From: Lentiprolixibacter aurantiacus
Lineage (GTDB): Bacteria > Bacteroidota > Bacteroidia > Flavobacteriales > Flavobacteriaceae
Assembly (NCBI RefSeq): GCF_026241225.1
Contig: NZ_JAPFQP010000003.1
Coordinates: 186,001-250,000 of the forward strand
Length of the DNA stretch: 64,000 nt
Direction of reading: 5' to 3'
Shown here piece after piece: positions 1 through 64,000 of this stretch. The number at the start of each line of letters is the position of its first letter. Positions within the stretch are counted from its first letter, which is position 1. The translations under genes were made by a program, and so were the position numbers. The notes below the pieces were generated by a model, which was not told where the DNA came from, searched no databases, and worked only from the letters and a program-made list of their open reading frames with translations.

Positions 1-434
1 AATAATTCGATCAGCTCTTTTGCATATTCCTTTTCGGCCTTCTTACCCTTCTTTTCAAGATGTCTGAGGTATTGGACCCCGTCAAGTAGTTCACTCTTAA
101 CATGCTGTCCGTCTGCGATCTTGGCTTCTATACCGTGTTGCCAGTTCAGTGCATAATCTACCCAGCCTGTTACCCAATAGGAATAGAACCCCTGCTTTTC
201 CACCCGGAATTCTGCGGTAAACAGGTCATTTCCCAGATGCTCCATGCGCACCGGATCAGGTTTTGAGGCTCCTTCGTGCTTGAACAGTAACTCTGCCTGT
301 ATGAGATCATGGCCATCTCCGAGGACATCGGCTGTAACCACCACCATTTCTCCTACCACACGCTTTATAAAGAACTCACCACAACTCAATTGTGGCTTAA
401 TATTATCAATGACTACCCGCTCTTGTCGGAACAT
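1..434 (-). CDS. glgE: Alpha-1,4-glucan:maltose-1-phosphate maltosyltransferase, N-terminal part (runs off the left edge)
   Basis: GlgE transfers maltosyl units from maltose 1-phosphate to alpha-1,4-glucan in the cytoplasm. About 144 codons are present, read leftward from an ATG at 434. They form the GlgE N-terminal domain (DUF3416 type): the opening RQERVVIDNIKPQLSCGEF, then FFIKRVVGEMVVVTADVLGDGHD, a segment around residues 90-105 that resembles the VEKQGFYSYWVTGWVDY pattern, and a following helix rich in Lys and Glu. The catalytic GH13 barrel lies outside the window, so activity cannot be judged. The gene diverges from the lipoprotein at 626. The link to trehalose metabolism is inferred from treT at 11406. 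Identification rests on recalled family sequence and is fairly firm for the domain. Confidence 0.8.
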   Translation of the reverse strand, partial: MFRQERVVIDNIKPQLSCGEFFIKRVVGEMVVVTADVLGDGHDLIQAELLFKHEGASKPDPVRMEHLGNDLFTAEFRVEKQGFYSYWVTGWVDYALNWQHGIEAKIADGQHVKSELLDGVQYLRHLEKKGKKAEKEYAKELIEL

Positions 435-625
435 AATCTGAGTTTGCTTGGTTTTGCCCTAAAAATAGGAAAATATCACCAATTCAATCCGGGATAGGAA
501 GATAGTTTTTAAGGGGGTTTTTTCTATTCTTTTCAATTTTTGGAACGCTTTTTGTTCTTCTTCAGGAAACAAGGTGCATTCAGGAATACTCCGGGGCACG
601 CAATACTATTCTAAACCCTATCATT

Positions 626-1180
626 ATGAAAAAAGTATCTTTACTACTGGCATTGATCGCAACCGTATTTTTTGTTTCCTGTGAAGGCCCTGCAGGACCT
701 CCCGGATTCGATGGATTAGATGGGCTTGACGGCCTGGATGGCGTTAATATCCTGGGGCAGGTTATTGATATTGAAGGTACGTTTGACTTCAATAACGACT
801 ACACGCTTTTTTACGAATTCCCGAATAGTGTGGAAGTATTTGAATCAGATGTAGTTCTGGTTTACATCTTATGGGGCCAGACAGAAGACAACAATGGAGA
901 TCCCGTGGATATCTGGCGTTTGTTACCCCAGACCCGATTGTTAAACCAGGGCATATTACTCTACAATTACGATTACACCTTTTTTGATGTAAATATTTTC
1001 CTGGAAGCCGATTTTGATCTGGAAACCCTATTGCCAGGGGATACGGACAACCAGGTATTCCGCATTGCCATTGTTCCTGCAGAATTTGCCCAGTCCAGGT
1101 TAGATCGCACCAACGTGGAACAGGTCATGAACCTGCTCAAAGTGGAGGAGAAAGACATTCCGCGCTATAAGCTTAATTAA
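626..1180 (+). CDS. Lipoprotein with a short collagen-like Gly-X-Y tract
   Basis: 184 residues. The N-terminus MKKVSLLLALIATVFFVSC is a signal peptide with a lipobox ending at Cys19, so the mature protein is predicted to be lipid-anchored in the envelope. Directly after the Cys comes a run of seven Gly-X-Y triplets (about residues 21-41: GPAGPPGFDGLDGLDGLDG), which looks like a minimal collagen-like spacer. The rest is acidic, with many aromatic residues and Asp/Asn, and has no domain I recognise. Flavobacteria often carry such small collagen-tract lipoproteins; their function is not known. A strong terminator follows at 1197-1224, so it is probably transcribed alone. Function unassigned. Confidence 0.85.
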   Translation: MKKVSLLLALIATVFFVSCEGPAGPPGFDGLDGLDGLDGVNILGQVIDIEGTFDFNNDYTLFYEFPNSVEVFESDVVLVYILWGQTEDNNGDPVDIWRLLPQTRLLNQGILLYNYDYTFFDVNIFLEADFDLETLLPGDTDNQVFRIAIVPAEFAQSRLDRTNVEQVMNLLKVEEKDIPRYKLN

Positions 1181-1196
1181 CAAATATTTGACTAAG

Positions 1197-1224
1197 CCTC
1201 CTGCCCTTCGCAGGAGGTTTTTTT
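1197..1224 (+). terminator. Rho-independent terminator after the collagen-like lipoprotein
   Basis: Perfect 8-bp stem CCTCCTGC / GCAGGAGG (1197-1204 and 1210-1217) with a 5-nt loop, followed by seven T. It starts 16 bp after the stop codon at 1180. Confidence 0.9.
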
Positions 1225-1236
1225 ATGGGTATTCAG

Positions 1237-1244
1237 TATCTTTG
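1237..1244 (+). promoter_or_regulatory. -7 promoter element of msrB
   Basis: TATCTTTG is an exact match to the Bacteroidota -7 element TAnnTTTG, 26 bp before the msrB start and just after the preceding terminator. No clear TTG is seen 19 bp upstream, so this is a partial promoter match. Confidence 0.5.
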
Positions 1245-1270
1245 GTGACCAAAAAAATTCTAATGACGCT

Positions 1271-1774
1271 ATGAAAAGAATCACCATTTTTGCCTTTGCC
1301 CTTTTATTATTTGGTTGCAAAGGCAATTCCCAGCAGAAAGAGGAGGCCACCACTAAAACTGAGGAGAAAGAACGTACTTTTCCCTACACCAGGACCGATG
1401 CCGAGTGGCGGGCATCGCTTACCGACATGGAATACTACGTGCTACGAAGGGCAGGCACTGAAGTTGCTGGAAGCAGTGAATTGCTCAACAACAAAGAAAA
1501 AGGCACCTACGTCTGTGCAGGCTGCGGGTTTGCACTCTTCCGAAGTGAGTACAAATATAATTCGGGTTCCGGTTGGCCCAGTTTTGACAGGGAAATTGAA
1601 GACGCTGTTGCTTTTGATGTAGACTATAAAATTGGCTACAAGCGCACTGAAGAGCTCTGTGCCAACTGTGGTGGGCACCTGGGACATGTATTTGAAGATG
1701 GCCCGAGGGAAACGACTGGTTTGCGCCACTGCATCAACGGTGCTGCCCTTGACTTCATTCCGGACAACCAATAA
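1271..1774 (+). CDS. msrB: Peptide-methionine (R)-S-oxide reductase, lipoprotein form
   Basis: MsrB reduces methionine-R-sulfoxide in proteins. The 167-residue product has a lipoprotein signal (MKRITIFAFALLLFGC, Cys16), so it probably acts in the periplasm rather than the cytoplasm. The MsrB domain spans about residues 40-165: zinc-binding pairs Cys82/Cys85 (CAGC) and Cys130/Cys133 (CANC), the conserved SGSGWPSF segment near 98-105, GGHLGHVF near 134-141 and the catalytic Cys154 in RHCINGAALDFIP. Many family members have RYCIN-S at this site; here it is RHCIN-G, still compatible with function. A -7 element lies at 1237, and the DinB-like gene follows after 20 bp, probably in the same transcript. 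Confidence 0.93.
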   Translation: MKRITIFAFALLLFGCKGNSQQKEEATTKTEEKERTFPYTRTDAEWRASLTDMEYYVLRRAGTEVAGSSELLNNKEKGTYVCAGCGFALFRSEYKYNSGSGWPSFDREIEDAVAFDVDYKIGYKRTEELCANCGGHLGHVFEDGPRETTGLRHCINGAALDFIPDNQ

Positions 1775-1794
1775 TCTTCAGGCAGAAGGCTAAG

Positions 1795-2334
1795 ATGGAC
1801 CTACCCACACACTACCTTGCCAACGCCCGCAAAGAACTCCTTCGTTTTAAAGGGATTGCTGAAAAATCCATGCAGCAACTTAATGAGGAAGATTTGCATT
1901 ACAGGCCAGGAAAGGAGGATAATAGTATTGCCGTAATTGTCCAGCATATGGTTGGGAATATGCGCAGTCGGTTTACCAATTTCCTTACTGAGGATGGTGA
2001 AAAAACCTGGCGCAACCGGGAATCCGAATTTGAAACCACGCTGCAGAACAAATCAGAATTACTCCAGGCCTGGGAATCTGGATGGGATTGCGTTTTCCAT
2101 ACACTGGACAATCTAAAGCCCCATCAATTGATGCAGGAAGTTAAGATACGTAATGAAGCCCATTTAGTGATAGAGGCGATCAACCGCCAACTGGCCCACT
2201 ATGCCTACCACACAGGTCAAATTGCCTATCTGGCCAAGTCTATCCGGGGTAAGGATTGGGAGTCTATGAGCATTCCGAAAGGCGAGTCTGAACGCTTCAA
2301 CAAAAAAATGTTCGAAAAGGGTTCCCGAGATTAA
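1795..2334 (+). CDS. DinB-superfamily protein, DUF1572 type
   Basis: 179 residues, soluble, mostly helical. The sequence has the DinB/DUF1572 four-helix layout: an N-terminal helix with NARKELLRFK, a first histidine in VQHMVGNMRSRF (about residue 44) and a later pair in QLAHYAYHTGQIAYLAK (about residues 132-142). In this superfamily three His residues usually hold a metal ion, and here H44, H133 and H137 look suitable. The substrate is unknown; some relatives are thiol-dependent transferases, others are induced by DNA damage. It lies 20 bp after msrB. Since bshC (32431) implies that the cell makes bacillithiol, a thiol-transferase role is possible but is inference. Confidence 0.8.
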   Translation: MDLPTHYLANARKELLRFKGIAEKSMQQLNEEDLHYRPGKEDNSIAVIVQHMVGNMRSRFTNFLTEDGEKTWRNRESEFETTLQNKSELLQAWESGWDCVFHTLDNLKPHQLMQEVKIRNEAHLVIEAINRQLAHYAYHTGQIAYLAKSIRGKDWESMSIPKGESERFNKKMFEKGSRD

Positions 2335-2376
2335 AAAGAGGGTAAAAATGCCCTCGCGGTTTTACCTCAGGTTTCT

Positions 2377-2384
2377 TACCTTTG
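2377..2384 (+). promoter_or_regulatory. -7 promoter element of lpdA
   Basis: TACCTTTG matches TAnnTTTG exactly. It lies 32 bp before the ATG at 2417, inside the upstream part of a longer open frame, and so supports 2417 rather than 2348 as the start. Confidence 0.55.
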
Positions 2385-2416
2385 CTCCGCATAAAAAATC
2401 AACAAAGAATAAAACC

Positions 2417-3808
2417 ATGAGCAATTTTGATGTTATTGTCTTAGGAAGTGGCCCCGGCGGCTATGTTACTGCTATAAGGGCTTCCCAGCTGGGATTTAAA
2501 ACTGCAATCATTGAAAAAGAAAGTCTGGGAGGCGTTTGCCTCAATTGGGGTTGTATCCCTACGAAAGCTCTGCTGAAATCTGCTCAGGTTTTTGAATACC
2601 TGCAACACGCGGAAGACTACGGATTGAAAGTTGAAGGGGCCGATAAAGATTTTGACGCCGTGGTAAAAAGAAGCCGGAATGTGGCCCAGGGCATGAGCAA
2701 AGGGGTTCAGTTCCTGATGAAGAAGAACAAGATTGAGGTGATCAACGGTTTTGGAAAACTATTGCCCGGTAAAAAGGTAAAAGTAACTGCTGAGGATGGA
2801 AAGGAAAGTGAATACAGTGCAGAGCACATCATTATCGCTACGGGTGCCCGAAGCAGGGAGTTACCCAGCCTTCCACAGGATGGCAAAAAGGTGATCGGCT
2901 ACCGTGAAGCTATGACCCTGGACAAACAGCCTGAGAAACTGGTAGTAGTTGGAAGTGGAGCCATTGGTATTGAGTTTGCTTATTTCTACAACGCCATGGG
3001 GACCGAAGTAACCGTGGTTGAATTCCTTCCCAATATCGTTCCTGTGGAAGATGAGGAAGTGTCCAAGCAACTCGAGCGCACTTTCAAGAAGTCTGGCATC
3101 AAGATCATGACCTCTTCTGAGGTAACTTCTGTGGATACCTCCGGGAAAGGAGTTGTTGCAACGGTAAAAACACCAAAGGGAGAAAAGACCCTGGAGGCCG
3201 ATATCGTCCTTTCTGCAGTGGGAATCAAAACCAATATTGAAAATATCGGACTGGAAGAAGTAGGTATTGCTACTGATCGCGACAAGATCGTGGTTAACGA
3301 TTACTATCAGACCAATATCCCGGGCTACTACGCCATCGGTGACGTAACCACCGGCCAGGCCCTGGCCCACGTGGCCTCCGCAGAAGGCATCCTTTGTGTG
3401 GAAAAGATCAAGGGTATGCACGTGGAACCACTCGATTACGGAAACATACCCGGATGTACGTACTGTATGCCCGAAATTGCCTCTGTGGGCCTTACCGAAA
3501 AGCAGGCCAGGGAACAAGGATTCGATATCAAGGTCGGAAAATTTCCTTTCTCAGCAAGCGGAAAAGCCCAGGCTTCTGGTAATTCGGATGGATTTGTAAA
3601 AGTTATCTTCGATGCCAAGTACGGAGAATGGCTCGGTTGCCATATGATTGGTGCCGGGGTAACTGATATGATCGCCGAGGCTGTAGTGGGGCGAAAACTG
3701 GAAACCACAGGACATGAGATCCTCAAGGCAGTGCACCCCCACCCTACCATGAGCGAGGCCGTAATGGAAGCAGTTGCAGACGCTTACGATGAAGTTATCC
3801 ACCTCTAA
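2417..3808 (+). CDS. lpdA: Dihydrolipoyl dehydrogenase (E3)
   Basis: FAD-dependent E3 subunit that reoxidises dihydrolipoamide of 2-oxo acid dehydrogenase complexes with NAD+. The 463-residue protein begins with the FAD-binding GxGxxG (VLGSGPGGYVTAIRA, residues 8-22), then the redox-active disulfide CLNWGC (Cys41, Cys46), a second Rossmann motif for NAD (VVGSGAIGIEFAYF, near 180), the FAD-contacting ATDRDKIVV...YAIGDVT segment and the C-terminal interface with HPHPTMSEAV, which carries the active-site His-Glu pair. The frame extends upstream to an ATG at 2348, but homology starts at MSNFDVIVLG and a -7 element lies in between. A small membrane protein gene follows after 13 bp. Confidence 0.96.
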   Translation: MSNFDVIVLGSGPGGYVTAIRASQLGFKTAIIEKESLGGVCLNWGCIPTKALLKSAQVFEYLQHAEDYGLKVEGADKDFDAVVKRSRNVAQGMSKGVQFLMKKNKIEVINGFGKLLPGKKVKVTAEDGKESEYSAEHIIIATGARSRELPSLPQDGKKVIGYREAMTLDKQPEKLVVVGSGAIGIEFAYFYNAMGTEVTVVEFLPNIVPVEDEEVSKQLERTFKKSGIKIMTSSEVTSVDTSGKGVVATVKTPKGEKTLEADIVLSAVGIKTNIENIGLEEVGIATDRDKIVVNDYYQTNIPGYYAIGDVTTGQALAHVASAEGILCVEKIKGMHVEPLDYGNIPGCTYCMPEIASVGLTEKQAREQGFDIKVGKFPFSASGKAQASGNSDGFVKVIFDAKYGEWLGCHMIGAGVTDMIAEAVVGRKLETTGHEILKAVHPHPTMSEAVMEAVADAYDEVIHL

Positions 3809-3821
3809 TTGAATTAAAAAG

Positions 3822-4106
3822 ATGTTACAAGCCTTTCGGTATACCGCTATTCTTGAAGGAATCAGCTATTTATTATTATTTGCCCTTAGCATGCCACTTA
3901 AATATTGGGCGGGCATCGGAGAGCCCAATCAATACATCGGGTATGCCCATGGCTTCCTTTTCATAATATTTATAGCAATGGCCGTAGTACTGACCTATGA
4001 ACATAAATGGGGATTAAGGCGCCTGCTTATCTTTTTCCTGGCGTCTCTATTGCCCTTCGGGACCTTTTATGTTGAGCGGAAATACCTTAGGCCAGCATTG
4101 GCTTAA
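3822..4106 (+). CDS. DUF3817 family small membrane protein
   Basis: 94 residues with three predicted membrane helices (about 6-27, 42-61 and 68-85). The sequence FRYTAILEGISYLLLF at the N-terminus and the central GYAHGFLFIIF are typical of DUF3817 proteins, whose function is unknown. It lies 13 bp after lpdA and probably shares its transcript. Its stop codon overlaps the end of the convergent aroQ gene by 4 bp. Confidence 0.85.
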   Translation: MLQAFRYTAILEGISYLLLFALSMPLKYWAGIGEPNQYIGYAHGFLFIIFIAMAVVLTYEHKWGLRRLLIFFLASLLPFGTFYVERKYLRPALA

Positions 4107-4516
4107 AGAAAGCTTCGGATGGCCAGTTCATAGCTTCTGAGGCCAAAGCCGAGGATCACCCCCTTTGCGCCTGGTGATATAAAGGAAACATGACGAAATT
4201 CCTCCCGCTTATGTGTATTGGAGATATGTACCTCCACCACTGGGGCATCAATAGCCTTTACAGCATCCCCAATCCCTACCGAGGTATGGGTATAGGCCGC
4301 AGCATTCAGAATAATACCGTCGTAGGAGAATCCAACCTCCTGTAATTTGTCTATAAGTTCCCCTTCTATATTGGACTGGAAGTATTCAAGATTTACTTGA
4401 GGGAACTCAGCCTGCAGTTCTTTCAGGTAGTCTTCAAAACCACGTGCCCCGTAGATCTCAGGTTCCCGCTTGCCGAGAAGGTTTAAGTTGGGTCCGTTGA
4501 TTATGATCAATTTCAT
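4103..4516 (-). CDS. aroQ: Type II 3-dehydroquinate dehydratase
   Basis: Third step of the shikimate pathway: 3-dehydroquinate to 3-dehydroshikimate. The 137-residue size is normal for the dodecameric type II enzyme. The start at 4516 gives MKLIIINGPNLNLLGKREPE, the hallmark opening, with the active-site Arg/Tyr region following (REPEIYG). The mid-protein motif ILNAAAYTHTSVGIGDAV and VVEVHISNTHKREEFRHVS complete the active site. The open frame extends nine codons upstream, but the family begins at MKLII. Its 3' end overlaps the convergent DUF3817 gene by 4 bp. Confidence 0.96.
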   Translation of the reverse strand: MKLIIINGPNLNLLGKREPEIYGARGFEDYLKELQAEFPQVNLEYFQSNIEGELIDKLQEVGFSYDGIILNAAAYTHTSVGIGDAVKAIDAPVVEVHISNTHKREEFRHVSFISPGAKGVILGFGLRSYELAIRSFL

Positions 4517-4606
4517 GGGATAAATGTAGGGAAAAGTAAGCACCCCTGCCTAATCCGGGTGACCGACAGTTCTAACAAAAGCTGAAAACAGTTTAGGAAT
4601 AGTCGC

Positions 4607-5119
4607 CTAGAGCCTGTCTGGTTTGGTCTGAATAGTAAGGACAAGACCAACACTTATGGTGTTCCAGGTGACAACGTCCAGATCAACTGAGGTATAGGAA
4701 ATATTAATTTCTGTGGTCTGGTTAAAGAGGTAGCCCAGCATGGGACGGTAATAAAAACCCCCGTCATTGCCATCGTTTAAACCGATAGCCTGCCCTACAT
4801 TAGCCCCAATAGAAAGGTCGCGAACCGGCCAGAAGCGAAAGGCTCCTGCCACAGGTAAAAACTGAACGTCCTCACCCGCTTCGGATTCCAAACCAAACTT
4901 ATCGCCAAAACCGTGGATATATCCTGTGGCAATACCTAAATCAAAATATTCTCCAAGCACCCACATATAGCCTACGTCTGCACCGACCATCAAACTCACA
5001 GCTTCATCGAAGTCGCCCGTTGGAATCCCGCCCTGTATTCCTATACGAAAACCCTCCTGGGCCTGCAGGTTGTTAAAAAACAAAAATGAGAATAAAGAGA
5101 AAAGCAATAGCTTCTTCAT
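4607..5119 (-). CDS. Small outer-membrane beta-barrel protein
   Basis: 170 residues with a cleavable signal peptide (MKKLLLFSLFSFLFFNNLQAQ, cleavage after AQA-Q type at about 20). The mature part has alternating hydrophobic strands and glycine-rich turns, as in the eight-stranded OmpW/OmpX-like barrels: FRIGIQGGIPTG, VGADVGYMWVLG, LGIATGYIHGFG, NISYTSVDLD. No specific transport function can be read. It is followed upstream (at 5292) by a second barrel gene on the same strand, but a terminator lies between them, so the two are probably separate transcripts. Confidence 0.8.
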   Translation of the reverse strand: MKKLLLFSLFSFLFFNNLQAQEGFRIGIQGGIPTGDFDEAVSLMVGADVGYMWVLGEYFDLGIATGYIHGFGDKFGLESEAGEDVQFLPVAGAFRFWPVRDLSIGANVGQAIGLNDGNDGGFYYRPMLGYLFNQTTEINISYTSVDLDVVTWNTISVGLVLTIQTKPDRL

Positions 5120-5240
5120 AATGGCTGGTTTTGGATTTTACTATTGCAAATAACGTGCTATGGCCCCAAATGTTGTTTATAGTAACTTTTAATAAATCGC
5201 AGATACCTACAGGTAGAGGAAGCGGATTACCTAAAGTAAC

Positions 5241-5265
5241 AAAAAAAGGAGGCTTTTGAGCCTCC
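5241..5265 (-). terminator. Rho-independent terminator after the porin-family gene
   Basis: On the minus strand a 7-bp stem GGAGGCT / AGCCTCC (5259-5265 and 5248-5254) with a 4-nt loop, followed by seven T (5241-5247). It ends the transcript of the gene at 5292-5864. Confidence 0.88.
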
Positions 5266-5291
5266 CTTTCCATTGAATTATAATTATCATA

Positions 5292-5864
5292 TTAGAACAT
5301 ATATCCAATACCTATAGATATAACCGAGTTTTGATTACTTCCTTCTGTGTCATCTTCGTTAAGATCGGTAAATCCAATATTGTATCGTGCGTTAAAAAGC
5401 AATCCGTTTTCCAACTCATAGCCCAGGCCGATATTACCACCAAAATCAATGTCCTTTACTTCATCCTTAATATCCACTTCTACCCCATCAAAATCAACGT
5501 CTGCCGACATTAGAAAGCCTATCTGAGGTCCGGCTTCAAAATAGAAGCCGTCTGTTACCCCAATTTTTAACATGACCGGGATATTCAAATAATTTATTTT
5601 CAAGTCAGCTTCTTCACCGCCTTCAGATATCTTTGCTCCCTGCATGCTAAAGTTTAACTCCGGGCGAAGAGCGAGCATATCCGTCAATCCAAATTCTGCC
5701 ATAAAACCGAGATAGATTGCAGTCCTTGTATCGTAAAAATCTGAGTCATCGCCGGAAAGGGTGGCTAAATTGACCCCGGCCCGTGCACCGAAATTTACAT
5801 CTGCCTGTGCATAACTGGTTAATGCGAACAAGCTTAACAACGAAATTAACATTAGTTTTCTCAT
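5292..5864 (-). CDS. Porin family outer-membrane beta-barrel protein
   Basis: 190 residues: a signal peptide (MRKLMLISLLSLFALTSYAQ) and a barrel of the PorT/outer-membrane beta-barrel family seen widely in Bacteroidota. The start of the mature part, VNFGARAGVNLATLSGDD, and later LNIPVMLKIGVTDGFYFEAGPQIGFLMSAD are characteristic. The C-terminus ends in an aromatic residue (IGIGYMF), the usual recognition signal for outer-membrane barrel assembly. A good promoter lies at 5899-5928 and a terminator at 5241-5265, so it is monocistronic. The barrel may be a small pore or a structural protein; nothing more specific can be read. Confidence 0.88.
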   Translation of the reverse strand: MRKLMLISLLSLFALTSYAQADVNFGARAGVNLATLSGDDSDFYDTRTAIYLGFMAEFGLTDMLALRPELNFSMQGAKISEGGEEADLKINYLNIPVMLKIGVTDGFYFEAGPQIGFLMSADVDFDGVEVDIKDEVKDIDFGGNIGLGYELENGLLFNARYNIGFTDLNEDDTEGSNQNSVISIGIGYMF

Positions 5865-5898
5865 AGTATTTAGGTTTTGATTATCCAGGTTGTTTTAT

Positions 5899-5928
5899 TA
5901 AAGTTACAATGTTTAACATTCATATCAA
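5899..5928 (-). promoter_or_regulatory. Bacteroidota promoter of the porin-family gene
   Basis: On the minus strand TTG (5926-5928), 19-bp spacer, then TAACTTTA (5899-5906). This matches TTG-N19-TAnnTTTG with one mismatch in the -7 element, 35 bp upstream of the start codon. Confidence 0.75.
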
Positions 5929-6016
5929 TGGTTAAGCTACTGTTTTTCAAAAAAATAAGTTTTTCCTGGATTGGTTCTCCATATTTTCCTTTTATATTAT
6001 ATAGTATCTTGTTCAC

Positions 6017-6913
6017 ATGAATTGGTCTGCAGCCCTTCAGGATTACCAGCATTACCTCCGGATTGAGCGGGGTTTATCCGAGAATTCTATCAGCAACTAC
6101 GCAGCCGATGTAGAGAAACTGATGCGGTTTCTTGAAGCCTCAGGCGCCACGGCTTCCCCCAAATCCATAGAACAGGAGCTGATACAGCAATTTGTTTATG
6201 AGATTGCGCGTATTTTGAATCCCAGGTCACAAGCCCGGGTAATCTCAGGTTTGAGGAGCTTTTTCAATTACCTCATCTTTGAGGGATACCGGGAAGACAA
6301 CCCCACGGACTTGCTGGAGTCCCCAAAGATTGGCCGCAAATTACCGGACACCCTTTCCCTGGAGGAAATTGACATGCTGGTAGGAGCCATAGATCGCTCC
6401 AAACCGGAAGGAGAACGCAACCGGGCCATGCTGGAAACACTCTACGGTTGTGGTTTACGGGTTTCGGAACTTATCAATTTACGGCTTTCCGATCTCTTTT
6501 TTGAGGAAGGTTTTGTCCGGGTTACTGGCAAAGGCAACAAGCAACGCTTTGTCCCGGTTAGCCCGCTCACCCGAAAAGCCATCGATTTGTACAGAAAAGA
6601 AATCCGTCCCCATCAGAAAATAGAGAAAGGATTTGAAGATATCCTTTACTTAAACCGCAGGGGAAAAGGACTTACCCGGGCCATGGTATTTACTATCATC
6701 CGGCAGCTTGCAGAAAAAACAGGCCTCAGGAAAACCATCAGTCCACATACGCTGAGGCATTCATTTGCTACCCATCTGCTGGAAAATGGTGCCGATCTCA
6801 GGGCAATTCAACAAATGCTAGGGCATGAGAGCATCACCACCACGGAGGTTTACGTACATGTAGACCGTTCTCACCTCACTGCGGTGGTACAGAAATACCA
6901 TCCCAGGAACTGA
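6017..6913 (+). CDS. xerD: Site-specific tyrosine recombinase XerD
   Basis: XerD with XerC resolves chromosome dimers at dif near the terminus. The 298-residue length is typical. The N-terminal SAM-like core-binding domain (about 1-90) includes LRIERGLSENSISNYAADV. The catalytic domain has Arg148 (GCGLRVSEL), Lys172 (VTGKGNKQRFVP), His244 and Arg247 (HTLRHSFATHLL), His270 (MLGHESITTT) and the nucleophile Tyr279 (TEVYVHV). It stands alone on the plus strand, divergent from the porin gene, which argues for the housekeeping recombinase rather than a mobile-element integrase. A degenerate -7-like TATCTTGT ends only 4 bp before the ATG. Confidence 0.95.
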   Translation: MNWSAALQDYQHYLRIERGLSENSISNYAADVEKLMRFLEASGATASPKSIEQELIQQFVYEIARILNPRSQARVISGLRSFFNYLIFEGYREDNPTDLLESPKIGRKLPDTLSLEEIDMLVGAIDRSKPEGERNRAMLETLYGCGLRVSELINLRLSDLFFEEGFVRVTGKGNKQRFVPVSPLTRKAIDLYRKEIRPHQKIEKGFEDILYLNRRGKGLTRAMVFTIIRQLAEKTGLRKTISPHTLRHSFATHLLENGADLRAIQQMLGHESITTTEVYVHVDRSHLTAVVQKYHPRN

Positions 6914-6994
6914 TATCACAGCAAATTTGTAGGTTTACATGTAACAATAGTCGCGTAAGGGATACTAATTACTACAGGAATACCAACCAACATT

Positions 6995-7489
6995 GTGAAT
7001 AAGGAGCTAGAGCACAAATTTGTGACCGAACTGGAGGACAATCAAAATATTGTCCACAAGGTTTGTAGTTTGTATACCAATGACCGTGACTCCCATAACG
7101 ACCTTTTCCAGGAGATCACCATACAATTGTGGAAGGCCTATCCCAAATTCAGAGGTGAGGCCAAATTCAGTACCTGGATGTACCGTGTAGCTCTTAACAC
7201 AGCCATTACCCTATACCGTAAATCCAAAAAAAGGGTGAATACCCAGGACTATGAGTCTGTAATCTTCAAGATTAAGGCAGAAGAGTATGATGAAACTGAA
7301 GAACAACAGCTCAAACTGATGTACAAGGCTGTGCGCCAACTGGGCGATATAGACAAGGCCCTTGTTTTCCTCTACCTGGAGGATAAAGATTACTCCGAAA
7401 TATCAGAAACCCTGGGTATATCCGAAGTAAATGCGAGGGTGAAGATGAACCGGATAAAAAATAAATTGAGAAACATGCTAAATCCATAA
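6995..7489 (+). CDS. RNA polymerase sigma factor, ECF (sigma-70 region 2/4) type
   Basis: 164 residues from a GTG start. Region 2 lies at about residues 20-80: the LFQEITIQLWKAYPKFRGEAKFSTWMYRVALNTAITLYRK stretch holds the -10-recognition and core-binding helices. Region 4 lies at about 105-160, with the helix-turn-helix DYSEISETLGISEVNARVKMNRIKNKLR. No region 1 or 3 is present, as in ECF factors. The gene is followed after 4 bp by a membrane protein that is probably its regulatory partner. Target genes cannot be inferred from the window. Confidence 0.92.
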   Translation: MNKELEHKFVTELEDNQNIVHKVCSLYTNDRDSHNDLFQEITIQLWKAYPKFRGEAKFSTWMYRVALNTAITLYRKSKKRVNTQDYESVIFKIKAEEYDETEEQQLKLMYKAVRQLGDIDKALVFLYLEDKDYSEISETLGISEVNARVKMNRIKNKLRNMLNP

Positions 7490-7493
7490 GGCA

Positions 7494-8138
7494 ATGATGG
7501 ACGAACTGGATTTGTTGAAAAAAGACTGGCAGAGTAGGGAAAAAGACCTGCCCAGGCTGTCTTATGAAAAGATCTACAAAATGATACGGAAGAAATCTTC
7601 TTCCATTGTGAAATGGATATTTTTCATAAGTGTCATGGAATTTGTATTCTGGGCAGCTATCAACCTCATTAATTACAGTGAAGAATCCAGGGAACTGGAA
7701 AAACAGTGGCATATTCAGAATCTTTCTACCGCCCTAACGGTTATCAATTATGTTGTACTGATCTATTTTATAGTCCGGTTCTACCTGAATTACAAACAGA
7801 TCACCATTACGGACTCGTCAAGAAAATTGATGAAATCTATCCTGAAGGTCAAACGCACCGTTACCCAATACGTGTGGTTTAACATTGGCATCTTCTGCGT
7901 ATCGCTGGTGATGTTACTTTACGGCTCGCTTACTTATGGGGAGGAGAGTGAGAAGATCATGGCAGCCGCTGAAGCAGCGGGGAATCAGATCCTTTTCTGG
8001 GTAATGCTGATTGGGCTTTGTGTGATTATTATTGGGATTATCCTGCTGTTGATCTGGCTCTTCTACCGATTGCTCTACGGCATCCTGCTGAAAAGACTGC
8101 GCCAAAATTATGCGGAACTTAAAAAGCTGGAATTTTAA
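7494..8138 (+). CDS. Membrane protein paired with the sigma factor (possible anti-sigma factor)
   Basis: 214 residues. The cytoplasmic N-terminal part of about 40 residues begins MMDELDLLKKDWQSREKDLPRLS and is followed by four hydrophobic helices at roughly 41-61, 81-98, 124-146 and 160-190. The gene lies 4 bp after the sigma factor and should be cotranslated with it. Coupling of a sigma gene to a membrane protein with a short cytoplasmic head is the usual arrangement of an anti-sigma factor, but no zinc-binding HxxxCxxC anti-sigma motif is present, so the role is inferred only from position. The last 4 bp overlap the convergent acyltransferase stop. Start could equally be the second Met (7497). 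Confidence 0.7.
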   Translation: MMDELDLLKKDWQSREKDLPRLSYEKIYKMIRKKSSSIVKWIFFISVMEFVFWAAINLINYSEESRELEKQWHIQNLSTALTVINYVVLIYFIVRFYLNYKQITITDSSRKLMKSILKVKRTVTQYVWFNIGIFCVSLVMLLYGSLTYGEESEKIMAAAEAAGNQILFWVMLIGLCVIIIGIILLLIWLFYRLLYGILLKRLRQNYAELKKLEF

Positions 8139-8950
8139 CCTTTCTTCTTAGTTCTCCAGCGCCTCTGTTTATGTTCCTCTTCATAAGCCAGTAGCTCGTT
8201 TTCAGGTATCACTTTGAGGAACGAAGGATGTTGCTCGATAGCATACTCCAGTTTTTCAATTATAGATTCCACACTCTCATTGTCGTAATCAATCTCAAGG
8301 GGTGGCTTGATAACCATATGCTGTAAAATCCCCTTTTTCTTGATAAAAAGCCCTTTCTTATCGAAAGAACGCCGGAAACCATCAATAACCACCGGAACAA
8401 CTACTGGTTTATACTTTTTTATGATATGTGCAGTTCCCTTTCGAAGGGGTTTCCAGGGCGTGGTGGTTCCCTGTGGGAAGGTAATCACCCAGCCATCCTT
8501 CAAGGCAATCCCGATATTGGTAATGTCACTCATTTTCACCTGCCGGTGGACTTCCTGTCCGGCTGCCCTCCAGGTACGTTGTATGCTAATGGAACCTGCG
8601 TAGGCAAGGATTTTGGTAAGCAAGCTCTTTTTCATGGTTTCCGCAGCCGCCACGTAGTACATGTTCAGTTTGGGGCGCCACAGGTATCCGATATTTTTAA
8701 TACTGTCTTCACGGCCGCTTAGACTGGCATTGAACACGTGAAACATGGCCACAACATCTGCAAAATAGGTCTGGTGGTTACTAACAAAAAGTACATTTTC
8801 TGCGGGAAGTTGCCTTATTACCTCAGATCCTTCAATTTCCAGCTTGTTGAATCCCTTGTAGCGCTGGTGGGTGACCATCCCCATAATACGGATCAACCAT
8901 TTTTTCAGGAACAGTATATGGCCAAACGGATTTCTTTTAAATAACCCCAT
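8135..8950 (-). CDS. Lysophospholipid acyltransferase family protein (PlsC-like)
   Basis: Probable 1-acylglycerol-3-phosphate acyltransferase family member acting at the inner face of the membrane in lipid synthesis. About 271 residues from the ATG at 8950. The acyltransferase motifs are recognisable but altered: SNHQTYFADV stands where the family has NHxxxxD, with one extra residue between His and Asp, and FPQGTT stands where FPEGTR is usual. An N-terminal hydrophobic helix (HILFLKKWLIRIMGMV) and a Lys/Arg-rich tail are present. The frame extends to 9010, but that start would overlap the Nudix gene, so 8950 is preferred. The Nudix gene ends 25 bp upstream, probably the same transcript. Confidence 0.78.
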   Translation of the reverse strand: MGLFKRNPFGHILFLKKWLIRIMGMVTHQRYKGFNKLEIEGSEVIRQLPAENVLFVSNHQTYFADVVAMFHVFNASLSGREDSIKNIGYLWRPKLNMYYVAAAETMKKSLLTKILAYAGSISIQRTWRAAGQEVHRQVKMSDITNIGIALKDGWVITFPQGTTTPWKPLRKGTAHIIKKYKPVVVPVVIDGFRRSFDKKGLFIKKKGILQHMVIKPPLEIDYDNESVESIIEKLEYAIEQHPSFLKVIPENELLAYEEEHKQRRWRTKKKG

Positions 8951-8975
8951 AGGGTTCAAAGGTACAAAATAGGGT

Positions 8976-9617
8976 TTATAAGATTTTACGAAACAGTTCG
9001 CGAATCTCACTCAACATCATTGCAGTTGCCCCCCAAACCGTATGCCCGCCCAATGAAAAAGCGGGAACCTCAATATCACGGGCGTAAGAAGTGGTCATCC
9101 GCGTAGAAATAATATTCTGATCATCCAGGAATTCGGTAAGCGGAACTTCTACCAGGTCTTCCACTTCAGAAGCCTGCTTCCTGAATTCAGGCGTTCCCGG
9201 GTAGATACCCAAAAAAGGGTAAACCTCAAAGTTGCTGGGAGGTATAAACAATTGGCTAACCGGGCGTATCACTTCAATTTTAGTGCTCTCCGCCCCTACT
9301 TCCTCCTCAGTTTCACGCAGAGCCGTATCCAGCATACTCCGGTCTCCGGGTTCTTCCCTCCCACCTGGAAATCCCACCTGTCCGGAATGAACCCCGGGAT
9401 ACTTCTTCCTTAGGATTAGGAGGAGTCTGGTCAGATTATCCAGATCCGGATAAAACAATGCCATGACGGCGGCTTTTTTGGGGTTCTTACTCCTCTTCAG
9501 GTAATTTTCCAGCTCCCTGACCCGAACTTCCGGCGCCATTTTATAATGTGCTTCAGCACCCGGTAGAGGCAGATTTTTTATTTTTGCAACCTGTTGTAGA
9601 AATTCTTCGAAATCCAT
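8976..9617 (-). CDS. Nudix hydrolase, CoA-pyrophosphatase type
   Basis: Hydrolyses nucleoside diphosphate-X compounds, by family likeness CoA or related. 213 residues from the ATG at 9617. The Nudix box is complete: GGREEPGDRSMLDTALRETEEEVG fits Gx5Ex7REUxEExGU (about residues 88-111), preceded by the LLLILRKKYPGVHSGQVGFPGG segment typical of CoA pyrophosphatases. The frame is open far upstream (to 9806), but that part is antisense to the cyclophilin gene and lacks homology, so the start at 9617 is chosen. That start codon overlaps the start codon of the divergent cyclophilin gene by two bases. The acyltransferase gene follows 25 bp downstream. Confidence 0.88.
   Translation of the reverse strand: MDFEEFLQQVAKIKNLPLPGAEAHYKMAPEVRVRELENYLKRSKNPKKAAVMALFYPDLDNLTRLLLILRKKYPGVHSGQVGFPGGREEPGDRSMLDTALRETEEEVGAESTKIEVIRPVSQLFIPPSNFEVYPFLGIYPGTPEFRKQASEVEDLVEVPLTEFLDDQNIISTRMTTSYARDIEVPAFSLGGHTVWGATAMMLSEIRELFRKIL
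9579..9586 (+). promoter_or_regulatory. -7 promoter element of the cyclophilin gene
   Basis: TATTTTTG matches TAnnTTTG exactly, 29 bp before the ATG at 9616, inside the coding region of the divergent Nudix gene. No TTG lies 19 bp upstream of it. Confidence 0.45.
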
Positions 9618-10332
9618 GCGTAAAACAATAGCCCTTCTTACAAGTATACTACTTTTTTCAGCTTCCTGCGGAGAAGCCAGTAAGGAAAAGAAAACCCGGG
9701 AAGAAACACCTGCTGTCGTTAAAGGGAACACAGAGAAAGACACGCTGTCCCCGGCCAGTGAAGAAAAGGAAGAGGAACCCTTTGTGCTCACCGAGGAAAA
9801 TGCCATTGATTTCTTTTTCGATTACCAAAAAGGATTAACAGAGAACAAGGTGAAGATCACTACCAGCCTTGGTAGTTTCACGGTGGAGCTTTACGACAAT
9901 GTACCTTACCACAAGGCCAATTTTATCTACCTCACCCGTAAGGGATATTTTGACAATACCATGTTCCATCGGGTGGTAAAAGATTTCATTATCCAGGGCG
10001 GCAATGCAGACAACCTTGAAACTGCAAAAAAACGAAAGGAAATTGGTCGTTATCTCCTGCCTCCCGATACACGCAAAGGATACAAACACCACAGGGGTAC
10101 TATCTCAATGCCAAGTAGTGAAATTGACAACCCACACATGCTGGCTTCACCCTATGAATTTTTTATCGTGGTAACCAAACCCGGGTCCTATCACCTGGAC
10201 GGAGATTATACGCCCTTTGGAAAGGTGATCTCAGGAATGGATGTTGTGGACCTCATCAACCAGCAACCAGTTGACGATGGTGACTGGCCCATGCGAAACA
10301 TTTATATCGAAAAGGCTGAGGTTATTAAGTAA
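9616..10332 (+). CDS. Peptidyl-prolyl cis-trans isomerase, cyclophilin type, lipoprotein
   Basis: Cyclophilin-type foldase predicted to work on periplasmic proteins. 238 residues: lipoprotein signal MRKTIALLTSILLFSASC with Cys18, a charged linker rich in Glu and Lys (20-75), and the isomerase domain from about 76. The domain shows the cyclophilin core VKITTSLGSFTVELYDNVPYHKANFIYL, then FHRVVKDFIIQGG (active-site Arg in the FHR motif), and LDGDYTPFGKVISGMDVVDLI near the C-terminus. Its start codon shares two bases with that of the divergent Nudix gene. Whether it is truly active is not visible; the FHRV and TPFGKV motifs are intact. Confidence 0.92.
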   Translation: MRKTIALLTSILLFSASCGEASKEKKTREETPAVVKGNTEKDTLSPASEEKEEEPFVLTEENAIDFFFDYQKGLTENKVKITTSLGSFTVELYDNVPYHKANFIYLTRKGYFDNTMFHRVVKDFIIQGGNADNLETAKKRKEIGRYLLPPDTRKGYKHHRGTISMPSSEIDNPHMLASPYEFFIVVTKPGSYHLDGDYTPFGKVISGMDVVDLINQQPVDDGDWPMRNIYIEKAEVIK

Positions 10333-10342
10333 AATGGAAAGC

Positions 10343-10951
10343 TCAGTTTTTGGGATAGATGCTGGGCAACGCTATTTTAAAGCGAACCGCCAGTAAGCGG
10401 ATCCCTATGACAATAACAAGTCCGGCCATATAGGCATAGGCATCGGCAATGGGAAGTTCCCTGAGCAGAAAATATGAGAAACCCCCAAGTATACAAGCCG
10501 TAGCATAGATTTCCTTCCTGAAGATTACCGGGATCTCATTGCACAAGGTGTCCCGGATCACACCGCCAAAAGAAGCCGTCATTGTTCCCAGGGCTACACA
10601 CATTATAGGCGTTAAGCCAGCTGACAATCCTTTTTCTATACCAACCATAGTGTAAAGGCCAATCCCAAGCGTATCAAATAGGAAAAGTGATCTTCTGAAA
10701 TACTTGAGTTTGCTCTGAAATATTATAGCAAAGATTACGGTGGCAATGATGGTAATGGCATATACCGATTGCTGCATCCAGATAACAGGTGTGTTTCCAA
10801 TAAGCATATCTCTGAGGCTTCCCCCACCAACTGCAGTTACAAAAGCAACAATAAAAACCCCAAAGACATCCAGCCTTTTTTCCATAGCCACCAAAACACC
10901 GGAAATCGCAAATGCTATGGTTCCCAGGATGTCAAGCGTAAAATAAAACAT
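10343..10951 (-). CDS. Trimeric intracellular cation (TRIC) channel family protein
   Basis: 202-residue membrane protein with about seven helices, of the bacterial TRIC channel family (formerly UPF0126/YicG). The two repeated halves are visible: GTIAFAISGVLVAMEKRLDVFGV with VTAVGGGSLRDMLIG in the first, and GTMTASFGGVIRDTLCNEIPVIFRKEIYA in the second, each with the conserved Gly-Gly-x-x-Arg-Asp loop. The family conducts monovalent cations; physiological function in bacteria is poorly known. It is convergent with the cyclophilin gene (10 bp between stops). Confidence 0.93.
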   Translation of the reverse strand: MFYFTLDILGTIAFAISGVLVAMEKRLDVFGVFIVAFVTAVGGGSLRDMLIGNTPVIWMQQSVYAITIIATVIFAIIFQSKLKYFRRSLFLFDTLGIGLYTMVGIEKGLSAGLTPIMCVALGTMTASFGGVIRDTLCNEIPVIFRKEIYATACILGGFSYFLLRELPIADAYAYMAGLVIVIGIRLLAVRFKIALPSIYPKN

Positions 10952-11405
10952 GCTTGAAAAATTTTCTCATGTTTAGCGAAAGTAATGCAAATCCTATTTG
11001 GGAATCACCTTGAATTGCATTTTTTATAGCTTGGAAAAGACTTCTTTCATGCACAATAGTAGTTTTACAGCAAACATTTTGTATTCGTGAACAACATCAT
11101 CAGATATATGTTCAGCGCGGTCTTAAAAATCCCAATCCCACCTTGCTTTTCCAAAATTTCCCCAGTAATTTTATAGGTGATGCTTTTTCATACGCACCCG
11201 TCTTTAATTACATCTACAACTTATTTTCAAGGCATGAGGAAAATACTGATCTTCATATTTCCCATCCTTGATCTGTTCCCTCCCAATGGGCCCGTACTTC
11301 CTGATAATTTATCATCCGGATTGAATCTCGAAGGACTGCAAAACGCCTCGCTAATGGCTTCGAAGCGCGAGGAACCAAAAACAATCTTAGAAAGAATATA
11401 GACCT
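10952..11405. other. Intergenic region upstream of treT, with nested palindromes
   Basis: 454 bp without a convincing gene. A 74-codon frame (11177-11401) could encode a short protein, but its composition and the lack of recognisable features make that doubtful. AATGCAA (10986-) and TTGCATT (11015-) form a loose inverted repeat. At 11346-11372 CCTCGC ... GCGAGG encloses the 10-bp perfect palindrome GCTTCGAAGC (11357-11366), 34 bp before the treT start, a possible operator or leader hairpin. No TAnnTTTG match stands out. Confidence 0.4.
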
Positions 11406-12866
11406 ATGAAAAAAATAATCGTAAAACCAGGAGCCAAACTTGATGATTACAAGGCCTACGGAACTTTATACAACCTGGTTAACCAGTTCCTGGAGGATGT
11501 GGCAGAATTTCCGGACAAACTCAGAGGAAAGACCATATGGATGATCAATTCCACCGCGATTGGAGGTGGTGTTGCAGAAATGCTTCCCAGTCAAATGCGT
11601 ATTATCCGTACCCTGGGAATTAATATTGAATGGCTCGTCATCGAGGCCAGGGATGAAGCCTTCTTTAACCTTACAAAAAGGATCCATAATGCCATACACG
11701 GGAGCGGGAAACCCAATTTTACAGAAGACGACCGGGAAGTATACGAAAGGGTAAATGCCCGGAACCTTGAAAAAGCACTGGAATATATTGAAGATGGGGA
11801 TCTGGTGGTGATCCACGATCCGCAACCCATGCCTTTAGGCGGCATGATCCGGAAACATAAAAAGGTTAAGCTCGTATGGCGCTGCCATATTGGCCTGGAG
11901 ACTGAAAATGAAGTTACCCGGGCGGTCTGGGATTTTCTTTCGCCCTATTTTGCAGATTACGACCGCTTTGTTTACAGCCTTGCATCCTATGTGCCTGAAA
12001 TCCTCAAGGACAAGACCGCCATTATTCCTCCTGCCATCGACCCTTTAAGTCATAAGAACAGGATGCTCTGGATGTCTAAATGCCTGGGGATACTACAGCA
12101 ATCCGGCATCATCAGGGAACAATTGCCTGTGCTTTATCCCAACTATAAACATAAGGTGCGTCGGGTAATGCCAGATGGCAGTTTCGATACGGTTAACCAC
12201 GATAGCGAACTGGACATCATCTTCCATCCCACCGTACTGCAAATTTCCCGTTGGGACAGGCTAAAGGGCTTTAAGGAACTTATGGAAGCCTTCATTCTGA
12301 TGAAAAGGGATAATGAAAAGAAAACAGACAAAAGCAGTTTGGTATACCGAAGAATAAGGCATTGTAGGCTCACCCTGGGAGGACCGGATCCCGCGTTCGT
12401 CTCAGACGACCCCGAAGGCATGGAGGTACTGAATGAATTAATTGAACAGTACAAGGCTTTGTCTGTAGACCTGCAAAGGGCCATTGCCCTGTTGTTACTG
12501 CCTCTGGACAATCCCAAGGAAAATGCGCTCATTGTAAACGCCTTGCAACGCAGTGCCACTATAGTTGTACAGAACTCCATTCAGGAAGGCTTTGGGTTAA
12601 CGGCCACTGAAGCCATGTGGAAACAACGTCCGGTCCTGGTGTCGGGAGCAGCCGGATTAAGGGCCCAGGTGCAGCACGATATCAATGGCAGGATCAATCC
12701 GGATCCGACAAATATTGCCCAGCTTGCAAAATGCCTGGAAGAAATGCTAAGTAATCCTAAAGAGCGTGATAAGTGGGGCTTTAACGGACAGGTCCGTGTG
12801 ATCAATAACTTTACCCTGTTCAGTCAGATTAAAGCCTGGTTAAGCCATTTAAGTTCGCTGGAATAA
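11406..12866 (+). CDS. treT: Trehalose synthase, glycosyltransferring type (GT4)
   Basis: TreT joins a nucleotide-activated glucose and free glucose into trehalose (family knowledge). 486 residues, GT-B fold. The N-terminal half contains the TreT pattern INSTAIGGGVAEMLPSQMRIIRTLGINIEWLVIE and later VVIHDPQPMPLGGMI; the middle has VWRCHIGLETENEV. The C-terminal nucleotide-sugar domain carries the E-x7-E motif in QEGFGLTATEAMWK (about residues 392-405). Identification rests on these motifs. The CIA30-like gene follows one base after the stop. Together with glgE at the left edge the gene suggests a trehalose-linked alpha-glucan route, although trehalose-to-maltose conversion is not encoded in this window. 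Confidence 0.85.
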   Translation: MKKIIVKPGAKLDDYKAYGTLYNLVNQFLEDVAEFPDKLRGKTIWMINSTAIGGGVAEMLPSQMRIIRTLGINIEWLVIEARDEAFFNLTKRIHNAIHGSGKPNFTEDDREVYERVNARNLEKALEYIEDGDLVVIHDPQPMPLGGMIRKHKKVKLVWRCHIGLETENEVTRAVWDFLSPYFADYDRFVYSLASYVPEILKDKTAIIPPAIDPLSHKNRMLWMSKCLGILQQSGIIREQLPVLYPNYKHKVRRVMPDGSFDTVNHDSELDIIFHPTVLQISRWDRLKGFKELMEAFILMKRDNEKKTDKSSLVYRRIRHCRLTLGGPDPAFVSDDPEGMEVLNELIEQYKALSVDLQRAIALLLLPLDNPKENALIVNALQRSATIVVQNSIQEGFGLTATEAMWKQRPVLVSGAAGLRAQVQHDINGRINPDPTNIAQLAKCLEEMLSNPKERDKWGFNGQVRVINNFTLFSQIKAWLSHLSSLE

Positions 12867-12867
12867 G

Positions 12868-13419
12868 ATGCTGCTTTCACTTTTTAAATCAATAACAATT
12901 CTATTAGCTGGTATTAGCATGAGTACACTAACCCTATACGATTTTAATAAAACGAGCAACATTGCCGACTGGTTGGTGGTGAATGATGGTGTTATGGGAG
13001 GGCTTTCTAGGGGAACCATGGAACTTAGTACTGATGGCCATGGTGTATTCCGCGGTAAATTGAGCTTGGAAAACAATGGGGGATTTAGTTCCATTCGGCA
13101 TTCCTTTTCAACCAAAAAGGTGTCTGATTTTGACCATATTAGGCTGAAGGTAAAGGGAGATGGAAAAAGGTATCAGTTACGGATCAAGTCCAGGAGATCT
13201 CAGTATTATTCATACGTGGCCTACTTTGAAACCAATGGCGAGTGGGAAACCATTAGCGTTCCAATTCGGGAAATGTATCCTGTTTTCCGCGGAAATCGGC
13301 TCAATCAGCCTAATTATGAAGGTGTCCAGATAGAGGAAATCGGAATCCTGATCGCAAATAAAAAAGCTGAAGCATTTCGGCTTGAGATAGACTCCATTTA
13401 CTTGCAGGCTTTAAAATAA
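12868..13419 (+). CDS. CIA30-family (NADH:ubiquinone oxidoreductase intermediate-associated) protein
   Basis: 183 residues. The family resembles a carbohydrate-binding jelly-roll domain found in CIA30/NDUFAF1-like proteins; bacterial members are of unknown role. The core begins LYDFNKTSNIADWLVVNDGVMGGLSRG (about 23-50), a strong CIA30 opening, and goes on with GGFSSIRHSF, HIRLKVKGDGKRYQLRIKS and YEGVQIEEIGILIANKKAEAFRLEIDSI near the C-terminus. The short hydrophobic N-terminus (MLLSLFKSITILLAGISM) may be a signal anchor. One base separates it from treT, so the two are cotranscribed. Confidence 0.88.
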   Translation: MLLSLFKSITILLAGISMSTLTLYDFNKTSNIADWLVVNDGVMGGLSRGTMELSTDGHGVFRGKLSLENNGGFSSIRHSFSTKKVSDFDHIRLKVKGDGKRYQLRIKSRRSQYYSYVAYFETNGEWETISVPIREMYPVFRGNRLNQPNYEGVQIEEIGILIANKKAEAFRLEIDSIYLQALK

Positions 13420-13708
13420 CAACTAAAACATAGGATTGCCCCAGTATTCCCATATCTGTCAAGGCTATTACTGCAATCCCATGCTATTGCACGGGAATCA
13501 TTTAGGATAAATCAGGATCGCCATAGAAATACCCTGATGTCACTGAACCACAATACCATTTGAGTGGCGAATATTCCCGGACAGCCTATTAATTAATTGG
13601 TCGATTTGAAATAAATCATTTTTTTTCAGAAAGTTACAATTCCCGATTGGCAAGAATTCACCATAGTACTTGACGATAAGGATTCCGATTTAATACAACC
13701 TTCCTATC

Positions 13709-15439
13709 ATGAAACAGAAAAAGACACTGGGCTGGGCCGGCCTGTTGATCATCGCAGTAATCATCCTCCTTATACTTCCGGAACAAAGCAGGGAATTGCC
13801 AAAAAAGGACAAAGCTTCCATTGGCGCTATTAAATGCACTGTAGCTAAATTTCTACTAGACCCTGTAGACAACAGCAAACAAATTGCCCCTTTGTTTGAC
13901 AACCTGGGTTCCTATTCTTTTCCTGTAAGCACAGAGAACCAGAGGTCCCAGGCATTTTTTGATCAGGGTATGCGTCTTACCTTTGCATTTAACCATGCCG
14001 AAGCACATCGTTCTTTTATGGAAGCCGCAAGGTTAGATCCTGAAAACGCCATGGCATATTGGGGCCAGGCCTATGCCCTTGGGCCCAACATCAACGATCC
14101 CTTACCTACCCAGGATAGAAAAGAAGCCGCATGGGAAGCCTTACAAACTGCCAACCAGCATCTAAAAGGAACTACCCCTCTGGAAAAATCCCTCATAAAG
14201 GCATTGAATGCCAGATACAGCAATAACTGGGAAACAGATCCGGCGGTACTCAATGAATCCTACCTTAAGGAAATGCAAGAAGTTAGCAAGGCTTTTCCAG
14301 AAAATGCAGATGCATTAACGCTTTACGCAGCAGCAGCCATGAATACTATGCCATGGAATTACTGGGATGGGGATGGCAATCCCATGCCCAATACTCAGAA
14401 GTCCAAGGCTGCGCTTGAAAAGGCCATTTACATCAATCCTGAGCATCCGGGTGCCCACCATTACTACATCCACATGGTAGAACTACCCAAGCCAGATCTG
14501 GGGGTTGCCAGTGCAGAGGCCCTGGAAGACCTGATGCCCGGAGCAGGCCACCTGGTGCATATGCCCTCTCATATTTACATCAGGGTTGGGCGCTATAAAG
14601 ACGCCGTTGAAGTAAACCACAAGGCCATAGCGGCAGACGAAGACTATATTTCGCAATGTTTTTCCCAGGGAATGTATCCTTTAGGTTATTACCCGCATAA
14701 TATCCATTTTCTGTGGTCTGCATCAAGCCTCATAGGTGAAAGCAATACGGCTATCGCCGCAGCCAAGAAAACCGCAGAAAAAGTTCCACAGGGGGAAATG
14801 GCAGAACTGACCTTCCTGCAGGATTTTGCTTCCACTCCATTACTGGCTTATGTGCGCTTTGGAAAATGGAATGATATCCTCACCTACCCGCAACCCTCCT
14901 CAGACATTGTTCATCTTAACCTGATGCGCCACTATGCAAGGGGACTTGCTTTTGTCAGGAAAAACAATGCGAAGGAAGCCCGGGAAGAGCTCGCCGCTAT
15001 TAAAACAATTTTGGAAGATCCCGAAACCGCTAATATCGTAGCCACTGCCCAAAATTCGTCAGACCGGATCGCAAGGGTTGCTTATGAAGTGGTGGCCGGA
15101 GAACTGGCACAACTGGAGGGAGATAATAAGAAAGCCATTGAACATTTGGAAAAAGCCGTGTCTACAGAAGATGGCCTTACTTATACCGAGCCATCTGCCT
15201 GGCACGTGCCGCCTAGACAAAACCTGGGGGCCATTCTAATGGACCAGGGCAATTATGAAGATGCCGAAACGGTTTACAGGGAAGATTTAAAGAAACTACG
15301 CCAGAACGGCTGGTCACTTTATGGTTTGTCAAAGGCACTGGCAGCCCAGGGAAAAACTACAGAGGCGCAGGCTATTCAAAAGGAGTTTGAGAAGGTATGG
15401 CAATACGCCGATATAGACATTGATCGGTCTGCTTTCTAG
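13709..15439 (+). CDS. Envelope protein with tetratricopeptide repeats
   Basis: 576 residues. The N-terminus has a hydrophobic anchor (residues 9-24, WAGLLIIAVIILLILP) after a Lys-rich start, which would leave the rest outside the membrane. Helical TPR-like units start around residue 88 (QAFFDQGMRLTFAFNHAEAHRSFMEAARLDPENAMAYWGQAYALG) and recur near 470-570 (AIEHLEKAVS, YEDAETVYREDLKKL, LYGLSKALAAQGKTTEAQAIQ). The central part (PEHPGAHHYYIHMVE, GHLVHMPSHIYIRVGRYKDAVEVNHKAIAAD) is conserved in related uncharacterised TPR proteins and has many His residues. No catalytic function can be stated. Confidence 0.85.
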   Translation: MKQKKTLGWAGLLIIAVIILLILPEQSRELPKKDKASIGAIKCTVAKFLLDPVDNSKQIAPLFDNLGSYSFPVSTENQRSQAFFDQGMRLTFAFNHAEAHRSFMEAARLDPENAMAYWGQAYALGPNINDPLPTQDRKEAAWEALQTANQHLKGTTPLEKSLIKALNARYSNNWETDPAVLNESYLKEMQEVSKAFPENADALTLYAAAAMNTMPWNYWDGDGNPMPNTQKSKAALEKAIYINPEHPGAHHYYIHMVELPKPDLGVASAEALEDLMPGAGHLVHMPSHIYIRVGRYKDAVEVNHKAIAADEDYISQCFSQGMYPLGYYPHNIHFLWSASSLIGESNTAIAAAKKTAEKVPQGEMAELTFLQDFASTPLLAYVRFGKWNDILTYPQPSSDIVHLNLMRHYARGLAFVRKNNAKEAREELAAIKTILEDPETANIVATAQNSSDRIARVAYEVVAGELAQLEGDNKKAIEHLEKAVSTEDGLTYTEPSAWHVPPRQNLGAILMDQGNYEDAETVYREDLKKLRQNGWSLYGLSKALAAQGKTTEAQAIQKEFEKVWQYADIDIDRSAF

Positions 15440-15452
15440 TTGCCCCTTGCGG

Positions 15453-16400
15453 CTAAATCTTCATATTTGCAGCTGCATTTCGGGCAGCTTCAAATTCATT
15501 GACCAGGTTCTCCACTATTTGGGAGGCCGGAAGTATGTCATGAATTAAGGAAGCGACCTGTCCAATCTCGAGTTCACCCTCTTCCATGTCCCCTTCAAAC
15601 ATGCCTTTTTTTGCCCGTGCACGACCGAGAAGAGCTTTAAGCTCATCAATCCCGGCCCCTTGCTCATAGGCGGTTTGTATGTCCTGGTAAAACTTATTCT
15701 TAAGCAATCGAACCGGCGCGAGCTCTTTAAGGGTTAGCTGGGTATCGCCCTCCCCGGCCTCAACAACCAATTGTTTAAAACTATTATGAGATGAAGCTTC
15801 ATGACTGGCCACAAAACGGGAACCTATCTGAACCCCATCCGCACCAAGGACCATGGCAGCGAGCATTGCGGCTCCTGTACCTATTCCTCCGGCAGCAATG
15901 AGCGGTACGGTAATATGCTCCTTCACCGAGGGGATCAGGGTAAGCGTTGTAGTCTCATTGCGACCGTTATGACCTCCGGCTTCAAACCCTTCGGCAACAA
16001 TGGCATCTACCCCGGCCTCTTCCGCCTTTTTGGCAAATTTGACACTGCTCACCACATGGACTACAGTAATGCCTTGTTCCTTGAGGTGAGCCGTCCATGT
16101 CCTGGGATTACCGGCAGAAGTAAAAACAATCTTCACCCCCAGTTCAACGATAATTTCCATCAATTGCTCAATATCCGGATAGAGCATGGGTATATTGACA
16201 CCAAATGGCTTGTCCGTTGCCTGCTGGCATTTCTGAATATGTTCCCTCAATACCTGAGGGTACATACTACCCGCACCGATAAGTCCGAGGCCACCGGCAT
16301 TCGAAACGGCAGAGGCCAGTCGCCAGCCGCTTGCCCATATCATACCGGCCTGGATAATGGGGTATTCAATCCCAAAAAGGGAGGTGATTCTGTTTTGCAT
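15453..16400 (-). CDS. Nitronate monooxygenase / enoyl-ACP-reductase-II-like flavoprotein
   Basis: 315-residue FMN-dependent TIM barrel of the 2-nitropropane dioxygenase / FabK-like family. The opening RITSLFGIEYPIIQAGMIWAS...LASAVSNAGGLGLIGAG is diagnostic, followed by HVVSSVKFAKKAEEAGVDAIVAEGFEAGGHNG and the FMN-phosphate-binding PLIAAGGIGTGAAMLAAMVLGADGVQIGSRF. The active-site His in EAGGHNG is present. The in vivo reaction could be nitronate oxidation or enoyl reduction; the sequence does not decide. The gene lies 13 bp downstream of mnmA on the same strand, so they form one transcript. Convergent with the TPR gene. Confidence 0.88.
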   Translation of the reverse strand: MQNRITSLFGIEYPIIQAGMIWASGWRLASAVSNAGGLGLIGAGSMYPQVLREHIQKCQQATDKPFGVNIPMLYPDIEQLMEIIVELGVKIVFTSAGNPRTWTAHLKEQGITVVHVVSSVKFAKKAEEAGVDAIVAEGFEAGGHNGRNETTTLTLIPSVKEHITVPLIAAGGIGTGAAMLAAMVLGADGVQIGSRFVASHEASSHNSFKQLVVEAGEGDTQLTLKELAPVRLLKNKFYQDIQTAYEQGAGIDELKALLGRARAKKGMFEGDMEEGELEIGQVASLIHDILPASQIVENLVNEFEAARNAAANMKI

Positions 16401-16413
16401 AGATCCTATATTT

Positions 16414-17604
16414 TCAGGAGATCACACCCGAACCCAGGAGTTCTTCCTCCAGGTACCAGGCAACAAACTGCCCTTCTGTTATGGCAGATTGTTTCTCATC
16501 AAAATCAACATAAAGCCCCTGTTCTATTTTGTAAAGCACAGCATCCTGCAACTCCTGCCTGTAGCGTATGCGCGCCTTTACCCTCATGCTTTCTCCAGGA
16601 GCCAGGGCAAGATCGGGACGTACCCAGTGCACTTCGGGCTCCTTTACAAACAAGGCCTTCCTGAACAATCCTGGGTGTGCCTTTCCCTGTCCAGTATAAA
16701 TAATATTTTCTTCTACATCCGTATCGATCACAAAAAGAGGTTCCGGTGTGCCACCCACATCGAGGCCCTTGCGTTGTCCTATGGTGAAATAATGGGCTCC
16801 CTGGTGTTGCCCCACCACTTTGCCGTCCTCAATGACATATTTGTGTTTATGTGAATGGTACGCCAGTTCTGCTTCCTTATCATCAAATACAGGCAGGGTT
16901 TGCTGATACTGCTGGGCATCTGCAGGGACTTCCACGATAACACCTTTCTTAGGCTTTAACTTTTGCTGCAGGAATTCCGGAAGCCTAACCTTACCGATAA
17001 AGCACAGCCCCTGCGAATCCCTCTTCTCTGCGGTGACAAGGTTTTGCTCCGCTGCAATCTTCCGGACTTCGGGCTTGGTCAGTTCGCCAATGGGAAACAG
17101 GGTTCTGGACAATTGCTCCTGTGACAGCTGGCATAAGAAATAGGACTGGTCTTTATTCCGATCGAGGCCGGACAACAGCTGGTATGTCTCACTTCCATCA
17201 TCTCTTTTGAGCACACCTTTGCGGGCATAATGTCCCGTTGCCACGTAGTCGGCACCAAGTTGCAGGGCAATTTTCAGGAAAACATCGAATTTGATTTCCC
17301 GGTTGCAAAGTACATCGGGATTAGGGGTCCTGCCCATTTCGTATTCCCGGAACATATAGTCTACAATCCGCTCCTTATATTCGGCACTCAGGTCTATCGT
17401 CTGAAAGGGTATCCCCAATTTCTCAGCCACTATAAGAGCATCATTGCTATCTTCCAGCCAGGGGCATTCCTGTGAAATAGTCACGCTATCATCATGCCAG
17501 TTCTTCATAAACAGGCCAATAACCTCATACCCCTGCTCCTTAAGCAGGTAGGCTGCAACACTGGAATCCACTCCTCCGGAAAGGCCAACTACAACTTTTT
17601 TCAT
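16414..17604 (-). CDS. mnmA: tRNA-specific 2-thiouridylase MnmA
   Basis: Thiolates U34 of tRNA(Lys/Glu/Gln) at C2, using activated sulfur relayed from a cysteine desulfurase. 396 residues from the ATG at 17604; the open frame extends nine codons upstream, but [21 protein letters not shown] is the family start. The PP-loop is SGGVDSS at residues 9-15. The two catalytic Cys are in [12 protein letters not shown] and [12 protein letters not shown]. The C-terminal part ([22 protein letters not shown]) is the tRNA-contacting domain. The desulfurase at 60736 could supply sulfur. A -7 element lies 17 bp before the start. Confidence 0.97.
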
Positions 17605-17620
17605 AGGCACAATTGCGATG

Positions 17621-17628
17621 CAAAAATA
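17621..17628 (-). promoter_or_regulatory. -7 promoter element of mnmA
   Basis: On the minus strand TATTTTTG, an exact TAnnTTTG match 17 bp before the ATG at 17604. A canonical TTG at 19-bp spacing is not seen. Confidence 0.55.
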
Positions 17629-17876
17629 CAAAAAATCAAGGCTGCGAAGTACCTGTTTGAATTGTAGTGAGATAGTTGAAAATCACAGGTAATCAACTGG
17701 CCATTCCTTTAAACCAGTTCGATTTTTGGCGTATTACAACTTTTTATTTTTTGAATATTATGCTGTATCAATGGTACCTGCCAAAAACTTCTGATTCAGT
17801 AATGTTAACCCATAACGTTTCATCGACAGAACTGTTAATTATTTTTTAAATACCTTTTTTTGTTTAATGTTAAGTA

Positions 17877-17884
17877 TATTTTTG
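17877..17884 (+). promoter_or_regulatory. -7 promoter element of the two-domain fasciclin lipoprotein
   Basis: TATTTTTG, exact TAnnTTTG match, 30 bp before the ATG at 17914. The context TATTTTTGTTGAAC is nearly repeated upstream of the second fasciclin gene (18971). T-rich sequence covers the -33 region but the exact TTG spacing is off. Confidence 0.5.
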
Positions 17885-17913
17885 TTGAACATTTTAACAT
17901 AAATCCTTATTCC

Positions 17914-18885
17914 ATGAAAAAGAAAAATTTCCTAATTAAAACTCTCGTTGCGGTTTTTGCCCTGGTAGTACTGGGAGCTTGTAGCAATGATGACGATGAT
18001 GATCAAATTGTAATCACAGATCCTACTATTGTGGACCTGGCGGATGCCAACGATGACCTAAGTATTTTGGTAGATGCTTTAACCGCAGCTGACCTGGTAA
18101 CCACTCTACAAGAGGCCGGACCATTCACTGTATTAGCGCCTACTAACACTGCTTTTCAGCAATTTTTAACTGATAATGGTTTTGCAGGTCTTGGAGACAT
18201 CCCTTCAGATGTACTGAGAAATGTACTGCTTAACCACGTAATAGTTGGAACAGCAGCTACTTCCGGAGGGTTGACCAACAGCTACCTGAACACTGCTGCC
18301 CAAAATGCGGACGGAGATGCGCTTAGCATATACATTAATACGGATAGTGGTGTTACCTTTAACGGGGTTAGTTCAGTAATTGATCCGGACATCGAAGCTT
18401 CCAATGGAATCATCCATGTTGTGGATGCCGTTATAGGTTTACCAGATGTAACTACTTTCGCCGTTGCAGATCCAAACTTTGCAACTTTGGTAGCCGCTCT
18501 TACAGCTTATCCTAGCTTTGGGTACGTTAGCGCTCTTCAGACTCCTAACGGATCTACCCCGGCTCCATTTACAGTTTTCGCGCCAACTAACGAAGCTTTT
18601 GGAGATTTGTTAGCGGATTTGGGAGGAATTGAACTGGGAGATATAGACGAAGCCACTCTATCCAGCGTTCTTGAATTGCACGTTTTGGCAGCCAACAACG
18701 TAAGAGCTGAAGACCTGGCAGGTATTGACGGCGCCAATGTACCCACCCTTGGGGGAGAAGACATTGTGATAGATGCAACTACACCGGCCATCATCGGACC
18801 TGATTCCAACGGGAATACTATCACAGCCACTAATGTACAAGCTATGAATGGTGTAATTCACGCTATTGGTCGAGTTATTCGATAA
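17914..18885 (+). CDS. Fasciclin (FAS1) lipoprotein with two domains
   Basis: 323 residues, predicted cell-surface lipoprotein (signal MKKKNFLIKTLVAVFALVVLGAC, Cys23, then an acidic DDDDD spacer). Two FAS1 domains follow, at about 40-180 and 185-323. The first has the FAS1 H1 box (GPFTVLAPTNTAFQQFL) and its C-terminal box (ASNGIIHVVDAVIGLP); the second has APFTVFAPTNEAFGDLL and ATNVQAMNGVIHAIGRVI. FAS1 domains mediate adhesion in many organisms; the bacterial role is unproven. The start at 17914 is preferred over an upstream in-frame ATG at 17860 because of the lipobox. A terminator follows. Confidence 0.92.
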   Translation: MKKKNFLIKTLVAVFALVVLGACSNDDDDDQIVITDPTIVDLADANDDLSILVDALTAADLVTTLQEAGPFTVLAPTNTAFQQFLTDNGFAGLGDIPSDVLRNVLLNHVIVGTAATSGGLTNSYLNTAAQNADGDALSIYINTDSGVTFNGVSSVIDPDIEASNGIIHVVDAVIGLPDVTTFAVADPNFATLVAALTAYPSFGYVSALQTPNGSTPAPFTVFAPTNEAFGDLLADLGGIELGDIDEATLSSVLELHVLAANNVRAEDLAGIDGANVPTLGGEDIVIDATTPAIIGPDSNGNTITATNVQAMNGVIHAIGRVIR

Positions 18886-18906
18886 TCGAATCAAAAAGAT
18901 ATTCTT

Positions 18907-18935
18907 AAAAGAGCCGCTAATTGCGGCTCTTTTTT
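18907..18935 (+). terminator. Rho-independent terminator after the two-domain fasciclin gene
   Basis: Stem GAGCCGC / GCGGCTC (18911-18917, 18923-18929) with a TAATT loop, flanked by A and T runs that extend the stem and leave TTTTTT at the 3' side. Confidence 0.9.
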
Positions 18936-18970
18936 GTTGATCGCAATAAGTCTTTTCCTACTTACTATAA

Positions 18971-18978
18971 TATTTTTG
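18971..18978 (+). promoter_or_regulatory. Candidate -7 element of the four-domain fasciclin gene
   Basis: TATTTTTG in the context TATTTTTGTTAAAC, almost the same as the element upstream of the first fasciclin gene. It would give a leader of about 210 nt. The 254 bp around it also hold the perfect inverted repeat ATATCA-tttg-TGATAT at 19093-19108. Confidence 0.35.
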
Positions 18979-19190
18979 TTAAACTTTTTTTAATATTTAT
19001 AAAACAAAAGCAACTTCTTATAACTTACGTATCTAAGTAGTACAACATGATCTATGTGGTACTATAGTCATGAATGGAAGTGTATTAATGATATATCATT
19101 TGTGATATGCTAACTTTTATATGAAATCATAATTTCAATATTGTCCCTTACTAGATTATTACATATTAAACGATTAAACACCCTATAGCT

Positions 19191-21239
19191 ATGAAAAAAT
19201 TAATCCATTGGAAAAGTTTGTTTTCACTTCTTTTTATAAGCCTCCTCTTTGTGGGTTGTGAGAAGCAGGGAATGGGAAACGATGAACCGGAAACCACACC
19301 TAACATTATGGAAACCGCTCAGGCTTCTGAAGCCCTGTCGAGCCTAGTTACAGCGCTTACCGCTGCAGATACCCAGGAAGATTCTGACCTGATAGGTACA
19401 CTCAGCAGTGAAGGCCCTTTTACTGTTTTTGCTCCCACCAACGATGCATTTGCAGACCTTTTAGATCAGCTGGAAGACTATGACAGCCTGGAAGATTTCG
19501 ATGACGATGAAGACCTGGAAATACTGGAAACGATACTCAAATACCATGTAGTTTCCGGTGTAGCTGTTCGCGCAGCAGACCTTACCGATGGTCAGGAGAT
19601 AGGAACCGTACTCGGAGAATCAGTTACCGTAAGCCTCGACAATGGTGTATTTATTCAGGACGCAACTGAAACCCCGGCACGGGTCATTATTCCCGATGTG
19701 GAAGCCAGTAATGGAATCGTACATGTGATAAACAAAGTTCTATTGCCACAGGTGATCATAGATGCTCTGAATAATGATGATGATGATGACGACGACGATG
19801 ATGAACTCGGAACACTAGTGGAACTCGTGGTAGAAACCGAAAGCCTGTCTGTTCTGGAAGAAGCGGTGATCAAGGCCGGACTGGTAGAAACCCTGAATAG
19901 CGCAGGCCCTTTTACTGTTTTTGCCCCAACCGACGACGCTTTCGTGGCTTTGCTCGAGGTTTTGGGCGACGACTACAACAGCCTGGATGATTTCGATACC
20001 GAGGCAGAGCTTATGCTGCTAACCGATATACTCCTGTACCACGTAATTCCGGCTAAAGTGCTTGCTGCTGATCTGGAAGCAGGAAATGTTGGAACAGCCC
20101 TGTCAGATAACAACCTGGAAATTATCCCTTCAGGGGAAAGCTTTGTTATCGGTGATACCTCAGATGTAAATGCGAACATTACCGGAACAGACTTCCTGGC
20201 TTCTAATGGTGTGGCTCATACCATAGACAAAGTCCTACTCCCTCAATCTGCCATAGATTTCGTAATGGCATTGAATCTTAAAACCATTGTGGAGATCGCT
20301 GTTGAAACAGATGACTTAAGCCTGCTTGTTGAGGCCCTTCAACAAGCCAATGCAGGCCTGGTAGAAACACTTAGCGGAGATGGCCCATTTACCGTCTTTG
20401 CCCCTACCAACAAAGCATTTGAAGATGTACTTGAACTTCTGGGTGACGATTACCACTCTCTGGCTGATTTTGACACTGATGAAGAAAAAGCAATCCTCGT
20501 AGATATACTAACCTATCATGTGGTGGCAGGAGCAGCCGCTTTCTCCACAGATCTAACGGACGGACAGCAAATACCAACAGTTCAGGGTGAATCTCTTAGC
20601 ATTAACCTGAAGGACAATACCGTACATGTGGTTGATGTCACAGGCATAAATGCATCAGTTGTTATTCCGGATGTGGAAGCCAGCAACGGGGTTGTGCACG
20701 TAATAGACAAGGTATTACTGCCTCAATCGGCCCTGGATGCCATCGCAGCCCTTTCCCTCAAAAACATTGTGGAGATCGCTGTGGCAACAAACGATTTGAA
20801 GTTCCTTGTTGCCTCTCTCAAACTGGTTAACGCCGGCCTGGTAGAAGCACTTAGCGGTGAAGGACCCTTCACTGTATTTGCACCAACAAATGCGGCTTTT
20901 GTATCCTTGCTGTTCGATCTGGGAAAGGAATATCACAGTATTGCTGATTTTGACACTGAGGAAAAGAGAGACCTGCTGGTCAAGATATTGACCTATCACG
21001 TTGTGGCGGGAACTGCTGCCTTCTCCACCGATCTCAGTGACGGACAAAGCATACCCACCCTTCAGGGTGAAGATATCGGGATTAGTTTGAAAGACGGAAC
21101 AGTCCACATTGTAGATGCCACGCATACCAATGCCACTGTTGTGACTCCGGATGTAGAAGGAAGTAACGGGGTAATCCATATTATCAATAAGGTATTGATC
21201 CCTCAGGAAATACTTGATGTATTTTCGAATAACGACTAA
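19191..21239 (+). CDS. Fasciclin (FAS1) lipoprotein with four domains
   Basis: 682 residues with a lipoprotein signal (lipobox VGC, Cys23). Four FAS1 domains can be read at about 45-190, 205-357, 363-514 and 520-676, each with a GPFTVFAPTN box and an ASNG(V/I)xHxIxKVLxPQ box. Domains 3 and 4 are the most alike, at the protein level and in stretches of DNA (attgtggagatcgctgt occurs in both linkers), so they look like a late duplication. An acidic Asp run (about residues 187-195) separates domains 1 and 2. Probably a surface adhesin or matrix protein, by family likeness. It lies 305 bp after the first fasciclin gene and has its own terminator. Confidence 0.93.
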   Translation: MKKLIHWKSLFSLLFISLLFVGCEKQGMGNDEPETTPNIMETAQASEALSSLVTALTAADTQEDSDLIGTLSSEGPFTVFAPTNDAFADLLDQLEDYDSLEDFDDDEDLEILETILKYHVVSGVAVRAADLTDGQEIGTVLGESVTVSLDNGVFIQDATETPARVIIPDVEASNGIVHVINKVLLPQVIIDALNNDDDDDDDDDELGTLVELVVETESLSVLEEAVIKAGLVETLNSAGPFTVFAPTDDAFVALLEVLGDDYNSLDDFDTEAELMLLTDILLYHVIPAKVLAADLEAGNVGTALSDNNLEIIPSGESFVIGDTSDVNANITGTDFLASNGVAHTIDKVLLPQSAIDFVMALNLKTIVEIAVETDDLSLLVEALQQANAGLVETLSGDGPFTVFAPTNKAFEDVLELLGDDYHSLADFDTDEEKAILVDILTYHVVAGAAAFSTDLTDGQQIPTVQGESLSINLKDNTVHVVDVTGINASVVIPDVEASNGVVHVIDKVLLPQSALDAIAALSLKNIVEIAVATNDLKFLVASLKLVNAGLVEALSGEGPFTVFAPTNAAFVSLLFDLGKEYHSIADFDTEEKRDLLVKILTYHVVAGTAAFSTDLSDGQSIPTLQGEDIGISLKDGTVHIVDATHTNATVVTPDVEGSNGVIHIINKVLIPQEILDVFSNND

Positions 21240-21273
21240 TCGCTAGTTAATCTCGACACGCAATCAGTCAAAA

Positions 21274-21307
21274 ATCCCCCTGCATACTGGCAGGGGGATT
21301 TTTTTAT
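21274..21307 (+). terminator. Rho-independent terminator after the four-domain fasciclin gene
   Basis: Perfect 10-bp stem ATCCCCCTGC / GCAGGGGGAT (21274-21283, 21290-21299) with a 6-nt loop and a T run to 21307. Confidence 0.92.
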
Positions 21308-21438
21308 TTACAGCTTACATCAGGATCAAATCATTTAGCATACAAAAAAACGAAATTGACAACTAAAGTTTTTACAAGGATGATTCAATGTGCATCTTTG
21401 AGGAGAAGAAACTTACTGAACTAAACCTACTTACCGCT

Positions 21439-21470
21439 AAAAAACCCCGCTCTTGCAGCAGGGTTTTTTT
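21439..21470. terminator. Bidirectional terminator-like hairpin downstream of yidC
   Basis: A hairpin with one mismatch: AAACCCcGCT (21442-21451) pairs with AGCaGGGTTT (21457-21466), with A-rich 5' and T-rich 3' flanks, so it can serve either strand. Its main use is probably the minus-strand yidC transcript, which ends at 21489. Confidence 0.75.
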
Positions 21471-21488
21471 GTTTTATTTTCAGACCTA

Positions 21489-23342
21489 TTAACGTCTTCC
21501 GGCTTTTTTCTGCTCTTCGGCCTGCTCCATCATTTCCCTCATTTTGCGCTGGAAACGATTCTCTTTCTTAGGTTGTTTCTTTTTCTCCTCTATCTGGGCG
21601 TGTATCTTGTCCTCATCCAGTATGAAGTTCTTAATAGCCAGCATGATAAAGATGGTAATCAGGTTAGAAACAAAATAGTACAAACTCAGACCACTGGCGT
21701 AGTTGTTGAAAAAGAACAACATAAGCAGGGGCGAAATATACATGATCACCTTCATATTAGGCATACCGGGCTGTGTTTGCATATTCTGTCCCGTGGTCAT
21801 CATCATATAAAAGAATATAGCAACAGAAGCAAGGATGGGAAACAAACTCACATGATCCCCGTAAAAAGGAATGGTAAAGGGTAGTTCCATTATAGTATCG
21901 TAAGAGGAAAGGTCCTCCGCCCACAAAAATGACTTTTGCCTAAGGGCAAAAGAGGTCGGGAAAAACATGAAAAGCGCATAGAATATAGGCAATTGCAACA
22001 ATGCCGGGACGCACCCACTCATTGGGCTAACCCCAGCCTTATTGTACAATTTCATAGTCTCCTGCTGCCTCTTCATGGCATTGTCCTTATACTTCTCATT
22101 CAGTTCGGTTATTTCCGGTTTCAGGACTTTCATTTTGGCCTGGGACAAATACGACTTGTAAGTTACGGGAGACATGAGCAATCGCACCAGGATAGTCATA
22201 ACTACAATAGCGATCCCAAATGGAAGGAAGGAACTCAGAAACTCGTAAAAGGGTGTAAATACCTGACGGTTTATCCAGCCAAAAATTCCCCATCCAAAGG
22301 GAATGGAGTCTGCTAGTGCCAGATCTTTGTATTCCTTCAGCACTTTTACATCCGTTGGCCCGTAATACCAGTACATGGAACTGGCCAGTTCCCCTCCTAC
22401 AAGGGGCAAGGTGGTCTGTGTTGTGTATTCTTTGGTGAACAGGGTTTCTTTACTTTCTTCTTCCACCAGGTTTCGTGAACTGAGGGTGGCTGAATCGAAA
22501 GGCGTTTCAGCTGCAAGTATGGAACTGAAAAAATGCTGCCGGTAAGACAACCATTTAATATCCTCTTCAATTTCCTCATCGTCGCTGCTTTCGGACAGCT
22601 TGCTGATCTTCCCGTCCTCGTGGTTATAAGTAAGGCGGGTATAGCGGTTTTCGTACTGTACACTTTTGTTATGGCGTATACCCCGCATCTGCCATTTCAG
22701 GTTGATGGGTTGGGTGCCATTTATTACCGAACTCAATCCTTGCGTCCTGATACTGAAATCTACCAGATAATCGTCTGGCTTGATCTCGTAGCGATACTCC
22801 AGAAACTGATTCTCGGACACCCTGGCCTTCATGGAAAGCACCTGGTTATCTCCATTTTTAGTAAGCTCGGGCTCAAAAAACAAGGTATTGGATTGCATTA
22901 CCCTGTTATCCGTAGTGGTGAAGCTAAGGTTAAAATCAGCATTGCCATCCCTGACCAGATATACCGGAATCGAATCATAAGTAACAAATTGCTTCATCCT
23001 GGCTTCCGTGATCTGTCCGCCCTGATTGCTTACCTCCAGGTAGAGCATATCATTTTCCAGGGTGGTAAACCCCTCACGGGCAGGAGTAAACTGGAAACCA
23101 CCAATAGACTTCTGGTAATTGGCCAGTGCAACAGAATCCTGCAGGTCTACAGCTGGCTGTTCCAGGACTGTGGTGGCCTCCTGTTCTTCAGGGTTTTGTT
23201 GCTCTTCTACCTGCTCCTGTTGTGCCTGCTGTGCTTCCAGTTCCTCTTGCGTTGGCTGGTTCAGGTAAAACCAAAAAATTAAAATGGCAAAAATCAGTAC
23301 AAATCCGATAATTGACTTTACATCCAGTTTCTTTTCTTCCAT
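21489..23342 (-). CDS. yidC: Membrane protein insertase YidC
   Basis: Inserts and folds inner-membrane proteins, alone or with SecYEG. 617 residues from the ATG at 23342. The first helix (about 12-28) is followed by a long periplasmic beta-rich domain to about residue 345, including FTPAREGFTTLENDMLYLEVSNQGG and the GWIN region. The conserved membrane core starts near 370 (LPFGIAIVVMTILVRLLMSPVTYKSYLSQAKMKVLKPEI), with the later GCVPALLQLPIFYALF loop, and ends with a Lys/Arg-rich tail. The open frame reaches upstream to 23399; the shorter start is chosen because it yields the normal N-terminal anchor. The pyrG gene lies 119 bp upstream. Confidence 0.95.
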   Translation of the reverse strand: MEEKKLDVKSIIGFVLIFAILIFWFYLNQPTQEELEAQQAQQEQVEEQQNPEEQEATTVLEQPAVDLQDSVALANYQKSIGGFQFTPAREGFTTLENDMLYLEVSNQGGQITEARMKQFVTYDSIPVYLVRDGNADFNLSFTTTDNRVMQSNTLFFEPELTKNGDNQVLSMKARVSENQFLEYRYEIKPDDYLVDFSIRTQGLSSVINGTQPINLKWQMRGIRHNKSVQYENRYTRLTYNHEDGKISKLSESSDDEEIEEDIKWLSYRQHFFSSILAAETPFDSATLSSRNLVEEESKETLFTKEYTTQTTLPLVGGELASSMYWYYGPTDVKVLKEYKDLALADSIPFGWGIFGWINRQVFTPFYEFLSSFLPFGIAIVVMTILVRLLMSPVTYKSYLSQAKMKVLKPEITELNEKYKDNAMKRQQETMKLYNKAGVSPMSGCVPALLQLPIFYALFMFFPTSFALRQKSFLWAEDLSSYDTIMELPFTIPFYGDHVSLFPILASVAIFFYMMMTTGQNMQTQPGMPNMKVIMYISPLLMLFFFNNYASGLSLYYFVSNLITIFIMLAIKNFILDEDKIHAQIEEKKKQPKKENRFQRKMREMMEQAEEQKKAGRR

Positions 23343-23461
23343 GTGGCTTGAATCTACTTCTTTAGCGCGATGCGGATCCCGGAACGCAGTTTCCTGCAAA
23401 ACTATCCCTCAGGGAACCTTTGATTTGAATTGGTTTGCAAATATAGGCCCAAATGAGCAGT

Positions 23462-25108
<1,647 letters not shown>

Positions 25109-25157
25109 CTAGGTTACGGGATGTAAAGATACGAATTGCCCGAAGAAAACCGCCGGA

Positions 25158-25391
25158 CTAAGGCTGAAAATCTTCACGCAACTGACTCAATAATCCTTCC
25201 AGTCCGTTTTCTTTAATTTCCAAAACCTCCCGTAAATTTTGACCGAGAACCCCCTTAGGAAAACCTTTTCGCTGGAACCACAATAAATAGGGCATTGGAA
25301 GTTCACTTAAGAAATATCCCTTGTATTTTCCGTAAGGCATTTTATAACGGGCGAGTTTTAACAGATGTTCCTTGTCAAATACAGGTTCCAT
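25158..25391 (-). CDS. DUF3820 family small protein
   Basis: 77 residues, soluble. The YKMPYGKYKGYFLSELPMPYLLWFQRKGFPKGVLG segment is the DUF3820 signature, seen in many Bacteroidota and Gammaproteobacteria. The function is unknown; the family has been linked to nucleases by the compact P-x-G-K-Y-K-G motif, but no proven activity exists to my knowledge. It lies on the same strand as the DUF922 gene (62 bp away) and pyrG (58 bp). Confidence 0.85.
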   Translation of the reverse strand: MEPVFDKEHLLKLARYKMPYGKYKGYFLSELPMPYLLWFQRKGFPKGVLGQNLREVLEIKENGLEGLLSQLREDFQP

Positions 25392-25453
25392 ACCTAAAGC
25401 TAAATAAATATCTCAATTTGCCATTGATGGGGGTATTGCAATCCCTGGCGGTT

Positions 25454-25990
25454 TCAATAACCGAGAGCCTCTTTGATAGCGGCGTTCCAGGCCTGCTGCT
25501 GGGCCACGTTTCTGGAAAAATCGGTTTCCTGGTCGTATTGCCTCTGAAAATCCGCTAATTCTTTATTGATTTGCTGGTAGATCGCTCTCACTTCTGCCTT
25601 GATATTGGTGGTGAAGCTGGTAGCAGCCAGTTGTCTCCTCATTTTACGTGCGAACATCTCTGCTATGTCAAAATGCAGTTGTTCGTGGCTCAGGATAACG
25701 GCATTGCATATCTCGGGAATATACCAGGATTTTTGTGGGTAGAAATAGGTCCTTACCGTAAAATCTACCTCCATTTCTCCGTCGACCTCCGTAGAAGAAA
25801 AATAATAGCTTATACCACTGGCCGTGGTGGCAGCTACCCTTCCTGTCGTAGGTGGAAGCCCTTTAAAATCGTCCCAACTAAGCCGGTATTCAGGACTCCA
25901 TAAGATAGCTTCTTCCTCCTGGGCGATAATTGAAGTTGTGCACCACAGAAAAAGAAACAATAAGGATATCTGGTTTTTTAGAGATCCCAA
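25454..25990 (-). CDS. DUF922 family secreted putative zinc-metalloprotease
   Basis: 178 residues with a signal peptide (about 1-23, LLFLFLWCTTSIIAQ). The DUF922 features are the LSWDDFKGLPP motif (about 34-44) and VILSHEQLHFDIAEMFARKMRRQL near 109-131, where HEQLH reads as an HExxH metallopeptidase signature followed by a possible third ligand four residues later. A periplasmic zinc protease is a fair guess, but no substrate is known. The first 13 bp of the gene overlap the end of the OsmC gene, which points to translational coupling within the guaA cluster. Confidence 0.82.
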   Translation of the reverse strand: MGSLKNQISLLFLFLWCTTSIIAQEEEAILWSPEYRLSWDDFKGLPPTTGRVAATTASGISYYFSSTEVDGEMEVDFTVRTYFYPQKSWYIPEICNAVILSHEQLHFDIAEMFARKMRRQLAATSFTTNIKAEVRAIYQQINKELADFQRQYDQETDFSRNVAQQQAWNAAIKEALGY

Positions 25991-26382
25991 TGGTATTGGA
26001 TTGCCGTTTTAATATCAGGGTGGATACTCTGCATTACCGGGCAGGTGTTGCCCACCCGCTCCAGAACTTTCCGATCATTATCCACGATTGCTGCAGGAAG
26101 ATAGAGTTCAACATCTATGCCCGAAATCCTCCTTGGGTTGGCTGCCATTTGCTTGGTAACATCGGCATAAGATCCTTTGAGTTCCAGTTCCATGGAGCGG
26201 GCTTTTATTCCCATAACCGTCAGCATACAACTCGCGAGTGCGGTAGCAACGGTATCCGTTGGAGAGAAGGCTTCTCCCCTGCCATTGTTGTCAACAGGCG
26301 CATCCGTAATGAATTCATTTCCGGATCGCAAATGCTGGCACTGGGTGCGCAATTCTCCGAGGTAAGTTACTTTAGAGGTCAT
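25978..26382 (-). CDS. OsmC family peroxiredoxin-like protein
   Basis: 134 residues. The OsmC/Ohr fold motifs are present: DTVATALASCMLTVMGI with the first Cys, and CPVMQSIHPDIK with the second Cys. Such proteins reduce organic peroxides with these two thiols. The N-terminal part resembles the OsmC subgroup rather than Ohr. Start at 26382; it overlaps the end of the LysM gene by 11 bp and the start of DUF922 by 13 bp, so the three are translationally coupled. What an OsmC protein does in this envelope cluster is not evident. Confidence 0.88.
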   Translation of the reverse strand: MTSKVTYLGELRTQCQHLRSGNEFITDAPVDNNGRGEAFSPTDTVATALASCMLTVMGIKARSMELELKGSYADVTKQMAANPRRISGIDVELYLPAAIVDNDRKVLERVGNTCPVMQSIHPDIKTAIQYHWDL

Positions 26383-28573
26383 CCAGAGGATTTACTTGTT
26401 TCACTCGCATCTCATCATACATCATGATATAGAGAGCTGTATTGTAATAGCCGGAAGAGAGATCTTTGGCAAAATCGAACTTATTCCCGTCGTATTCGGT
26501 TACCCCGATGATCTCAGAAGCCTCATAAAGGTTCATCTTATAAGCCAGTTTAAGGAGCATATCAAAAGTGAGGTCAAATCCCCGTATCGCGTAGCGATCT
26601 GGATAGGACCCGAATCTTCTTCGATATCGCCTTACGAAGGCCGTATTTCCGGATTCCCTGTCGATTGAAGGATAGGTAAACCTGAGGTTTGACAAATGAT
26701 TACCGGATATCACTTCATTTTCGAAAGCTTTGTTCTTATTGGTGGTAAACATCCTCACCTGGGTGGTATCCGAAATGGAGGAGTTTAAAATCGAGCTAAC
26801 GCTGCTAACTACCTTAAAATTATCCGTTTCCACAAAAACCCAATTGTCTGTTTCTATGGAAAGGGAAAGGGTAAACAATTCCAGGTCCAGGGAAATGTTC
26901 TCCTCTTCCTCAACCAGCTCTACCACTTTGGCTCCGGGAAACTCTTCCAAAATCCTGGCTTCAGCATCCTTATTTTGCTGATCTGCAATAACCACGATAT
27001 TCTGATCTGTAACTTTGCCCTGCATGTAAGTTAGCATGCGTTCCCTTAGGGTCTCTTCCGTAGGGACTGTAAAAAACACATTGCCCAGGCTGATATCGGC
27101 CTGAGAAGCCAGCGGGGCAATTACCGGCACCTGATAATTCAATGCCTGAGCCGCAACCTCCTTCAAAGCCTCATTTTGGAGCGGGCCAAAAATGGCAGCG
27201 TACTGCGACAGGTTCTCCCGGGTTGCAATTTCCCGGCTGCGTTCCAGGTCCAGCTGTGTATCGTAGGTCTTAACATCCACAGAAATCCCCAGCGAAGCAA
27301 TGGAATCCAGGGCTACAAGCGCGCCGGAATAAAGTCCGAGACTGTATTTTAAAGCATTGCTCCTTTCGATTGAAAGGGAAACAGCCTCCTTGTCATTAAG
27401 GTTAAGGCGGTCCAGCCTGAAGGGCAGCATAAACAATATCCTGGGCCGGTTTGAGAGGTTGATGCTATCCAGCAAATTAATTTTATCCAGCACCAGAGAA
27501 TTCTTGACTTCAAGGTCCGGATTGATTTCGGTAGGGAGTTTGAGCACCATTCCTGCTTTCAGTCCTTTAGCAAGCTCCGGATTCAGTTCCAGCAGTTCTG
27601 TATAGGAAATCCCAAACATACGGGTGAGGGAAAACTCGGTTTGCTTGGGTTTTACCTCATAGAATACATAGTTATCCGTGTTAACCTCTTCCCCGGCCGC
27701 TTTCTTCACGGGCAAGCGCAATACCATCCCTTCTTTAAGCCCATTGTGCTCAACTATTTCAGGATTCAGCTTAATGAGTTCATCGTAGGTGATATCGTAT
27801 TCCCGGGTTATGCTGTAAAGGGTCTTTTGAGGAGGTACAGTATAGGATTCAAAGAGCTGCACGTCCTGACCTTCCACCGTAGTGCCAGCAATCCTGGGAA
27901 GCAACAATTCCTGCCCTATTGCCAGGTGGTTTGTGGTCTTGGGCAGATCGGGATTAAGGGCCACCAGGCTGTCTATAGTAATTCCATATTTATGTGCAAT
28001 ACTCCATCGTGTCTCCTTGGGGAGTACACGGTAAACCTCGTAGTTTTCGGGGTCGGGAGCATTGGGATCTTCAACCACTGGTGGGAAAATAGGAATACGT
28101 AGGCGCATCCCCCTTTTTAGCTGCTGTGAATAAAGGTCCGGGTTAAACCGCTTAAGGTCCTGCTCGCTTATCTCATAACGATTGGCTATACCGTACAGGG
28201 TCTCGCCTTTCCTTACCCTGTGCGGCCTGAAGCCCGACGGTTCCAGAACAACTTCTACCGTGTCCTTCTCAAGAGCCCTGAGCAATTCCGAAGCCGTTCT
28301 CCCTGTAGCTTTAGCCATGGTATCCGCAGCGGTCGCAGATTTGGATACCTGTAATGGAATCACCAGGATAATGTTAGGTTTAACGTCCCCGGGAGATTTG
28401 ATTTCCGGGTTAACCTTCAAAATATTAAATGGGGTCACCTTGTATTGTTTGGCAATACTGCCTAGCGTCTCCCCTTCTTTTACTGCATGGGTAGCAAACT
28501 GTTGTGCCCATGCCCAGGAAGAAACAATCAGGAAAATAAATACCAAGAAAAACTTCCTATACCTACTATTCAT
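26372..28573 (-). CDS. LysM-repeat protein fused to a periplasmic ligand-binding domain
   Basis: 733 residues with a signal peptide (MNSRYRKFFLVFIFLIVSSWAWAQQ). Five LysM units follow, at about 27-75, 115-165, 180-235, 245-300 and 310-360, each with a KxGETLxxIAxxYxI-like core (for example HAVKEGETLGSIAKQYKV and HRVRKGETLYGIANRYEI). From about residue 380 (RILFMLPFRLD) a branched-chain-amino-acid-type periplasmic binding fold begins (FGPLQNEALKEVAAQALNYQVPVIAPLA). The protein probably binds peptidoglycan and a small ligand. It lies 1 bp after guaA and overlaps OsmC by 11 bp. Confidence 0.88.
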   Translation of the reverse strand: MNSRYRKFFLVFIFLIVSSWAWAQQFATHAVKEGETLGSIAKQYKVTPFNILKVNPEIKSPGDVKPNIILVIPLQVSKSATAADTMAKATGRTASELLRALEKDTVEVVLEPSGFRPHRVRKGETLYGIANRYEISEQDLKRFNPDLYSQQLKRGMRLRIPIFPPVVEDPNAPDPENYEVYRVLPKETRWSIAHKYGITIDSLVALNPDLPKTTNHLAIGQELLLPRIAGTTVEGQDVQLFESYTVPPQKTLYSITREYDITYDELIKLNPEIVEHNGLKEGMVLRLPVKKAAGEEVNTDNYVFYEVKPKQTEFSLTRMFGISYTELLELNPELAKGLKAGMVLKLPTEINPDLEVKNSLVLDKINLLDSINLSNRPRILFMLPFRLDRLNLNDKEAVSLSIERSNALKYSLGLYSGALVALDSIASLGISVDVKTYDTQLDLERSREIATRENLSQYAAIFGPLQNEALKEVAAQALNYQVPVIAPLASQADISLGNVFFTVPTEETLRERMLTYMQGKVTDQNIVVIADQQNKDAEARILEEFPGAKVVELVEEEENISLDLELFTLSLSIETDNWVFVETDNFKVVSSVSSILNSSISDTTQVRMFTTNKNKAFENEVISGNHLSNLRFTYPSIDRESGNTAFVRRYRRRFGSYPDRYAIRGFDLTFDMLLKLAYKMNLYEASEIIGVTEYDGNKFDFAKDLSSGYYNTALYIMMYDEMRVKQVNPLDDL

Positions 28574-28574
28574 G

Positions 28575-30107
28575 CTATTCCCATTCTATGGTCGCCGGGG
28601 GTTTGGAGCTTATGTCATAAACCACGCGATTCACCCCGGGTACTTTATTTATAATATCATTTGAGATCTTTTGCAAAAACTCATATGGAAGATTCACCCA
28701 GTCTGCTGTCATTCCGTCCGTACTTTCCACGGCTCGTAAAGCTACGCATTTTTCATAAGTGCGCTCATCTCCCATAACCCCTACACTATTTACGGGTAAA
28801 AGCATGGCTCCGGCCTGCCAGACATCATCATAAAGATTCCATTCCTTCAAACCATTGATAAAAATGGCATCTACTTCCTGCAGGATTTTAACCTTCTCGG
28901 CTGTAATATCCCCCAGGATGCGGATCGCCAGTCCCGGGCCTGGAAAAGGGTGCCTTCCCAGTCGTTCTTCATCAACCTGCATACTGCTTCCCACACGTCT
29001 CACCTCATCCTTAAAAAGCATCTTCAGAGGTTCAACCACTTTCAGCTTCATAAAATCTGGCAGTCCACCAACATTGTGGTGACTCTTAATTGTTGCCGAA
29101 GGTCCTCCGGTTGCCGAAACAGATTCGATCACATCAGGATAAATGGTACCCTGGGCCAGCCATTTCACGTTTTTAATCTTATGCGCCTCATCGTCAAAAA
29201 CCTCAATGAAGACCCTGCCGATTATCTTGCGTTTCATTTCGGGGTCATCAACTCCTTTTAAGGCATCCAAAAAGCGTGCCGAAGCATCAACTCCTTTAAT
29301 ATTGAGCCCCATATGCTCGTACTGATCCAGCACCTCCTGGAACTCATTCTTCCTCAATAATCCGTTATTCACAAAAATGCAGTGCAGGTTTTCTCCTATG
29401 GCTTTGTTTAACAAAACCCCGGCTACAGTAGAATCAACTCCACCAGACAACCCAAGCACTACCTTGTCATTCCCGAGTTTCTCTTTCAGTTCTGCTACGG
29501 TTGTATCCACAAAAGCATCAGGTGTCCAGGTCTGCTTTAACCCGGCAATATGTACCAGAAAGTTTTCCAGCAGTTGTTTACCCTGGGTAGTGTGGTAGAC
29601 TTCCGGGTGAAACTGTATGGCGTAGGTAGTTTCCCCTTCAATTTTATAGGCAGCATTCCGAACATCCGAAGTGCTGGCCAGGCGTTTGGCATTTTCAGGC
29701 AGTTCTTTTATGGTATCGCTATGGCTCATCCATACCTGGGACCCTTCTGTTATCTCATAGAAGAAAGGTTCCTTGCCATCTATATTGGTGAGCCTCGCCC
29801 TTCCGTATTCCCTTGTATTGGACGGAGCTACATTCCCACCGTGGAAATGGGCCAGGTACTGGGCACCATAACAAATAGCCAGAAGGGGTTTTTTTCCTTT
29901 GATTTGAGACAGGTCCGGATGAGGTGCGTCCTCTGCCCGAACAGAGAAAGGGGATCCGGAAAGGATTACTGCCTTGTATTCCTCCAGGGAATCCGGCAAC
30001 TTGTTGTAGGGTTTGATTTCGCAGAAAATATTGAGTTCACGAACCCTTCTTGCAATGAGCTGGGTATACTGTGAACCAAAGTCGAGGATCAGGACGTTGT
30101 TTTGCAT
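28575..30107 (-). CDS. guaA: GMP synthase (glutamine-hydrolysing)
   Basis: Converts XMP to GMP with glutamine nitrogen. 510 residues from the ATG at 30107. The class I glutamine amidotransferase domain (1-190) has AICYGAQY with the nucleophile Cys and the His-Glu pair in IQFHPEVYH. The ATP-pyrophosphatase domain has the PP-loop [16 protein letters not shown], and the C-terminal dimer domain has [10 protein letters not shown] and [15 protein letters not shown]. Everything is intact. A perfect -7 element TATTTTTG (30111-30118, minus strand) ends only 4 bp before the ATG, so the mRNA may be leaderless. The LysM gene follows after 1 bp. Confidence 0.97.
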
Positions 30108-30110
30108 GGG

Positions 30111-30118
30111 CAAAAATA
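30111..30118 (-). promoter_or_regulatory. -7 promoter element of guaA
   Basis: On the minus strand TATTTTTG, exact match, ending 4 bp before the guaA ATG. With the usual distance to the start site the transcript would begin at or next to the A of ATG. Confidence 0.55.
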
Positions 30119-30211
30119 GCAAAATGCAAAATTGGCGGTATCCTCATTCTCGATTTTTTTTCCCCAAGAATTCCACAGTTGGCAGGCATCCACTTAAAAT
30201 TTGAAAAAGTG

Positions 30212-30252
30212 CAAAAAAGAAAAAGCCCCGACCTTACGGCATCAGGGCTTTT
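30212..30252 (-). terminator. Terminator-like hairpin in the guaA upstream region
   Basis: Stem AAAAGCCC / GGGCTTTT (30221-30228, 30245-30252), extended by two more pairs past a mismatch. On the minus strand it is followed by TTTTTCTTTTTT-type sequence (30213-30224). No gene precedes it on that strand, so it may end a small RNA or an early transcript. Confidence 0.6.
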
Positions 30253-30315
30253 CTAATCAAAAACCAACCTAAACACATGAACTTATTATAACACTATCAA
30301 TGTTGTCTTTTTAAA

Positions 30316-30353
30316 ACTTCATCCTTATAACTTTGGGTTTATAAGGATGAAGT
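30316..30353. repeat. Perfect 15-bp inverted repeat (candidate operator)
   Basis: ACTTCATCCTTATAA (30316-30330), 8-nt loop, TTATAAGGATGAAGT (30339-30353). The loop overlaps TAACTTTG (30328-30335), an exact plus-strand -7 match. A further TTTATAAGGAT copy lies at 30432-30442. Confidence 0.75.
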
Positions 30354-30456
30354 GGTGTCCTTTTTCATTGCAATTTGATTATATAACAACCCAAAAACGT
30401 TTTACCCTACCTGAGCATAAAATTTTTTATCTTTATAAGGATCATTGGTGCTGGAA

Positions 30457-31002
30457 ATGCTAGATAATTATTTTGATGAAATCAGGGAGGAGTTAGGCAA
30501 GGGAGCCACCCAAAAAGGCCACCCATTCCGTTACTTCACATTGGCAACCGTTGGCATGGAAATGCTTCCACGGCAGCGCACCGTGGTATTGAGAAGGCTT
30601 GATGAAGACCTGAAGCTTACTTTCTACACAGATGCCCGCTCCAAAAAAATGATGCACCTTAAGGAAAATAACAGGGTGGGGCTGATGTTTTTCGATCCCA
30701 AGAAATTATTGCAAATACGTATTGAAGGGCTGGCACGCGTCATTAAGGACGAGGACACCTTAAAAAAATACTGGCCCGGAATACAGCCTAAAGCCAGGAA
30801 GGATTACACCACCGTAGCCGCCCCGGGAACATTTCTGGAGCATCCGGACCAGCTGGAATACCTGGATGAGGAAAATCACTTTTCCATGGTCACCGTGGAA
30901 GCCTTTAAAATGGAATACCTGAAACTCAAAAGGCCTTATCACATCCGGGTGCGGTTTTCCAAGAGGAAAAACCTTTGGACTTCAGAATACCTGGTTCCCT
31001 AA
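30457..31002 (+). CDS. Pyridoxamine 5'-phosphate oxidase family (FMN-binding) protein
   Basis: 181 residues from the ATG at 30457 (TTG at 30445 and GTG at 30448 are in-frame alternatives). The FMN-binding split-barrel motifs are HPFRYFTLATVG, PRQRTVVLRRLDEDLKLTFYTDARSKKMMHLKEN and GLMFFDPKKLLQIRIEGLARV. It resembles the Alr4036-type branch of the family rather than PdxH, since the typical C-terminal PdxH substrate motif is not seen. The substrate is unknown. The 15-bp inverted repeat upstream suggests regulation. The convergent decarboxylase starts 4 bp after the stop. Confidence 0.82.
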   Translation: MLDNYFDEIREELGKGATQKGHPFRYFTLATVGMEMLPRQRTVVLRRLDEDLKLTFYTDARSKKMMHLKENNRVGLMFFDPKKLLQIRIEGLARVIKDEDTLKKYWPGIQPKARKDYTTVAAPGTFLEHPDQLEYLDEENHFSMVTVEAFKMEYLKLKRPYHIRVRFSKRKNLWTSEYLVP

Positions 31003-31005
31003 GAA

Positions 31006-32376
31006 TTAATCCATCGTATTTAAGATCATCCGAATATCTTCCTCAGTGGTATCCGGGTTGATGAAACAGAATCTGGCTACTGTCTGGGATTCACCCTGTG
31101 ATTTCCATTTTGTAGGGGCAACCAGGGCAATATTCGCTTTGTGGTTCCTGTAAGTCCACATTTTATAGTCTTCCGGGGTCCATCCTCTTCTCCTGAACAA
31201 TACACAGGAAAGGGCCGGCTCCCTGACAAGTTCCAATTCCGGATGTTCTTCAATTAGCCTTCCAGCCAGCAAAGCCAGGCTAATACCCCTTTCAACCGCC
31301 CAGCGGTATTTTTTTGTACCATGAGTAGCCAGGGAAAACCAAAGGGGAAGTCCTCTTAGCCGGCGTGTCAGCTGAATCTGGTAGTCTGCGGGATTAAAAC
31401 CGTTGGCCCCTTCATCGTAAAATATATCCAGGTAAGACCCTTCCTGGGCATGGGCAGACTTGGCCAGTTCCATATTCCGGTAAATGACAGCTCCGCAATC
31501 ATAGGGGGAAAACAACCACTTATGCGGGTCAATAGTAATACTATTAGCTTCTTCAATCCCATTGAACAGGTGACGGGCAGAATCGGCAACAAGAGCTGCC
31601 CCGCCATATGCCGCATCAACGTGGAACCATAAATTTTCCTTTTTGCAAATCCTTGCAATACCCTGAAGATCATCTATAATACCAGCATTGGTAGTTCCCC
31701 CTGTGCCAACCACGGCGAAAAGGCGCCTGCGTTGATCTGTGTCCAATTCCGCAATCCTGGCCTGCAGCATTTCTCCCGTCATCTGGTCTTCCGTCTCTAC
31801 CAGCATTACATCTGCATCTATAACTTTGGCCATGGCCTTTATAGACGAATGCGCACCTGAAGAAGTTATCACAATACCCCGCTCCATTTCATTTGACCTT
31901 TCCTTTCGCCACTTTTCACGAGCAGTTACCATAGCCGATAGATTAGCTGCAGTACCCCCACTGGTAAATACACCATGGGCTCCCTCGGGCATGCCTGTGA
32001 GGGAAACCAACCATTTCATTGCTTCATTTTCCAGGAATATACCGCCGGCACCCTCCAGCCAGAAGGCCCCGTGGATGCTGGATGCAGAAGTAACCAGATC
32101 GAACATAATAGCCGCCCTGGTAGGTGCTGCCGGCACAAAAGCCAAATGCCTTGGGTGATCTATGGGAATTGTAGCCTTGACCAGTTTATCGCGAAAAAGG
32201 TGGAATGCCTTTTCCCCTCCAATTCCATCTGCTGTTATGGTTTCTCCGGCGAGGGCTTTTAACTCCTCTTCCTTCATGGGCTTACCCAGGTCTGGAGATA
32301 CATTGGTTATGCGGTTAATGGCGTATTTCATGACATCCAGGGTCATTTCCACCAGGTCAATGTCAATATTGTGCAT
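31006..32376 (-). CDS. PLP-dependent group II amino acid decarboxylase
   Basis: 456 residues. Family: glutamate / aromatic-L-amino-acid decarboxylases. The fold is seen in ASSIHGAFWLEGAGG, then AHSSIKAMAKVIDADVMLVE; the PLP phosphate site lies near GVFTSGGTAANLSAMVTAR, and the active-site Lys is in ITIDPHKWLFSPYDCGAVIYRN. HVDAAYGGAALVAD holds the Asp that contacts the PLP nitrogen. The substrate cannot be read; tyrosine/DOPA-type, glutamate or diaminobutyrate decarboxylase are possible. A -7 element lies at 32392-32399. It converges with the PNPOx-like gene. Confidence 0.9.
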   Translation of the reverse strand: MHNIDIDLVEMTLDVMKYAINRITNVSPDLGKPMKEEELKALAGETITADGIGGEKAFHLFRDKLVKATIPIDHPRHLAFVPAAPTRAAIMFDLVTSASSIHGAFWLEGAGGIFLENEAMKWLVSLTGMPEGAHGVFTSGGTAANLSAMVTAREKWRKERSNEMERGIVITSSGAHSSIKAMAKVIDADVMLVETEDQMTGEMLQARIAELDTDQRRRLFAVVGTGGTTNAGIIDDLQGIARICKKENLWFHVDAAYGGAALVADSARHLFNGIEEANSITIDPHKWLFSPYDCGAVIYRNMELAKSAHAQEGSYLDIFYDEGANGFNPADYQIQLTRRLRGLPLWFSLATHGTKKYRWAVERGISLALLAGRLIEEHPELELVREPALSCVLFRRRGWTPEDYKMWTYRNHKANIALVAPTKWKSQGESQTVARFCFINPDTTEEDIRMILNTMD

Positions 32377-32391
32377 AGGTTGTCTTTACTA

Positions 32392-32399
32392 CAAAAATA
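32392..32399 (-). promoter_or_regulatory. -7 promoter element of the PLP decarboxylase gene
   Basis: On the minus strand TATTTTTG, exact match, 16 bp before the ATG at 32376. The -33 region has CTG instead of TTG at the expected spacing. Confidence 0.5.
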
Positions 32400-32430
32400 C
32401 GGCATTTCTGCCGGTTTACAGGAAGGGAAA

Positions 32431-34032
32431 TCAGTAGGTGATAATGGAAAACCGAAGGTCCAGCGGATCCAGGTTTCGAATGAGGGCAGGAATTAGCTCA
32501 GCCCCTAATTCCAGGTATATTTCGGAGAAGTTCAACTGTCTTTCCTGAAGGGATTTTCCAGGGAAAAGTTGATCCTGCAAGGCTGTCATTCGTTCTACCT
32601 CGTCTTTGAGTTTTCGTTTTTGCGCTTTCAACAAACGCTTCTCCAATTTGTCAAGGCCCTTTTTCTGTTTGATCTCCTGTGCTTTAACAGCACCAAGAAA
32701 ACTTTGATCGGTCTGCTCTGCCAATGAGTACAGGTCTTCAAACTGCTTTGCAAGCAAGTCTTTTTGTTCGCTGAAATCGATCTCGATATTGGAGATTTGC
32801 CGTATCCTTTTATTGATGAAGGCAGATTGTTTTAAGAAAAGATCCGCCATCTTAAGATCGAGCTTCACCATCTTCCTTACTTGTTTTTTAGAAACCATTA
32901 AGACCGAGTTCCGCAGCAAAAGGACCGGAAACGTTATGTCAAGGGCATCAAAGGCCGGTTTTAATTGCAACCAGTAAGCAAGCTCTCCTCCTCCTCCGAT
33001 GTAGCATAGGTTGGGAAGTATGACCTCCTGGTAAATAGGTCTGGTAATCACATTGGGAGAAAAGCGCTCGGGATGGGTATTAAGTTCTTTTAGGATTTCC
33101 TCCTGGCTAAAGACCAGGTCTGTATTGAGTACATGATAGCGCCCATTGCGTTCTTCAAGCCGCTCCCGTAAGCCATCGGTCAAATAAAAATAGTTCAACT
33201 TCCTGGGGTTTACCTGAACCTTGTAAGCTTTCTCCAGTTTCTTCAGGTTCCCTATACTCCGGGTCACTTCTTTGTGCGTAGCATTTTCCAGTAAGTCTTT
33301 TTCAATAATGGGGATCATAAGCCTTTTAAGCACGGGATCATCACCATCTATTATTACCAGGCCATATGGACCAAACAATTCATTGGCCAGGTAGCGGGTA
33401 GCTCCGGCTAAAGTGTCGTGCTCCAGGTAGGCCGATTTGAAGAGAAGTTCCAGGTCACGGGCATTATTCCCTGGCCCGAGGTGTTCCTTAAATGCTTTCC
33501 AAACTTCCTCCAGCCCGTTGGTGTCCATTCGACCTACTGCCCCACCTTCATTGCGGTTCCATTGGAGTTTCCTGCCCTGAAAATTGAAATAATTAATCTC
33601 GTCAAAATCATGATCCTCCGTCGCCATCCAGTACACGGGAACAAAATGCTTCCCTGGATACTGCTCTTTAAGTTGCTTAGTCAGGTTAATGGTAGAAATG
33701 ATCTTGTAGAGGAAGTAAAGGGGTCCTGTAAAAAGATTCAACTGGTGGCCTGTTACTACCGTAAAGGTGTTTTCGTTTTGTAGAAGCTTCAGGTTAGTTA
33801 CCGTGGCCTTTGAAGCTTCAAAACCCTTGTACTGTTCAGGCAGGCAATCAAACAAAACCTTTCGGTGTGCTTTGGGATAAGCTGCAGACTTCTCCTTAAT
33901 CTGATCCCCAAATGCTTCAAGAGAGGGAAACCTGTTGTAGAACTGCTGTAAGCCGGCGTGCTGATCCAGGTAGTCGCAAATCAAACCGGAAAAATAACCG
34001 GTTTCTCTAAAAGGGATACAGTCCGACTCCAT
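32431..34032 (-). CDS. bshC: Bacillithiol biosynthesis cysteine-adding enzyme
   Basis: BshC adds Cys to glucosaminyl-malate, the last step of bacillithiol synthesis. 533 residues, the usual size. The Rossmann-like core has TVVTGHQLNLFTGPLYFLYKIISTINLTKQL, HFVPVYWMATEDHDFDEINYFN, WNRNEGGAVGRM and LPNLCYIGGGGELAYWLQLKPAFD, all typical of the family. A helical coiled-coil segment follows near 450-510 (EIKQKKGLDKLEKRLLKAQKRKLKDEVERM). No bshA or bshB is visible in the window. An exact -7 element lies at 34052-34059. Confidence 0.95.
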   Translation of the reverse strand: MESDCIPFRETGYFSGLICDYLDQHAGLQQFYNRFPSLEAFGDQIKEKSAAYPKAHRKVLFDCLPEQYKGFEASKATVTNLKLLQNENTFTVVTGHQLNLFTGPLYFLYKIISTINLTKQLKEQYPGKHFVPVYWMATEDHDFDEINYFNFQGRKLQWNRNEGGAVGRMDTNGLEEVWKAFKEHLGPGNNARDLELLFKSAYLEHDTLAGATRYLANELFGPYGLVIIDGDDPVLKRLMIPIIEKDLLENATHKEVTRSIGNLKKLEKAYKVQVNPRKLNYFYLTDGLRERLEERNGRYHVLNTDLVFSQEEILKELNTHPERFSPNVITRPIYQEVILPNLCYIGGGGELAYWLQLKPAFDALDITFPVLLLRNSVLMVSKKQVRKMVKLDLKMADLFLKQSAFINKRIRQISNIEIDFSEQKDLLAKQFEDLYSLAEQTDQSFLGAVKAQEIKQKKGLDKLEKRLLKAQKRKLKDEVERMTALQDQLFPGKSLQERQLNFSEIYLELGAELIPALIRNLDPLDLRFSIITY

Positions 34033-34051
34033 AAAGCTTTTAAATAGCGAT

Positions 34052-34059
34052 CAAAGATA
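34052..34059 (-). promoter_or_regulatory. -7 promoter element of bshC
   Basis: On the minus strand TATCTTTG, exact match, 20 bp before the ATG at 34032; the TTG upstream is at 23-bp spacing. Confidence 0.5.
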
Positions 34060-34092
34060 AAATTCCTGAATTTTTGAAATCCCAAAAATACG

Positions 34093-34122
34093 TTAAGAAG
34101 TTACAATAATTTGCTAGATTTG
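34093..34122 (+). promoter_or_regulatory. Promoter of the M14 peptidase gene
   Basis: TAGATTTG (34115-34122) is an exact -7 match with TTA, one base off TTG, at 19-bp spacing (34093-34095). It lies 25 bp before the ATG and is back-to-back with the bshC promoter. Confidence 0.6.
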
Positions 34123-34146
34123 GCTTTCTCACCTGGATAATTTACT

Positions 34147-36606
34147 ATGAAGAAAACAATACTCCTTCTTTTTATATGTTGCTCTTTCTGCCTTTCCGGC
34201 CAGGACATACAAACCCCCTCGACCTTCCTCGGATATGAACTGGGAACACAATTTACCCGGCACCACCGGGTAATCGACTACTACAAGTACCTGGCAAGTA
34301 CTGCCCCGGACCGCTTACAATTACAGGAATACGGAAAAACCAATGAAGGCAGGGCATTAGTATTGGCCTACGTCAGCAGTGCGGATAATATGAACAATCT
34401 GGAAAACATCCGAAAAGAGCATATGGAAAGCACAGAAGGAAAAGGCGTGGCTAAAAAAGCTATTGTCTGGCTCAGTTATAATGTGCACGGCAATGAAAGT
34501 GTTAGTACAGAAGCCTCTATGCAGACTATTTACGAACTGTTGACCAGCAGGAGAGACTATCTTGAGAATACGGTTGTTATAATTGATCCCTGCATCAACC
34601 CGGACGGTCGGGACCGTTATGTGAACTGGTACCGGCAATATAAAAACAGTCCACATAATGTGGATCCTAACAGCAAGGAGCATCGCGAAGGATGGTGGAG
34701 TGGTCGCAGCAACCATTATATGTTCGACCTAAACAGGGACTGGGCCTGGTTGACACAGGTAGAAAGCCAGCAGAGGCTTAAGGTTTATAACCAGTGGATG
34801 CCTCATATACATGTGGATTTTCATGAGCAGTCCATGAACAGCCCGTATTATTTTGCCCCGGCTGCAGAACCTTATCATGAGGTTATCACGGACTTCCAGA
34901 AGGAGTTCCAGGAGACAATAGGCAAGAATCATGCCCGCTATTTTGACCGTGAGGGCTGGTTTTACTTTACTAAGGAACGCTTCGATTTGTTCTATCCCAG
35001 TTACGGGGATACCTACCCAACATACAACGGGGCTATTGGCATGACCTATGAACAGGGAGGAAGTGGCCGCGCTGGTTTAGGTGTTATTACAGCCAATGGA
35101 GATACCCTGACCCTGAAGGACCGTATAGCACATCACCACACCACGGGTCTGTCTACAGTTGAAATGGCTTCAGCACATGCGGACAGGCTGAATGTGGAAT
35201 TCCGGAAATTCTACAGCAGCAAGAATTACAAGTATAAAAGCTATGTGGTAAATGGGGATGAAGACAAAATCAAATCCCTGGCCAGTTTATTGGACAAACA
35301 TGAAATTGAATACGGTTTTGCAAGAGCATCTTCTGCAAGGGGATATCGCTACCTCACAGGCAGTAATGGTTCCTTGTCCCTCGACGAAAAAAGCCTGGTG
35401 ATTTCTTCCGATCAGAAAAAAGGAACCCTGGTAAAGGTCCTTTTTGAACCCAATGCACAGCTCAGTGATTCCCTTACCTACGATATAACAGCCTGGTCCC
35501 TGCCCTTTGCCTATGGGCTGGATGCCCTGGCTTCCCCTTCCCCGATTGGTTCAAAAGAAGCAGGGATAGCAGACCAGGAACAACTTCAATACAACATTCG
35601 GGAAGACGCCTATGCTTATCTAGCTTCCTGGAAAAGCATGGCGGATGCACGCTTCCTTGCCGACCTTCTGAAATCTGGCATACGGGTGAGGTATGCACGT
35701 AAACCCTTTCGGCTGTCAGGCAAGAGATACGACAGGGGAACCCTGATCATTACACGGGGAGACAACTCCAATAAATCCGATTTTGTCAACACCCTGAAGA
35801 AATTCGCCCAAAAACACGGCAGGCAGTTAGACCATGCCGATACCGGTTTTGTGGAAACTGGCAAGGACTTTGGTTCGGGCTATGTGGAGATGATCCCAAA
35901 GGTCAAGGTAGGCGTTGTTATGGGAGATCCTACATCCACGCTGAGATATGGCGAAATCTGGCACTTTATGGAGCAACAACTGGGTTATCCCTTCTCCGCT
36001 CTGGATGCCAAATACATCAACAACATAGACCTGGACCAATACAACGTACTGGTCTTACCAGATGGTTACGGCTACCGGAAATTAATGGGCAATGGTTTCC
36101 TTAAAAAGCTGGACTCATGGATTAATGATGGTGGCAAACTCATTGCGATGGGAAGTGCCATCAAAAGCCTGGAAGGAAAAGAAGGCTTTGGAATCACTTT
36201 TAAGAAATCAGATTCCGAAGAGAATAAGGAAGATGTACTGGCCTATGAAGAAACACCTCGTGAACGCATGAAAAATGAGATCACAGGCGCTATTTTCAAG
36301 GCTGAAGTAGATTTTACCAATCCCCTGGCTTATGGGTATGGTGATACTTACTTCTCCCTGAAACTGGGGGCCGATAGTTACGCTTACCTGCCATCAGGCA
36401 CTGCGGTATACCTGGATAAAAACACAAGCCCTGTTGCCGGTTTTGCCGGCAGCGAGGCACAGAAAAAACTGGGGAAAACACTCATTTTCGGAATGGAAAA
36501 TAAGGGGCGCGGACAAGTGATCTACCTGGTGGACAACCCACTTTTCAGGGGGTTTTGGGAAAACGGCAAGCTATTCTTCGTCAACGCCTTATTTATGGCC
36601 TATTAG
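34147..36606 (+). CDS. M14 family zinc carboxypeptidase-like protein, secreted
   Basis: 819 residues with a signal peptide (MKKTILLLFICCSFCLSGQ). The M14 domain covers about 35-340. Zinc ligands fit His114/Glu117 (LSYNVHGNES) and a His in HVDFHEQSMNSPYYF; the general-base Glu is probably in MTYEQGGSGRAG. This large type of M14 protein with a long C-terminal region (to 819, with a flavodoxin-like domain near 595-720: VGVVMGDPTSTLRYGEIW) is common in Bacteroidota. Secreted or outer-membrane-associated peptide digestion is inferred. Its stop codon lies in a hairpin shared with the convergent DUF3667 gene. Confidence 0.9.
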   Translation: MKKTILLLFICCSFCLSGQDIQTPSTFLGYELGTQFTRHHRVIDYYKYLASTAPDRLQLQEYGKTNEGRALVLAYVSSADNMNNLENIRKEHMESTEGKGVAKKAIVWLSYNVHGNESVSTEASMQTIYELLTSRRDYLENTVVIIDPCINPDGRDRYVNWYRQYKNSPHNVDPNSKEHREGWWSGRSNHYMFDLNRDWAWLTQVESQQRLKVYNQWMPHIHVDFHEQSMNSPYYFAPAAEPYHEVITDFQKEFQETIGKNHARYFDREGWFYFTKERFDLFYPSYGDTYPTYNGAIGMTYEQGGSGRAGLGVITANGDTLTLKDRIAHHHTTGLSTVEMASAHADRLNVEFRKFYSSKNYKYKSYVVNGDEDKIKSLASLLDKHEIEYGFARASSARGYRYLTGSNGSLSLDEKSLVISSDQKKGTLVKVLFEPNAQLSDSLTYDITAWSLPFAYGLDALASPSPIGSKEAGIADQEQLQYNIREDAYAYLASWKSMADARFLADLLKSGIRVRYARKPFRLSGKRYDRGTLIITRGDNSNKSDFVNTLKKFAQKHGRQLDHADTGFVETGKDFGSGYVEMIPKVKVGVVMGDPTSTLRYGEIWHFMEQQLGYPFSALDAKYINNIDLDQYNVLVLPDGYGYRKLMGNGFLKKLDSWINDGGKLIAMGSAIKSLEGKEGFGITFKKSDSEENKEDVLAYEETPRERMKNEITGAIFKAEVDFTNPLAYGYGDTYFSLKLGADSYAYLPSGTAVYLDKNTSPVAGFAGSEAQKKLGKTLIFGMENKGRGQVIYLVDNPLFRGFWENGKLFFVNALFMAY

Positions 36607-36626
36607 AACCTAACGACAGGTTCTAA
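36603..36626. terminator. Hairpin spanning both stop codons of convergent genes
   Basis: Perfect 9-bp stem TTAGAACCT / AGGTTCTAA (36603-36611, 36618-36626) with a 6-nt loop. It contains the stop of the M14 gene and the stop of the DUF3667 gene. There is no long T run on either side, so termination is likely but not certain. Confidence 0.5.
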
Positions 36627-37672
36627 TAAAACATAAAGGAGGCAAAAATAAGTCCTACAAATGCGATAGGGACAATCACGATCATGTAGATAAAGGAGAC
36701 AAAACCGCTTTTGAAAAACGCCCCTATCCAACTGCTCCGGTAAAAATTGCGCAGTGCGATCATCAGGTATATCCCGAATGACAAGGATACCAAAAACTCC
36801 AAGGCAAAAGGCACATCCCAGATCATATTGAGCAGCATCAGTATACTAAATGCAGTAAAGAGGAAGGTGAAGTAATAGAAACTAAACACCATATGATGCG
36901 CGAAGTTGCCGCGTTTCCAATAAAATACTTTAAGAAGGAGGGCAAATAAAGGCATTAAAAGGAACATCGCGATCGGAATAGAATCATAGAGTGTTTGCAG
37001 TATCCCACCCCCCTTTTTTTCATAGAACTTAAGCAACTGTTGATAAAACCTTCTGGTGAAACTGCCGGCATCCTCATCCATGCCCATAACTTTCAGTTTT
37101 TCCTCCTGTGGTGCGCCTATTGCTATGAGTGAATCCAGGGCCTCCCTTCTGAATGTGAATGACATTTTGGGTATATTGGGATCCGCTTTCATAACAGAGT
37201 CTAATACTGCTATATCCTGATCGGACATACCCGTGAATTTCTGATTCTGCTTCATTACTTTTCTTGCCTGTTCTAAAGCCAAAGAATCTGGTTCTGGATT
37301 AACCACGGAATCTAAAGAAATCTCGGCGTTAAAACCTTTTTCCAGGACCTGTGAAACTTCAGAATCTGCTTCCCTTACACTTGATGCAAAAAGGAAAAAG
37401 AACAAGACAGAAATAAACAGGTAGAACTGGGCCGGATGCAGGTATTTCAAGCGTTTCCCGTCCACAAAACGGCGTGGCAATACCCCTGGCTTGAGCATGA
37501 GGGGAATAAAACTTCGAAAAAAACGGGCGTCTATGGAAAAATAATTCTCAATGGTGTTGCTGAATAGTACACCAAATGTGAGGTCGTCTGCCTTCTCCTG
37601 CCCGCAATAGGGACAGAAATCAAAGGTAGCATCAAAGGACTTTTCGCAGTTTTTGCACTGATTGGTTTCCAT
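36623..37672 (-). CDS. DUF3667 membrane protein with an N-terminal zinc ribbon
   Basis: 349 residues from the ATG at 37672. The N-terminus has a zinc-ribbon pair CKNC ... CPYC (about residues 5-22, NQCKNCEKSFDATFDFCPYCGQ). The DUF3667 region follows with SIDARFFRSFIPLMLKPGVLPRRFVDGKRLKYLHPAQFYLFISVLFFF. Three to four further hydrophobic helices fill the C-terminal third. Function unknown. The longer open frame to 37717 is not needed for the zinc ribbon. Confidence 0.85.
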   Translation of the reverse strand: METNQCKNCEKSFDATFDFCPYCGQEKADDLTFGVLFSNTIENYFSIDARFFRSFIPLMLKPGVLPRRFVDGKRLKYLHPAQFYLFISVLFFFLFASSVREADSEVSQVLEKGFNAEISLDSVVNPEPDSLALEQARKVMKQNQKFTGMSDQDIAVLDSVMKADPNIPKMSFTFRREALDSLIAIGAPQEEKLKVMGMDEDAGSFTRRFYQQLLKFYEKKGGGILQTLYDSIPIAMFLLMPLFALLLKVFYWKRGNFAHHMVFSFYYFTFLFTAFSILMLLNMIWDVPFALEFLVSLSFGIYLMIALRNFYRSSWIGAFFKSGFVSFIYMIVIVPIAFVGLIFASFMFY

Positions 37673-37810
37673 GGCTGATCGGTTGGAAATAAAATTACCA
37701 AAAAAAATAGAAAACAAAACATCAAAGGTTTAGCTAAATTAATCCTGAATACCGCAAAATGCCTTTGCTTTTAATTCACTAATTTGACCCGGGAATACCA
37801 CCTCAATTTC

Positions 37811-38299
37811 ATGAACTCACGAATAATCAAGAGCAATACATTACTATTAGCGGGACAAAAGACCACAATGAGCCTGTCCGACAATAAAACCCTTGAACTC
37901 TGGCAGGGGTTTATGCCTGTAATAAAAGGGGTAAAAGAGCTTGGAGGAACAGAATTGTATTCCGTGGAGATTTATCCTGAGGACTACTTCAGTTATTTCA
38001 GTCCGCATAAAGAATTTGAAAAATGGGCAGCAGCACCTGTTAAAGATGCATTTGAACCAGATGGTTCTTTGAAGGTCCTGGAAATACAAGCGGGCTTGTA
38101 TGCCGTTTTCCACTACAAAGGGAAGTCCTCTGAAGCCCACAAAGCCTACCAGTATATATTTGAGGAATGGATGCCTGCATCGGGCTATGAGGTGGATAAT
38201 CGCCCGCATTTTGCTGTTATGGGCGAGAAGTACCGCAATGATCATCCGGATTCGGAAGAAGAATTGTGGGTGCCTATTAAAAAATCAGCTTTATTATAA
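37811..38299 (+). CDS. GyrI-like small-molecule-binding domain protein
   Basis: 162 residues from the ATG at 37811 (an in-frame TTG at 37784 gives a longer reading). The fold resembles the GyrI/SOUL-like effector-binding domain seen at the end of AraC-type regulators: KTTMSLSDNKTLELWQGFMPVIKGVKE, ELYSVEIYPEDYFSYFSP, GLYAVFHYKGKSSEAHKAYQYIFEEWMPASGYEVDNRPHFAVMGEKY and EEELWVPIKKS. A DNA-binding part is absent, so this is a free-standing ligand-binding domain. The next gene starts 7 bp later. Confidence 0.82.
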   Translation: MNSRIIKSNTLLLAGQKTTMSLSDNKTLELWQGFMPVIKGVKELGGTELYSVEIYPEDYFSYFSPHKEFEKWAAAPVKDAFEPDGSLKVLEIQAGLYAVFHYKGKSSEAHKAYQYIFEEWMPASGYEVDNRPHFAVMGEKYRNDHPDSEEELWVPIKKSALL

Positions 38300-38305
38300 T
38301 TGGGT

Positions 38306-38638
38306 ATGGACAAAGTAGTACTTTATGAAGTCGAGAGCTCAAAGATCAGGATTTCCATGCTTCTTTATTTTAACGAGAAGGACGAATTGGTATTTGATGG
38401 CTATGATATCGGACCTGCCGTGAAAGAAATATACGGGGATTCAGATTATGAGTATACCTATACCATCAGCTGGGATGAGGTAGTGAAGATGGCAGAAGTG
38501 CTGCAGGTTGAGCTATCCAATAGAAGGCTATTCCTCGAGCACCTTAAAAATATGTTTCAGGGGAATGACGCCTATTCCAAATTCGGAAAATTTCTGAAGG
38601 AGTCCGGGCTGAAATACGGGCAGTCTACCTGGCACTAG
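38306..38638 (+). CDS. Hypothetical protein
   Basis: 110 residues. The N-terminal half has regular strands (VVLYEVESSKIRISMLLYFNEKDELVFDGYDIG), followed by an acidic segment EIYGDSDYEYTYTI and helices EVLQVELSNRRLFLEHLKNMF. No motif is recognised. It lies 7 bp after the GyrI-like gene and is probably cotranscribed with it. The start is an ATG at 38306; a TTG in frame at 38300 is the alternative. Confidence 0.65.
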   Translation: MDKVVLYEVESSKIRISMLLYFNEKDELVFDGYDIGPAVKEIYGDSDYEYTYTISWDEVVKMAEVLQVELSNRRLFLEHLKNMFQGNDAYSKFGKFLKESGLKYGQSTWH

Positions 38639-38692
38639 GACTAAAAGCCAGGTAAGGGCTCAATGATTATGCTTATTCCGCTACCCGAGCAA

Positions 38693-39187
38693 TTAAAACT
38701 CCGTATCCAGGTATTCATCTTTTAATTCTTTGAGCGCGAGAATAACCTCATGCCTGTTGGCATAGGAAGGGTGCAGACAATCCCCGGAATCAGAATTGAT
38801 TACTGTGATCAGGATATACCAGTACTCACCTTCATTATTGTAAAGCTCATCACCATTGGCCTCACCATTAATAATCAGCGGTATAAGATTAATGCTCGCC
38901 GATTTCTTGGAACGTTCGTAGAAGGACATATAATAAGTAGAATCTCCGACCTGCAAGGGTAAATTTTCAGTTATTTCCATATCAACACGCCCCAACTTCC
39001 AGAGAACGAACTTATAAAACTCATTTGCATTCTTGTGATCTTCAAATGCAAAGGCATACTGCCTGGGAAGGTCGTTTTTGAATCTTTTAGCCAGAACAAT
39101 GTCGTAATTTTCTATTTCCGGTGCGTACTGTAAAGGGATACAGGAAGTAAACAACATAATCACTAAAAAGATGAAAGTATTTTTCAT
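38693..39187 (-). CDS. Hypothetical lipoprotein
   Basis: 164 residues. Lipobox MKNTFIFLVIMLFTSC (Cys16); the rest is soluble, with strands around VDMEITENLPLQVGDSTYYMSFYERS and YWYILITVINSDSGDCLH. No family recognised. A promoter lies at 39203-39231. The start is set at 39187, since the open frame continues upstream but lacks homology to a signal peptide there. Confidence 0.75.
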   Translation of the reverse strand: MKNTFIFLVIMLFTSCIPLQYAPEIENYDIVLAKRFKNDLPRQYAFAFEDHKNANEFYKFVLWKLGRVDMEITENLPLQVGDSTYYMSFYERSKKSASINLIPLIINGEANGDELYNNEGEYWYILITVINSDSGDCLHPSYANRHEVILALKELKDEYLDTEF

Positions 39188-39202
39188 CAAAGAAGGTTTC
39201 TG

Positions 39203-39231
39203 GAAATTTAGCAATAATTATACCAGACCAA
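39203..39231 (-). promoter_or_regulatory. Promoter of the hypothetical lipoprotein
   Basis: On the minus strand TTG (39229-39231), 18-bp spacer, TAAATTTC (39203-39210): one mismatch in the -7 element and one base short of the usual spacing. Confidence 0.5.
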
Positions 39232-39280
39232 AGAAAAAAGGTATACCCCGTCAATAATTATATTATCCGGGGTATTGATT

Positions 39281-39310
39281 TTGTGAATCTTGGGAAGCTT
39301 CCTAGATTTA
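39281..39310 (+). promoter_or_regulatory. Promoter of the GNAT acetyltransferase gene
   Basis: TTG (39281-39283), 19-bp spacer, TAGATTTA (39303-39310), one mismatch in the -7 element. It lies 18 bp before the start codon. Confidence 0.7.
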
Positions 39311-39328
39311 TAAGACCGCACCATTACA

Positions 39329-39787
39329 ATGATGATAAAAGTACTCAATCATAAAAACAAGGATTTGGCTAAGCAAATACAACTGCTTTTCCGGGCATCC
39401 TATGCCATTGAAGCACAATTGCTAGGAGCTGATGATTTCCCGCCCCTCAAACGGGAGCTGGAAAGTTATATGCAAAGCAAGAACACCTTTTACGGTTATT
39501 ATTCTGAAGGGAATCTGGCTGCAGCAATGGAAATTGATGCCAGGCCCAAATCCACGCACATACAAAGCCTGGTAGTACACCCGGATTATTTTCGAAGGGG
39601 TATTGGCAGGGCACTGGTCAACTTTGTTTTTGAAAACTATACCTCTGAAGTCTTTACTGTTGAGACGGGTGCGGCTAATGGACCCGCTACGGAATTATAC
39701 CTGAAATGTGGTTTTGAGGAACGCTACAAATACAATACGGATCATGGGATACGGAAAGTCCGTTTCCAAAAACAGATTAAGGTGTAA
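39329..39787 (+). CDS. GNAT family N-acetyltransferase
   Basis: 152 residues. The GNAT acetyl-CoA site is the HIQSLVVHPDYFRRGIGRALVNFVFEN segment (about residues 77-103, with RRGIGRAL as the pyrophosphate loop), and the late strand is YLKCGFEERYKY. Substrate unknown. Start at 39329 gives MMIKVLNHKNKDL; the second Met (39332) is also possible. A typical promoter lies upstream, and the gene is followed by 66 bp and the DinB-like gene. Confidence 0.85.
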   Translation: MMIKVLNHKNKDLAKQIQLLFRASYAIEAQLLGADDFPPLKRELESYMQSKNTFYGYYSEGNLAAAMEIDARPKSTHIQSLVVHPDYFRRGIGRALVNFVFENYTSEVFTVETGAANGPATELYLKCGFEERYKYNTDHGIRKVRFQKQIKV

Positions 39788-39853
39788 TATGTACAGTAAA
39801 GAAATAAACAGCAATATTTTATATCTTCAGAAACCTAAACAAGATTAATTGTT

Positions 39854-40342
39854 ATGAAATCCCCTACTCCCAAACAGATTGCCAAACACTTCCGGGCTAT
39901 GGTATTCGGAGGAAACGCAACCGGCGTTTGCATGAAAGAGGTACTGGAAGACGTAAACTGGCTTCAGGCCACAACTTCAGTGCACAAGCTTAATACCATT
40001 CACATTCTGGTTTTCCATATCCATTACTACATTGCCGTCATTAAAGACGTACTACAGGGAAAACCCCTGAGTGCCCATGATAAACAAAGTTTTGATGCCC
40101 CGCCAATCAATTCCGAAGAAGCGTGGCAGCAATTCCTTACCAGAGTTTATGCCGATGTGGAGGCCACCACCCTGCTTATAGAAACGCTTCCAGAGGAAAA
40201 ATTATGGGACGTTTTTGTAAAGGAAAATTATGGAAATTACTACCGAAACCTGCACGGAGTGATTGAACACAGCCATTACCACCTGGGGCAAATCTCACTA
40301 ATCAGTAAAATACTTACTCGTAAAGCTCAGGATGGTAAATAG
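39854..40342 (+). CDS. DinB-superfamily protein
   Basis: 162 residues, all-helical. His residues fit the metal-site pattern: IHILVFHIHYYIAVIKDVL (about 50-68) and VIEHSHYHLGQISLISKIL (about 135-153), the latter being the DinB C-terminal HxxxHxxQ helix. It is a distant relative of the DUF1572 protein at 1795. Function unknown. The phosphotriesterase-like gene follows after 27 bp. Confidence 0.8.
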   Translation: MKSPTPKQIAKHFRAMVFGGNATGVCMKEVLEDVNWLQATTSVHKLNTIHILVFHIHYYIAVIKDVLQGKPLSAHDKQSFDAPPINSEEAWQQFLTRVYADVEATTLLIETLPEEKLWDVFVKENYGNYYRNLHGVIEHSHYHLGQISLISKILTRKAQDGK

Positions 40343-40369
40343 CAAGCTGCTGTAATTTAAAACGGAAAG

Positions 40370-41398
40370 ATGGAGTACTCTTTCGCAAGAATACAAGTAA
40401 AATGCCTGTTGGGCTTTATGCTGCTCATAGCATCCATTACAGCATGTAATGAACCGGATAGTAAAGGCTATACACAAACGGTAACCGGCAAAATGGATTT
40501 GGACACCAACCTGGTATGGTTATCTCATGAACATATCCTGGTTGATTTTATCGGTGCCGATAGTATTGATCCCGATAGTTGGAACCCTACAGAATTAGAA
40601 GCACAGGTACTTCCTTATTTGAATGACCTGAAAAAACATAAAGTAGATATCTTTGTGGATGCCACCCCGAATTACCTCGGACGCGAAATTGGCCTACTTA
40701 AAAACCTGAGTGAACGTACCGGGCTCAGGATTATTACCAATACCGGCCTCTATGGGGCAAGAAACAACAAGTTCATCCCGGAATATGCAAAGGAATTAAG
40801 CGCCGAAGCACTAGCAGCCCTTTGGATTAAAGAGTATGAAGACGGGATATCGGGGAGTCCGATCAGACCCGGTTTTATCAAAATAAGCGTAGATGATACC
40901 CTGCCTCTGGATCCATTACACAAAAAACTGGTTACGGCTGCTGCCCTAACCCATAAGGCTACCGGATTGACCATAGCCTCCCATACAGGCAAAGCTCAAG
41001 CCCTCTGGCCTCAATTAGAAATATTGAAAACTTCCGGGGTAGATCCTTCCGCTTTTATATGGATTCACGCCCAGGCCGAAGAGGATTTAAATGAACTCCT
41101 GAAAGCTGCCAACTACGGCTGCTGGATAAGCCTGGATGGCATGGGGTGGGAATTGGAAAATCATATTGAAAAGCTCCGTTTTGCCAGGCGAAACAATTTT
41201 CTGGATAAGGTGTTGATATCCCATGACGCAGGTTGGTACGATCCACAAAAGGAAGTGCAGACTATCCAACCCTATACCGCCATCTTTACCGCAGTCTATC
41301 CGAGATTGAAAGCTTCGGGGTTTACCGATACGGAATGGAATCAACTCATCTCAGTGAACCCAGCCAAGGCGTTTCAAATTAAGGTCAGGTCCTATTAA
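40370..41398 (+). CDS. Phosphotriesterase-family metal-dependent hydrolase, lipoprotein
   Basis: 342 residues, lipoprotein signal with an SITAC lipobox near residue 26. The amidohydrolase-fold metal ligands can be traced: HEH in VWLSHEHILVDF (about 52-58), Lys in GFIKISVDD, His in TIASHTGKA, His in FIWIHAQAEE and Asp in VLISHDAGWYDP. This is the phosphotriesterase-like (PTE/PLL) arrangement. Members hydrolyse lactones or organophosphates; the lipoprotein location is uncommon, and the substrate is unknown. It follows the DinB-like gene by 27 bp. Confidence 0.85.
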   Translation: MEYSFARIQVKCLLGFMLLIASITACNEPDSKGYTQTVTGKMDLDTNLVWLSHEHILVDFIGADSIDPDSWNPTELEAQVLPYLNDLKKHKVDIFVDATPNYLGREIGLLKNLSERTGLRIITNTGLYGARNNKFIPEYAKELSAEALAALWIKEYEDGISGSPIRPGFIKISVDDTLPLDPLHKKLVTAAALTHKATGLTIASHTGKAQALWPQLEILKTSGVDPSAFIWIHAQAEEDLNELLKAANYGCWISLDGMGWELENHIEKLRFARRNNFLDKVLISHDAGWYDPQKEVQTIQPYTAIFTAVYPRLKASGFTDTEWNQLISVNPAKAFQIKVRSY

Positions 41399-41430
41399 AA
41401 AACCCATACCCCCGAAAAGGGATATGGGTT
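41395..41430 (-). terminator. Terminator of the cDPGS-like gene
   Basis: Stem AACCCATA / TATGGGTT (41401-41408 and 41423-41430) with further C/G pairs inside. On the minus strand it is followed by TTTTTT. It lies between convergent genes. Confidence 0.75.
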
Positions 41431-41451
41431 ATTACAATCAACCAAATTAAA

Positions 41452-42801
41452 CTAGCTTATTGCAGCTAATAGTTCTTGTTTTTCCAGAAAAGCTTCCAGA
41501 ACGCCTTCCAAATTAGGACTTCCTATGGACTGTAAATCATAAAAAACCCGTGTTGAAGGCTTTTGTATATCAATAACCCTATTCAAATCCATAGGGGTAC
41601 CAATAACTACCGCATCGCAATCGCAGGTATTGATAGTAACTTCCAAATCACGCAGTTGGTCTGCTCCATAGCCCATTGCAGGAAGGAGTTTCCCAATCCC
41701 CGGATAGGTTTCAAATGTATCTTCCAATTGACCTACTAAAAAGGGTCTTGGATCTATCAACTCCTTTGCGCCAAATTTTAGGGCCGCCAGGGTTCCTGCC
41801 CCAAGTGTCATACCTCCATGGGTTAATGTAGGTCCATCTTCAATCACTAAAACACGCTTTCCCCTGATCACTTCTGGGTCGGCTACCCGAATCGGAGAAG
41901 CAGCATCAATTACCTGGGCGGCAGGTACCGTATCAGCAATTATCTTTCTGAGTTTCAGAATATCCTCGGGAGAAGCACTATCAATCTTGTTAATGATAAC
42001 CACATCTGCCATTTTAAGAGTAACCTCCCCTGGATAATACGCCAGTCCATGTCCCGGCCTGTGGGGATCTGTCACCGTAATGTGCAAATCGGACTGATAA
42101 AAGGGGAAATCATTATTTCCTCCGTCCCACACAATGATATCACAACCATCTGGATCGTTTTCCGCTGCCCTCAAAATGGCCTCATAATCTACCCCGGCAT
42201 AGATTACGTTTCCACGTACGATATGGGGTTCGTATTCTTCCATTTCCTCAATAGTGCAGTCGTATTTTTTCAAGTCGTCCAGGGTGGCGTATCTCTGAAC
42301 ACGTTGTGCCTCAAGATCCCCATAAGGCATGGGATGCCTGATGGCCACCACCTTAAGCCCTTCGGCCATTAACAGTTCTACAACTTGCCTTGCCGTTTGG
42401 CTCTTTCCACAACCTGTTCGCGTGGCCCCAATACTGATCAGAGGTTTTGTGCTTTTTAGAGAGGTTTCCTCCGGACCCATTAAAATAAAATTGGCTCCTG
42501 CTGCATTTACCAGGGCGCTTTTATGCATTAGCGACTCATAGGAGATGTCCGAATAGGCAAATACCACATCATCTACGCTGAGCTTTTCTATTAGGAGTTC
42601 AAGCTCCTTTTCATCAAAAATGGGGATCCCTTCCGGATATAATTCCCCTGCCAGGGAAGCAGGGTACTTTCGACCCAGAATATTGGGTATCTGGGCGGCG
42701 GTAAAAGCCACCACTTCATAATTGCGATTGTCTCTGTAAGCCGTATTGAAATTATGAAAATCTCGTCCGGCTGCACCCATGATCAGGATTCGTCTCTTCA
42801 T
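41452..42801 (-). CDS. Cyclic 2,3-diphosphoglycerate synthetase-like P-loop protein
   Basis: 449 residues. The middle of the protein contains the P-loop GATRTGCGKS (about residues 125-134), then VVAIRHPMPYGDLEAQRVQRYA and VVIINKIDSAS, which matches the GTPase/ATP-binding family that includes cyclic 2,3-diphosphoglycerate synthetase. The N-terminal third (ILIMGAAGRDFHNFNTAYRDN) is a Rossmann-like domain. In methanogens that enzyme makes an osmolyte; bacterial homologues have no proven reaction that I know. A terminator lies downstream. It is alone on the minus strand, divergent from the next gene. Confidence 0.75.
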   Translation of the reverse strand: MKRRILIMGAAGRDFHNFNTAYRDNRNYEVVAFTAAQIPNILGRKYPASLAGELYPEGIPIFDEKELELLIEKLSVDDVVFAYSDISYESLMHKSALVNAAGANFILMGPEETSLKSTKPLISIGATRTGCGKSQTARQVVELLMAEGLKVVAIRHPMPYGDLEAQRVQRYATLDDLKKYDCTIEEMEEYEPHIVRGNVIYAGVDYEAILRAAENDPDGCDIIVWDGGNNDFPFYQSDLHITVTDPHRPGHGLAYYPGEVTLKMADVVIINKIDSASPEDILKLRKIIADTVPAAQVIDAASPIRVADPEVIRGKRVLVIEDGPTLTHGGMTLGAGTLAALKFGAKELIDPRPFLVGQLEDTFETYPGIGKLLPAMGYGADQLRDLEVTINTCDCDAVVIGTPMDLNRVIDIQKPSTRVFYDLQSIGSPNLEGVLEAFLEKQELLAAIS

Positions 42802-42973
42802 AGTAATATATTTGATTTTTGTTCTTGTTTAGTTCCCGTAAAGGTAAAGGAGTACCGGCCGGATAAATATGATTTTTATCATCCTGAATTTGACCTTGTC
42901 TGTGTTCTTAAACACTATAAAATCGTGTTTCCCACCCGAAATCTGTTATCTTTATACCCTTATCAGATTGCGA

Positions 42974-43438
42974 ATGGAACTTACCTCTCCCATAGAAAGG
43001 ACAGACCTGGAATCCCGGCCTAAACTCAGGAAAAAGTACACTGGTTTTCTGGAACTAATTTCCGAATTGAATTCAAGGGATCTCCCTGTTTCCATCATCG
43101 ACAATTTGAACAAGGAGATAGACAGCCTGAATCTGGTATTGGATGGAGATAAGCAGTTTTCCAGGCAATTGGGCAGGAAAAAACACGCCATTTTAAAAAT
43201 ACTTGAGAAGGAGCTGAAACTCGTACCGAGGAATTATTACAGGAACCAATGGATGATTATGGGAATGACCATTTTCGGGGTCCCTATGGGCGTTGTCCTT
43301 GGCACAGCCCTGGACAATATGGGCTTTCTGGGTATTGGTATACCCATAGGCATGGCCATTGGTCTGGGGGTTGGCAGCGGCATGGATGAGAAAGCCCGGA
43401 AAGAAGGAAGGCAATTGAAAGTAACCCAGGATTTCTAA
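42974..43438 (+). CDS. Hypothetical membrane-associated protein
   Basis: 154 residues from the ATG at 42974 (an upstream in-frame start at 42869 lacks any sign of use). The N-terminal half is charged and helical (KLRKKYTGFLELISELNSR, NLNKEIDSLNLVLDGDKQFSRQLGRKK). The C-terminal part has a hydrophobic Gly-rich helical hairpin (IMGMTIFGVPMGVVLGTALDNMGFLGIGIPIGMAIGLGVGSGMDEKAR). A near-consensus -7 TATCTTTA lies at 42947-42954. It ends directly against the start of the AraC gene. Not recognised. Confidence 0.65.
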   Translation: MELTSPIERTDLESRPKLRKKYTGFLELISELNSRDLPVSIIDNLNKEIDSLNLVLDGDKQFSRQLGRKKHAILKILEKELKLVPRNYYRNQWMIMGMTIFGVPMGVVLGTALDNMGFLGIGIPIGMAIGLGVGSGMDEKARKEGRQLKVTQDF

Positions 43439-44305
43439 ATGGATATTTTGCCCACTTACACCCAGGTGAACCGGGAAGACAGTCAGGTCAATTTCGGGAT
43501 TTCCCGCATGGAGGACATTTACGACAGGCGTGAAGGCCGGAAAGACCAGCCCCATCGTCATAATTTCTATACAATTCTCCTGATCAAAGATGCCGAAGGA
43601 GAGCATATCATCGACTTTAACACCTATCCGCTTGAAGGACTTAGCATTACCTTTATCAGCCCCGGTCAGGTGCACCAGGTTATTGAAAATAAACGTTCTG
43701 AAGGTTTTTCCCTTGTATTTTCCTCTGGCTTCCTGGCCCAGAACAATATCCCGATTGAATTTATTGAAGACCTCAACCTGTTTCAATGTTATGGGGAGAG
43801 TCCTCCTCTTTCCCTGGATCCGGATGAGTTTATGCAATTAAGTGCTTATGCAGAAGAAATGCTCAAACTGCAACAGGCCGAAATAGCATTGAAGGAACAG
43901 GCTATTGGCGCCTTGGTGAAACTAATGCTGATAAGAGCTAACAATCTATGCCATCTTTCCAAAGCTGATCCCGTGATACAAAGCACAGGGCAAAGTACTT
44001 TTCGGAATTTCCGGGAACTCCTAAATCAGAACTTCTCGCAATGGCATGCCGCAGCCGAATACGCAAGTGCCCTCCATATTACACCAGACCACCTGAACCG
44101 CGTAGTCAAGTCGCTCAGTGGTAAAACGGCCAAGGAGCATATTCAGAGCAGGATTTTGACCGCAGCCCGCAGGTTGTTGTATTTCACTGATCAATCCAAT
44201 AAGGAGATCGCCTACGCTCTGGGTTTCAAGGAGCCGGCCCACTTCAGTGCCTTCTTTAAAAAATGCACTGGCACTTCCCCTTCCCATTTCCGTTCGGGGA
44301 TTTAG
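43439..44305 (+). CDS. AraC family transcriptional regulator
   Basis: 288 residues. The N-terminal half is a cupin-like sensory domain (HRHNFYTILLIKDAEGEHIIDFNTYPLEGLSITFISPGQVHQV). The C-terminal two helix-turn-helices (about 190-285) are WHAAAEYASALHITPDHLNRVVKSLSGKTAKEHIQSRILTAARRLL and KEIAYALGFKEPAHFSAFFKKCTGTSPSHFR. Its ATG touches the stop of the previous gene. It is followed by the pirin and nitroreductase genes, which are its likely target operon (inference); an inverted repeat at 44358-44381 may be an operator. Confidence 0.93.
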   Translation: MDILPTYTQVNREDSQVNFGISRMEDIYDRREGRKDQPHRHNFYTILLIKDAEGEHIIDFNTYPLEGLSITFISPGQVHQVIENKRSEGFSLVFSSGFLAQNNIPIEFIEDLNLFQCYGESPPLSLDPDEFMQLSAYAEEMLKLQQAEIALKEQAIGALVKLMLIRANNLCHLSKADPVIQSTGQSTFRNFRELLNQNFSQWHAAAEYASALHITPDHLNRVVKSLSGKTAKEHIQSRILTAARRLLYFTDQSNKEIAYALGFKEPAHFSAFFKKCTGTSPSHFRSGI

Positions 44306-44357
44306 GTCGGATTTTTATAAGCCATCACCGTATTTTAATATTCCCCGATCCCTGGTG

Positions 44358-44381
44358 TTGAACGAAATTTGTAGTGTTCAA
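44358..44381. repeat. Inverted repeat upstream of the pirin gene (candidate operator)
   Basis: TTGAAC (44358-44363), 12-bp spacer, GTTCAA (44376-44381), in the 213-bp gap between the AraC and pirin genes. Confidence 0.4.
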
Positions 44382-44518
44382 ATGTTATCAATGTGATGAG
44401 TGGGCATAAGAATACCAATATGATACTTGCAAAGAAAGTACGATTGAAAAAGTCTTCTTATGATGCGTTTATAAAAAACACAAATTTCAAAACAGATTCA
44501 ACTAATAAAAATACAGCT

Positions 44519-45232
44519 ATGAATACCGTATTACACAAAGCAGAAACACGTGGGCATGCCAATCACGGGTGGCTTGACTCCCACCACACCTTTAGTTTTG
44601 CAAACTATTACAACCCGGATCGTATGAACTTTGGAGTACTCCGTGTATTGAATGATGATATCGTCTCCGGGGGAAAGGGATTCGGAACCCACCCCCATGA
44701 TAATATGGAGATCATCTCCATTCCCCTTGAGGGCGACCTTGAACACAAGGATAGCATGGGCAATACCACGGTTATCCGTGAAGGGGATGTTCAGGTAATG
44801 AGCGCCGGCACGGGTATCTTCCACAGCGAATACAACAAAAATCCGGACAAGCCGGTAAAATTCCTGCAGATCTGGGTATTTCCCAATAAAAAAGATGTAA
44901 CGCCCAGGTATGATCAGATTACGGTTGGAGATCTTGAAAAAGAAAATGCCTTTTACCAGGTATTGTCACCAAATGCAAATGACCAGGGTGTATGGATTCA
45001 CCAGGATTCCTGGTTCCATATGGGAACTTTTGAGGCCGGCAAGGAAGGGAGTTATTCCCTGAAAAAAGAGGGTAACGGAGTTTATGCATTTGTGATTGAA
45101 GGGGAAGTGGAAATTGAGGGGCAAAATCTTGGCAAGAGAGATGGCTTCGGGCTTTGGAACACTCCGGAAATACATGTAAAATCAAATACCGCCAGCAAAA
45201 TATTATTAATGGAAATTCCTATGAATCTCTAA
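44519..45232 (+). CDS. Pirin family protein
   Basis: 237 residues from the ATG at 44519; the frame is open to 44393, but homology begins at MNTVLHKAETRGHANHGWLDSHHTFSFANYYNPDRMNFGVLRVLNDD. The bicupin fold includes the metal-ligand cluster GFGTHPHDNMEIISIPLEGDLEHKDSMGN with several His and a Glu, and SAGTGIFHSEYN. Pirins are iron-containing; some are quercetinases, others bind redox partners. Probably cotranscribed with the nitroreductase (12 bp later) and regulated by the AraC protein upstream. Confidence 0.93.
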   Translation: MNTVLHKAETRGHANHGWLDSHHTFSFANYYNPDRMNFGVLRVLNDDIVSGGKGFGTHPHDNMEIISIPLEGDLEHKDSMGNTTVIREGDVQVMSAGTGIFHSEYNKNPDKPVKFLQIWVFPNKKDVTPRYDQITVGDLEKENAFYQVLSPNANDQGVWIHQDSWFHMGTFEAGKEGSYSLKKEGNGVYAFVIEGEVEIEGQNLGKRDGFGLWNTPEIHVKSNTASKILLMEIPMNL

Positions 45233-45244
45233 AACATTAACGCT

Positions 45245-45874
45245 ATGAAACTATTAGAAAATTTAAACTGGCGATACGCCACCAAAAAATTTGACCCGAG
45301 CCGTAAAATAAGCCCGGGGGACCTGGAAAAGATCAAAGAGGCTATTAGATTATCCGCTTCTTCCTACGGCCTGCAACTCTACAAAGTTCTTGTTATTGAA
45401 GATCATGAGATAAGAAAAACACTAAAAGAGGCCTCCTGGGGACAAACCCAAATCACCGATGCTTCACACCTCTTTGTTTTCTGCAACACCGCCCAGGTTA
45501 AGGCCTCGGATATTGATGATTACCTGGAACTAAAGGCGAACACTCAAAATCTGGATGTCGGGAATTTGAAGGGATACGGTGATTTTATGAAGGATAAACT
45601 AACATCATTGAGTCCGGAAGCACAAAAAAACTGGACGGCCAGACAAACTTATATTGCCTTAGGCAACTTTCTGGCGGCCTGTGCGGAACTGCATATCGAT
45701 TCCTGTCCCATGGAAGGTTTTGAACCTGAGCAATACGATGAGATCCTCGGGTTAAAGGAAAAAGGACTTACTGCTGCAGTAGTGGCTACGGCAGGCTACC
45801 GCTCTAAAGAAGACCAGACCCAGGGAATGGCCAAAGTCCGCAAATCGGCAGATCAGCTTTTCGAAACTATTTAA
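45245..45874 (+). CDS. Nitroreductase family NAD(P)H-dependent flavoprotein
   Basis: 209 residues. Typical nitroreductase: NLNWRYATKKFDPSRKIS at the start (FMN contacts), then LSASSYGLQLYKVLVI, WGQTQITDASHLFVFCN, and near the C-terminus AVVATAGYRSKEDQTQGMAKVRKSADQLF. FMN-dependent two-electron reduction of nitroaromatics or quinones is the family activity; the physiological substrate is unknown. It is 12 bp from the pirin gene. A terminator at 45944-45978 ends the operon. Confidence 0.93.
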   Translation: MKLLENLNWRYATKKFDPSRKISPGDLEKIKEAIRLSASSYGLQLYKVLVIEDHEIRKTLKEASWGQTQITDASHLFVFCNTAQVKASDIDDYLELKANTQNLDVGNLKGYGDFMKDKLTSLSPEAQKNWTARQTYIALGNFLAACAELHIDSCPMEGFEPEQYDEILGLKEKGLTAAVVATAGYRSKEDQTQGMAKVRKSADQLFETI

Positions 45875-45943
45875 AGAGTTCCAAAGAAGTGTATAACTTA
45901 CTCTTAGTGTAGCTGTTAAGCTGTTTAAATAATCCTTATATTG

Positions 45944-45978
45944 AATGGACTTTTCTTTTGTAGAAGTCCATTTTTTTT
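45944..45978 (+). terminator. Rho-independent terminator of the pirin-nitroreductase operon
   Basis: Perfect 9-bp stem AATGGACTT / AAGTCCATT (45944-45952, 45964-45972) with T run to 45978. The STING-like gene starts 22 bp later. Confidence 0.85.
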
Positions 45979-45999
45979 GGCTAATACCAAGGATTAATC

Positions 46000-46680
46000 A
46001 TGAGTGTCAATTTTAAGTTTTTTCCGTTCAAGGATTTTATTTTTTCAGTAGTTCCCACTGCAGCTTCCTATGAAGGTTATCTTAAGGATATTGTCCCCCT
46101 CGAGCTATTATCCAACAAATTTGTGGAACTGGGGGTGGGTGCCGGCCTTTCACTGCTGCTGGCCCTGGTATTTTACAGGGAAAATCTAAAGTCCTACAAA
46201 AAATCCCTGGCAGAGATATTGGCTACTGGTTATTTTTCAAACTTCACCGGCAGGTTGGGCAGGATTTTGGATAGCAAAAAACCGCTCACCTTTGTGTTTA
46301 CGGACAACAAGGAATGTCTGGTGAATCCTGAAAATATTGAAGTGTATGTGAAACTACCGGATTCCTTATCGGCTTTGAAGAAATACAGCAGTGATGTAAA
46401 AAAGAATTATCCAATAGCGTACTTGAAAGATAGCCCAACACAGGACCCGCTCTGGGTAAGGGGAATGGTTGATGACGATGGAAAGATGACCATTTATGAA
46501 TACCCAAGGACCCTATTTGCCCTGCCCTCCTATCTCAAAAAAGACTTTTCAACCCAAAAAAAAGCAGAGAAAAATTCAATAAAGCTCTTTGCTTACTTCA
46601 AAGCCAAAATAGAAGGTTTCCGTATCGAATTCAGTCAGGATTTAGATGAAGAAAGGATTCGTTTTTCAGATACCCCCTAA
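46000..46680 (+). CDS. Prokaryotic STING-like protein with one N-terminal membrane helix (TM-STING type)
   Basis: 226 residues. Seen: one hydrophobic segment at about 42-59 and a soluble part from about 70. The soluble part follows the STING ligand-binding-domain pattern: the helix start AEILATGYFSNF (71-82; STING has an aromatic GYF/YYxGYL here), strand KPLTFVFTDNKECLVNPENIEVYVKLPD (94-121; compare STING strand ... DNLSMADPNIRFLDKLP), Arg154 before an acidic hairpin VDDDGKMTIYEYPRTLFALPSYL (157-179; human STING EYATPLQTLFAMSQY), then helix FSTQKKAEKNSIKLFAYFKAKIE (183-205; human [21 protein letters not shown]). The match is by eye and recalled sequence. Bacterial STING senses cyclic dinucleotides in CBASS immunity. 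No CD-NTase neighbour is present. The gene is flanked by a terminator on the left and asnA on the right. Confidence 0.7.
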   Translation: MSVNFKFFPFKDFIFSVVPTAASYEGYLKDIVPLELLSNKFVELGVGAGLSLLLALVFYRENLKSYKKSLAEILATGYFSNFTGRLGRILDSKKPLTFVFTDNKECLVNPENIEVYVKLPDSLSALKKYSSDVKKNYPIAYLKDSPTQDPLWVRGMVDDDGKMTIYEYPRTLFALPSYLKKDFSTQKKAEKNSIKLFAYFKAKIEGFRIEFSQDLDEERIRFSDTP

Positions 46681-46928
46681 ATAAGTTTTGGAATAGTAAT
46701 TCAGTGGCTCCCCATACCTCTTTGAATAACAAAGCGGACACCAGCCAAAATACCTCAATTTATTAAGTTAATATTTTGTTTTTCAGATTATTATATCCAG
46801 CATCAGAAACATCCCAAACCTGAGATTTATCACCTTTTTTACTATCCTATTTCTGTACATTTAAGCTGGATTTCCCGGACCTCCTCTTGTGGTTATTCCG
46901 GAACTAATCTGCAATAAATTCCAAACCT

Positions 46929-48056
46929 ATGAATAGTAAGATATCAGACCTTGCCGGACCTGGCATCAGCACTTATGAAGCTGTCAAAGAAGTATTACCA
47001 AAGGATTATGCTGCCCTGCAGACGCCTTTAAGGCGCATGGAAGCCCTCTATGAAGTGAAAGAGTTTATAGAAAAAGGGCTGGCCAGGGCATTAAACCTCC
47101 AGATGGTTCAAGTGCCGCTGATCGTAAGCAAAGACAGCGGAGTTAATGATTATCTGGATCGGGATGGTTCCCGAACCCCGGTAGAGTTCCCGGCGGGACT
47201 CGGCCTGGAAAAACGGATTGAGGCCCAGGTAGTACAAGCTGCTACCAAATGGAAACGCATGGCCCTTGCCCAGTTCCAGTGTGAAGTAGGTCAGGGTATA
47301 AATACAGACATGCGCGCTATCCGAAAAGATTACTTCCTGGACCACGACCACTCTTCTTACGTAGACCAGTGGGATTGGGAAAAACGCATAATCGAAAAGG
47401 ACAGGACCCTGGACTATCTCAAGGAAACAGTACGCAGGATATGGGCAGTAATCAGGGATGCTGGTCGGATGGCCAGGGAAAAGTTCCCGGAACTTAATAC
47501 TGCGAAATACCCGGATTTCCCGGAAGAACTTAAATTCATCCACGCCGAGGAGATCCTCGAAATGTTTCCTGAACTGCCACGCAAAGAAAGGGAGACCGAA
47601 CTTCTCAAAAAGTATCCCGCCGTTTTCATTATAGGTATAGGCGCTTTGCTGGAAGACGGTTACCCGCATGAAATGCGCGCAGCCGATTATGACGACTGGA
47701 TCACCCCCACTATCTCTAAGAATGGCAAACAGTATTATGGTCTTAACGGTGATATTCTAGTTTACAATCCGGTAACGGGAAGACGGCATGAGTTGAGCTC
47801 CATGGGTATTCGGGTTACCAAAGACAGTCTTAACAAACAGCTGGAATTATCCGGACAAATGGATTTCCTGAGCCTCCCCTACCACCAGGCTATTCTCAAT
47901 GATGAAATACCCCTGAGCATTGGGGGTGGCATCGGACAGGCTCGCACCTACATGTATTTGTTACGCACTGCTCATCTTGGTGAGGTCACCGTTTCTGTAT
48001 GGCCTGAGGAGCTCAAAAAGATCTGTGCAGAGAAGAACATCTATGTTCTGGAATAA
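46929..48056 (+). CDS. asnA: Aspartate-ammonia ligase
   Basis: Makes asparagine from aspartate, ammonia and ATP. 375 residues, longer than the usual 330. The class II aaRS-like core is present: EFIEKGLARALNLQMVQVPLIVSKDSGVNDYLD, KWKRMALAQFQCEVGQGINTDMRAIRKD, LDHDHSSYVDQWDWEKRI and the C-terminal LPYHQAILNDEIPLSIGGGIGQARTYMYLLRTAHLGEV. The additional length falls within the middle (LEMFPELPRKERETELLKKYP). A 248-bp gap precedes it, and a methyltransferase gene follows after 65 bp. Confidence 0.95.
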   Translation: MNSKISDLAGPGISTYEAVKEVLPKDYAALQTPLRRMEALYEVKEFIEKGLARALNLQMVQVPLIVSKDSGVNDYLDRDGSRTPVEFPAGLGLEKRIEAQVVQAATKWKRMALAQFQCEVGQGINTDMRAIRKDYFLDHDHSSYVDQWDWEKRIIEKDRTLDYLKETVRRIWAVIRDAGRMAREKFPELNTAKYPDFPEELKFIHAEEILEMFPELPRKERETELLKKYPAVFIIGIGALLEDGYPHEMRAADYDDWITPTISKNGKQYYGLNGDILVYNPVTGRRHELSSMGIRVTKDSLNKQLELSGQMDFLSLPYHQAILNDEIPLSIGGGIGQARTYMYLLRTAHLGEVTVSVWPEELKKICAEKNIYVLE

Positions 48057-48121
48057 AATAAATGTAGCATCAGGCAAATACAGCCATTGCAGTTTAGGTT
48101 CTATGGCTGTATCTTTCTGGA

Positions 48122-48931
48122 GTGAATCCCGGAAAAGATTATATCAGGCAAAACAGGGAAGGCTGGAACAACAAGGTGGAAGTCCACCTGCAATCTGAGT
48201 TCTATGATGTTAAGGGATTCCTGAGCGGGAATTCGTCCCTTCAGGAAATCGAAATAGGCCTTCTGGGCGATCTTAAAGGCAAGAAAATCTTACACCTGCA
48301 GTGCCACTTTGGACTGGATACGCTATCCCTGGCGCGCTTAGGGGCCGATGTAACCGGAGTAGACCTTTCGGATAAAGCCATTGGAAAAGCCCGGGATCTT
48401 GCAGAGGAATCGGGCTTGGAAGCTCGTTTTATTTGTTGCGACTTGTATGAGCTGGTTACCCACCTCGATGAACAATTTGATCTGGTCTACACCACCTATG
48501 GCACTATTGGCTGGCTCCCTGATTTGAACAAATGGGCATCCCTGATCTCACACTTCCTCAAACCAGGCGGTGAATTGCTTTTCATTGAATTTCATCCGGT
48601 AATCTGGATGTTCGATGACGATTTTAAAGAAGTGGGATATGATTATTTTAATACACGCCCAATTATTGAAACGGAATCCGGGACTTATGCAGATCGGGAT
48701 GCATCCCTGGAGCAGGAACTTGTTTCCTGGAACCATGGGTTGGGTGAAGTATTCAGCAGCCTTTTGAATGCCCGGTTGGAGATTGTTCTATTTGAAGAGT
48801 ATGATTATTCACCTTACGATTGTTTTAAAAACACACGTGAAGAAGAGCCAGGCCGCTACCGCATCAAACACCTGAGTCACAAAATACCTATGGTCTATGC
48901 TCTTAAAGCCAGGAAGAGGGCAAGGCTATAA
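48122..48931 (+). CDS. Class I SAM-dependent methyltransferase
   Basis: 269 residues from a GTG start. Motif I is KKILHLQCHFGLDTLSLARLGADVTGVDLSDKAI (about residues 55-88), with the acidic end of beta-strand 2 in VTGVDLS; motif IV is DLVYTTYGTIGWLPDL (about 121-136). The substrate is unknown. It precedes modA by 12 bp and may be transcribed with the molybdate operon, though no link to molybdenum is implied by its sequence. Confidence 0.88.
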   Translation: MNPGKDYIRQNREGWNNKVEVHLQSEFYDVKGFLSGNSSLQEIEIGLLGDLKGKKILHLQCHFGLDTLSLARLGADVTGVDLSDKAIGKARDLAEESGLEARFICCDLYELVTHLDEQFDLVYTTYGTIGWLPDLNKWASLISHFLKPGGELLFIEFHPVIWMFDDDFKEVGYDYFNTRPIIETESGTYADRDASLEQELVSWNHGLGEVFSSLLNARLEIVLFEEYDYSPYDCFKNTREEEPGRYRIKHLSHKIPMVYALKARKRARL

Positions 48932-48943
48932 TTACAGAAATAC

Positions 48944-49708
48944 ATGAAATACAGCTACTTTTTTGTCCTTGTGATTTTCCTGCTCGCTGTTTCCTGCAAA
49001 AATTCAGGGCGAAAGGAAAAACTGGTCATAGCAACTGCTGCCAATATGCAATTTGCCATGGACGAGGTCACAGAGGCATTTAGCAGACAAAGTGGAATTG
49101 AAACGGAAATCATACTCGGATCTTCAGGTACCCTGACTGCCCAGATAATGGCCGGAGCTCCTTATGATATTTTTCTTTCCGCCAACTTGCAATACCCGGA
49201 ACACCTGTATAAGCAAGGTTTGGGTTATAGGCCACCTGAAACTTATGCTTACGGGCAGCTGGTTTTATGGACATGCAAAGAAGGTATAGAACCATCCTTA
49301 GAAACGCTACGGCAAGAACAGGTATCTCACATAGCTATTCCCAATCCACAAGTAGCTCCTTATGGAAGAGCGGCCAAAGAGGTACTTATGCAAAAAGGAC
49401 TCTACAATGAAGTAGCGTCAAAGCTGGTTTACGGTGAAAGCATTTCCCAGACCAACCAGTTTATCCGTACAGGAGCAGCGGAAATAGGTTTTACGGCACT
49501 ATCGGTTGTTTTGTCTGAGCAGGTACGGGGGACAGGGAGCTGGTTGAAGCTACCCCAATCTACTTACAGTAGCATTGCCCAGGGTGTTTTGATCCTCGAT
49601 AAGGATACGCAACAGCTCAATAATGCCATAAAATTTCATAATTTTCTAAAAAGTGAAAAGGCCCGTCAAATTCTGGAAAAATACGGGTACCTGAAAGCTG
49701 ATGAATAA
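48944..49708 (+). CDS. modA: Molybdate ABC transporter substrate-binding lipoprotein
   Basis: 254 residues with a lipobox at Cys18 (MKYSYFFVLVIFLLAVSC). The ModA pattern follows: LVIATAANMQFAMDEVTEAFSRQSGIETEIILGSSGTLTAQIMAGAPYDIFLSAN, where the Ser residues in the GSSGTL loop and AAN turn bind the oxyanion, then IAIPNPQVAPYGRAAKEVL. Captures molybdate (or tungstate) at the outer face of the inner membrane. Its last 8 bp overlap the next gene. Confidence 0.93.
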   Translation: MKYSYFFVLVIFLLAVSCKNSGRKEKLVIATAANMQFAMDEVTEAFSRQSGIETEIILGSSGTLTAQIMAGAPYDIFLSANLQYPEHLYKQGLGYRPPETYAYGQLVLWTCKEGIEPSLETLRQEQVSHIAIPNPQVAPYGRAAKEVLMQKGLYNEVASKLVYGESISQTNQFIRTGAAEIGFTALSVVLSEQVRGTGSWLKLPQSTYSSIAQGVLILDKDTQQLNNAIKFHNFLKSEKARQILEKYGYLKADE

Positions 49709-50102
49709 ATTGAAGGGACATATAGCCAAAATTAAAACAAGCGGTAACCTCTCCCGTGTAGATGTAGCACTTTCAGAGGATATTGTGGTATCTGCTGTAG
49801 TAATTGAAACCCCGGATACAGCCGCCTACCTCAAAAAAAACAATGAGGTTTATGTCCTTTTCAAGGAAACAGAAGTCATCCTGTCTGCCGATCCTGAGGT
49901 AGAGATTAGCCTGGTAAACAGGATCCCGGGAAAAATTAGCAATCTGCTTGTGGGAGATCTTTTTTGTGAGGTAAGCATACAAACCGAAGTAGGCGAGATA
50001 AGGTCTGTTATAAGCAAAATTGCATGGGAAAGATGGCCCATGGCCGTAAAAGACCCGGTAACTGCCCTGGTTAAGATTAATGAAATTATGCTTCAGGAAT
50101 GA
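49701..50102 (+). CDS. Stand-alone di-mop (TOBE) molybdate-binding protein
   Basis: 133 residues in two tandem mop repeats (about 1-65 and 70-133). Repeat 1 contains GHIAKIKTSGNLSRVDVALSEDIVVSAVV and repeat 2 GKISNLLVGDLFCEVSIQTEVGEIRSVIS, each with the mop motif. It lacks an ABC or DNA-binding domain. Its start overlaps modA by 8 bp and its end overlaps modB by 4 bp. Likely an intracellular molybdate buffer or sensor (family inference). Confidence 0.82.
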   Translation: MNKLKGHIAKIKTSGNLSRVDVALSEDIVVSAVVIETPDTAAYLKKNNEVYVLFKETEVILSADPEVEISLVNRIPGKISNLLVGDLFCEVSIQTEVGEIRSVISKIAWERWPMAVKDPVTALVKINEIMLQE

Positions 50103-50773
50103 TGGATTGGGGACCCCTTTATTTAACGCTTAAACTTGCTCTGGCCACTACATTTATCCTGGTACTGGTAGGCATACCCCTGGGCTACTGGCTTTCAAGA
50201 ACCACTTCCTGGGTTAAGCCCGTGATTGAAACTCTGGTGAGTATGCCTCTGGTTCTGCCCCCAACGGTCCTTGGCTTTTATTTTCTGATAGTCTTTGGCC
50301 CGGAGCAGTTTTTGGGCAGCTGGATCGACAAATGGCTGGGGATAAGGCTCGTTTTCTCCTTCCCGGGATTGGTTTTGGCTTCCGTGATTTACAGCCTTCC
50401 TTTTATGGTGCAACCTATTCATTCCGGGCTTTCCAGTCTTCCAAATTCACTGCTGGAGGCCTCCTTGCTTATGGGTAAATCCAAATGGCAGACCCTGATT
50501 AAAGTGGGTTTACCCAACATAAAACCAGCCTTGCTAACCGGGATTATACTCTCCTTTGCCCACACCATTGGTGAATTTGGCGTGGTCCTGATGATCGGGG
50601 GCAGTATCCCGGACAAAACCCGGGTGGCTTCCATTGCTATATATGAAGAAGTGGAAGCTCTGAATTACACTACAGCACACACCTATTCACTGTTTCTGCT
50701 TGTCCTCGCATTTATTGTATTGATGAGTGTTTACCTCATCAACGGAGGGTATCTAAAAAGATTCTGGAGATGA
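50099..50773 (+). CDS. modB: Molybdate ABC transporter permease
   Basis: 224 residues, about five membrane helices. The coupling helix EAA motif is LLEASLLMGKSKWQTLIKVGLPNIKPALLTGI. Other ModB marks are VSMPLVLPPTVLGFYFLIVFGP near the start and SFAHTIGEFGVVLMIGGSIPDKTRVASIAIYEEVEA near the end. It overlaps the genes on both sides by 4 bp, so the operon is translationally coupled. Confidence 0.95.
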   Translation: MMDWGPLYLTLKLALATTFILVLVGIPLGYWLSRTTSWVKPVIETLVSMPLVLPPTVLGFYFLIVFGPEQFLGSWIDKWLGIRLVFSFPGLVLASVIYSLPFMVQPIHSGLSSLPNSLLEASLLMGKSKWQTLIKVGLPNIKPALLTGIILSFAHTIGEFGVVLMIGGSIPDKTRVASIAIYEEVEALNYTTAHTYSLFLLVLAFIVLMSVYLINGGYLKRFWR

Positions 50774-51648
50774 TTTCACTGGATATTCATAAAAGTCTCC
50801 GGGCAGAAGGTGGAGTTATGGACCTCAGGGTCAATATTTATATTGAGAAGGGAGAGTGGGTAACCCTTTATGGACCTTCTGGTGTTGGTAAGACCTCTAC
50901 CCTGAGAATGCTGGCAGGATTGATGAAACCAGATGAAGGATCTATTTCAGTCTCGGATACTCCCTGGTTCGATTCTGCAAAAAGGGTAAACCTGAAACCC
51001 GGACTTCGTAATATTGGCTATGTTTTCCAGGACTTTGCACTTTTCCCGAATATGACCGTTAGGCAAAACCTTGAATACGCAAGGAAAAAGGGGGGTAATG
51101 GCAATTTGCTCAATGTGGTGCTGGAAATGATAGAGTTGGGTGAACTCCAGGACCAGAAACCTGCAAGCCTTTCAGGGGGACAGAAACAAAGGGTTGCCTT
51201 AGCCAGGGCTTTGGTTCAGGAACCAAAAGTACTGCTACTCGATGAACCTCTGTCTGCTTTGGACCCGGCCATGCGGATGAAGCTCCAGGAATACCTGGGT
51301 AAGGTACACAGGGAATTTGAGTTGACTACACTTCTGGTTAGTCATGATATCAGTGAGATAAGCCGATTATCAGATACGGTCCTTGTCATGGAAAAAGGCA
51401 GGGTCGTCAAAAAAGGCAAGCCTTCAGAAGTATTTTTTAAGCAACAGCTTAGTGGTAAATTCAAATTCACCGGAAAGGTCATCTCTATAGAAAAGGCAGA
51501 TCTGATGTATGTGGTGCATGTACTGGTACAGGAACAGGCCGTAAGGGTAATAGCCACAGCTGAGGAAGTGACCGACCTAAAGCCAGGTGATCAGGTAATG
51601 GTTGCCTCTAAAGCATTTAATCCCTTGCTTTACAAATTGGATATTTAA
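50770..51648 (+). CDS. modC: Molybdate ABC transporter ATP-binding protein
   Basis: 292 residues. Walker A GPSGVGKT (35-42), Q-loop YVFQDFALFPNMTV, signature LSGGQKQ (134-140), Walker B VLLLDEPLSALD (154-165) and H-loop LVSHD. The C-terminal part (about 226-290, FKFTGKVISIEKADLMYVVHVL) is a TOBE (mop) domain. It drives molybdate import with ModB. Overlaps modB by 4 bp; the SLC13 gene follows after 23 bp. Confidence 0.95.
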   Translation: MISLDIHKSLRAEGGVMDLRVNIYIEKGEWVTLYGPSGVGKTSTLRMLAGLMKPDEGSISVSDTPWFDSAKRVNLKPGLRNIGYVFQDFALFPNMTVRQNLEYARKKGGNGNLLNVVLEMIELGELQDQKPASLSGGQKQRVALARALVQEPKVLLLDEPLSALDPAMRMKLQEYLGKVHREFELTTLLVSHDISEISRLSDTVLVMEKGRVVKKGKPSEVFFKQQLSGKFKFTGKVISIEKADLMYVVHVLVQEQAVRVIATAEEVTDLKPGDQVMVASKAFNPLLYKLDI

Positions 51649-51671
51649 TATTATGTCTTTGATTAGCTAAC

Positions 51672-53222
51672 ATGCCTACCGGAAGAAAATACATCCCGGA
51701 CAATCCTGCAAAAGCCATCAGGTATCTCTTATTTGTTGCTGCTCCCTTTATTGCTGCCTACTTGATTGCCTACGTGGAACTGGACCCTGATAAACCTGTT
51801 CTGACCTATACCCTGGCCGTGGCTGTTCTAATGGCCATATGGTGGGTTACCGAGATTGTTCCCCTTGCCATTACCTCGCTGCTGCCAATTGTACTGTTCC
51901 CGGCATTTGGCATTATGGATGGCAGGGAAGTTTCTGCTACTTATTTCAATCATGTTATTTTCCTTTTTATTGGGGGTTTCCTGGTTGCCCTCGCCATACA
52001 GAAATGGGGACTGCACAAGCGTATTGCGTTAAAAATCCTGAAAATTGTTGGCAGCAGTCCGGCACGTATATTACTGGGCTTTATGTTTGCCACTGCATTT
52101 CTGTCCATGTGGATCTCAAATACGGCAACCGCCATGCTCATGGTTCCCATCCTGCTATCCATCATCACAAAACTGGAAGAGATCAATACCAAAGCCCTGG
52201 TCAATCATTTTGCAGTGGGGCTTCTATTAAGTATAGCCTACAGCGCTTCTATTGGCGGGGTGGCCACACTGGTCGGCACTCCTCCAAACCTTTCCTTTGC
52301 CCGGATCTTTTACATTTATTTCCCGGAGGCTCCGGAAATTTCCTTTGCTACCTGGTTTTTTTATGCCTTCCCCATAACTGTATTGCTTTTTGGGCTGGTT
52401 TTCGGGTATCTCTATTTCATTTTCGTGAAGCGCAAAACTCAGTGGAAAAGCCTTAGAAAAGAGGAAATCGCTGAGGCTTATTTAAAACTGGGGAGTAAAG
52501 GGTTTGAAGAAAAGGTATTACTGGTGGCCTTTGCAGGCCTTGCCCTTCTCTGGTTTTTCAGGGCAGATATTGTCCTCGGCTCATTCACCATTCCGGGATG
52601 GTCAGGACTCTTCAACCAGCCTGAATTTTTTAATGATGGAACCGTAGCCATTCTGGTGGCCGTAATTCTTTTTATAATACCCTCGAAATCCAGTCCGGGA
52701 ACTTTTTTAATGGACTGGAAAGCTGCAGAGGAAATTCCCTGGGAAATCATCCTCCTTTTTGGCGGAGGTTTTGCACTGGCAAGTGGCTTCAAAGAATCTG
52801 GACTGTCTTTATGGTTTGGACAACAACTGGAATGGCTTAGCGGCATGCCCCCAATAGTGCTTATACTGTGCATAAGCCTGCTGGTTACATTTCTTACCGA
52901 GGTAACTTCAAACACAGCTACGGTAGAAACCCTGTTGCCTATCCTGGCAGGCCTTGCCGTAAGTATTGAGACAAACCCCCTGCTTTTTATGTTGCCCGCA
53001 ACCATTGCAGGCTCCCTGGCCTTTATGCTGCCCGTGGCCACCCCTCCCAACGCAATCGTTTTTGGGAGCAAGCGGTTAACGGTGATTCAAATGGCCAAAA
53101 CCGGGTTTGTCCTTAACCTGATAGGGGTGATTCTGGTAAGCCTGGTGACCTACTATTTTGGAACGCTTATTTTCGATATCAGCGAGGGAATATTTCCAGA
53201 TTGGGCAATCATACCCAAATAA
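51672..53222 (+). CDS. SLC13/DASS family sodium-coupled anion transporter
   Basis: 516 residues with many hydrophobic helices. The family marks are IWWVTEIVPLAITSLLPIVLFPAFGIM near the start, SNTATAMLMVPI (substrate Ser-Asn-Thr motif) at about 148, a second similar SNTATVETLLPIL at about 420, VATPPNAIVFGSKRLTVIQMAKTGFVLNLIGVILV near the end. Members carry dicarboxylates, citrate, sulfate or related anions. Its position 23 bp after modC suggests, without proof, an anion linked to the molybdate system. A terminator follows. Confidence 0.9.
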   Translation: MPTGRKYIPDNPAKAIRYLLFVAAPFIAAYLIAYVELDPDKPVLTYTLAVAVLMAIWWVTEIVPLAITSLLPIVLFPAFGIMDGREVSATYFNHVIFLFIGGFLVALAIQKWGLHKRIALKILKIVGSSPARILLGFMFATAFLSMWISNTATAMLMVPILLSIITKLEEINTKALVNHFAVGLLLSIAYSASIGGVATLVGTPPNLSFARIFYIYFPEAPEISFATWFFYAFPITVLLFGLVFGYLYFIFVKRKTQWKSLRKEEIAEAYLKLGSKGFEEKVLLVAFAGLALLWFFRADIVLGSFTIPGWSGLFNQPEFFNDGTVAILVAVILFIIPSKSSPGTFLMDWKAAEEIPWEIILLFGGGFALASGFKESGLSLWFGQQLEWLSGMPPIVLILCISLLVTFLTEVTSNTATVETLLPILAGLAVSIETNPLLFMLPATIAGSLAFMLPVATPPNAIVFGSKRLTVIQMAKTGFVLNLIGVILVSLVTYYFGTLIFDISEGIFPDWAIIPK

Positions 53223-53251
53223 AAAGGGGCTGGTAAACCAACCCCTTTTTT
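53221..53251. terminator. Terminator between the SLC13 gene and rny
   Basis: AAAAAGGGGcTGG ... CCAaCCCCTTTTT hairpin with one mismatch, flanked by A and T runs. It can serve the plus-strand SLC13 gene and the minus-strand rny gene. Confidence 0.8.
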
Positions 53252-53274
53252 GAATAGACCCTAGTCTTATACGT

Positions 53275-54843
53275 TTATTTAGCGACATTAACCGATCGGG
53301 TTTCCCGAATAACGGTAACCTTTACCTGTCCCGGATAAGTCATGTCTGTCTGTATTTTCTGAGATATTTCAAAAGACAACTGGGCGGCCTTCTCATCACT
53401 CACTTTTTCACTTTCTACGATAACCCGCAATTCCCGTCCAGCCTGTATGGCATAAGCTTTCTGCACCCCTCCAAAACCGAAGGCAATTTCTTCCAGGTCC
53501 TTCAATCGCTGAATGTAGCTGTCCAGCACCTGTCTCCTTGCCCCGGGTCTCGCACCACTGATAGCATCACAAACCTGTACAATTGGGGCGATCAGGGATT
53601 TCATATCGATCTCATCGTGGTGGGCTCCAATAGCGTTGCATACCTCGTCTTTTTCACCAAATTTTTCAGCCCACTGCATACCGAGGATAGCGTGCGGGGT
53701 TTCCACCTCAGCTTCCGTATTAGGTACTTTCCCGATATCATGCAAAAGACCGGCCCTTTTCGCCAGTTTGGGATTGACTCCTAATTCTGCAGCCATAATA
53801 CCACAAAGCTTCGCAACTTCCCTGGAGTGCTGCAGGAGATTTTGCCCATAGGAAGAACGGTATTTCATGCGCCCCACGGTTTTAATCAACTCCGGGTGCA
53901 ATCCATGGATACCCAGGTCGATCACCGTTCGTTTTCCTACTTCAACTATTTCCTGTTCAATTTGCTTCTCCGTTTTGCGCACCACTTCCTCTATCCGGGC
54001 CGGGTGGATACGCCCATCTGTCACCAGTTTGTGCAGGGATAAGCGGGCTACTTCTCTCCGAACGGAATCAAAACAGGAAAGAATGATCGCCTCCGGGGTG
54101 TCGTCTACAATGATCTCGACTCCAGTTGCCGATTCCAGGGCCCTGATATTGCGCCCTTCCCTGCCAATGATCCTACCTTTTACGTCATCCGATTCCAGGT
54201 TAAACACGGAAACACAATTCTCAATGGCCTCCTCTGTACCAACACGCTGAATGGTGTTAATTACGATTTTCTTGGCTTCCTGCTGGGCAGACATTTTTGC
54301 CTCTTCCAGCGTGCTTTGCATATAGGACATGGCATCTGCCTTGGCCTTTTCTTTCAATGATTCAAAAAGTTGTGCTTTGGCTTCTTCTGCCGAGAGGCCT
54401 GAAATTACCTCAAGTTGCTGAACCTGGCTTTGGTGTAGTTTCTCTAATTCGGCCTGTTTTTTTTCGTAGAAATCCTTTTTATGGTCTACTTCCTTAAGCT
54501 GTGATTCCAGCTTTTCATTGTTCCTTCTGGCTTTGGCCAGTTCGCTGCTGATTTGAGACTCCTTGTCTCTGGTCCTTTTTTCGGCCTCAGCAATCTTTTT
54601 GTCTTTATTGATGATGACCTTTTCGTGCTCGGCCTTCATCTCTAAAAACTTCTCCTTGGCCTGGAAGATCTTATCTTTTTTGATACTCTCACCTTCGATC
54701 TTGGCATTCTTAAGAATAGCACTGGCTTCCTTCTTAGCCTGGCCAATGGTCTTGGAAGCCTTTCCTTTTTCAAGGATCTTAGCGATGATAAATCCAAGTA
54801 TCAATCCACCTGCTGCGGCGATTGAAATTGTTGTTATGTCCAT
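53275..54843 (-). CDS. rny: Ribonuclease Y
   Basis: Membrane-anchored endoribonuclease that initiates mRNA decay. 522 residues: an N-terminal helix ([21 protein letters not shown]), a long coiled coil (about 35-190), a KH domain ([35 protein letters not shown]) and the HD domain with [18 protein letters not shown] and [14 protein letters not shown]. The C-terminal [14 protein letters not shown] completes the family. All motifs intact. Upstream are the 6S-like RNA and zapA. Confidence 0.97.
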
Positions 54844-54940
54844 TTGTCTTTACAGTTTAGCTGCCTAAAAGGCAATGCGTTTTCTGCGGTTACCTTTCAT
54901 CAGGCAAGCCACAGTAAATTGATCTTAAGGCAATTGATAC

Positions 54941-55113
54941 AAAAAAAGCCCACATTGATCAGAAGTTTTGTACAAACTCCAATAAACAGGTTTAGGGCTA
55001 ACAAACTGATCAAGGATCCTCTAACTGGGAGGCATGCTTTTACAATCTAAACTCACCCTTTTTAAAAGTAATAGTGTTGAGTTTGTCAAAAAATATTTAC
55101 CAATGTGGGCAGT
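54941..55113 (-). ncRNA. ssrS: 6S-Flavo-type small RNA (candidate ssrS)
   Basis: Seen: a perfect long-range 10-bp pairing, GCCCACATTG at the 5' end (55101-55110 on the plus strand reads CAATGTGGGC) and CAATGTGGGC at the 3' end (54948-54957), enclosing about 140 nt and followed by seven U (54941-54947). Inner pairings include AAACTCA/TGAGTTT and ACAAACTC/GAGTTTGT. A TA-ACA-TTTG element precedes it by about 10 nt. Known: 6S RNA lies beside zapA in many bacteria, and the 6S-Flavo family occurs in Flavobacteria. Inferred: it is a 6S RNA that binds RNA polymerase. Exact ends not determined. Confidence 0.75.
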
Positions 55114-55135
55114 AACAAATGTTATGTTAAAGAAC

Positions 55136-55432
55136 TTATTTTATGCTCAGTTTGGAATTCACCAGTTCATCCAATGCCCGCAGGCGAGCGTTTACTTCCC
55201 TGGTATCTTCCTGCTGATCAATGCCCCGTTGTTCCACTTTCGAGGCAAATTGCAAGGCACACATAGCCAGAACATCCTGCTTGTCGCGCACAGCGTAATT
55301 CTGTTCGAACTTCCTGGCCAGTTGCTCTATATTCTTGGCAGCCTTCCGCAACCCTTCTTCCTGAGCCGGATCAATGGTCAGGGGATATACGCGGTCTGCA
55401 ATGGATAGCTTTATTTTAAGCCTTTCTGCCAT
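55136..55432 (-). CDS. zapA: Cell division protein ZapA
   Basis: 98 residues. ZapA bundles FtsZ filaments. The N-terminal part (LKIKLSIADRVYPLTIDPAQEEGLRKAAKNIEQLARKF) has the ZapA fold and the C-terminal half is a coiled coil (about 50-95). It lies 16 bp downstream of a coiled-coil gene on the same strand, and the 6S-like RNA begins 23 bp after its stop. The arrangement zapA-6S is found in distant bacteria as well. Confidence 0.9.
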   Translation of the reverse strand: MAERLKIKLSIADRVYPLTIDPAQEEGLRKAAKNIEQLARKFEQNYAVRDKQDVLAMCALQFASKVEQRGIDQQEDTREVNARLRALDELVNSKLSIK

Positions 55433-55448
55433 ATTTCAGAGCGGTGTG

Positions 55449-55739
55449 CTAAACAGCGAGTTGTGATATGCAATGGTCCAACTCCCTGATCAGCGAATTT
55501 ATTTTGAGCTTTGCTTCTGTTTTATTAGTATCACTGCCCAGCATCGAATTTGCAAGCTTCAGGGAATCATACTTTTCTTCCCAGTCCTTGGCGGATTTAT
55601 TGGCTTCCACCAGCTTGTCTTTCAAGACTTGCAATTCCTGCTCCAGCTTAGAATTAGCCTGAGCCTGCAACTCAAGTTTATGCAGGACTTTGCTAATCTT
55701 GTTCTCGAGAGAATCAACGATTTCAACCAATTCGCTCAT
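55449..55739 (-). CDS. Small coiled-coil protein upstream of zapA
   Basis: 96 residues from the ATG at 55739 (a TTG at 55745 extends it by two codons). Almost entirely a charged coiled coil: ELVEIVDSLENKISKVLHKLELQAQANSKLEQELQVLKDKLVEANKSAKDWEEKYDSL. Sequence and position point to a cell-division helper like ZapB or a similar partner of ZapA, but no specific family is recognised. A good promoter lies at 55764-55794. Confidence 0.72.
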   Translation of the reverse strand: MSELVEIVDSLENKISKVLHKLELQAQANSKLEQELQVLKDKLVEANKSAKDWEEKYDSLKLANSMLGSDTNKTEAKLKINSLIRELDHCISQLAV

Positions 55740-55763
55740 TTGCAAATTTCAATGCCATTCCTA

Positions 55764-55794
55764 CAAATTTAAGATAGATCATAAGACCTCGCAA
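55764..55794 (-). promoter_or_regulatory. Promoter of the coiled-coil/zapA transcript
   Basis: On the minus strand TTG (55792-55794), 20-bp spacer, TAAATTTG (55764-55771), an exact -7 match, 24 bp before the start codon. Confidence 0.7.
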
Positions 55795-55921
55795 TTATTT
55801 TTGGAATTATTATTGAAGCATCACTTTAAGTGATTTTAGAATGCATGCGTGTAAAATTCAGCCCCCCCTTCTATTATGACAATTAGACCATATTAATTAA
55901 TTTCGCATTAAGCTTCCTACT

Positions 55922-57613
55922 ATGAGAGTACCGGCTATTGTACTATTCCTGCTATCTTTTCAACTGCTGCTTGGTCAGTCGCCATACCCCAAAGAGGTCT
56001 TCAGGCCACCACTGGACATACCCCTAATCCTGGCGGGAACCTTCGGTGAACTGCGTTCCAATCATTTTCATTCAGGGATCGATATTAAAACACAGCAGCG
56101 GCAGGGCCTCCCTGTTTATGCGATAGCAGACGGAACAGTAACCCGGATCAAGATTTCTCATTGGGGTTATGGCAAAGCCCTATATATTGCACATCCCAAC
56201 GGTTACACTTCGGTTTATGCACACTTGCAAAAATTTGCCCCTGAGATCGAACAGTTTGTAAAACAAGTACAGTACCAGAAACAATCTTATGAAGTTGAGA
56301 TCTTCCCTGATTTTGGCGAGATCAAAGTAAATAAAGACAGCATCGTGGCATATACGGGCAATACAGGAGGATCTTCAGGGCCACATTTGCATTTCGAAAT
56401 CCGGAACAGTGTAAATGAAAAACCTACAAATCCCCTTTTATATGGCCTGGAAGTCCGTGATGCCACCAACCCAAGCCTGGTAAGTCTGCACGCGTATCCA
56501 CTTTCCGAACAGGCACAAGTCAACCAGAGTAACGAGCGGGTACAGCTAAGCTACAGCAAGCAGGCAGACGGGACGTATCTCGCCGAGAAGGTAAATGCCC
56601 TGGGCACCATAGGTTTTGGCGTAAATGCTTTTGACCGCCAGGATCTTGCTGCCAATAAAAATGGTGTTTTTGCTATAGAACAAAGGGTTAACGGAAAGGT
56701 TTACACGGATTTTGACTTTGATTCTTTTTCCTTTTCCGAAACACGTTATATCAACACGCTGATCGATTACGCCTATTTTGGCAGGAACAAACAACGGATA
56801 CAACAGTGTTTTAAAGCTCCCGGAAACAAATTAAGCATCTATGAAACACTTTATAATGATGGCAAAATTGAGGTTAAAGAGGGGTTGACCTACAATGTGG
56901 AAATCGACATCAAAGACCTTGAAGGGAACACAATCAGGGTAATTATCCCTGTTGAAGGCGTCAGGGAGCCCCTGGTCAGGAAATCAGAGCAAAATCGCAC
57001 CCCGTATTTCCTGAAAAGCGACAAACCCAATAACTATGACCTGGGTATAGCCAGGGTATATTTCCCGGAGAATACTTTCTACAAGGACTTTTATCTAGAC
57101 CTGCAACCCGGCCAGGACACGGTAAGGATACATAACAATAGGGTTCCTGCGCATAAAAACTTTACCATAGCCTTTGATGCCTCAGGTTTTTCACCGGAGG
57201 AAAGACAAAATTTATTTATCGCTCATCTGGACAAGGATGGAAAGCCGCAGTATATGAACACCTACAAAAATGGCACTTCCTTCTCCACAAGGACCCGGAT
57301 ACTCGGCACTTATACTATGGCCCAGGATACGGTTCCCCCAAAGATCCGACCCAGAAATTTCAAGCCAAAACAATGGCTAACGAATTACCGTTACCTAAGC
57401 TTGCGGATCTCTGATGACCTAAGCGGGATCAATTCCTACAAAGCTACCCTGAACGGAGAATGGATCCTGATGGAATATGAACCTAAGACCAGCACCCTTA
57501 CCTACAATTTTGACGATGTGATACTCGACAAAAAGCAATGTCAGCTGGAAGTCGTTGTTACCGATAATGCCGGGAATTCGACTACCTTTAGCAGTAGTTT
57601 CTTCAGAAGATAA
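55922..57613 (+). CDS. M23 family peptidase (LytM-type peptidoglycan hydrolase)
   Basis: 563 residues with a signal peptide (MRVPAIVLFLLSFQLLLGQ). The LytM/M23 zinc site is complete: His50 and Asp54 (NHFHSGIDIK), His101 (VYAHLQKF) and His155/His157 (GGSSGPHLHFEIR). The catalytic domain covers about 40-165; the 400-residue C-terminal region is beta-rich and of unknown role. Periplasmic cross-bridge cleavage is the likely function. Its end overlaps the longest reading of the following receptor gene. Confidence 0.92.
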   Translation: MRVPAIVLFLLSFQLLLGQSPYPKEVFRPPLDIPLILAGTFGELRSNHFHSGIDIKTQQRQGLPVYAIADGTVTRIKISHWGYGKALYIAHPNGYTSVYAHLQKFAPEIEQFVKQVQYQKQSYEVEIFPDFGEIKVNKDSIVAYTGNTGGSSGPHLHFEIRNSVNEKPTNPLLYGLEVRDATNPSLVSLHAYPLSEQAQVNQSNERVQLSYSKQADGTYLAEKVNALGTIGFGVNAFDRQDLAANKNGVFAIEQRVNGKVYTDFDFDSFSFSETRYINTLIDYAYFGRNKQRIQQCFKAPGNKLSIYETLYNDGKIEVKEGLTYNVEIDIKDLEGNTIRVIIPVEGVREPLVRKSEQNRTPYFLKSDKPNNYDLGIARVYFPENTFYKDFYLDLQPGQDTVRIHNNRVPAHKNFTIAFDASGFSPEERQNLFIAHLDKDGKPQYMNTYKNGTSFSTRTRILGTYTMAQDTVPPKIRPRNFKPKQWLTNYRYLSLRISDDLSGINSYKATLNGEWILMEYEPKTSTLTYNFDDVILDKKQCQLEVVVTDNAGNSTTFSSSFFRR

Positions 57614-57617
57614 CCCT

Positions 57618-60080
57618 TTGATCAGACGTATTCTTTTCTGGCTCCTCTGCGTACTGCCTCTCTCATTACTGGCCCAAAAGGCTACCATCACAGGAATAGT
57701 ACTGGGCGAAGACCGGCGTCCGCTGGTCAATGTTAATATTAACACCACACAGCAGGGCACTGCAACAGACAACAATGGCTTTTACCTCCTGGAAATCACC
57801 GCCGATACAGAAGTTACAATCAGGTTTACTCACCTGGGTCATGAAGATGTTATCCTGGAGAACCTCATTTTAACCACAAACGAAACCTTTGTGTTTAACC
57901 CGGTGATGAAGGCAAATTCACTTCAAATAGACGAAGTGGTGGTTACGCCAACAGGGGAAAAACAATTACAGGGAATCACCACCCTTTCGCCAGAAACGGC
58001 CAGGTTGATCCCGGGCGCCAATGCCGGCATAGCCAATGTGCTAAAGTTGCTGCCTGGGGTGGGGTCCAACAATGAGCTCAGTACGCAATACGCAGTAAGG
58101 GGAGGCAATTACGATGAAAATTTAATCTACATCAATGGCATTGAAATATACCGCCCCTTTCTAATACGCTCAGCCCAGCAGGAAGGCCTTGGAGTGGTAA
58201 ACAGCAATATGGTCTCAGAGCTGTCGTTTTCGGCTGGAGGCTTCCAGGCCAGATACGGAGACCGGCTATCCTCTGTACTGGACATTACGTACAAGGCTCC
58301 TTCCAGCTTTGGCCTTCAGCTGGAAGGAAGCTTGCTGGGCGGCAGTGCCACTGTGGAAAGTCGTTCCAAAGACAGGAAATTCAGCCAGATCACCGGACTC
58401 CGCTACCGGGATAACAGCCTGTTGGTGAATAGTCAGCAAACCCGAACAAATTTCAATCCCAGTTTTATAGATTTGCAGTCATACCTCAACTACAGGTTTA
58501 ACGATAAATTCCATTTGAATTTCCTTGGGAACCTGGCGGTGAACAATTACCGCAACGAACCACTCTCCAGACAAACCAATTTTGGGACCATTGATCAGCC
58601 CCTTGCATTAATCGTTTTCTTCCAGGGGAATGAACAAAACAAATACACTACCATTCAGGGATCTATCAAGGCAGATTTTATGCCCAGTGATTCCCTCAGG
58701 CTTAGCCTTACCGCGTCTGCATACCACGCAATAGAGGAAGAATTCTCCGATGTAATTGCACAGTACGAGCTGGGCCAAGTGGACACCGATCTGGGCAGCG
58801 ATACTTTTGGAGAAGTAACGTCTTCGCGAGGGATTGGCACTCAGTTTAACAGGGCACGGAATATCCTGGATGCACTGGTAATGAGGCTCGGTCACAAGGG
58901 TAAATTAAGCCATCAGGCAAAGGAATTAACCTGGGGGCTTCAATATCAATACGAAGATTTCAGGGACCAGCTGAGGGAATCCGAGTTTTTGGATTCCCTG
59001 GGTATTTTTATCAGACCTCCCGGATCCGGGTCGCCTAACAATCAACCTGAAGATCCTTTTAACGGTCCAATTCTTCCTTTTGAAGGAGTAAGTGCCCGGA
59101 ATTCCTCCAGCACCCACCGGGTACTTTCTTATTTGCAATTCAGCAACCGATCGAATTGGCGAAACACCGAATTCTATTATAATATCGGCCTGCGTGCCCA
59201 ATACTGGAATACCAAAGGGGAAGGTTTCCCAGTTACAGATCAACTTATATTCAGCCCCAGACTGCAGTTTGGCATAAAGCCCCAGTGGAAGCAGGACATG
59301 CTTTTCCGAATGGCCGTTGGGCTATACCAGCAGCCCCCCTTTTACAGGGAGTTGAGGGCTCTGGACGGAACGCTGCAACCAGAGGTCCGGGCTCAGAAAT
59401 CCCTGCACTTCATTCTGGGTAATGAGTATAGTTTCAGGCTTTGGAACAGGCCCTTCAACCTTAGCAGTGAAGCCTATTACAAATCCCTGAGCAGGGTTAA
59501 TGCATATACCCTGGAGGATGTGCGCATAAGATATGAGGCCAACAATAATGCTGAGGCCTTTGCCTATGGATTGGACTTCCGTTTAAACGGGGCTTTCGTG
59601 CCTGGCACCGAATCCTGGCTCAGCCTCGGGTTCTTGAGAACTGAAGAAAACAGGAACAACCGGGGGTTTATTTCCAGGCCTACAGACCAGCGTTTCAAAG
59701 CAGGTCTGCTTTTCGAGGACTATATACCCAATTTACCAAATTTCAGGATGTATCTTAACCTGGTGTACAGTACAGGAATGCCCGGAGGCTCTCCCAGTTA
59801 CGCAGATCCCTATAATTTTCAGAATAGATTAAGAGATTACAGGCGGGCCGATCTGGGAATTTCCCATATTTTTGTTGACGAGAACAACAGGCACCCTAAT
59901 GGGCACTGGTTGAGTGGTATAGAAAGCCTCATTGTGGGTTTTGAAATCTATAACCTGTTTAACAATCAGAATTCCATTACCAATACCTGGGTGCGTGACG
60001 TGGACAGCAAACAGCAGTATGCCGTACCTAATTTTATGACATCCCGCGTTCTGAACGTCATTGTTCGAATGCGATTTTAA
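57618..60080 (+). CDS. TonB-dependent outer-membrane receptor with carboxypeptidase-like regulatory domain
   Basis: About 820 residues from the TTG at 57618; an ATG at 57555 (with 59 bp overlap with the M23 gene) gives 841 residues. The TTG start is preferred because it makes a compact signal peptide (IRRILFWLLCVLPLSLLAQ). A CarboxypepD_reg-like domain follows (TITGIVLGEDRRPLVNVNINTTQQGTATDNNGFYLL), then a plug domain with LPGVGSNNELSTQYAVRGGNYDENLIYINGIEIYRPF and a 22-stranded barrel ending in VIVRMRF. Substrate unknown; no SusD partner follows. The next gene overlaps the stop by 1 bp. Confidence 0.88.
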   Translation: MIRRILFWLLCVLPLSLLAQKATITGIVLGEDRRPLVNVNINTTQQGTATDNNGFYLLEITADTEVTIRFTHLGHEDVILENLILTTNETFVFNPVMKANSLQIDEVVVTPTGEKQLQGITTLSPETARLIPGANAGIANVLKLLPGVGSNNELSTQYAVRGGNYDENLIYINGIEIYRPFLIRSAQQEGLGVVNSNMVSELSFSAGGFQARYGDRLSSVLDITYKAPSSFGLQLEGSLLGGSATVESRSKDRKFSQITGLRYRDNSLLVNSQQTRTNFNPSFIDLQSYLNYRFNDKFHLNFLGNLAVNNYRNEPLSRQTNFGTIDQPLALIVFFQGNEQNKYTTIQGSIKADFMPSDSLRLSLTASAYHAIEEEFSDVIAQYELGQVDTDLGSDTFGEVTSSRGIGTQFNRARNILDALVMRLGHKGKLSHQAKELTWGLQYQYEDFRDQLRESEFLDSLGIFIRPPGSGSPNNQPEDPFNGPILPFEGVSARNSSSTHRVLSYLQFSNRSNWRNTEFYYNIGLRAQYWNTKGEGFPVTDQLIFSPRLQFGIKPQWKQDMLFRMAVGLYQQPPFYRELRALDGTLQPEVRAQKSLHFILGNEYSFRLWNRPFNLSSEAYYKSLSRVNAYTLEDVRIRYEANNNAEAFAYGLDFRLNGAFVPGTESWLSLGFLRTEENRNNRGFISRPTDQRFKAGLLFEDYIPNLPNFRMYLNLVYSTGMPGGSPSYADPYNFQNRLRDYRRADLGISHIFVDENNRHPNGHWLSGIESLIVGFEIYNLFNNQNSITNTWVRDVDSKQQYAVPNFMTSRVLNVIVRMRF

Positions 60081-60739
60081 TGAAAATGAGAAAATACCTG
60101 ATTATCCTTTTTGTTTTTGCCTCCCTGCAACTTTGGGGACAAAAAGACATATACGAAAGTGTTCGTTTTGATGAACTAAGCGCAGAACATTCTACACTGG
60201 CCATAATCCCATTTTTTGCCAATCTGGACCTGGAACAGGAACTCTCCAAAGAAGAACTCGGCAGACTGGAGGAATTGGAAGGTAAGGCCGTGCAGGATGC
60301 ATTGGAGACCTATTTTGGAAGGGGAAAAAAGAAGAAGAAATTCTCAGTGGAATTTCAAAATGTTGAGAATACCAATGCTCTGCTGGCCCAAAATAACATC
60401 AACTATAGCAATATTGACACCTATACCATCAAACAATTGAGCGAGATCCTCCAGGTAGATGGCATTGTCAGTGGCAACATTGACCTGAATGTGCTTCTAT
60501 CCCGTGGGGTTTCCGATGAGGTAAGCTTTTTAGACTACCTATTGGGGGATGCTAATTACGGGAGGATCGGGATCAAGATCAGCGATGGAAAAACGGGTAA
60601 ATTGCTCTGGAAATACGAAAATGAAATCACCAAAAAATCAGGCAGGAATACTACGGACCTCATCGATAAAATGATGAAGAAAATGACCCGGCGCTTCCCT
60701 TACGACAAAGAGCGAAAAAAGACCCGCAAACGCACTTAA
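60080..60739 (+). CDS. Secreted protein, possible CsgG/LpoB-like fold
   Basis: 219 residues from an ATG that overlaps the receptor stop (TAATG); a second ATG lies at 60086. A signal peptide (KYLIILFVFASLQLWGQ) precedes a segment with TLAIIPFFANLDLEQ, NYSNIDTYTIKQLSEILQVDGIVSGNIDLNVLL and GKLLWKYENEI. This layout resembles proteins of the CsgG/LpoB fold that assess proteins of the same transcript, but the match is weak. Coupling to the receptor suggests shared function. The end overlaps the desulfurase gene by 4 bp. Confidence 0.7.
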   Translation: MKMRKYLIILFVFASLQLWGQKDIYESVRFDELSAEHSTLAIIPFFANLDLEQELSKEELGRLEELEGKAVQDALETYFGRGKKKKKFSVEFQNVENTNALLAQNNINYSNIDTYTIKQLSEILQVDGIVSGNIDLNVLLSRGVSDEVSFLDYLLGDANYGRIGIKISDGKTGKLLWKYENEITKKSGRNTTDLIDKMMKKMTRRFPYDKERKKTRKRT

Positions 60740-61884
60740 CCCGCTGCGAATTCCTTTAACACATCCACCAGATAGTCAATTTCTTCTCTGGAATTATATT
60801 TGGAAAAAGATACCCGGAGTGAAGGTTTCTTAAGCTCTTCATCATCGAGGATTTCTGACAGTACATGTGATCCTCCCTCACTACCGGACTGGCAGGCACT
60901 GCCTTTGGAACAGGCTATACCCTTGAGGTCCAGATGAAACAAAAGCATCAGGGACTTCTGTTCATCAAAAGGCAGACGCATATTGACCAGTGTGTAAGTA
61001 CTTTTCTCCATATCACCGGAATAGCCGTTAAAAGCTATTCCTGGGATTTCCTGGATACGCTGTAAAAAATACCTCTTCAGGTCGCTGATGTAGGCAGTCT
61101 CTTCTTCGAGGTTTTCATAAGCGGCAATAAACGCTGCCTCCAGCCCCACAATATTGTGGTAAGCCTCAGTGCCGGCGCGGTACCCTCGCTCCTGAGAACC
61201 TCCCATGATCAATGGTTTTAAACCTGTATTCTTGCGGATAAAAGCAAAACCCACTCCTTTGGGCCCATGGAATTTATGCGCAGCGGCAGCCATAAAATCA
61301 ATAGGTATTTCCTCAACATCCCAACTAAAGTGCCCTATGGACTGTACCGTATCCGAATGGAACAAGGCGTCATTATCCCTGCACAATGCCGCAATCGCAA
61401 CCACATCAATCTTATTCCCTATTTCGTTGTTAATATGCATCAGGCTAACCAGTTTCCTGGATCCGTCCCGCTTCAAAAGTTGTTCAAGATGATCCAGATC
61501 CGGATTTCCAGATGCATCCAGCTTTACAAAATCCAACCGTATACCATACTCCTGAGACAGGGCCTCAGCCGTATGCAAAACGGCATGATGTTCAATTTTG
61601 GTGGTAATAATGGTTTTCACGCCCAAATCGCGAACAGAAGAGCGCAAAATCATGTTGTCTGCCTCTGTACCCCCGGAGGTGAAGATAATTTCAGAGGGGT
61701 GAGCATTCAGGTACCTGGCAATCGTTTTACGAGCCTGCTCAATGCCTGTCTTTGCAGTCCTACCAAAGGCGTGCGTTGACGAGGGGTTTCCATAACAGGT
61801 CGCCAGTGCCTCCTGCATTCTGTCAATTACTTCCTGTCGCACCTGGGTGGTTGCGGCATTGTCCAGGTATACTTTCTGCATCAA
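60736..61884 (-). CDS. Cysteine desulfurase (NifS/IscS type)
   Basis: 382 residues. Supplies sulfur from cysteine for Fe-S clusters and tRNA thiolation. PLP fold motifs: VYLDNAATTQVRQEVIDRMQEAL, NPSSTHAFGRTAK, FTSGGTEADNMILRS, and the PLP Lys in MAAAAHKFHGPKGVGFAF. The catalytic Cys is in the loop CSKGSACQSGSEGGSHVL. Start at 61884 or 61881. No IscU or SufU gene is adjacent, so the partner is elsewhere. Confidence 0.93.
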   Translation of the reverse strand: MMQKVYLDNAATTQVRQEVIDRMQEALATCYGNPSSTHAFGRTAKTGIEQARKTIARYLNAHPSEIIFTSGGTEADNMILRSSVRDLGVKTIITTKIEHHAVLHTAEALSQEYGIRLDFVKLDASGNPDLDHLEQLLKRDGSRKLVSLMHINNEIGNKIDVVAIAALCRDNDALFHSDTVQSIGHFSWDVEEIPIDFMAAAAHKFHGPKGVGFAFIRKNTGLKPLIMGGSQERGYRAGTEAYHNIVGLEAAFIAAYENLEEETAYISDLKRYFLQRIQEIPGIAFNGYSGDMEKSTYTLVNMRLPFDEQKSLMLLFHLDLKGIACSKGSACQSGSEGGSHVLSEILDDEELKKPSLRVSFSKYNSREEIDYLVDVLKEFAAG

Positions 61885-61984
61885 TTGATATCTTGGTCAA
61901 AAGGGAGCGTAAAAGTAAGGATTTTTGCAGAGTTACAGGTTTATTTTGAAAACCACACAATAGGGATTTCCCGGCATTTTAATT

Positions 61985-61992
61985 TACCTTTG
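61985..61992 (+). promoter_or_regulatory. -7 promoter element of the lipoprotein at 61997
   Basis: TACCTTTG, exact match, ending 4 bp before the ATG. As with guaA this implies a leader of about one nucleotide. Confidence 0.5.
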
Positions 61993-61996
61993 GAAT

Positions 61997-62503
61997 ATGA
62001 AAAAAACATTTCTCCTGTTTCTTTTTGTCATGCTGAATGCCTGCGGCGATGGTGAACTTGAAATTGATGTCATAGATTTTGATAGTGCCTCCCTGCAATT
62101 TTGTGAAACCCAGGCCACAGTTAACAGCACCATTTTCTTTAAAATAAATGACGATGAAGCCCTGATCCTGGAATTGCAATCCGGATTGCTTCAGAACCAG
62201 GCATCAACAGACACCATACGAAGCAGCTTCCCCTCCCAGTCTAGCCTCATTTACAGGCTTTTTACGGAGGGGGTAAACAAAAGCTACTTTTGTGATGATA
62301 TTCCTCCGGCCACACCCAGTGTTCGTGAAGAAATTCTTGCCGAGGCAGGAGAGGTTCTTATTACTACCATACAATCAGCCACAGATACAACGCTTTATGA
62401 GCACACCATAAAGCTTGGCGGAGTTACACTTGTAAACAGCAGAGGAGAACGGATTACCAACACCCAGATTGAGGACTTTGGCACAATAACTACGCAGGAG
62501 TAG
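61997..62503 (+). CDS. Hypothetical lipoprotein
   Basis: 168 residues. Lipobox MKKTFLLFLFVMLNAC (Cys16), then an acidic start (GDGELEIDVIDFD). The C-terminal half has strands and a Thr-rich end (LITTIQSATDTTLYEHTIKLGGVTLVNSRGERITNTQIEDFGTITTQE). Two Cys (CETQ and YFCDD) may form a disulfide. Not recognised. The stop is 2 bp from the convergent Smr gene. Confidence 0.78.
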   Translation: MKKTFLLFLFVMLNACGDGELEIDVIDFDSASLQFCETQATVNSTIFFKINDDEALILELQSGLLQNQASTDTIRSSFPSQSSLIYRLFTEGVNKSYFCDDIPPATPSVREEILAEAGEVLITTIQSATDTTLYEHTIKLGGVTLVNSRGERITNTQIEDFGTITTQE

Positions 62504-62505
62504 GC

Positions 62506-63057
62506 TTATTTGGGATTCTGGAATATGTAAACCTCAGTAGCACCCAGGCCATATTTCCTGTAGTCTGCATCATAATGTTTTACGTTGTCATAGCGTCCAA
62601 ACAGGTATTTGAGTTCTTCCTCCAAAACACCAGCTCCTTTACCATGGATAAACACAACCTTCTGAATGCGTTTCCTCATGGCAAATTCCAGTTGTCTTTT
62701 GGCTGTTTCCAGTTGCAGGTTAAGCATATCGTAATTGCTCATACCTTTGGTTGAGGGGACAAGTTGGTGGATATGAAGGTCCACTTCCATTTTAGGGGCA
62801 TTCCGGTCTTTCGCCTTTGGGGTGATCTTTTTCTTATCCTGGATTTCCTCCTTAACGCGCTTGACCATGGCGGCTTCGTGGTTGCTTACCCTAATAACAT
62901 CCTTGCCCGGTATTTTAATCAGGGCAGAAGCCGGAAGTACCATAGGGAATCCCGATTCCGTTTCAATTGTAACCTGATCTCCCTCTACAGCAGTTACCCT
63001 ACCTGTTAGCACATCATCCAGGGTTTCTACCCTATCTCCCGGTTCAAAACGCATCAT
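62506..63057 (-). CDS. Smr-domain protein
   Basis: 183 residues (start 63057 or 63054). The N-terminal part (about 1-60) is a small beta domain (RFEPGDRVETLDDVLTGRVTAVEGDQVTIETESGF). The C-terminal Smr domain (about 95-180) has the motif VDLHIHQLVPS and VVFIHGKGAGVLEEEL, the conserved HGxG of Smr endonucleases/MutS2 C-terminal ends. The Smr fold acts on RNA or DNA; this free-standing form is common in Bacteroidota. Its start overlaps the end of the small membrane-protein gene by 4 bp. Confidence 0.87.
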   Translation of the reverse strand: MMRFEPGDRVETLDDVLTGRVTAVEGDQVTIETESGFPMVLPASALIKIPGKDVIRVSNHEAAMVKRVKEEIQDKKKITPKAKDRNAPKMEVDLHIHQLVPSTKGMSNYDMLNLQLETAKRQLEFAMRKRIQKVVFIHGKGAGVLEEELKYLFGRYDNVKHYDADYRKYGLGATEVYIFQNPK

Positions 63058-63233
63058 TCCTCCTTTTTATCCTCACCCTTTGACCAACTTGTAGAGGTTT
63101 TGTAAATCCCGAACATAAGCAGCACAATGCCCAGTATCATGGCATATTCATTCCGCATGAACTTACCTCCAAAACCAATGAGGATACCGCCCAGGATTAT
63201 AAGCAGCAAATAAAAGGGTGGTTTTATTTTCAT
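63054..63233 (-). CDS. Small membrane protein
   Basis: 59 residues from the ATG at 63233 (the frame extends to 63275). Two hydrophobic helices (FYLLLIILGGILIGFGG and YAMILGIVLLMFGIYK), then a charged tail (SWSKGEDKKEE). It overlaps the Smr gene by 4 bp, so both are coupled. Function unknown. Confidence 0.75.
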   Translation of the reverse strand: MKIKPPFYLLLIILGGILIGFGGKFMRNEYAMILGIVLLMFGIYKTSTSWSKGEDKKEE

Positions 63234-63277
63234 TCCATAAAAATAATAGTATTTTTCGGTAACCAACACACCCAACC

Positions 63278-63574
63278 ATGCCGCTTTTCAGTCTGGTACT
63301 TGAGGACTATATGCTGCCCTGCCTGAGCAAACAGCTTCTGGGCATGCCATGCCCCGGGTGTGGGATTCAGCGATCAGTATCCCTGATCTTTCAAGGTGAA
63401 TTCTACGCTGCCTTCCTTATGTATCCGGCTATTTACCCCATTATGGCTTTATTTGGCTTTCTTTTTATAGATGTTTTTTTCAAGATAAAACACGCCAACA
63501 AAATTAGTATCGCCCTAATGATTACCTCCGTGGCATTTATCCTGGGTAACTTCTTAATTCAACTAATTAACTGA
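63278..63574 (+). CDS. DUF2752 domain membrane protein
   Basis: 98 residues with two or three helices. The GMPCPGCGIQRSVSLIFQGEF motif is the DUF2752 signature. Function unknown. It is followed after 7 bp by the CCC-motif gene. Confidence 0.88.
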   Translation: MPLFSLVLEDYMLPCLSKQLLGMPCPGCGIQRSVSLIFQGEFYAAFLMYPAIYPIMALFGFLFIDVFFKIKHANKISIALMITSVAFILGNFLIQLIN

Positions 63575-63581
63575 CCAAAAA

Positions 63582-63914
63582 ATGGAACAACAAAAACTTC
63601 CTAATGTAATCATTGTTATTGTACTCGCAATCATTTCCTATCTGTGCTGTTGCATCTATGGTGTACCTGCAATCATCCTGTCTGGAATAGGCCTTATCCT
63701 GGTCCGGTCCGATGAACGCAAATATCGCGAAAACCCTGAAGGCTATTCGAATTACAGTCAGCTTAAGACCGCAAAGATCATGGCGATAATAGGACTTGTA
63801 ATAGGCGTATTGTACCTGATATGGACCATATATCAAATCCAGTCCATGGGTGGCTGGGATGCAATGATGGAACAGTCGCGTGAGATTATGGAACAATGGG
63901 GCATTGAAGAATAG
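63582..63914 (+). CDS. CCC-motif membrane protein
   Basis: 110 residues. The first helix contains the name-giving YLCCCIYG (about 21-28), then IILSGIGLILVRSDERKYRENPEGYSNYSQLKTAKIMAIIGLVIGVLYLIW, the usual pattern of this small Bacteroidota family. Function unknown. Part of a run of three small membrane genes with short gaps. Confidence 0.88.
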   Translation: MEQQKLPNVIIVIVLAIISYLCCCIYGVPAIILSGIGLILVRSDERKYRENPEGYSNYSQLKTAKIMAIIGLVIGVLYLIWTIYQIQSMGGWDAMMEQSREIMEQWGIEE

Positions 63915-63931
63915 TATCTAAATTAATTACG

Positions 63932-64000
63932 ATGGAGCAACAATCATTACCCGGTGCAAGCACCGCCCTTACCATGGGAATCATTTCTATTGTGGGCGCC
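63932..64000 (+). CDS. Probable second CCC-motif-family membrane protein, cut by the window end
   Basis: Only 23 codons remain: MEQQSLPGASTALTMGIISI and then the window ends. The opening MEQQ(S/K)LP is the same as in the previous gene, so it looks like a paralogue. 17 bp separate the two. Confidence 0.6.
   Translation, partial: MEQQSLPGASTALTMGIISIVGA

Follow-up and report, generated by a model that had tools for sequence, protein, structure and literature searches.

The question raised by this locus was whether the 292-bp gap between zapA and rny, which belongs to the 64,000-nucleotide stretch of DNA analysed here (the window), holds a gene and, if so, of which kind. An initial annotation had claimed a 6S-Flavo-like RNA there, at 54941-55113, and had called it the window's only RNA gene. 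When the window was scanned with the Rfam covariance models, the minus strand of 55113-54941 gave a match to RF01685 (6S-Flavo) of 104.3 bits (E 2.5e-17), well over the gathering score of 85 bits that delimits the family. Both claims were thereby borne out, as this was the only Rfam match at gathering cut-offs in the window; it was also the single RF01685 copy in the 3.13-Mb genome. The 6S-Flavo family was found by comparative genomics and is listed for the Bacteroidetes (Weinberg 2010, PMC2864571), and the RNA is like it in both sequence and structure along the full 108 positions of the model. The RF01685 model stops inside the rod, however, and does not reach P1, the U-run or the outer portion of P2 in this RNA.

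The ends were approached with other models. With lax settings on 801 bases, the general 6S model (6S/SsrS, RF00013) could be aligned end to end (model 1-187) on 54943-55114, with 21.9 bits (E 0.032) against a cut-off of 46.4, and Bacteroidales-1 (RF01693, for which the name 6S-Bacteroidales RNA has been suggested) gave a weak end-to-end match at 54942-55104, with 17.2 bits (E 2) against a cut-off of 60. These matches, although below their gathering scores, agree with the RNA ends that had been proposed. R1, a full-length model that has this locus (L001) among its 30 training rows, returned exactly 55113-54941. We consider it almost certain that the gap holds the genome's one 6S RNA gene, of the 6S-Flavo type, and that its product acts by the mechanism of the 6S class. 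The family match, the fold, the covariation, the single copy and the conserved neighbourhood are the directly observed points for this identity, and they make the gene an ordinary, well-supported member of a known family. The parts of the locus are collected in Table 1.

Table 1 Parts of the zapA-6S-rny locus, given as positions in the window
Feature	Position	Strand	Evidence
Predicted 6S RNA (6S-Flavo), ~173 nt	54941..55113	-	RF01685 104.3 bits; R1 166.8 bits (locus in training set); RF00013 below cut-off; ends predicted
Stretch covered by RF01685 (model 1-108)	54974..55082	-	Rfam match, 55082-54974
Outer stem P1, 5' arm GCCCACAUUG	55101..55110	-	Perfect pairing; 99.1% paired, 5/11 compensated
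Outer stem P1, 3' arm CAAUGUGGGC	54948..54957	-	Perfect pairing; covariation
Seven-U run after P1, terminator-like	54941..54947	-	Six T invariant in 30-row alignment
Inner stem P2, 5' arm	55079..55089	-	Alignment A1, columns 25-35
Inner stem P2, 3' arm	54968..54979	-	Alignment A1, columns 176-188
Central bubble, 5' strand	55060..55078	-	Invariant AACUCAAC (55083-55076) runs into bubble; candidate pRNA start template
Central bubble, 3' strand	54980..54993	-	Alignment and consensus structure
boxA-like GTTCTTTAACA, directly after zapA stop codon	55125..55135	-	GTTC[AT]T near stop in 79/80 relatives
zapA, cell division protein, stop codon included	55136..55432	-	PF05164 67.4 bits, cut-off 23.8
98-aa coiled-coil-like ORF upstream of zapA	55449..55745	-	No family above cut-off
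TAAATTTG, sigmaA -7 box consensus at operon start	55764..55771	-	Only TAnnTTTG on minus strand of 54700-55950
rny, RNase Y, downstream neighbour	53275..54843	-	TIGR03319 635.4 bits; PF12072

The fold was then examined, starting from the longest perfect long-range pairing of the gap, that of GCCCACATTG (54948-54957, +) with CAATGTGGGC (55101-55110, +). This 10-bp pairing and the U-run after its 3' arm (seven T at 54947-54941 on the minus strand) were both found where the initial annotation had put them. The 10-bp arm alone is weak evidence, because 45 of 1000 dinucleotide shuffles equal it. For the whole of 54920-55120 the fold has z = -2.67 and 0/200 shuffles are as stable, the values for the opposite strand being z = -1.27 and 22/200. 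For a comparative view we took the best 30 of the 50 RF01685 matches in the phylum, the window's locus included, and cut the full RNA out of all 30. The RNAalifold consensus of these sequences has 38 pairs, with 98.1% of the cells paired and 20 pairs showing compensatory (double) changes in the MAFFT alignment. The covariation score was 0.383, compared with 0.181 in shuffled alignments (0/500 reached 0.383) and at most 0.072 with the partner slid, a control that leans in favour of the structure since this was derived from the same alignment; the count of further pair types was within chance in these 30 sequences (41/500 shuffles). In the outer stem P1 (helix 1, 11 pairs) 99.1% of the cells are paired and 5/11 pairs are compensated, and six T after it are invariant. 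Since pairing and compensatory changes are conserved across the 30 sequences, the outer stem is real.

In the consensus model the RNA is a rod made of the outer stem P1, the inner stem P2 and a large central bubble, followed by three shorter helices. The 38 pairs, with their covariation, give the long rod of the 6S class, with its closing stem, large central bubble and terminal arm. The predicted length is 173 nt, and the stable transcripts of the class have roughly 160-200 nt. The alternative helices that had been read in the interior fared less well: AAACUC is indeed able to pair with a nearby GAGUUU instead of forming the rod, but in the computed ensemble this local alternative (three pairs tested) has a probability of 0.00, while the P2 core has a mean pair probability of 0.99. 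R1 also gave a weak match on the opposite strand of the RNA (26.4 bits, E 0.00011), which a near-palindromic rod would be expected to give, and three further matches in the window that are short (34-42 nt, best E 0.0076).

By analogy with the 6S family, binding of polymerase and release through a pRNA are the most likely mode of action. The RNA would mimic an open promoter and occupy the housekeeping sigmaA RNA polymerase, which would be released when the 5' bubble strand templates a short pRNA. The putative template, AACUCAAC at the junction of P2 and bubble (columns 31-38), is invariant in 30/30 sequences, and the pRNA would start GUUGAGUUU. Within the phylum, 6S RNA has been reported together with pRNAs in Bacteroides thetaiotaomicron (PMC7366714), and Flavobacterium psychrophilum is reported to express 6S RNA (PMC9723704). 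Two additional details of the mechanism were considered. A release hairpin formed by refolding of the 3' strand on pRNA synthesis was predicted (probability > 0.5 with the 5' strand masked) in 11/30 sequences and had a probability of 0.00 in the window's own; the free-state value above 0.5 for L024 is an artefact, the wrong AAAC having been chosen. A mimic of the sigmaA -7 box (TAnnTTTG) on the 3' bubble strand was suggested by UAAACYUG, which comes close in many family sequences, and was dropped as Flavobacterium-like rows have AAAACUUG and those of families f2 and f3 differ, a comparison made by reading and with no statistic.

The position of the gene is conserved. The RNA is flanked by an upstream zapA and a downstream rny in all 30 family loci. 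A second set was assembled with zapA as the sole criterion (the 80 best of 572 loci, many of them uncultured records), and here an R1 match follows zapA directly in 80/80, two being cut by the contig end, with rny downstream in 78/80. The two sets overlap by at least two genomes (L364 = G130 and L353 = G234), and the nearest named zapA relatives among the matches listed are Flavobacteriaceae, including Eudoraea and Maribacter. In the window rny starts about 100 nt beyond the U-run, on the same strand as the RNA. The zapA neighbour, which the initial annotation took for the usual place of a 6S gene, matches the order zapA-ssrS described for beta- and gammaproteobacteria in PMC7641849, the one paper retrieved by a literature search combining 6S RNA, Bacteroidetes and zapA. 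The likeness to 6S/SsrS extends to the end-to-end alignment and to the upstream gene; the downstream gene differs, being a 5-formyl-THF cyclo-ligase or EVE gene in the account of PMC7641849 and rny here. The 98-aa ORF upstream of zapA gave no family match above cut-off, and its place suggests a ZapB-like role.

How the RNA is transcribed was addressed through the flavobacterial sigmaA -7 box, TAnnTTTG (PMC9723704). Between 54700 and 55950 the minus strand has one such box, TAAATTTG, which lies at 55771-55764 and closely precedes the 98-aa ORF, and no consensus box adjoins the RNA. The operon-start box is present in 30/30 family loci, between -639 and -662 relative to the RNA, with a second TAnnTTTG in L018 (-633), L020 (-58) and L024 (-498). 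Among the best 80 of 572 zapA loci it was found in 78/78 with enough sequence, and 76/80 lack any TAnnTTTG between the start of zapA and the RNA. All eight f2 loci have the box near -620 of the zapA end and none after zapA; f3 and the distant families show no clear pattern, and a box lies inside the gap of three loci of f25 and one of f48.

Directly after zapA stands GTTCTTTAACA. It resembles GTTC elements in the 16S leaders of relatives and may correspond to the boxA antitermination element of rRNA leaders; here it precedes a 6S RNA, and in many relatives the form is GTTCTTTTA, which has an additional T. Of the 80 relatives (best 80 of 572), 79 have GTTC[AT]T no more than 20 nt from the zapA stop, where 0.61 would be expected and 0/80 random 20-mers have it. 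The longer form GTTC[ATG]T[AT][AG] follows zapA in 26/30 family loci (0.21 expected), 5/10 of f3, 4/5 of f33 and 2/3 of f28, in none of the loci from f17 (13), f25 (6), f35 (4) and f2 (8), and in 33/80 of the second set, many members of which have GTTCTTTTA. The rRNA leader of this genome is absent from the assembly and the 16S comparison is one with the leaders of relatives: 16/20 have GTTC[ATG]T within 300 nt, a count without shuffle control. At its fifth base the element has A or G in all ten f1 leaders read and mostly T in the 6S leader. The exact 11-mer GTTCTTTAACA occurs three times in the genome, against four times for a reversed control, a number that is not rare; it is only the places, not the copy number, that are striking.

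We read the GTTC element as a putative boxA, presumably with the NusB-S10 role, and with GTTCTTTAACA read in this way, read-through from the operon promoter would follow. Transcription would start upstream of the 98-aa ORF and zapA, cross zapA and pass GTTCTTTAACA, which would shield the untranslated RNA from Rho; the transcript would end at P1 and the U-run, and the 6S RNA would then be cut out in the fashion of an rRNA. Such read-through and processing are a possibility suggested by motifs, the promoter part being based on the consensus only, and a weaker or different promoter next to the RNA may exist. A joint treatment of boxA and 6S RNA was not found in the titles or abstract openings of the literature searched, in which two papers contain both terms.

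Alternatively, the RNA may have its own promoter just upstream, with GTTCTTT being part of it and not a boxA, and to this we give a serious chance that falls short of even. In each of the 26 matching family loci a distance of 19 to 26 nt separates the element from the RNA downstream. Shortly before its RNA the window has AACATTTG, which differs from TAnnTTTG at one position, the fifth base of the element is for the most part different in the f1 16S leaders and the 6S leader, and ssrS of E. coli has a proximal promoter. The own promoter has to contend with the lack of any TAnnTTTG between zapA and the RNA in 30/30 family loci, that of L020 at -58 lying inside zapA, and with the occurrence of the element in the 16S leaders counted above. 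In the five matching f3 loci, moreover, the distance from the zapA stop to the element is a steady 1 to 3 nt, and that from the element to the RNA ranges from 28 to 105 nt. Since the spacing varies in this way, GTTCTTT as a -33 promoter box was made the second choice and kept as a rival to the boxA reading.

Some observations were made along with the leader analysis. The second GTTCTTTAACA of the genome (L272, G000:C4:448116-448126, +) ends four bases before the tmRNA gene, and a matching element was found in the tmRNA leaders of 8/30 genomes, hence not generally; one relative has a second tmRNA-like match above cut-off (G103:C1:772761-773172, 49.3 bits). The third (L270, G000:C2:300036-300046, +) lies about 260 nt upstream of a small-protein ORF whose C-terminal part is cold-shock-domain-like by eye. 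In six loci (L157, L160, L166 and L168 of f33; L162 and L172 of f28) the leader GTTCTTTG and the 3' arm of P2 (GGTTCTT) could both pair with the 5' arm of P2, which is AAGAAC or AGAACC there, making a leader switch possible, as judged by eye.

The next question was how far the zapA-6S order extends, and a sample of 395 genomes drawn from the phylum Bacteroidota was used for this. RF01685 had matches at E <= 0.001 in 50/395 genomes, above cut-off in 20/395; R1 had matches in 51/395, and RF00013 in 55/395, with 0 above cut-off and no match in the window's own family. In the eight best RF00013 matches the RNA is flanked by zapA and rny in 8/8. The rny gene was found in 312 of these genomes, and the stretch upstream of it was taken for 100 listed non-family rows, with the exclusion of rows listed below G152 and of every row that was not listed. 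zapA lies upstream on the same strand in 95/100 of these stretches, within 520 nt of rny in 91 and 668-1458 nt away in four, and was not found in the upstream region of the other five. The gap measures 172-520 nt in f2, f3, f14, f17, f25-f28, f33, f35, f47 and f48, and 31-129 nt, too short for the RNA, in f5-f12 and f21; f4 is mixed.

When 38 of the 100 stretches were scanned with Rfam at E <= 1, two (both of f2) matched RF01685 and four (L169, L196, L197 and L198) matched RF00013 below its cut-off; the other 32 had no match. R1 finds the RNA in 8/8 f2 gaps and, at the right place and strand, in 6/10 of f3 (E 8.1e-7, 0.0025 and four at 0.022 to 0.32); outside its own family it reaches with any strength only f2, f3 and two f8 genomes. 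Tested with 20 shuffles each, the long gaps mostly fold better than shuffles (z -2.7 to -5.4 in f2 and -2.0 to -5.7 in f3), some hardly so (L197 -0.75, L157 -1.18, L159 -1.28, L163 -1.49); three f4 gaps gave z +0.3 to -1.8.

A second model, R2, was built from 15 distant RNAs of f17 and f35, cut out by hand and with no place information. It matched 75/296 phylum genomes, 12 of the 75 being its training genomes. By the printed coordinates rny lies within about 0.5 kb downstream of the match in 71/75 (24/24 of those with a listed rny row and 47/51 of the others), and in 59/63 outside the training set; in the remaining 4/75 the RNA follows zapA and no rny was found. zapA is upstream in 72/72 examined (51/51 and 21/21), G008, G176 and G275 not being among these.

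R2 gave no match at the window's RNA locus, and because of this the link between R1 and R2 is carried by f3, by the anatomy and place that the RNAs have in common, and by the weak RF00013 matches. The RNAs in the gaps of the distant families could then be unrelated to 6S-Flavo and share its place alone, as the short reach of R1 beyond its own family might also indicate. We think this improbable: many sequences show, by eye, the same order of parts (outer stem, mostly U-rich tail, P2 arm ending in AAC, bubble), f3 forms a bridge that R1 matches with a best E of 8.1e-7, and RF00013 matches the RNAs on both sides, the window's and the distant ones, below its cut-off.

In some genomes RNAs of 6S type were also seen at other places. 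Among 40 genomes (38 of f4-f12 and two of f21, most of them without room in the gap) RF01693 was above cut-off in five, and none of these five matches (L199-L203; f11 and f12) has zapA or rny within 1.5 kb, in contrast to the window's RNA, which lies between both. The two f8 matches of R1 (L267 and L268) are likewise distant from the two genes. zapA and rny are still adjacent to each other in these f11, f12 and f8 genomes.

That the RNA is a cis-acting leader of rny (an attenuator or riboswitch) and not a trans-acting 6S RNA is very unlikely, for although rny begins so soon after the U-run on the same strand and lies downstream in 71/75 R2 genomes, the family matched is 6S-Flavo, the RF01693 RNA of the five f11 and f12 genomes stands apart from a zapA-rny pair that is still adjacent, and four R2 genomes have the RNA after zapA with no rny found.

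The wider reading combines three statements: that in the Flavobacteriaceae 6S RNA is made like rRNA, from an operon promoter, through a boxA and by processing; that the zapA-6S linkage is old and phylum-wide; and that many 6S genes are unannotated as the Rfam cut-offs miss them. We offer this combination tentatively and regard it as rather unlikely in its entirety, and have lowered our confidence in it slightly because A or G stands at the fifth base in the f1 16S leaders.

What this analysis adds to a gene of a known family is the view across the phylum, with zapA-adjacent 6S genes in many distant relatives that tend to escape the standard search models. Specialists may find most of interest in the conserved order zapA-6S(-rny) and in the possible rRNA-like leader. 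Adjacency to zapA offers a simple route to the annotation of 6S RNA in the Bacteroidota, and the locus raises a testable question, that of how 6S RNA is transcribed in this phylum.
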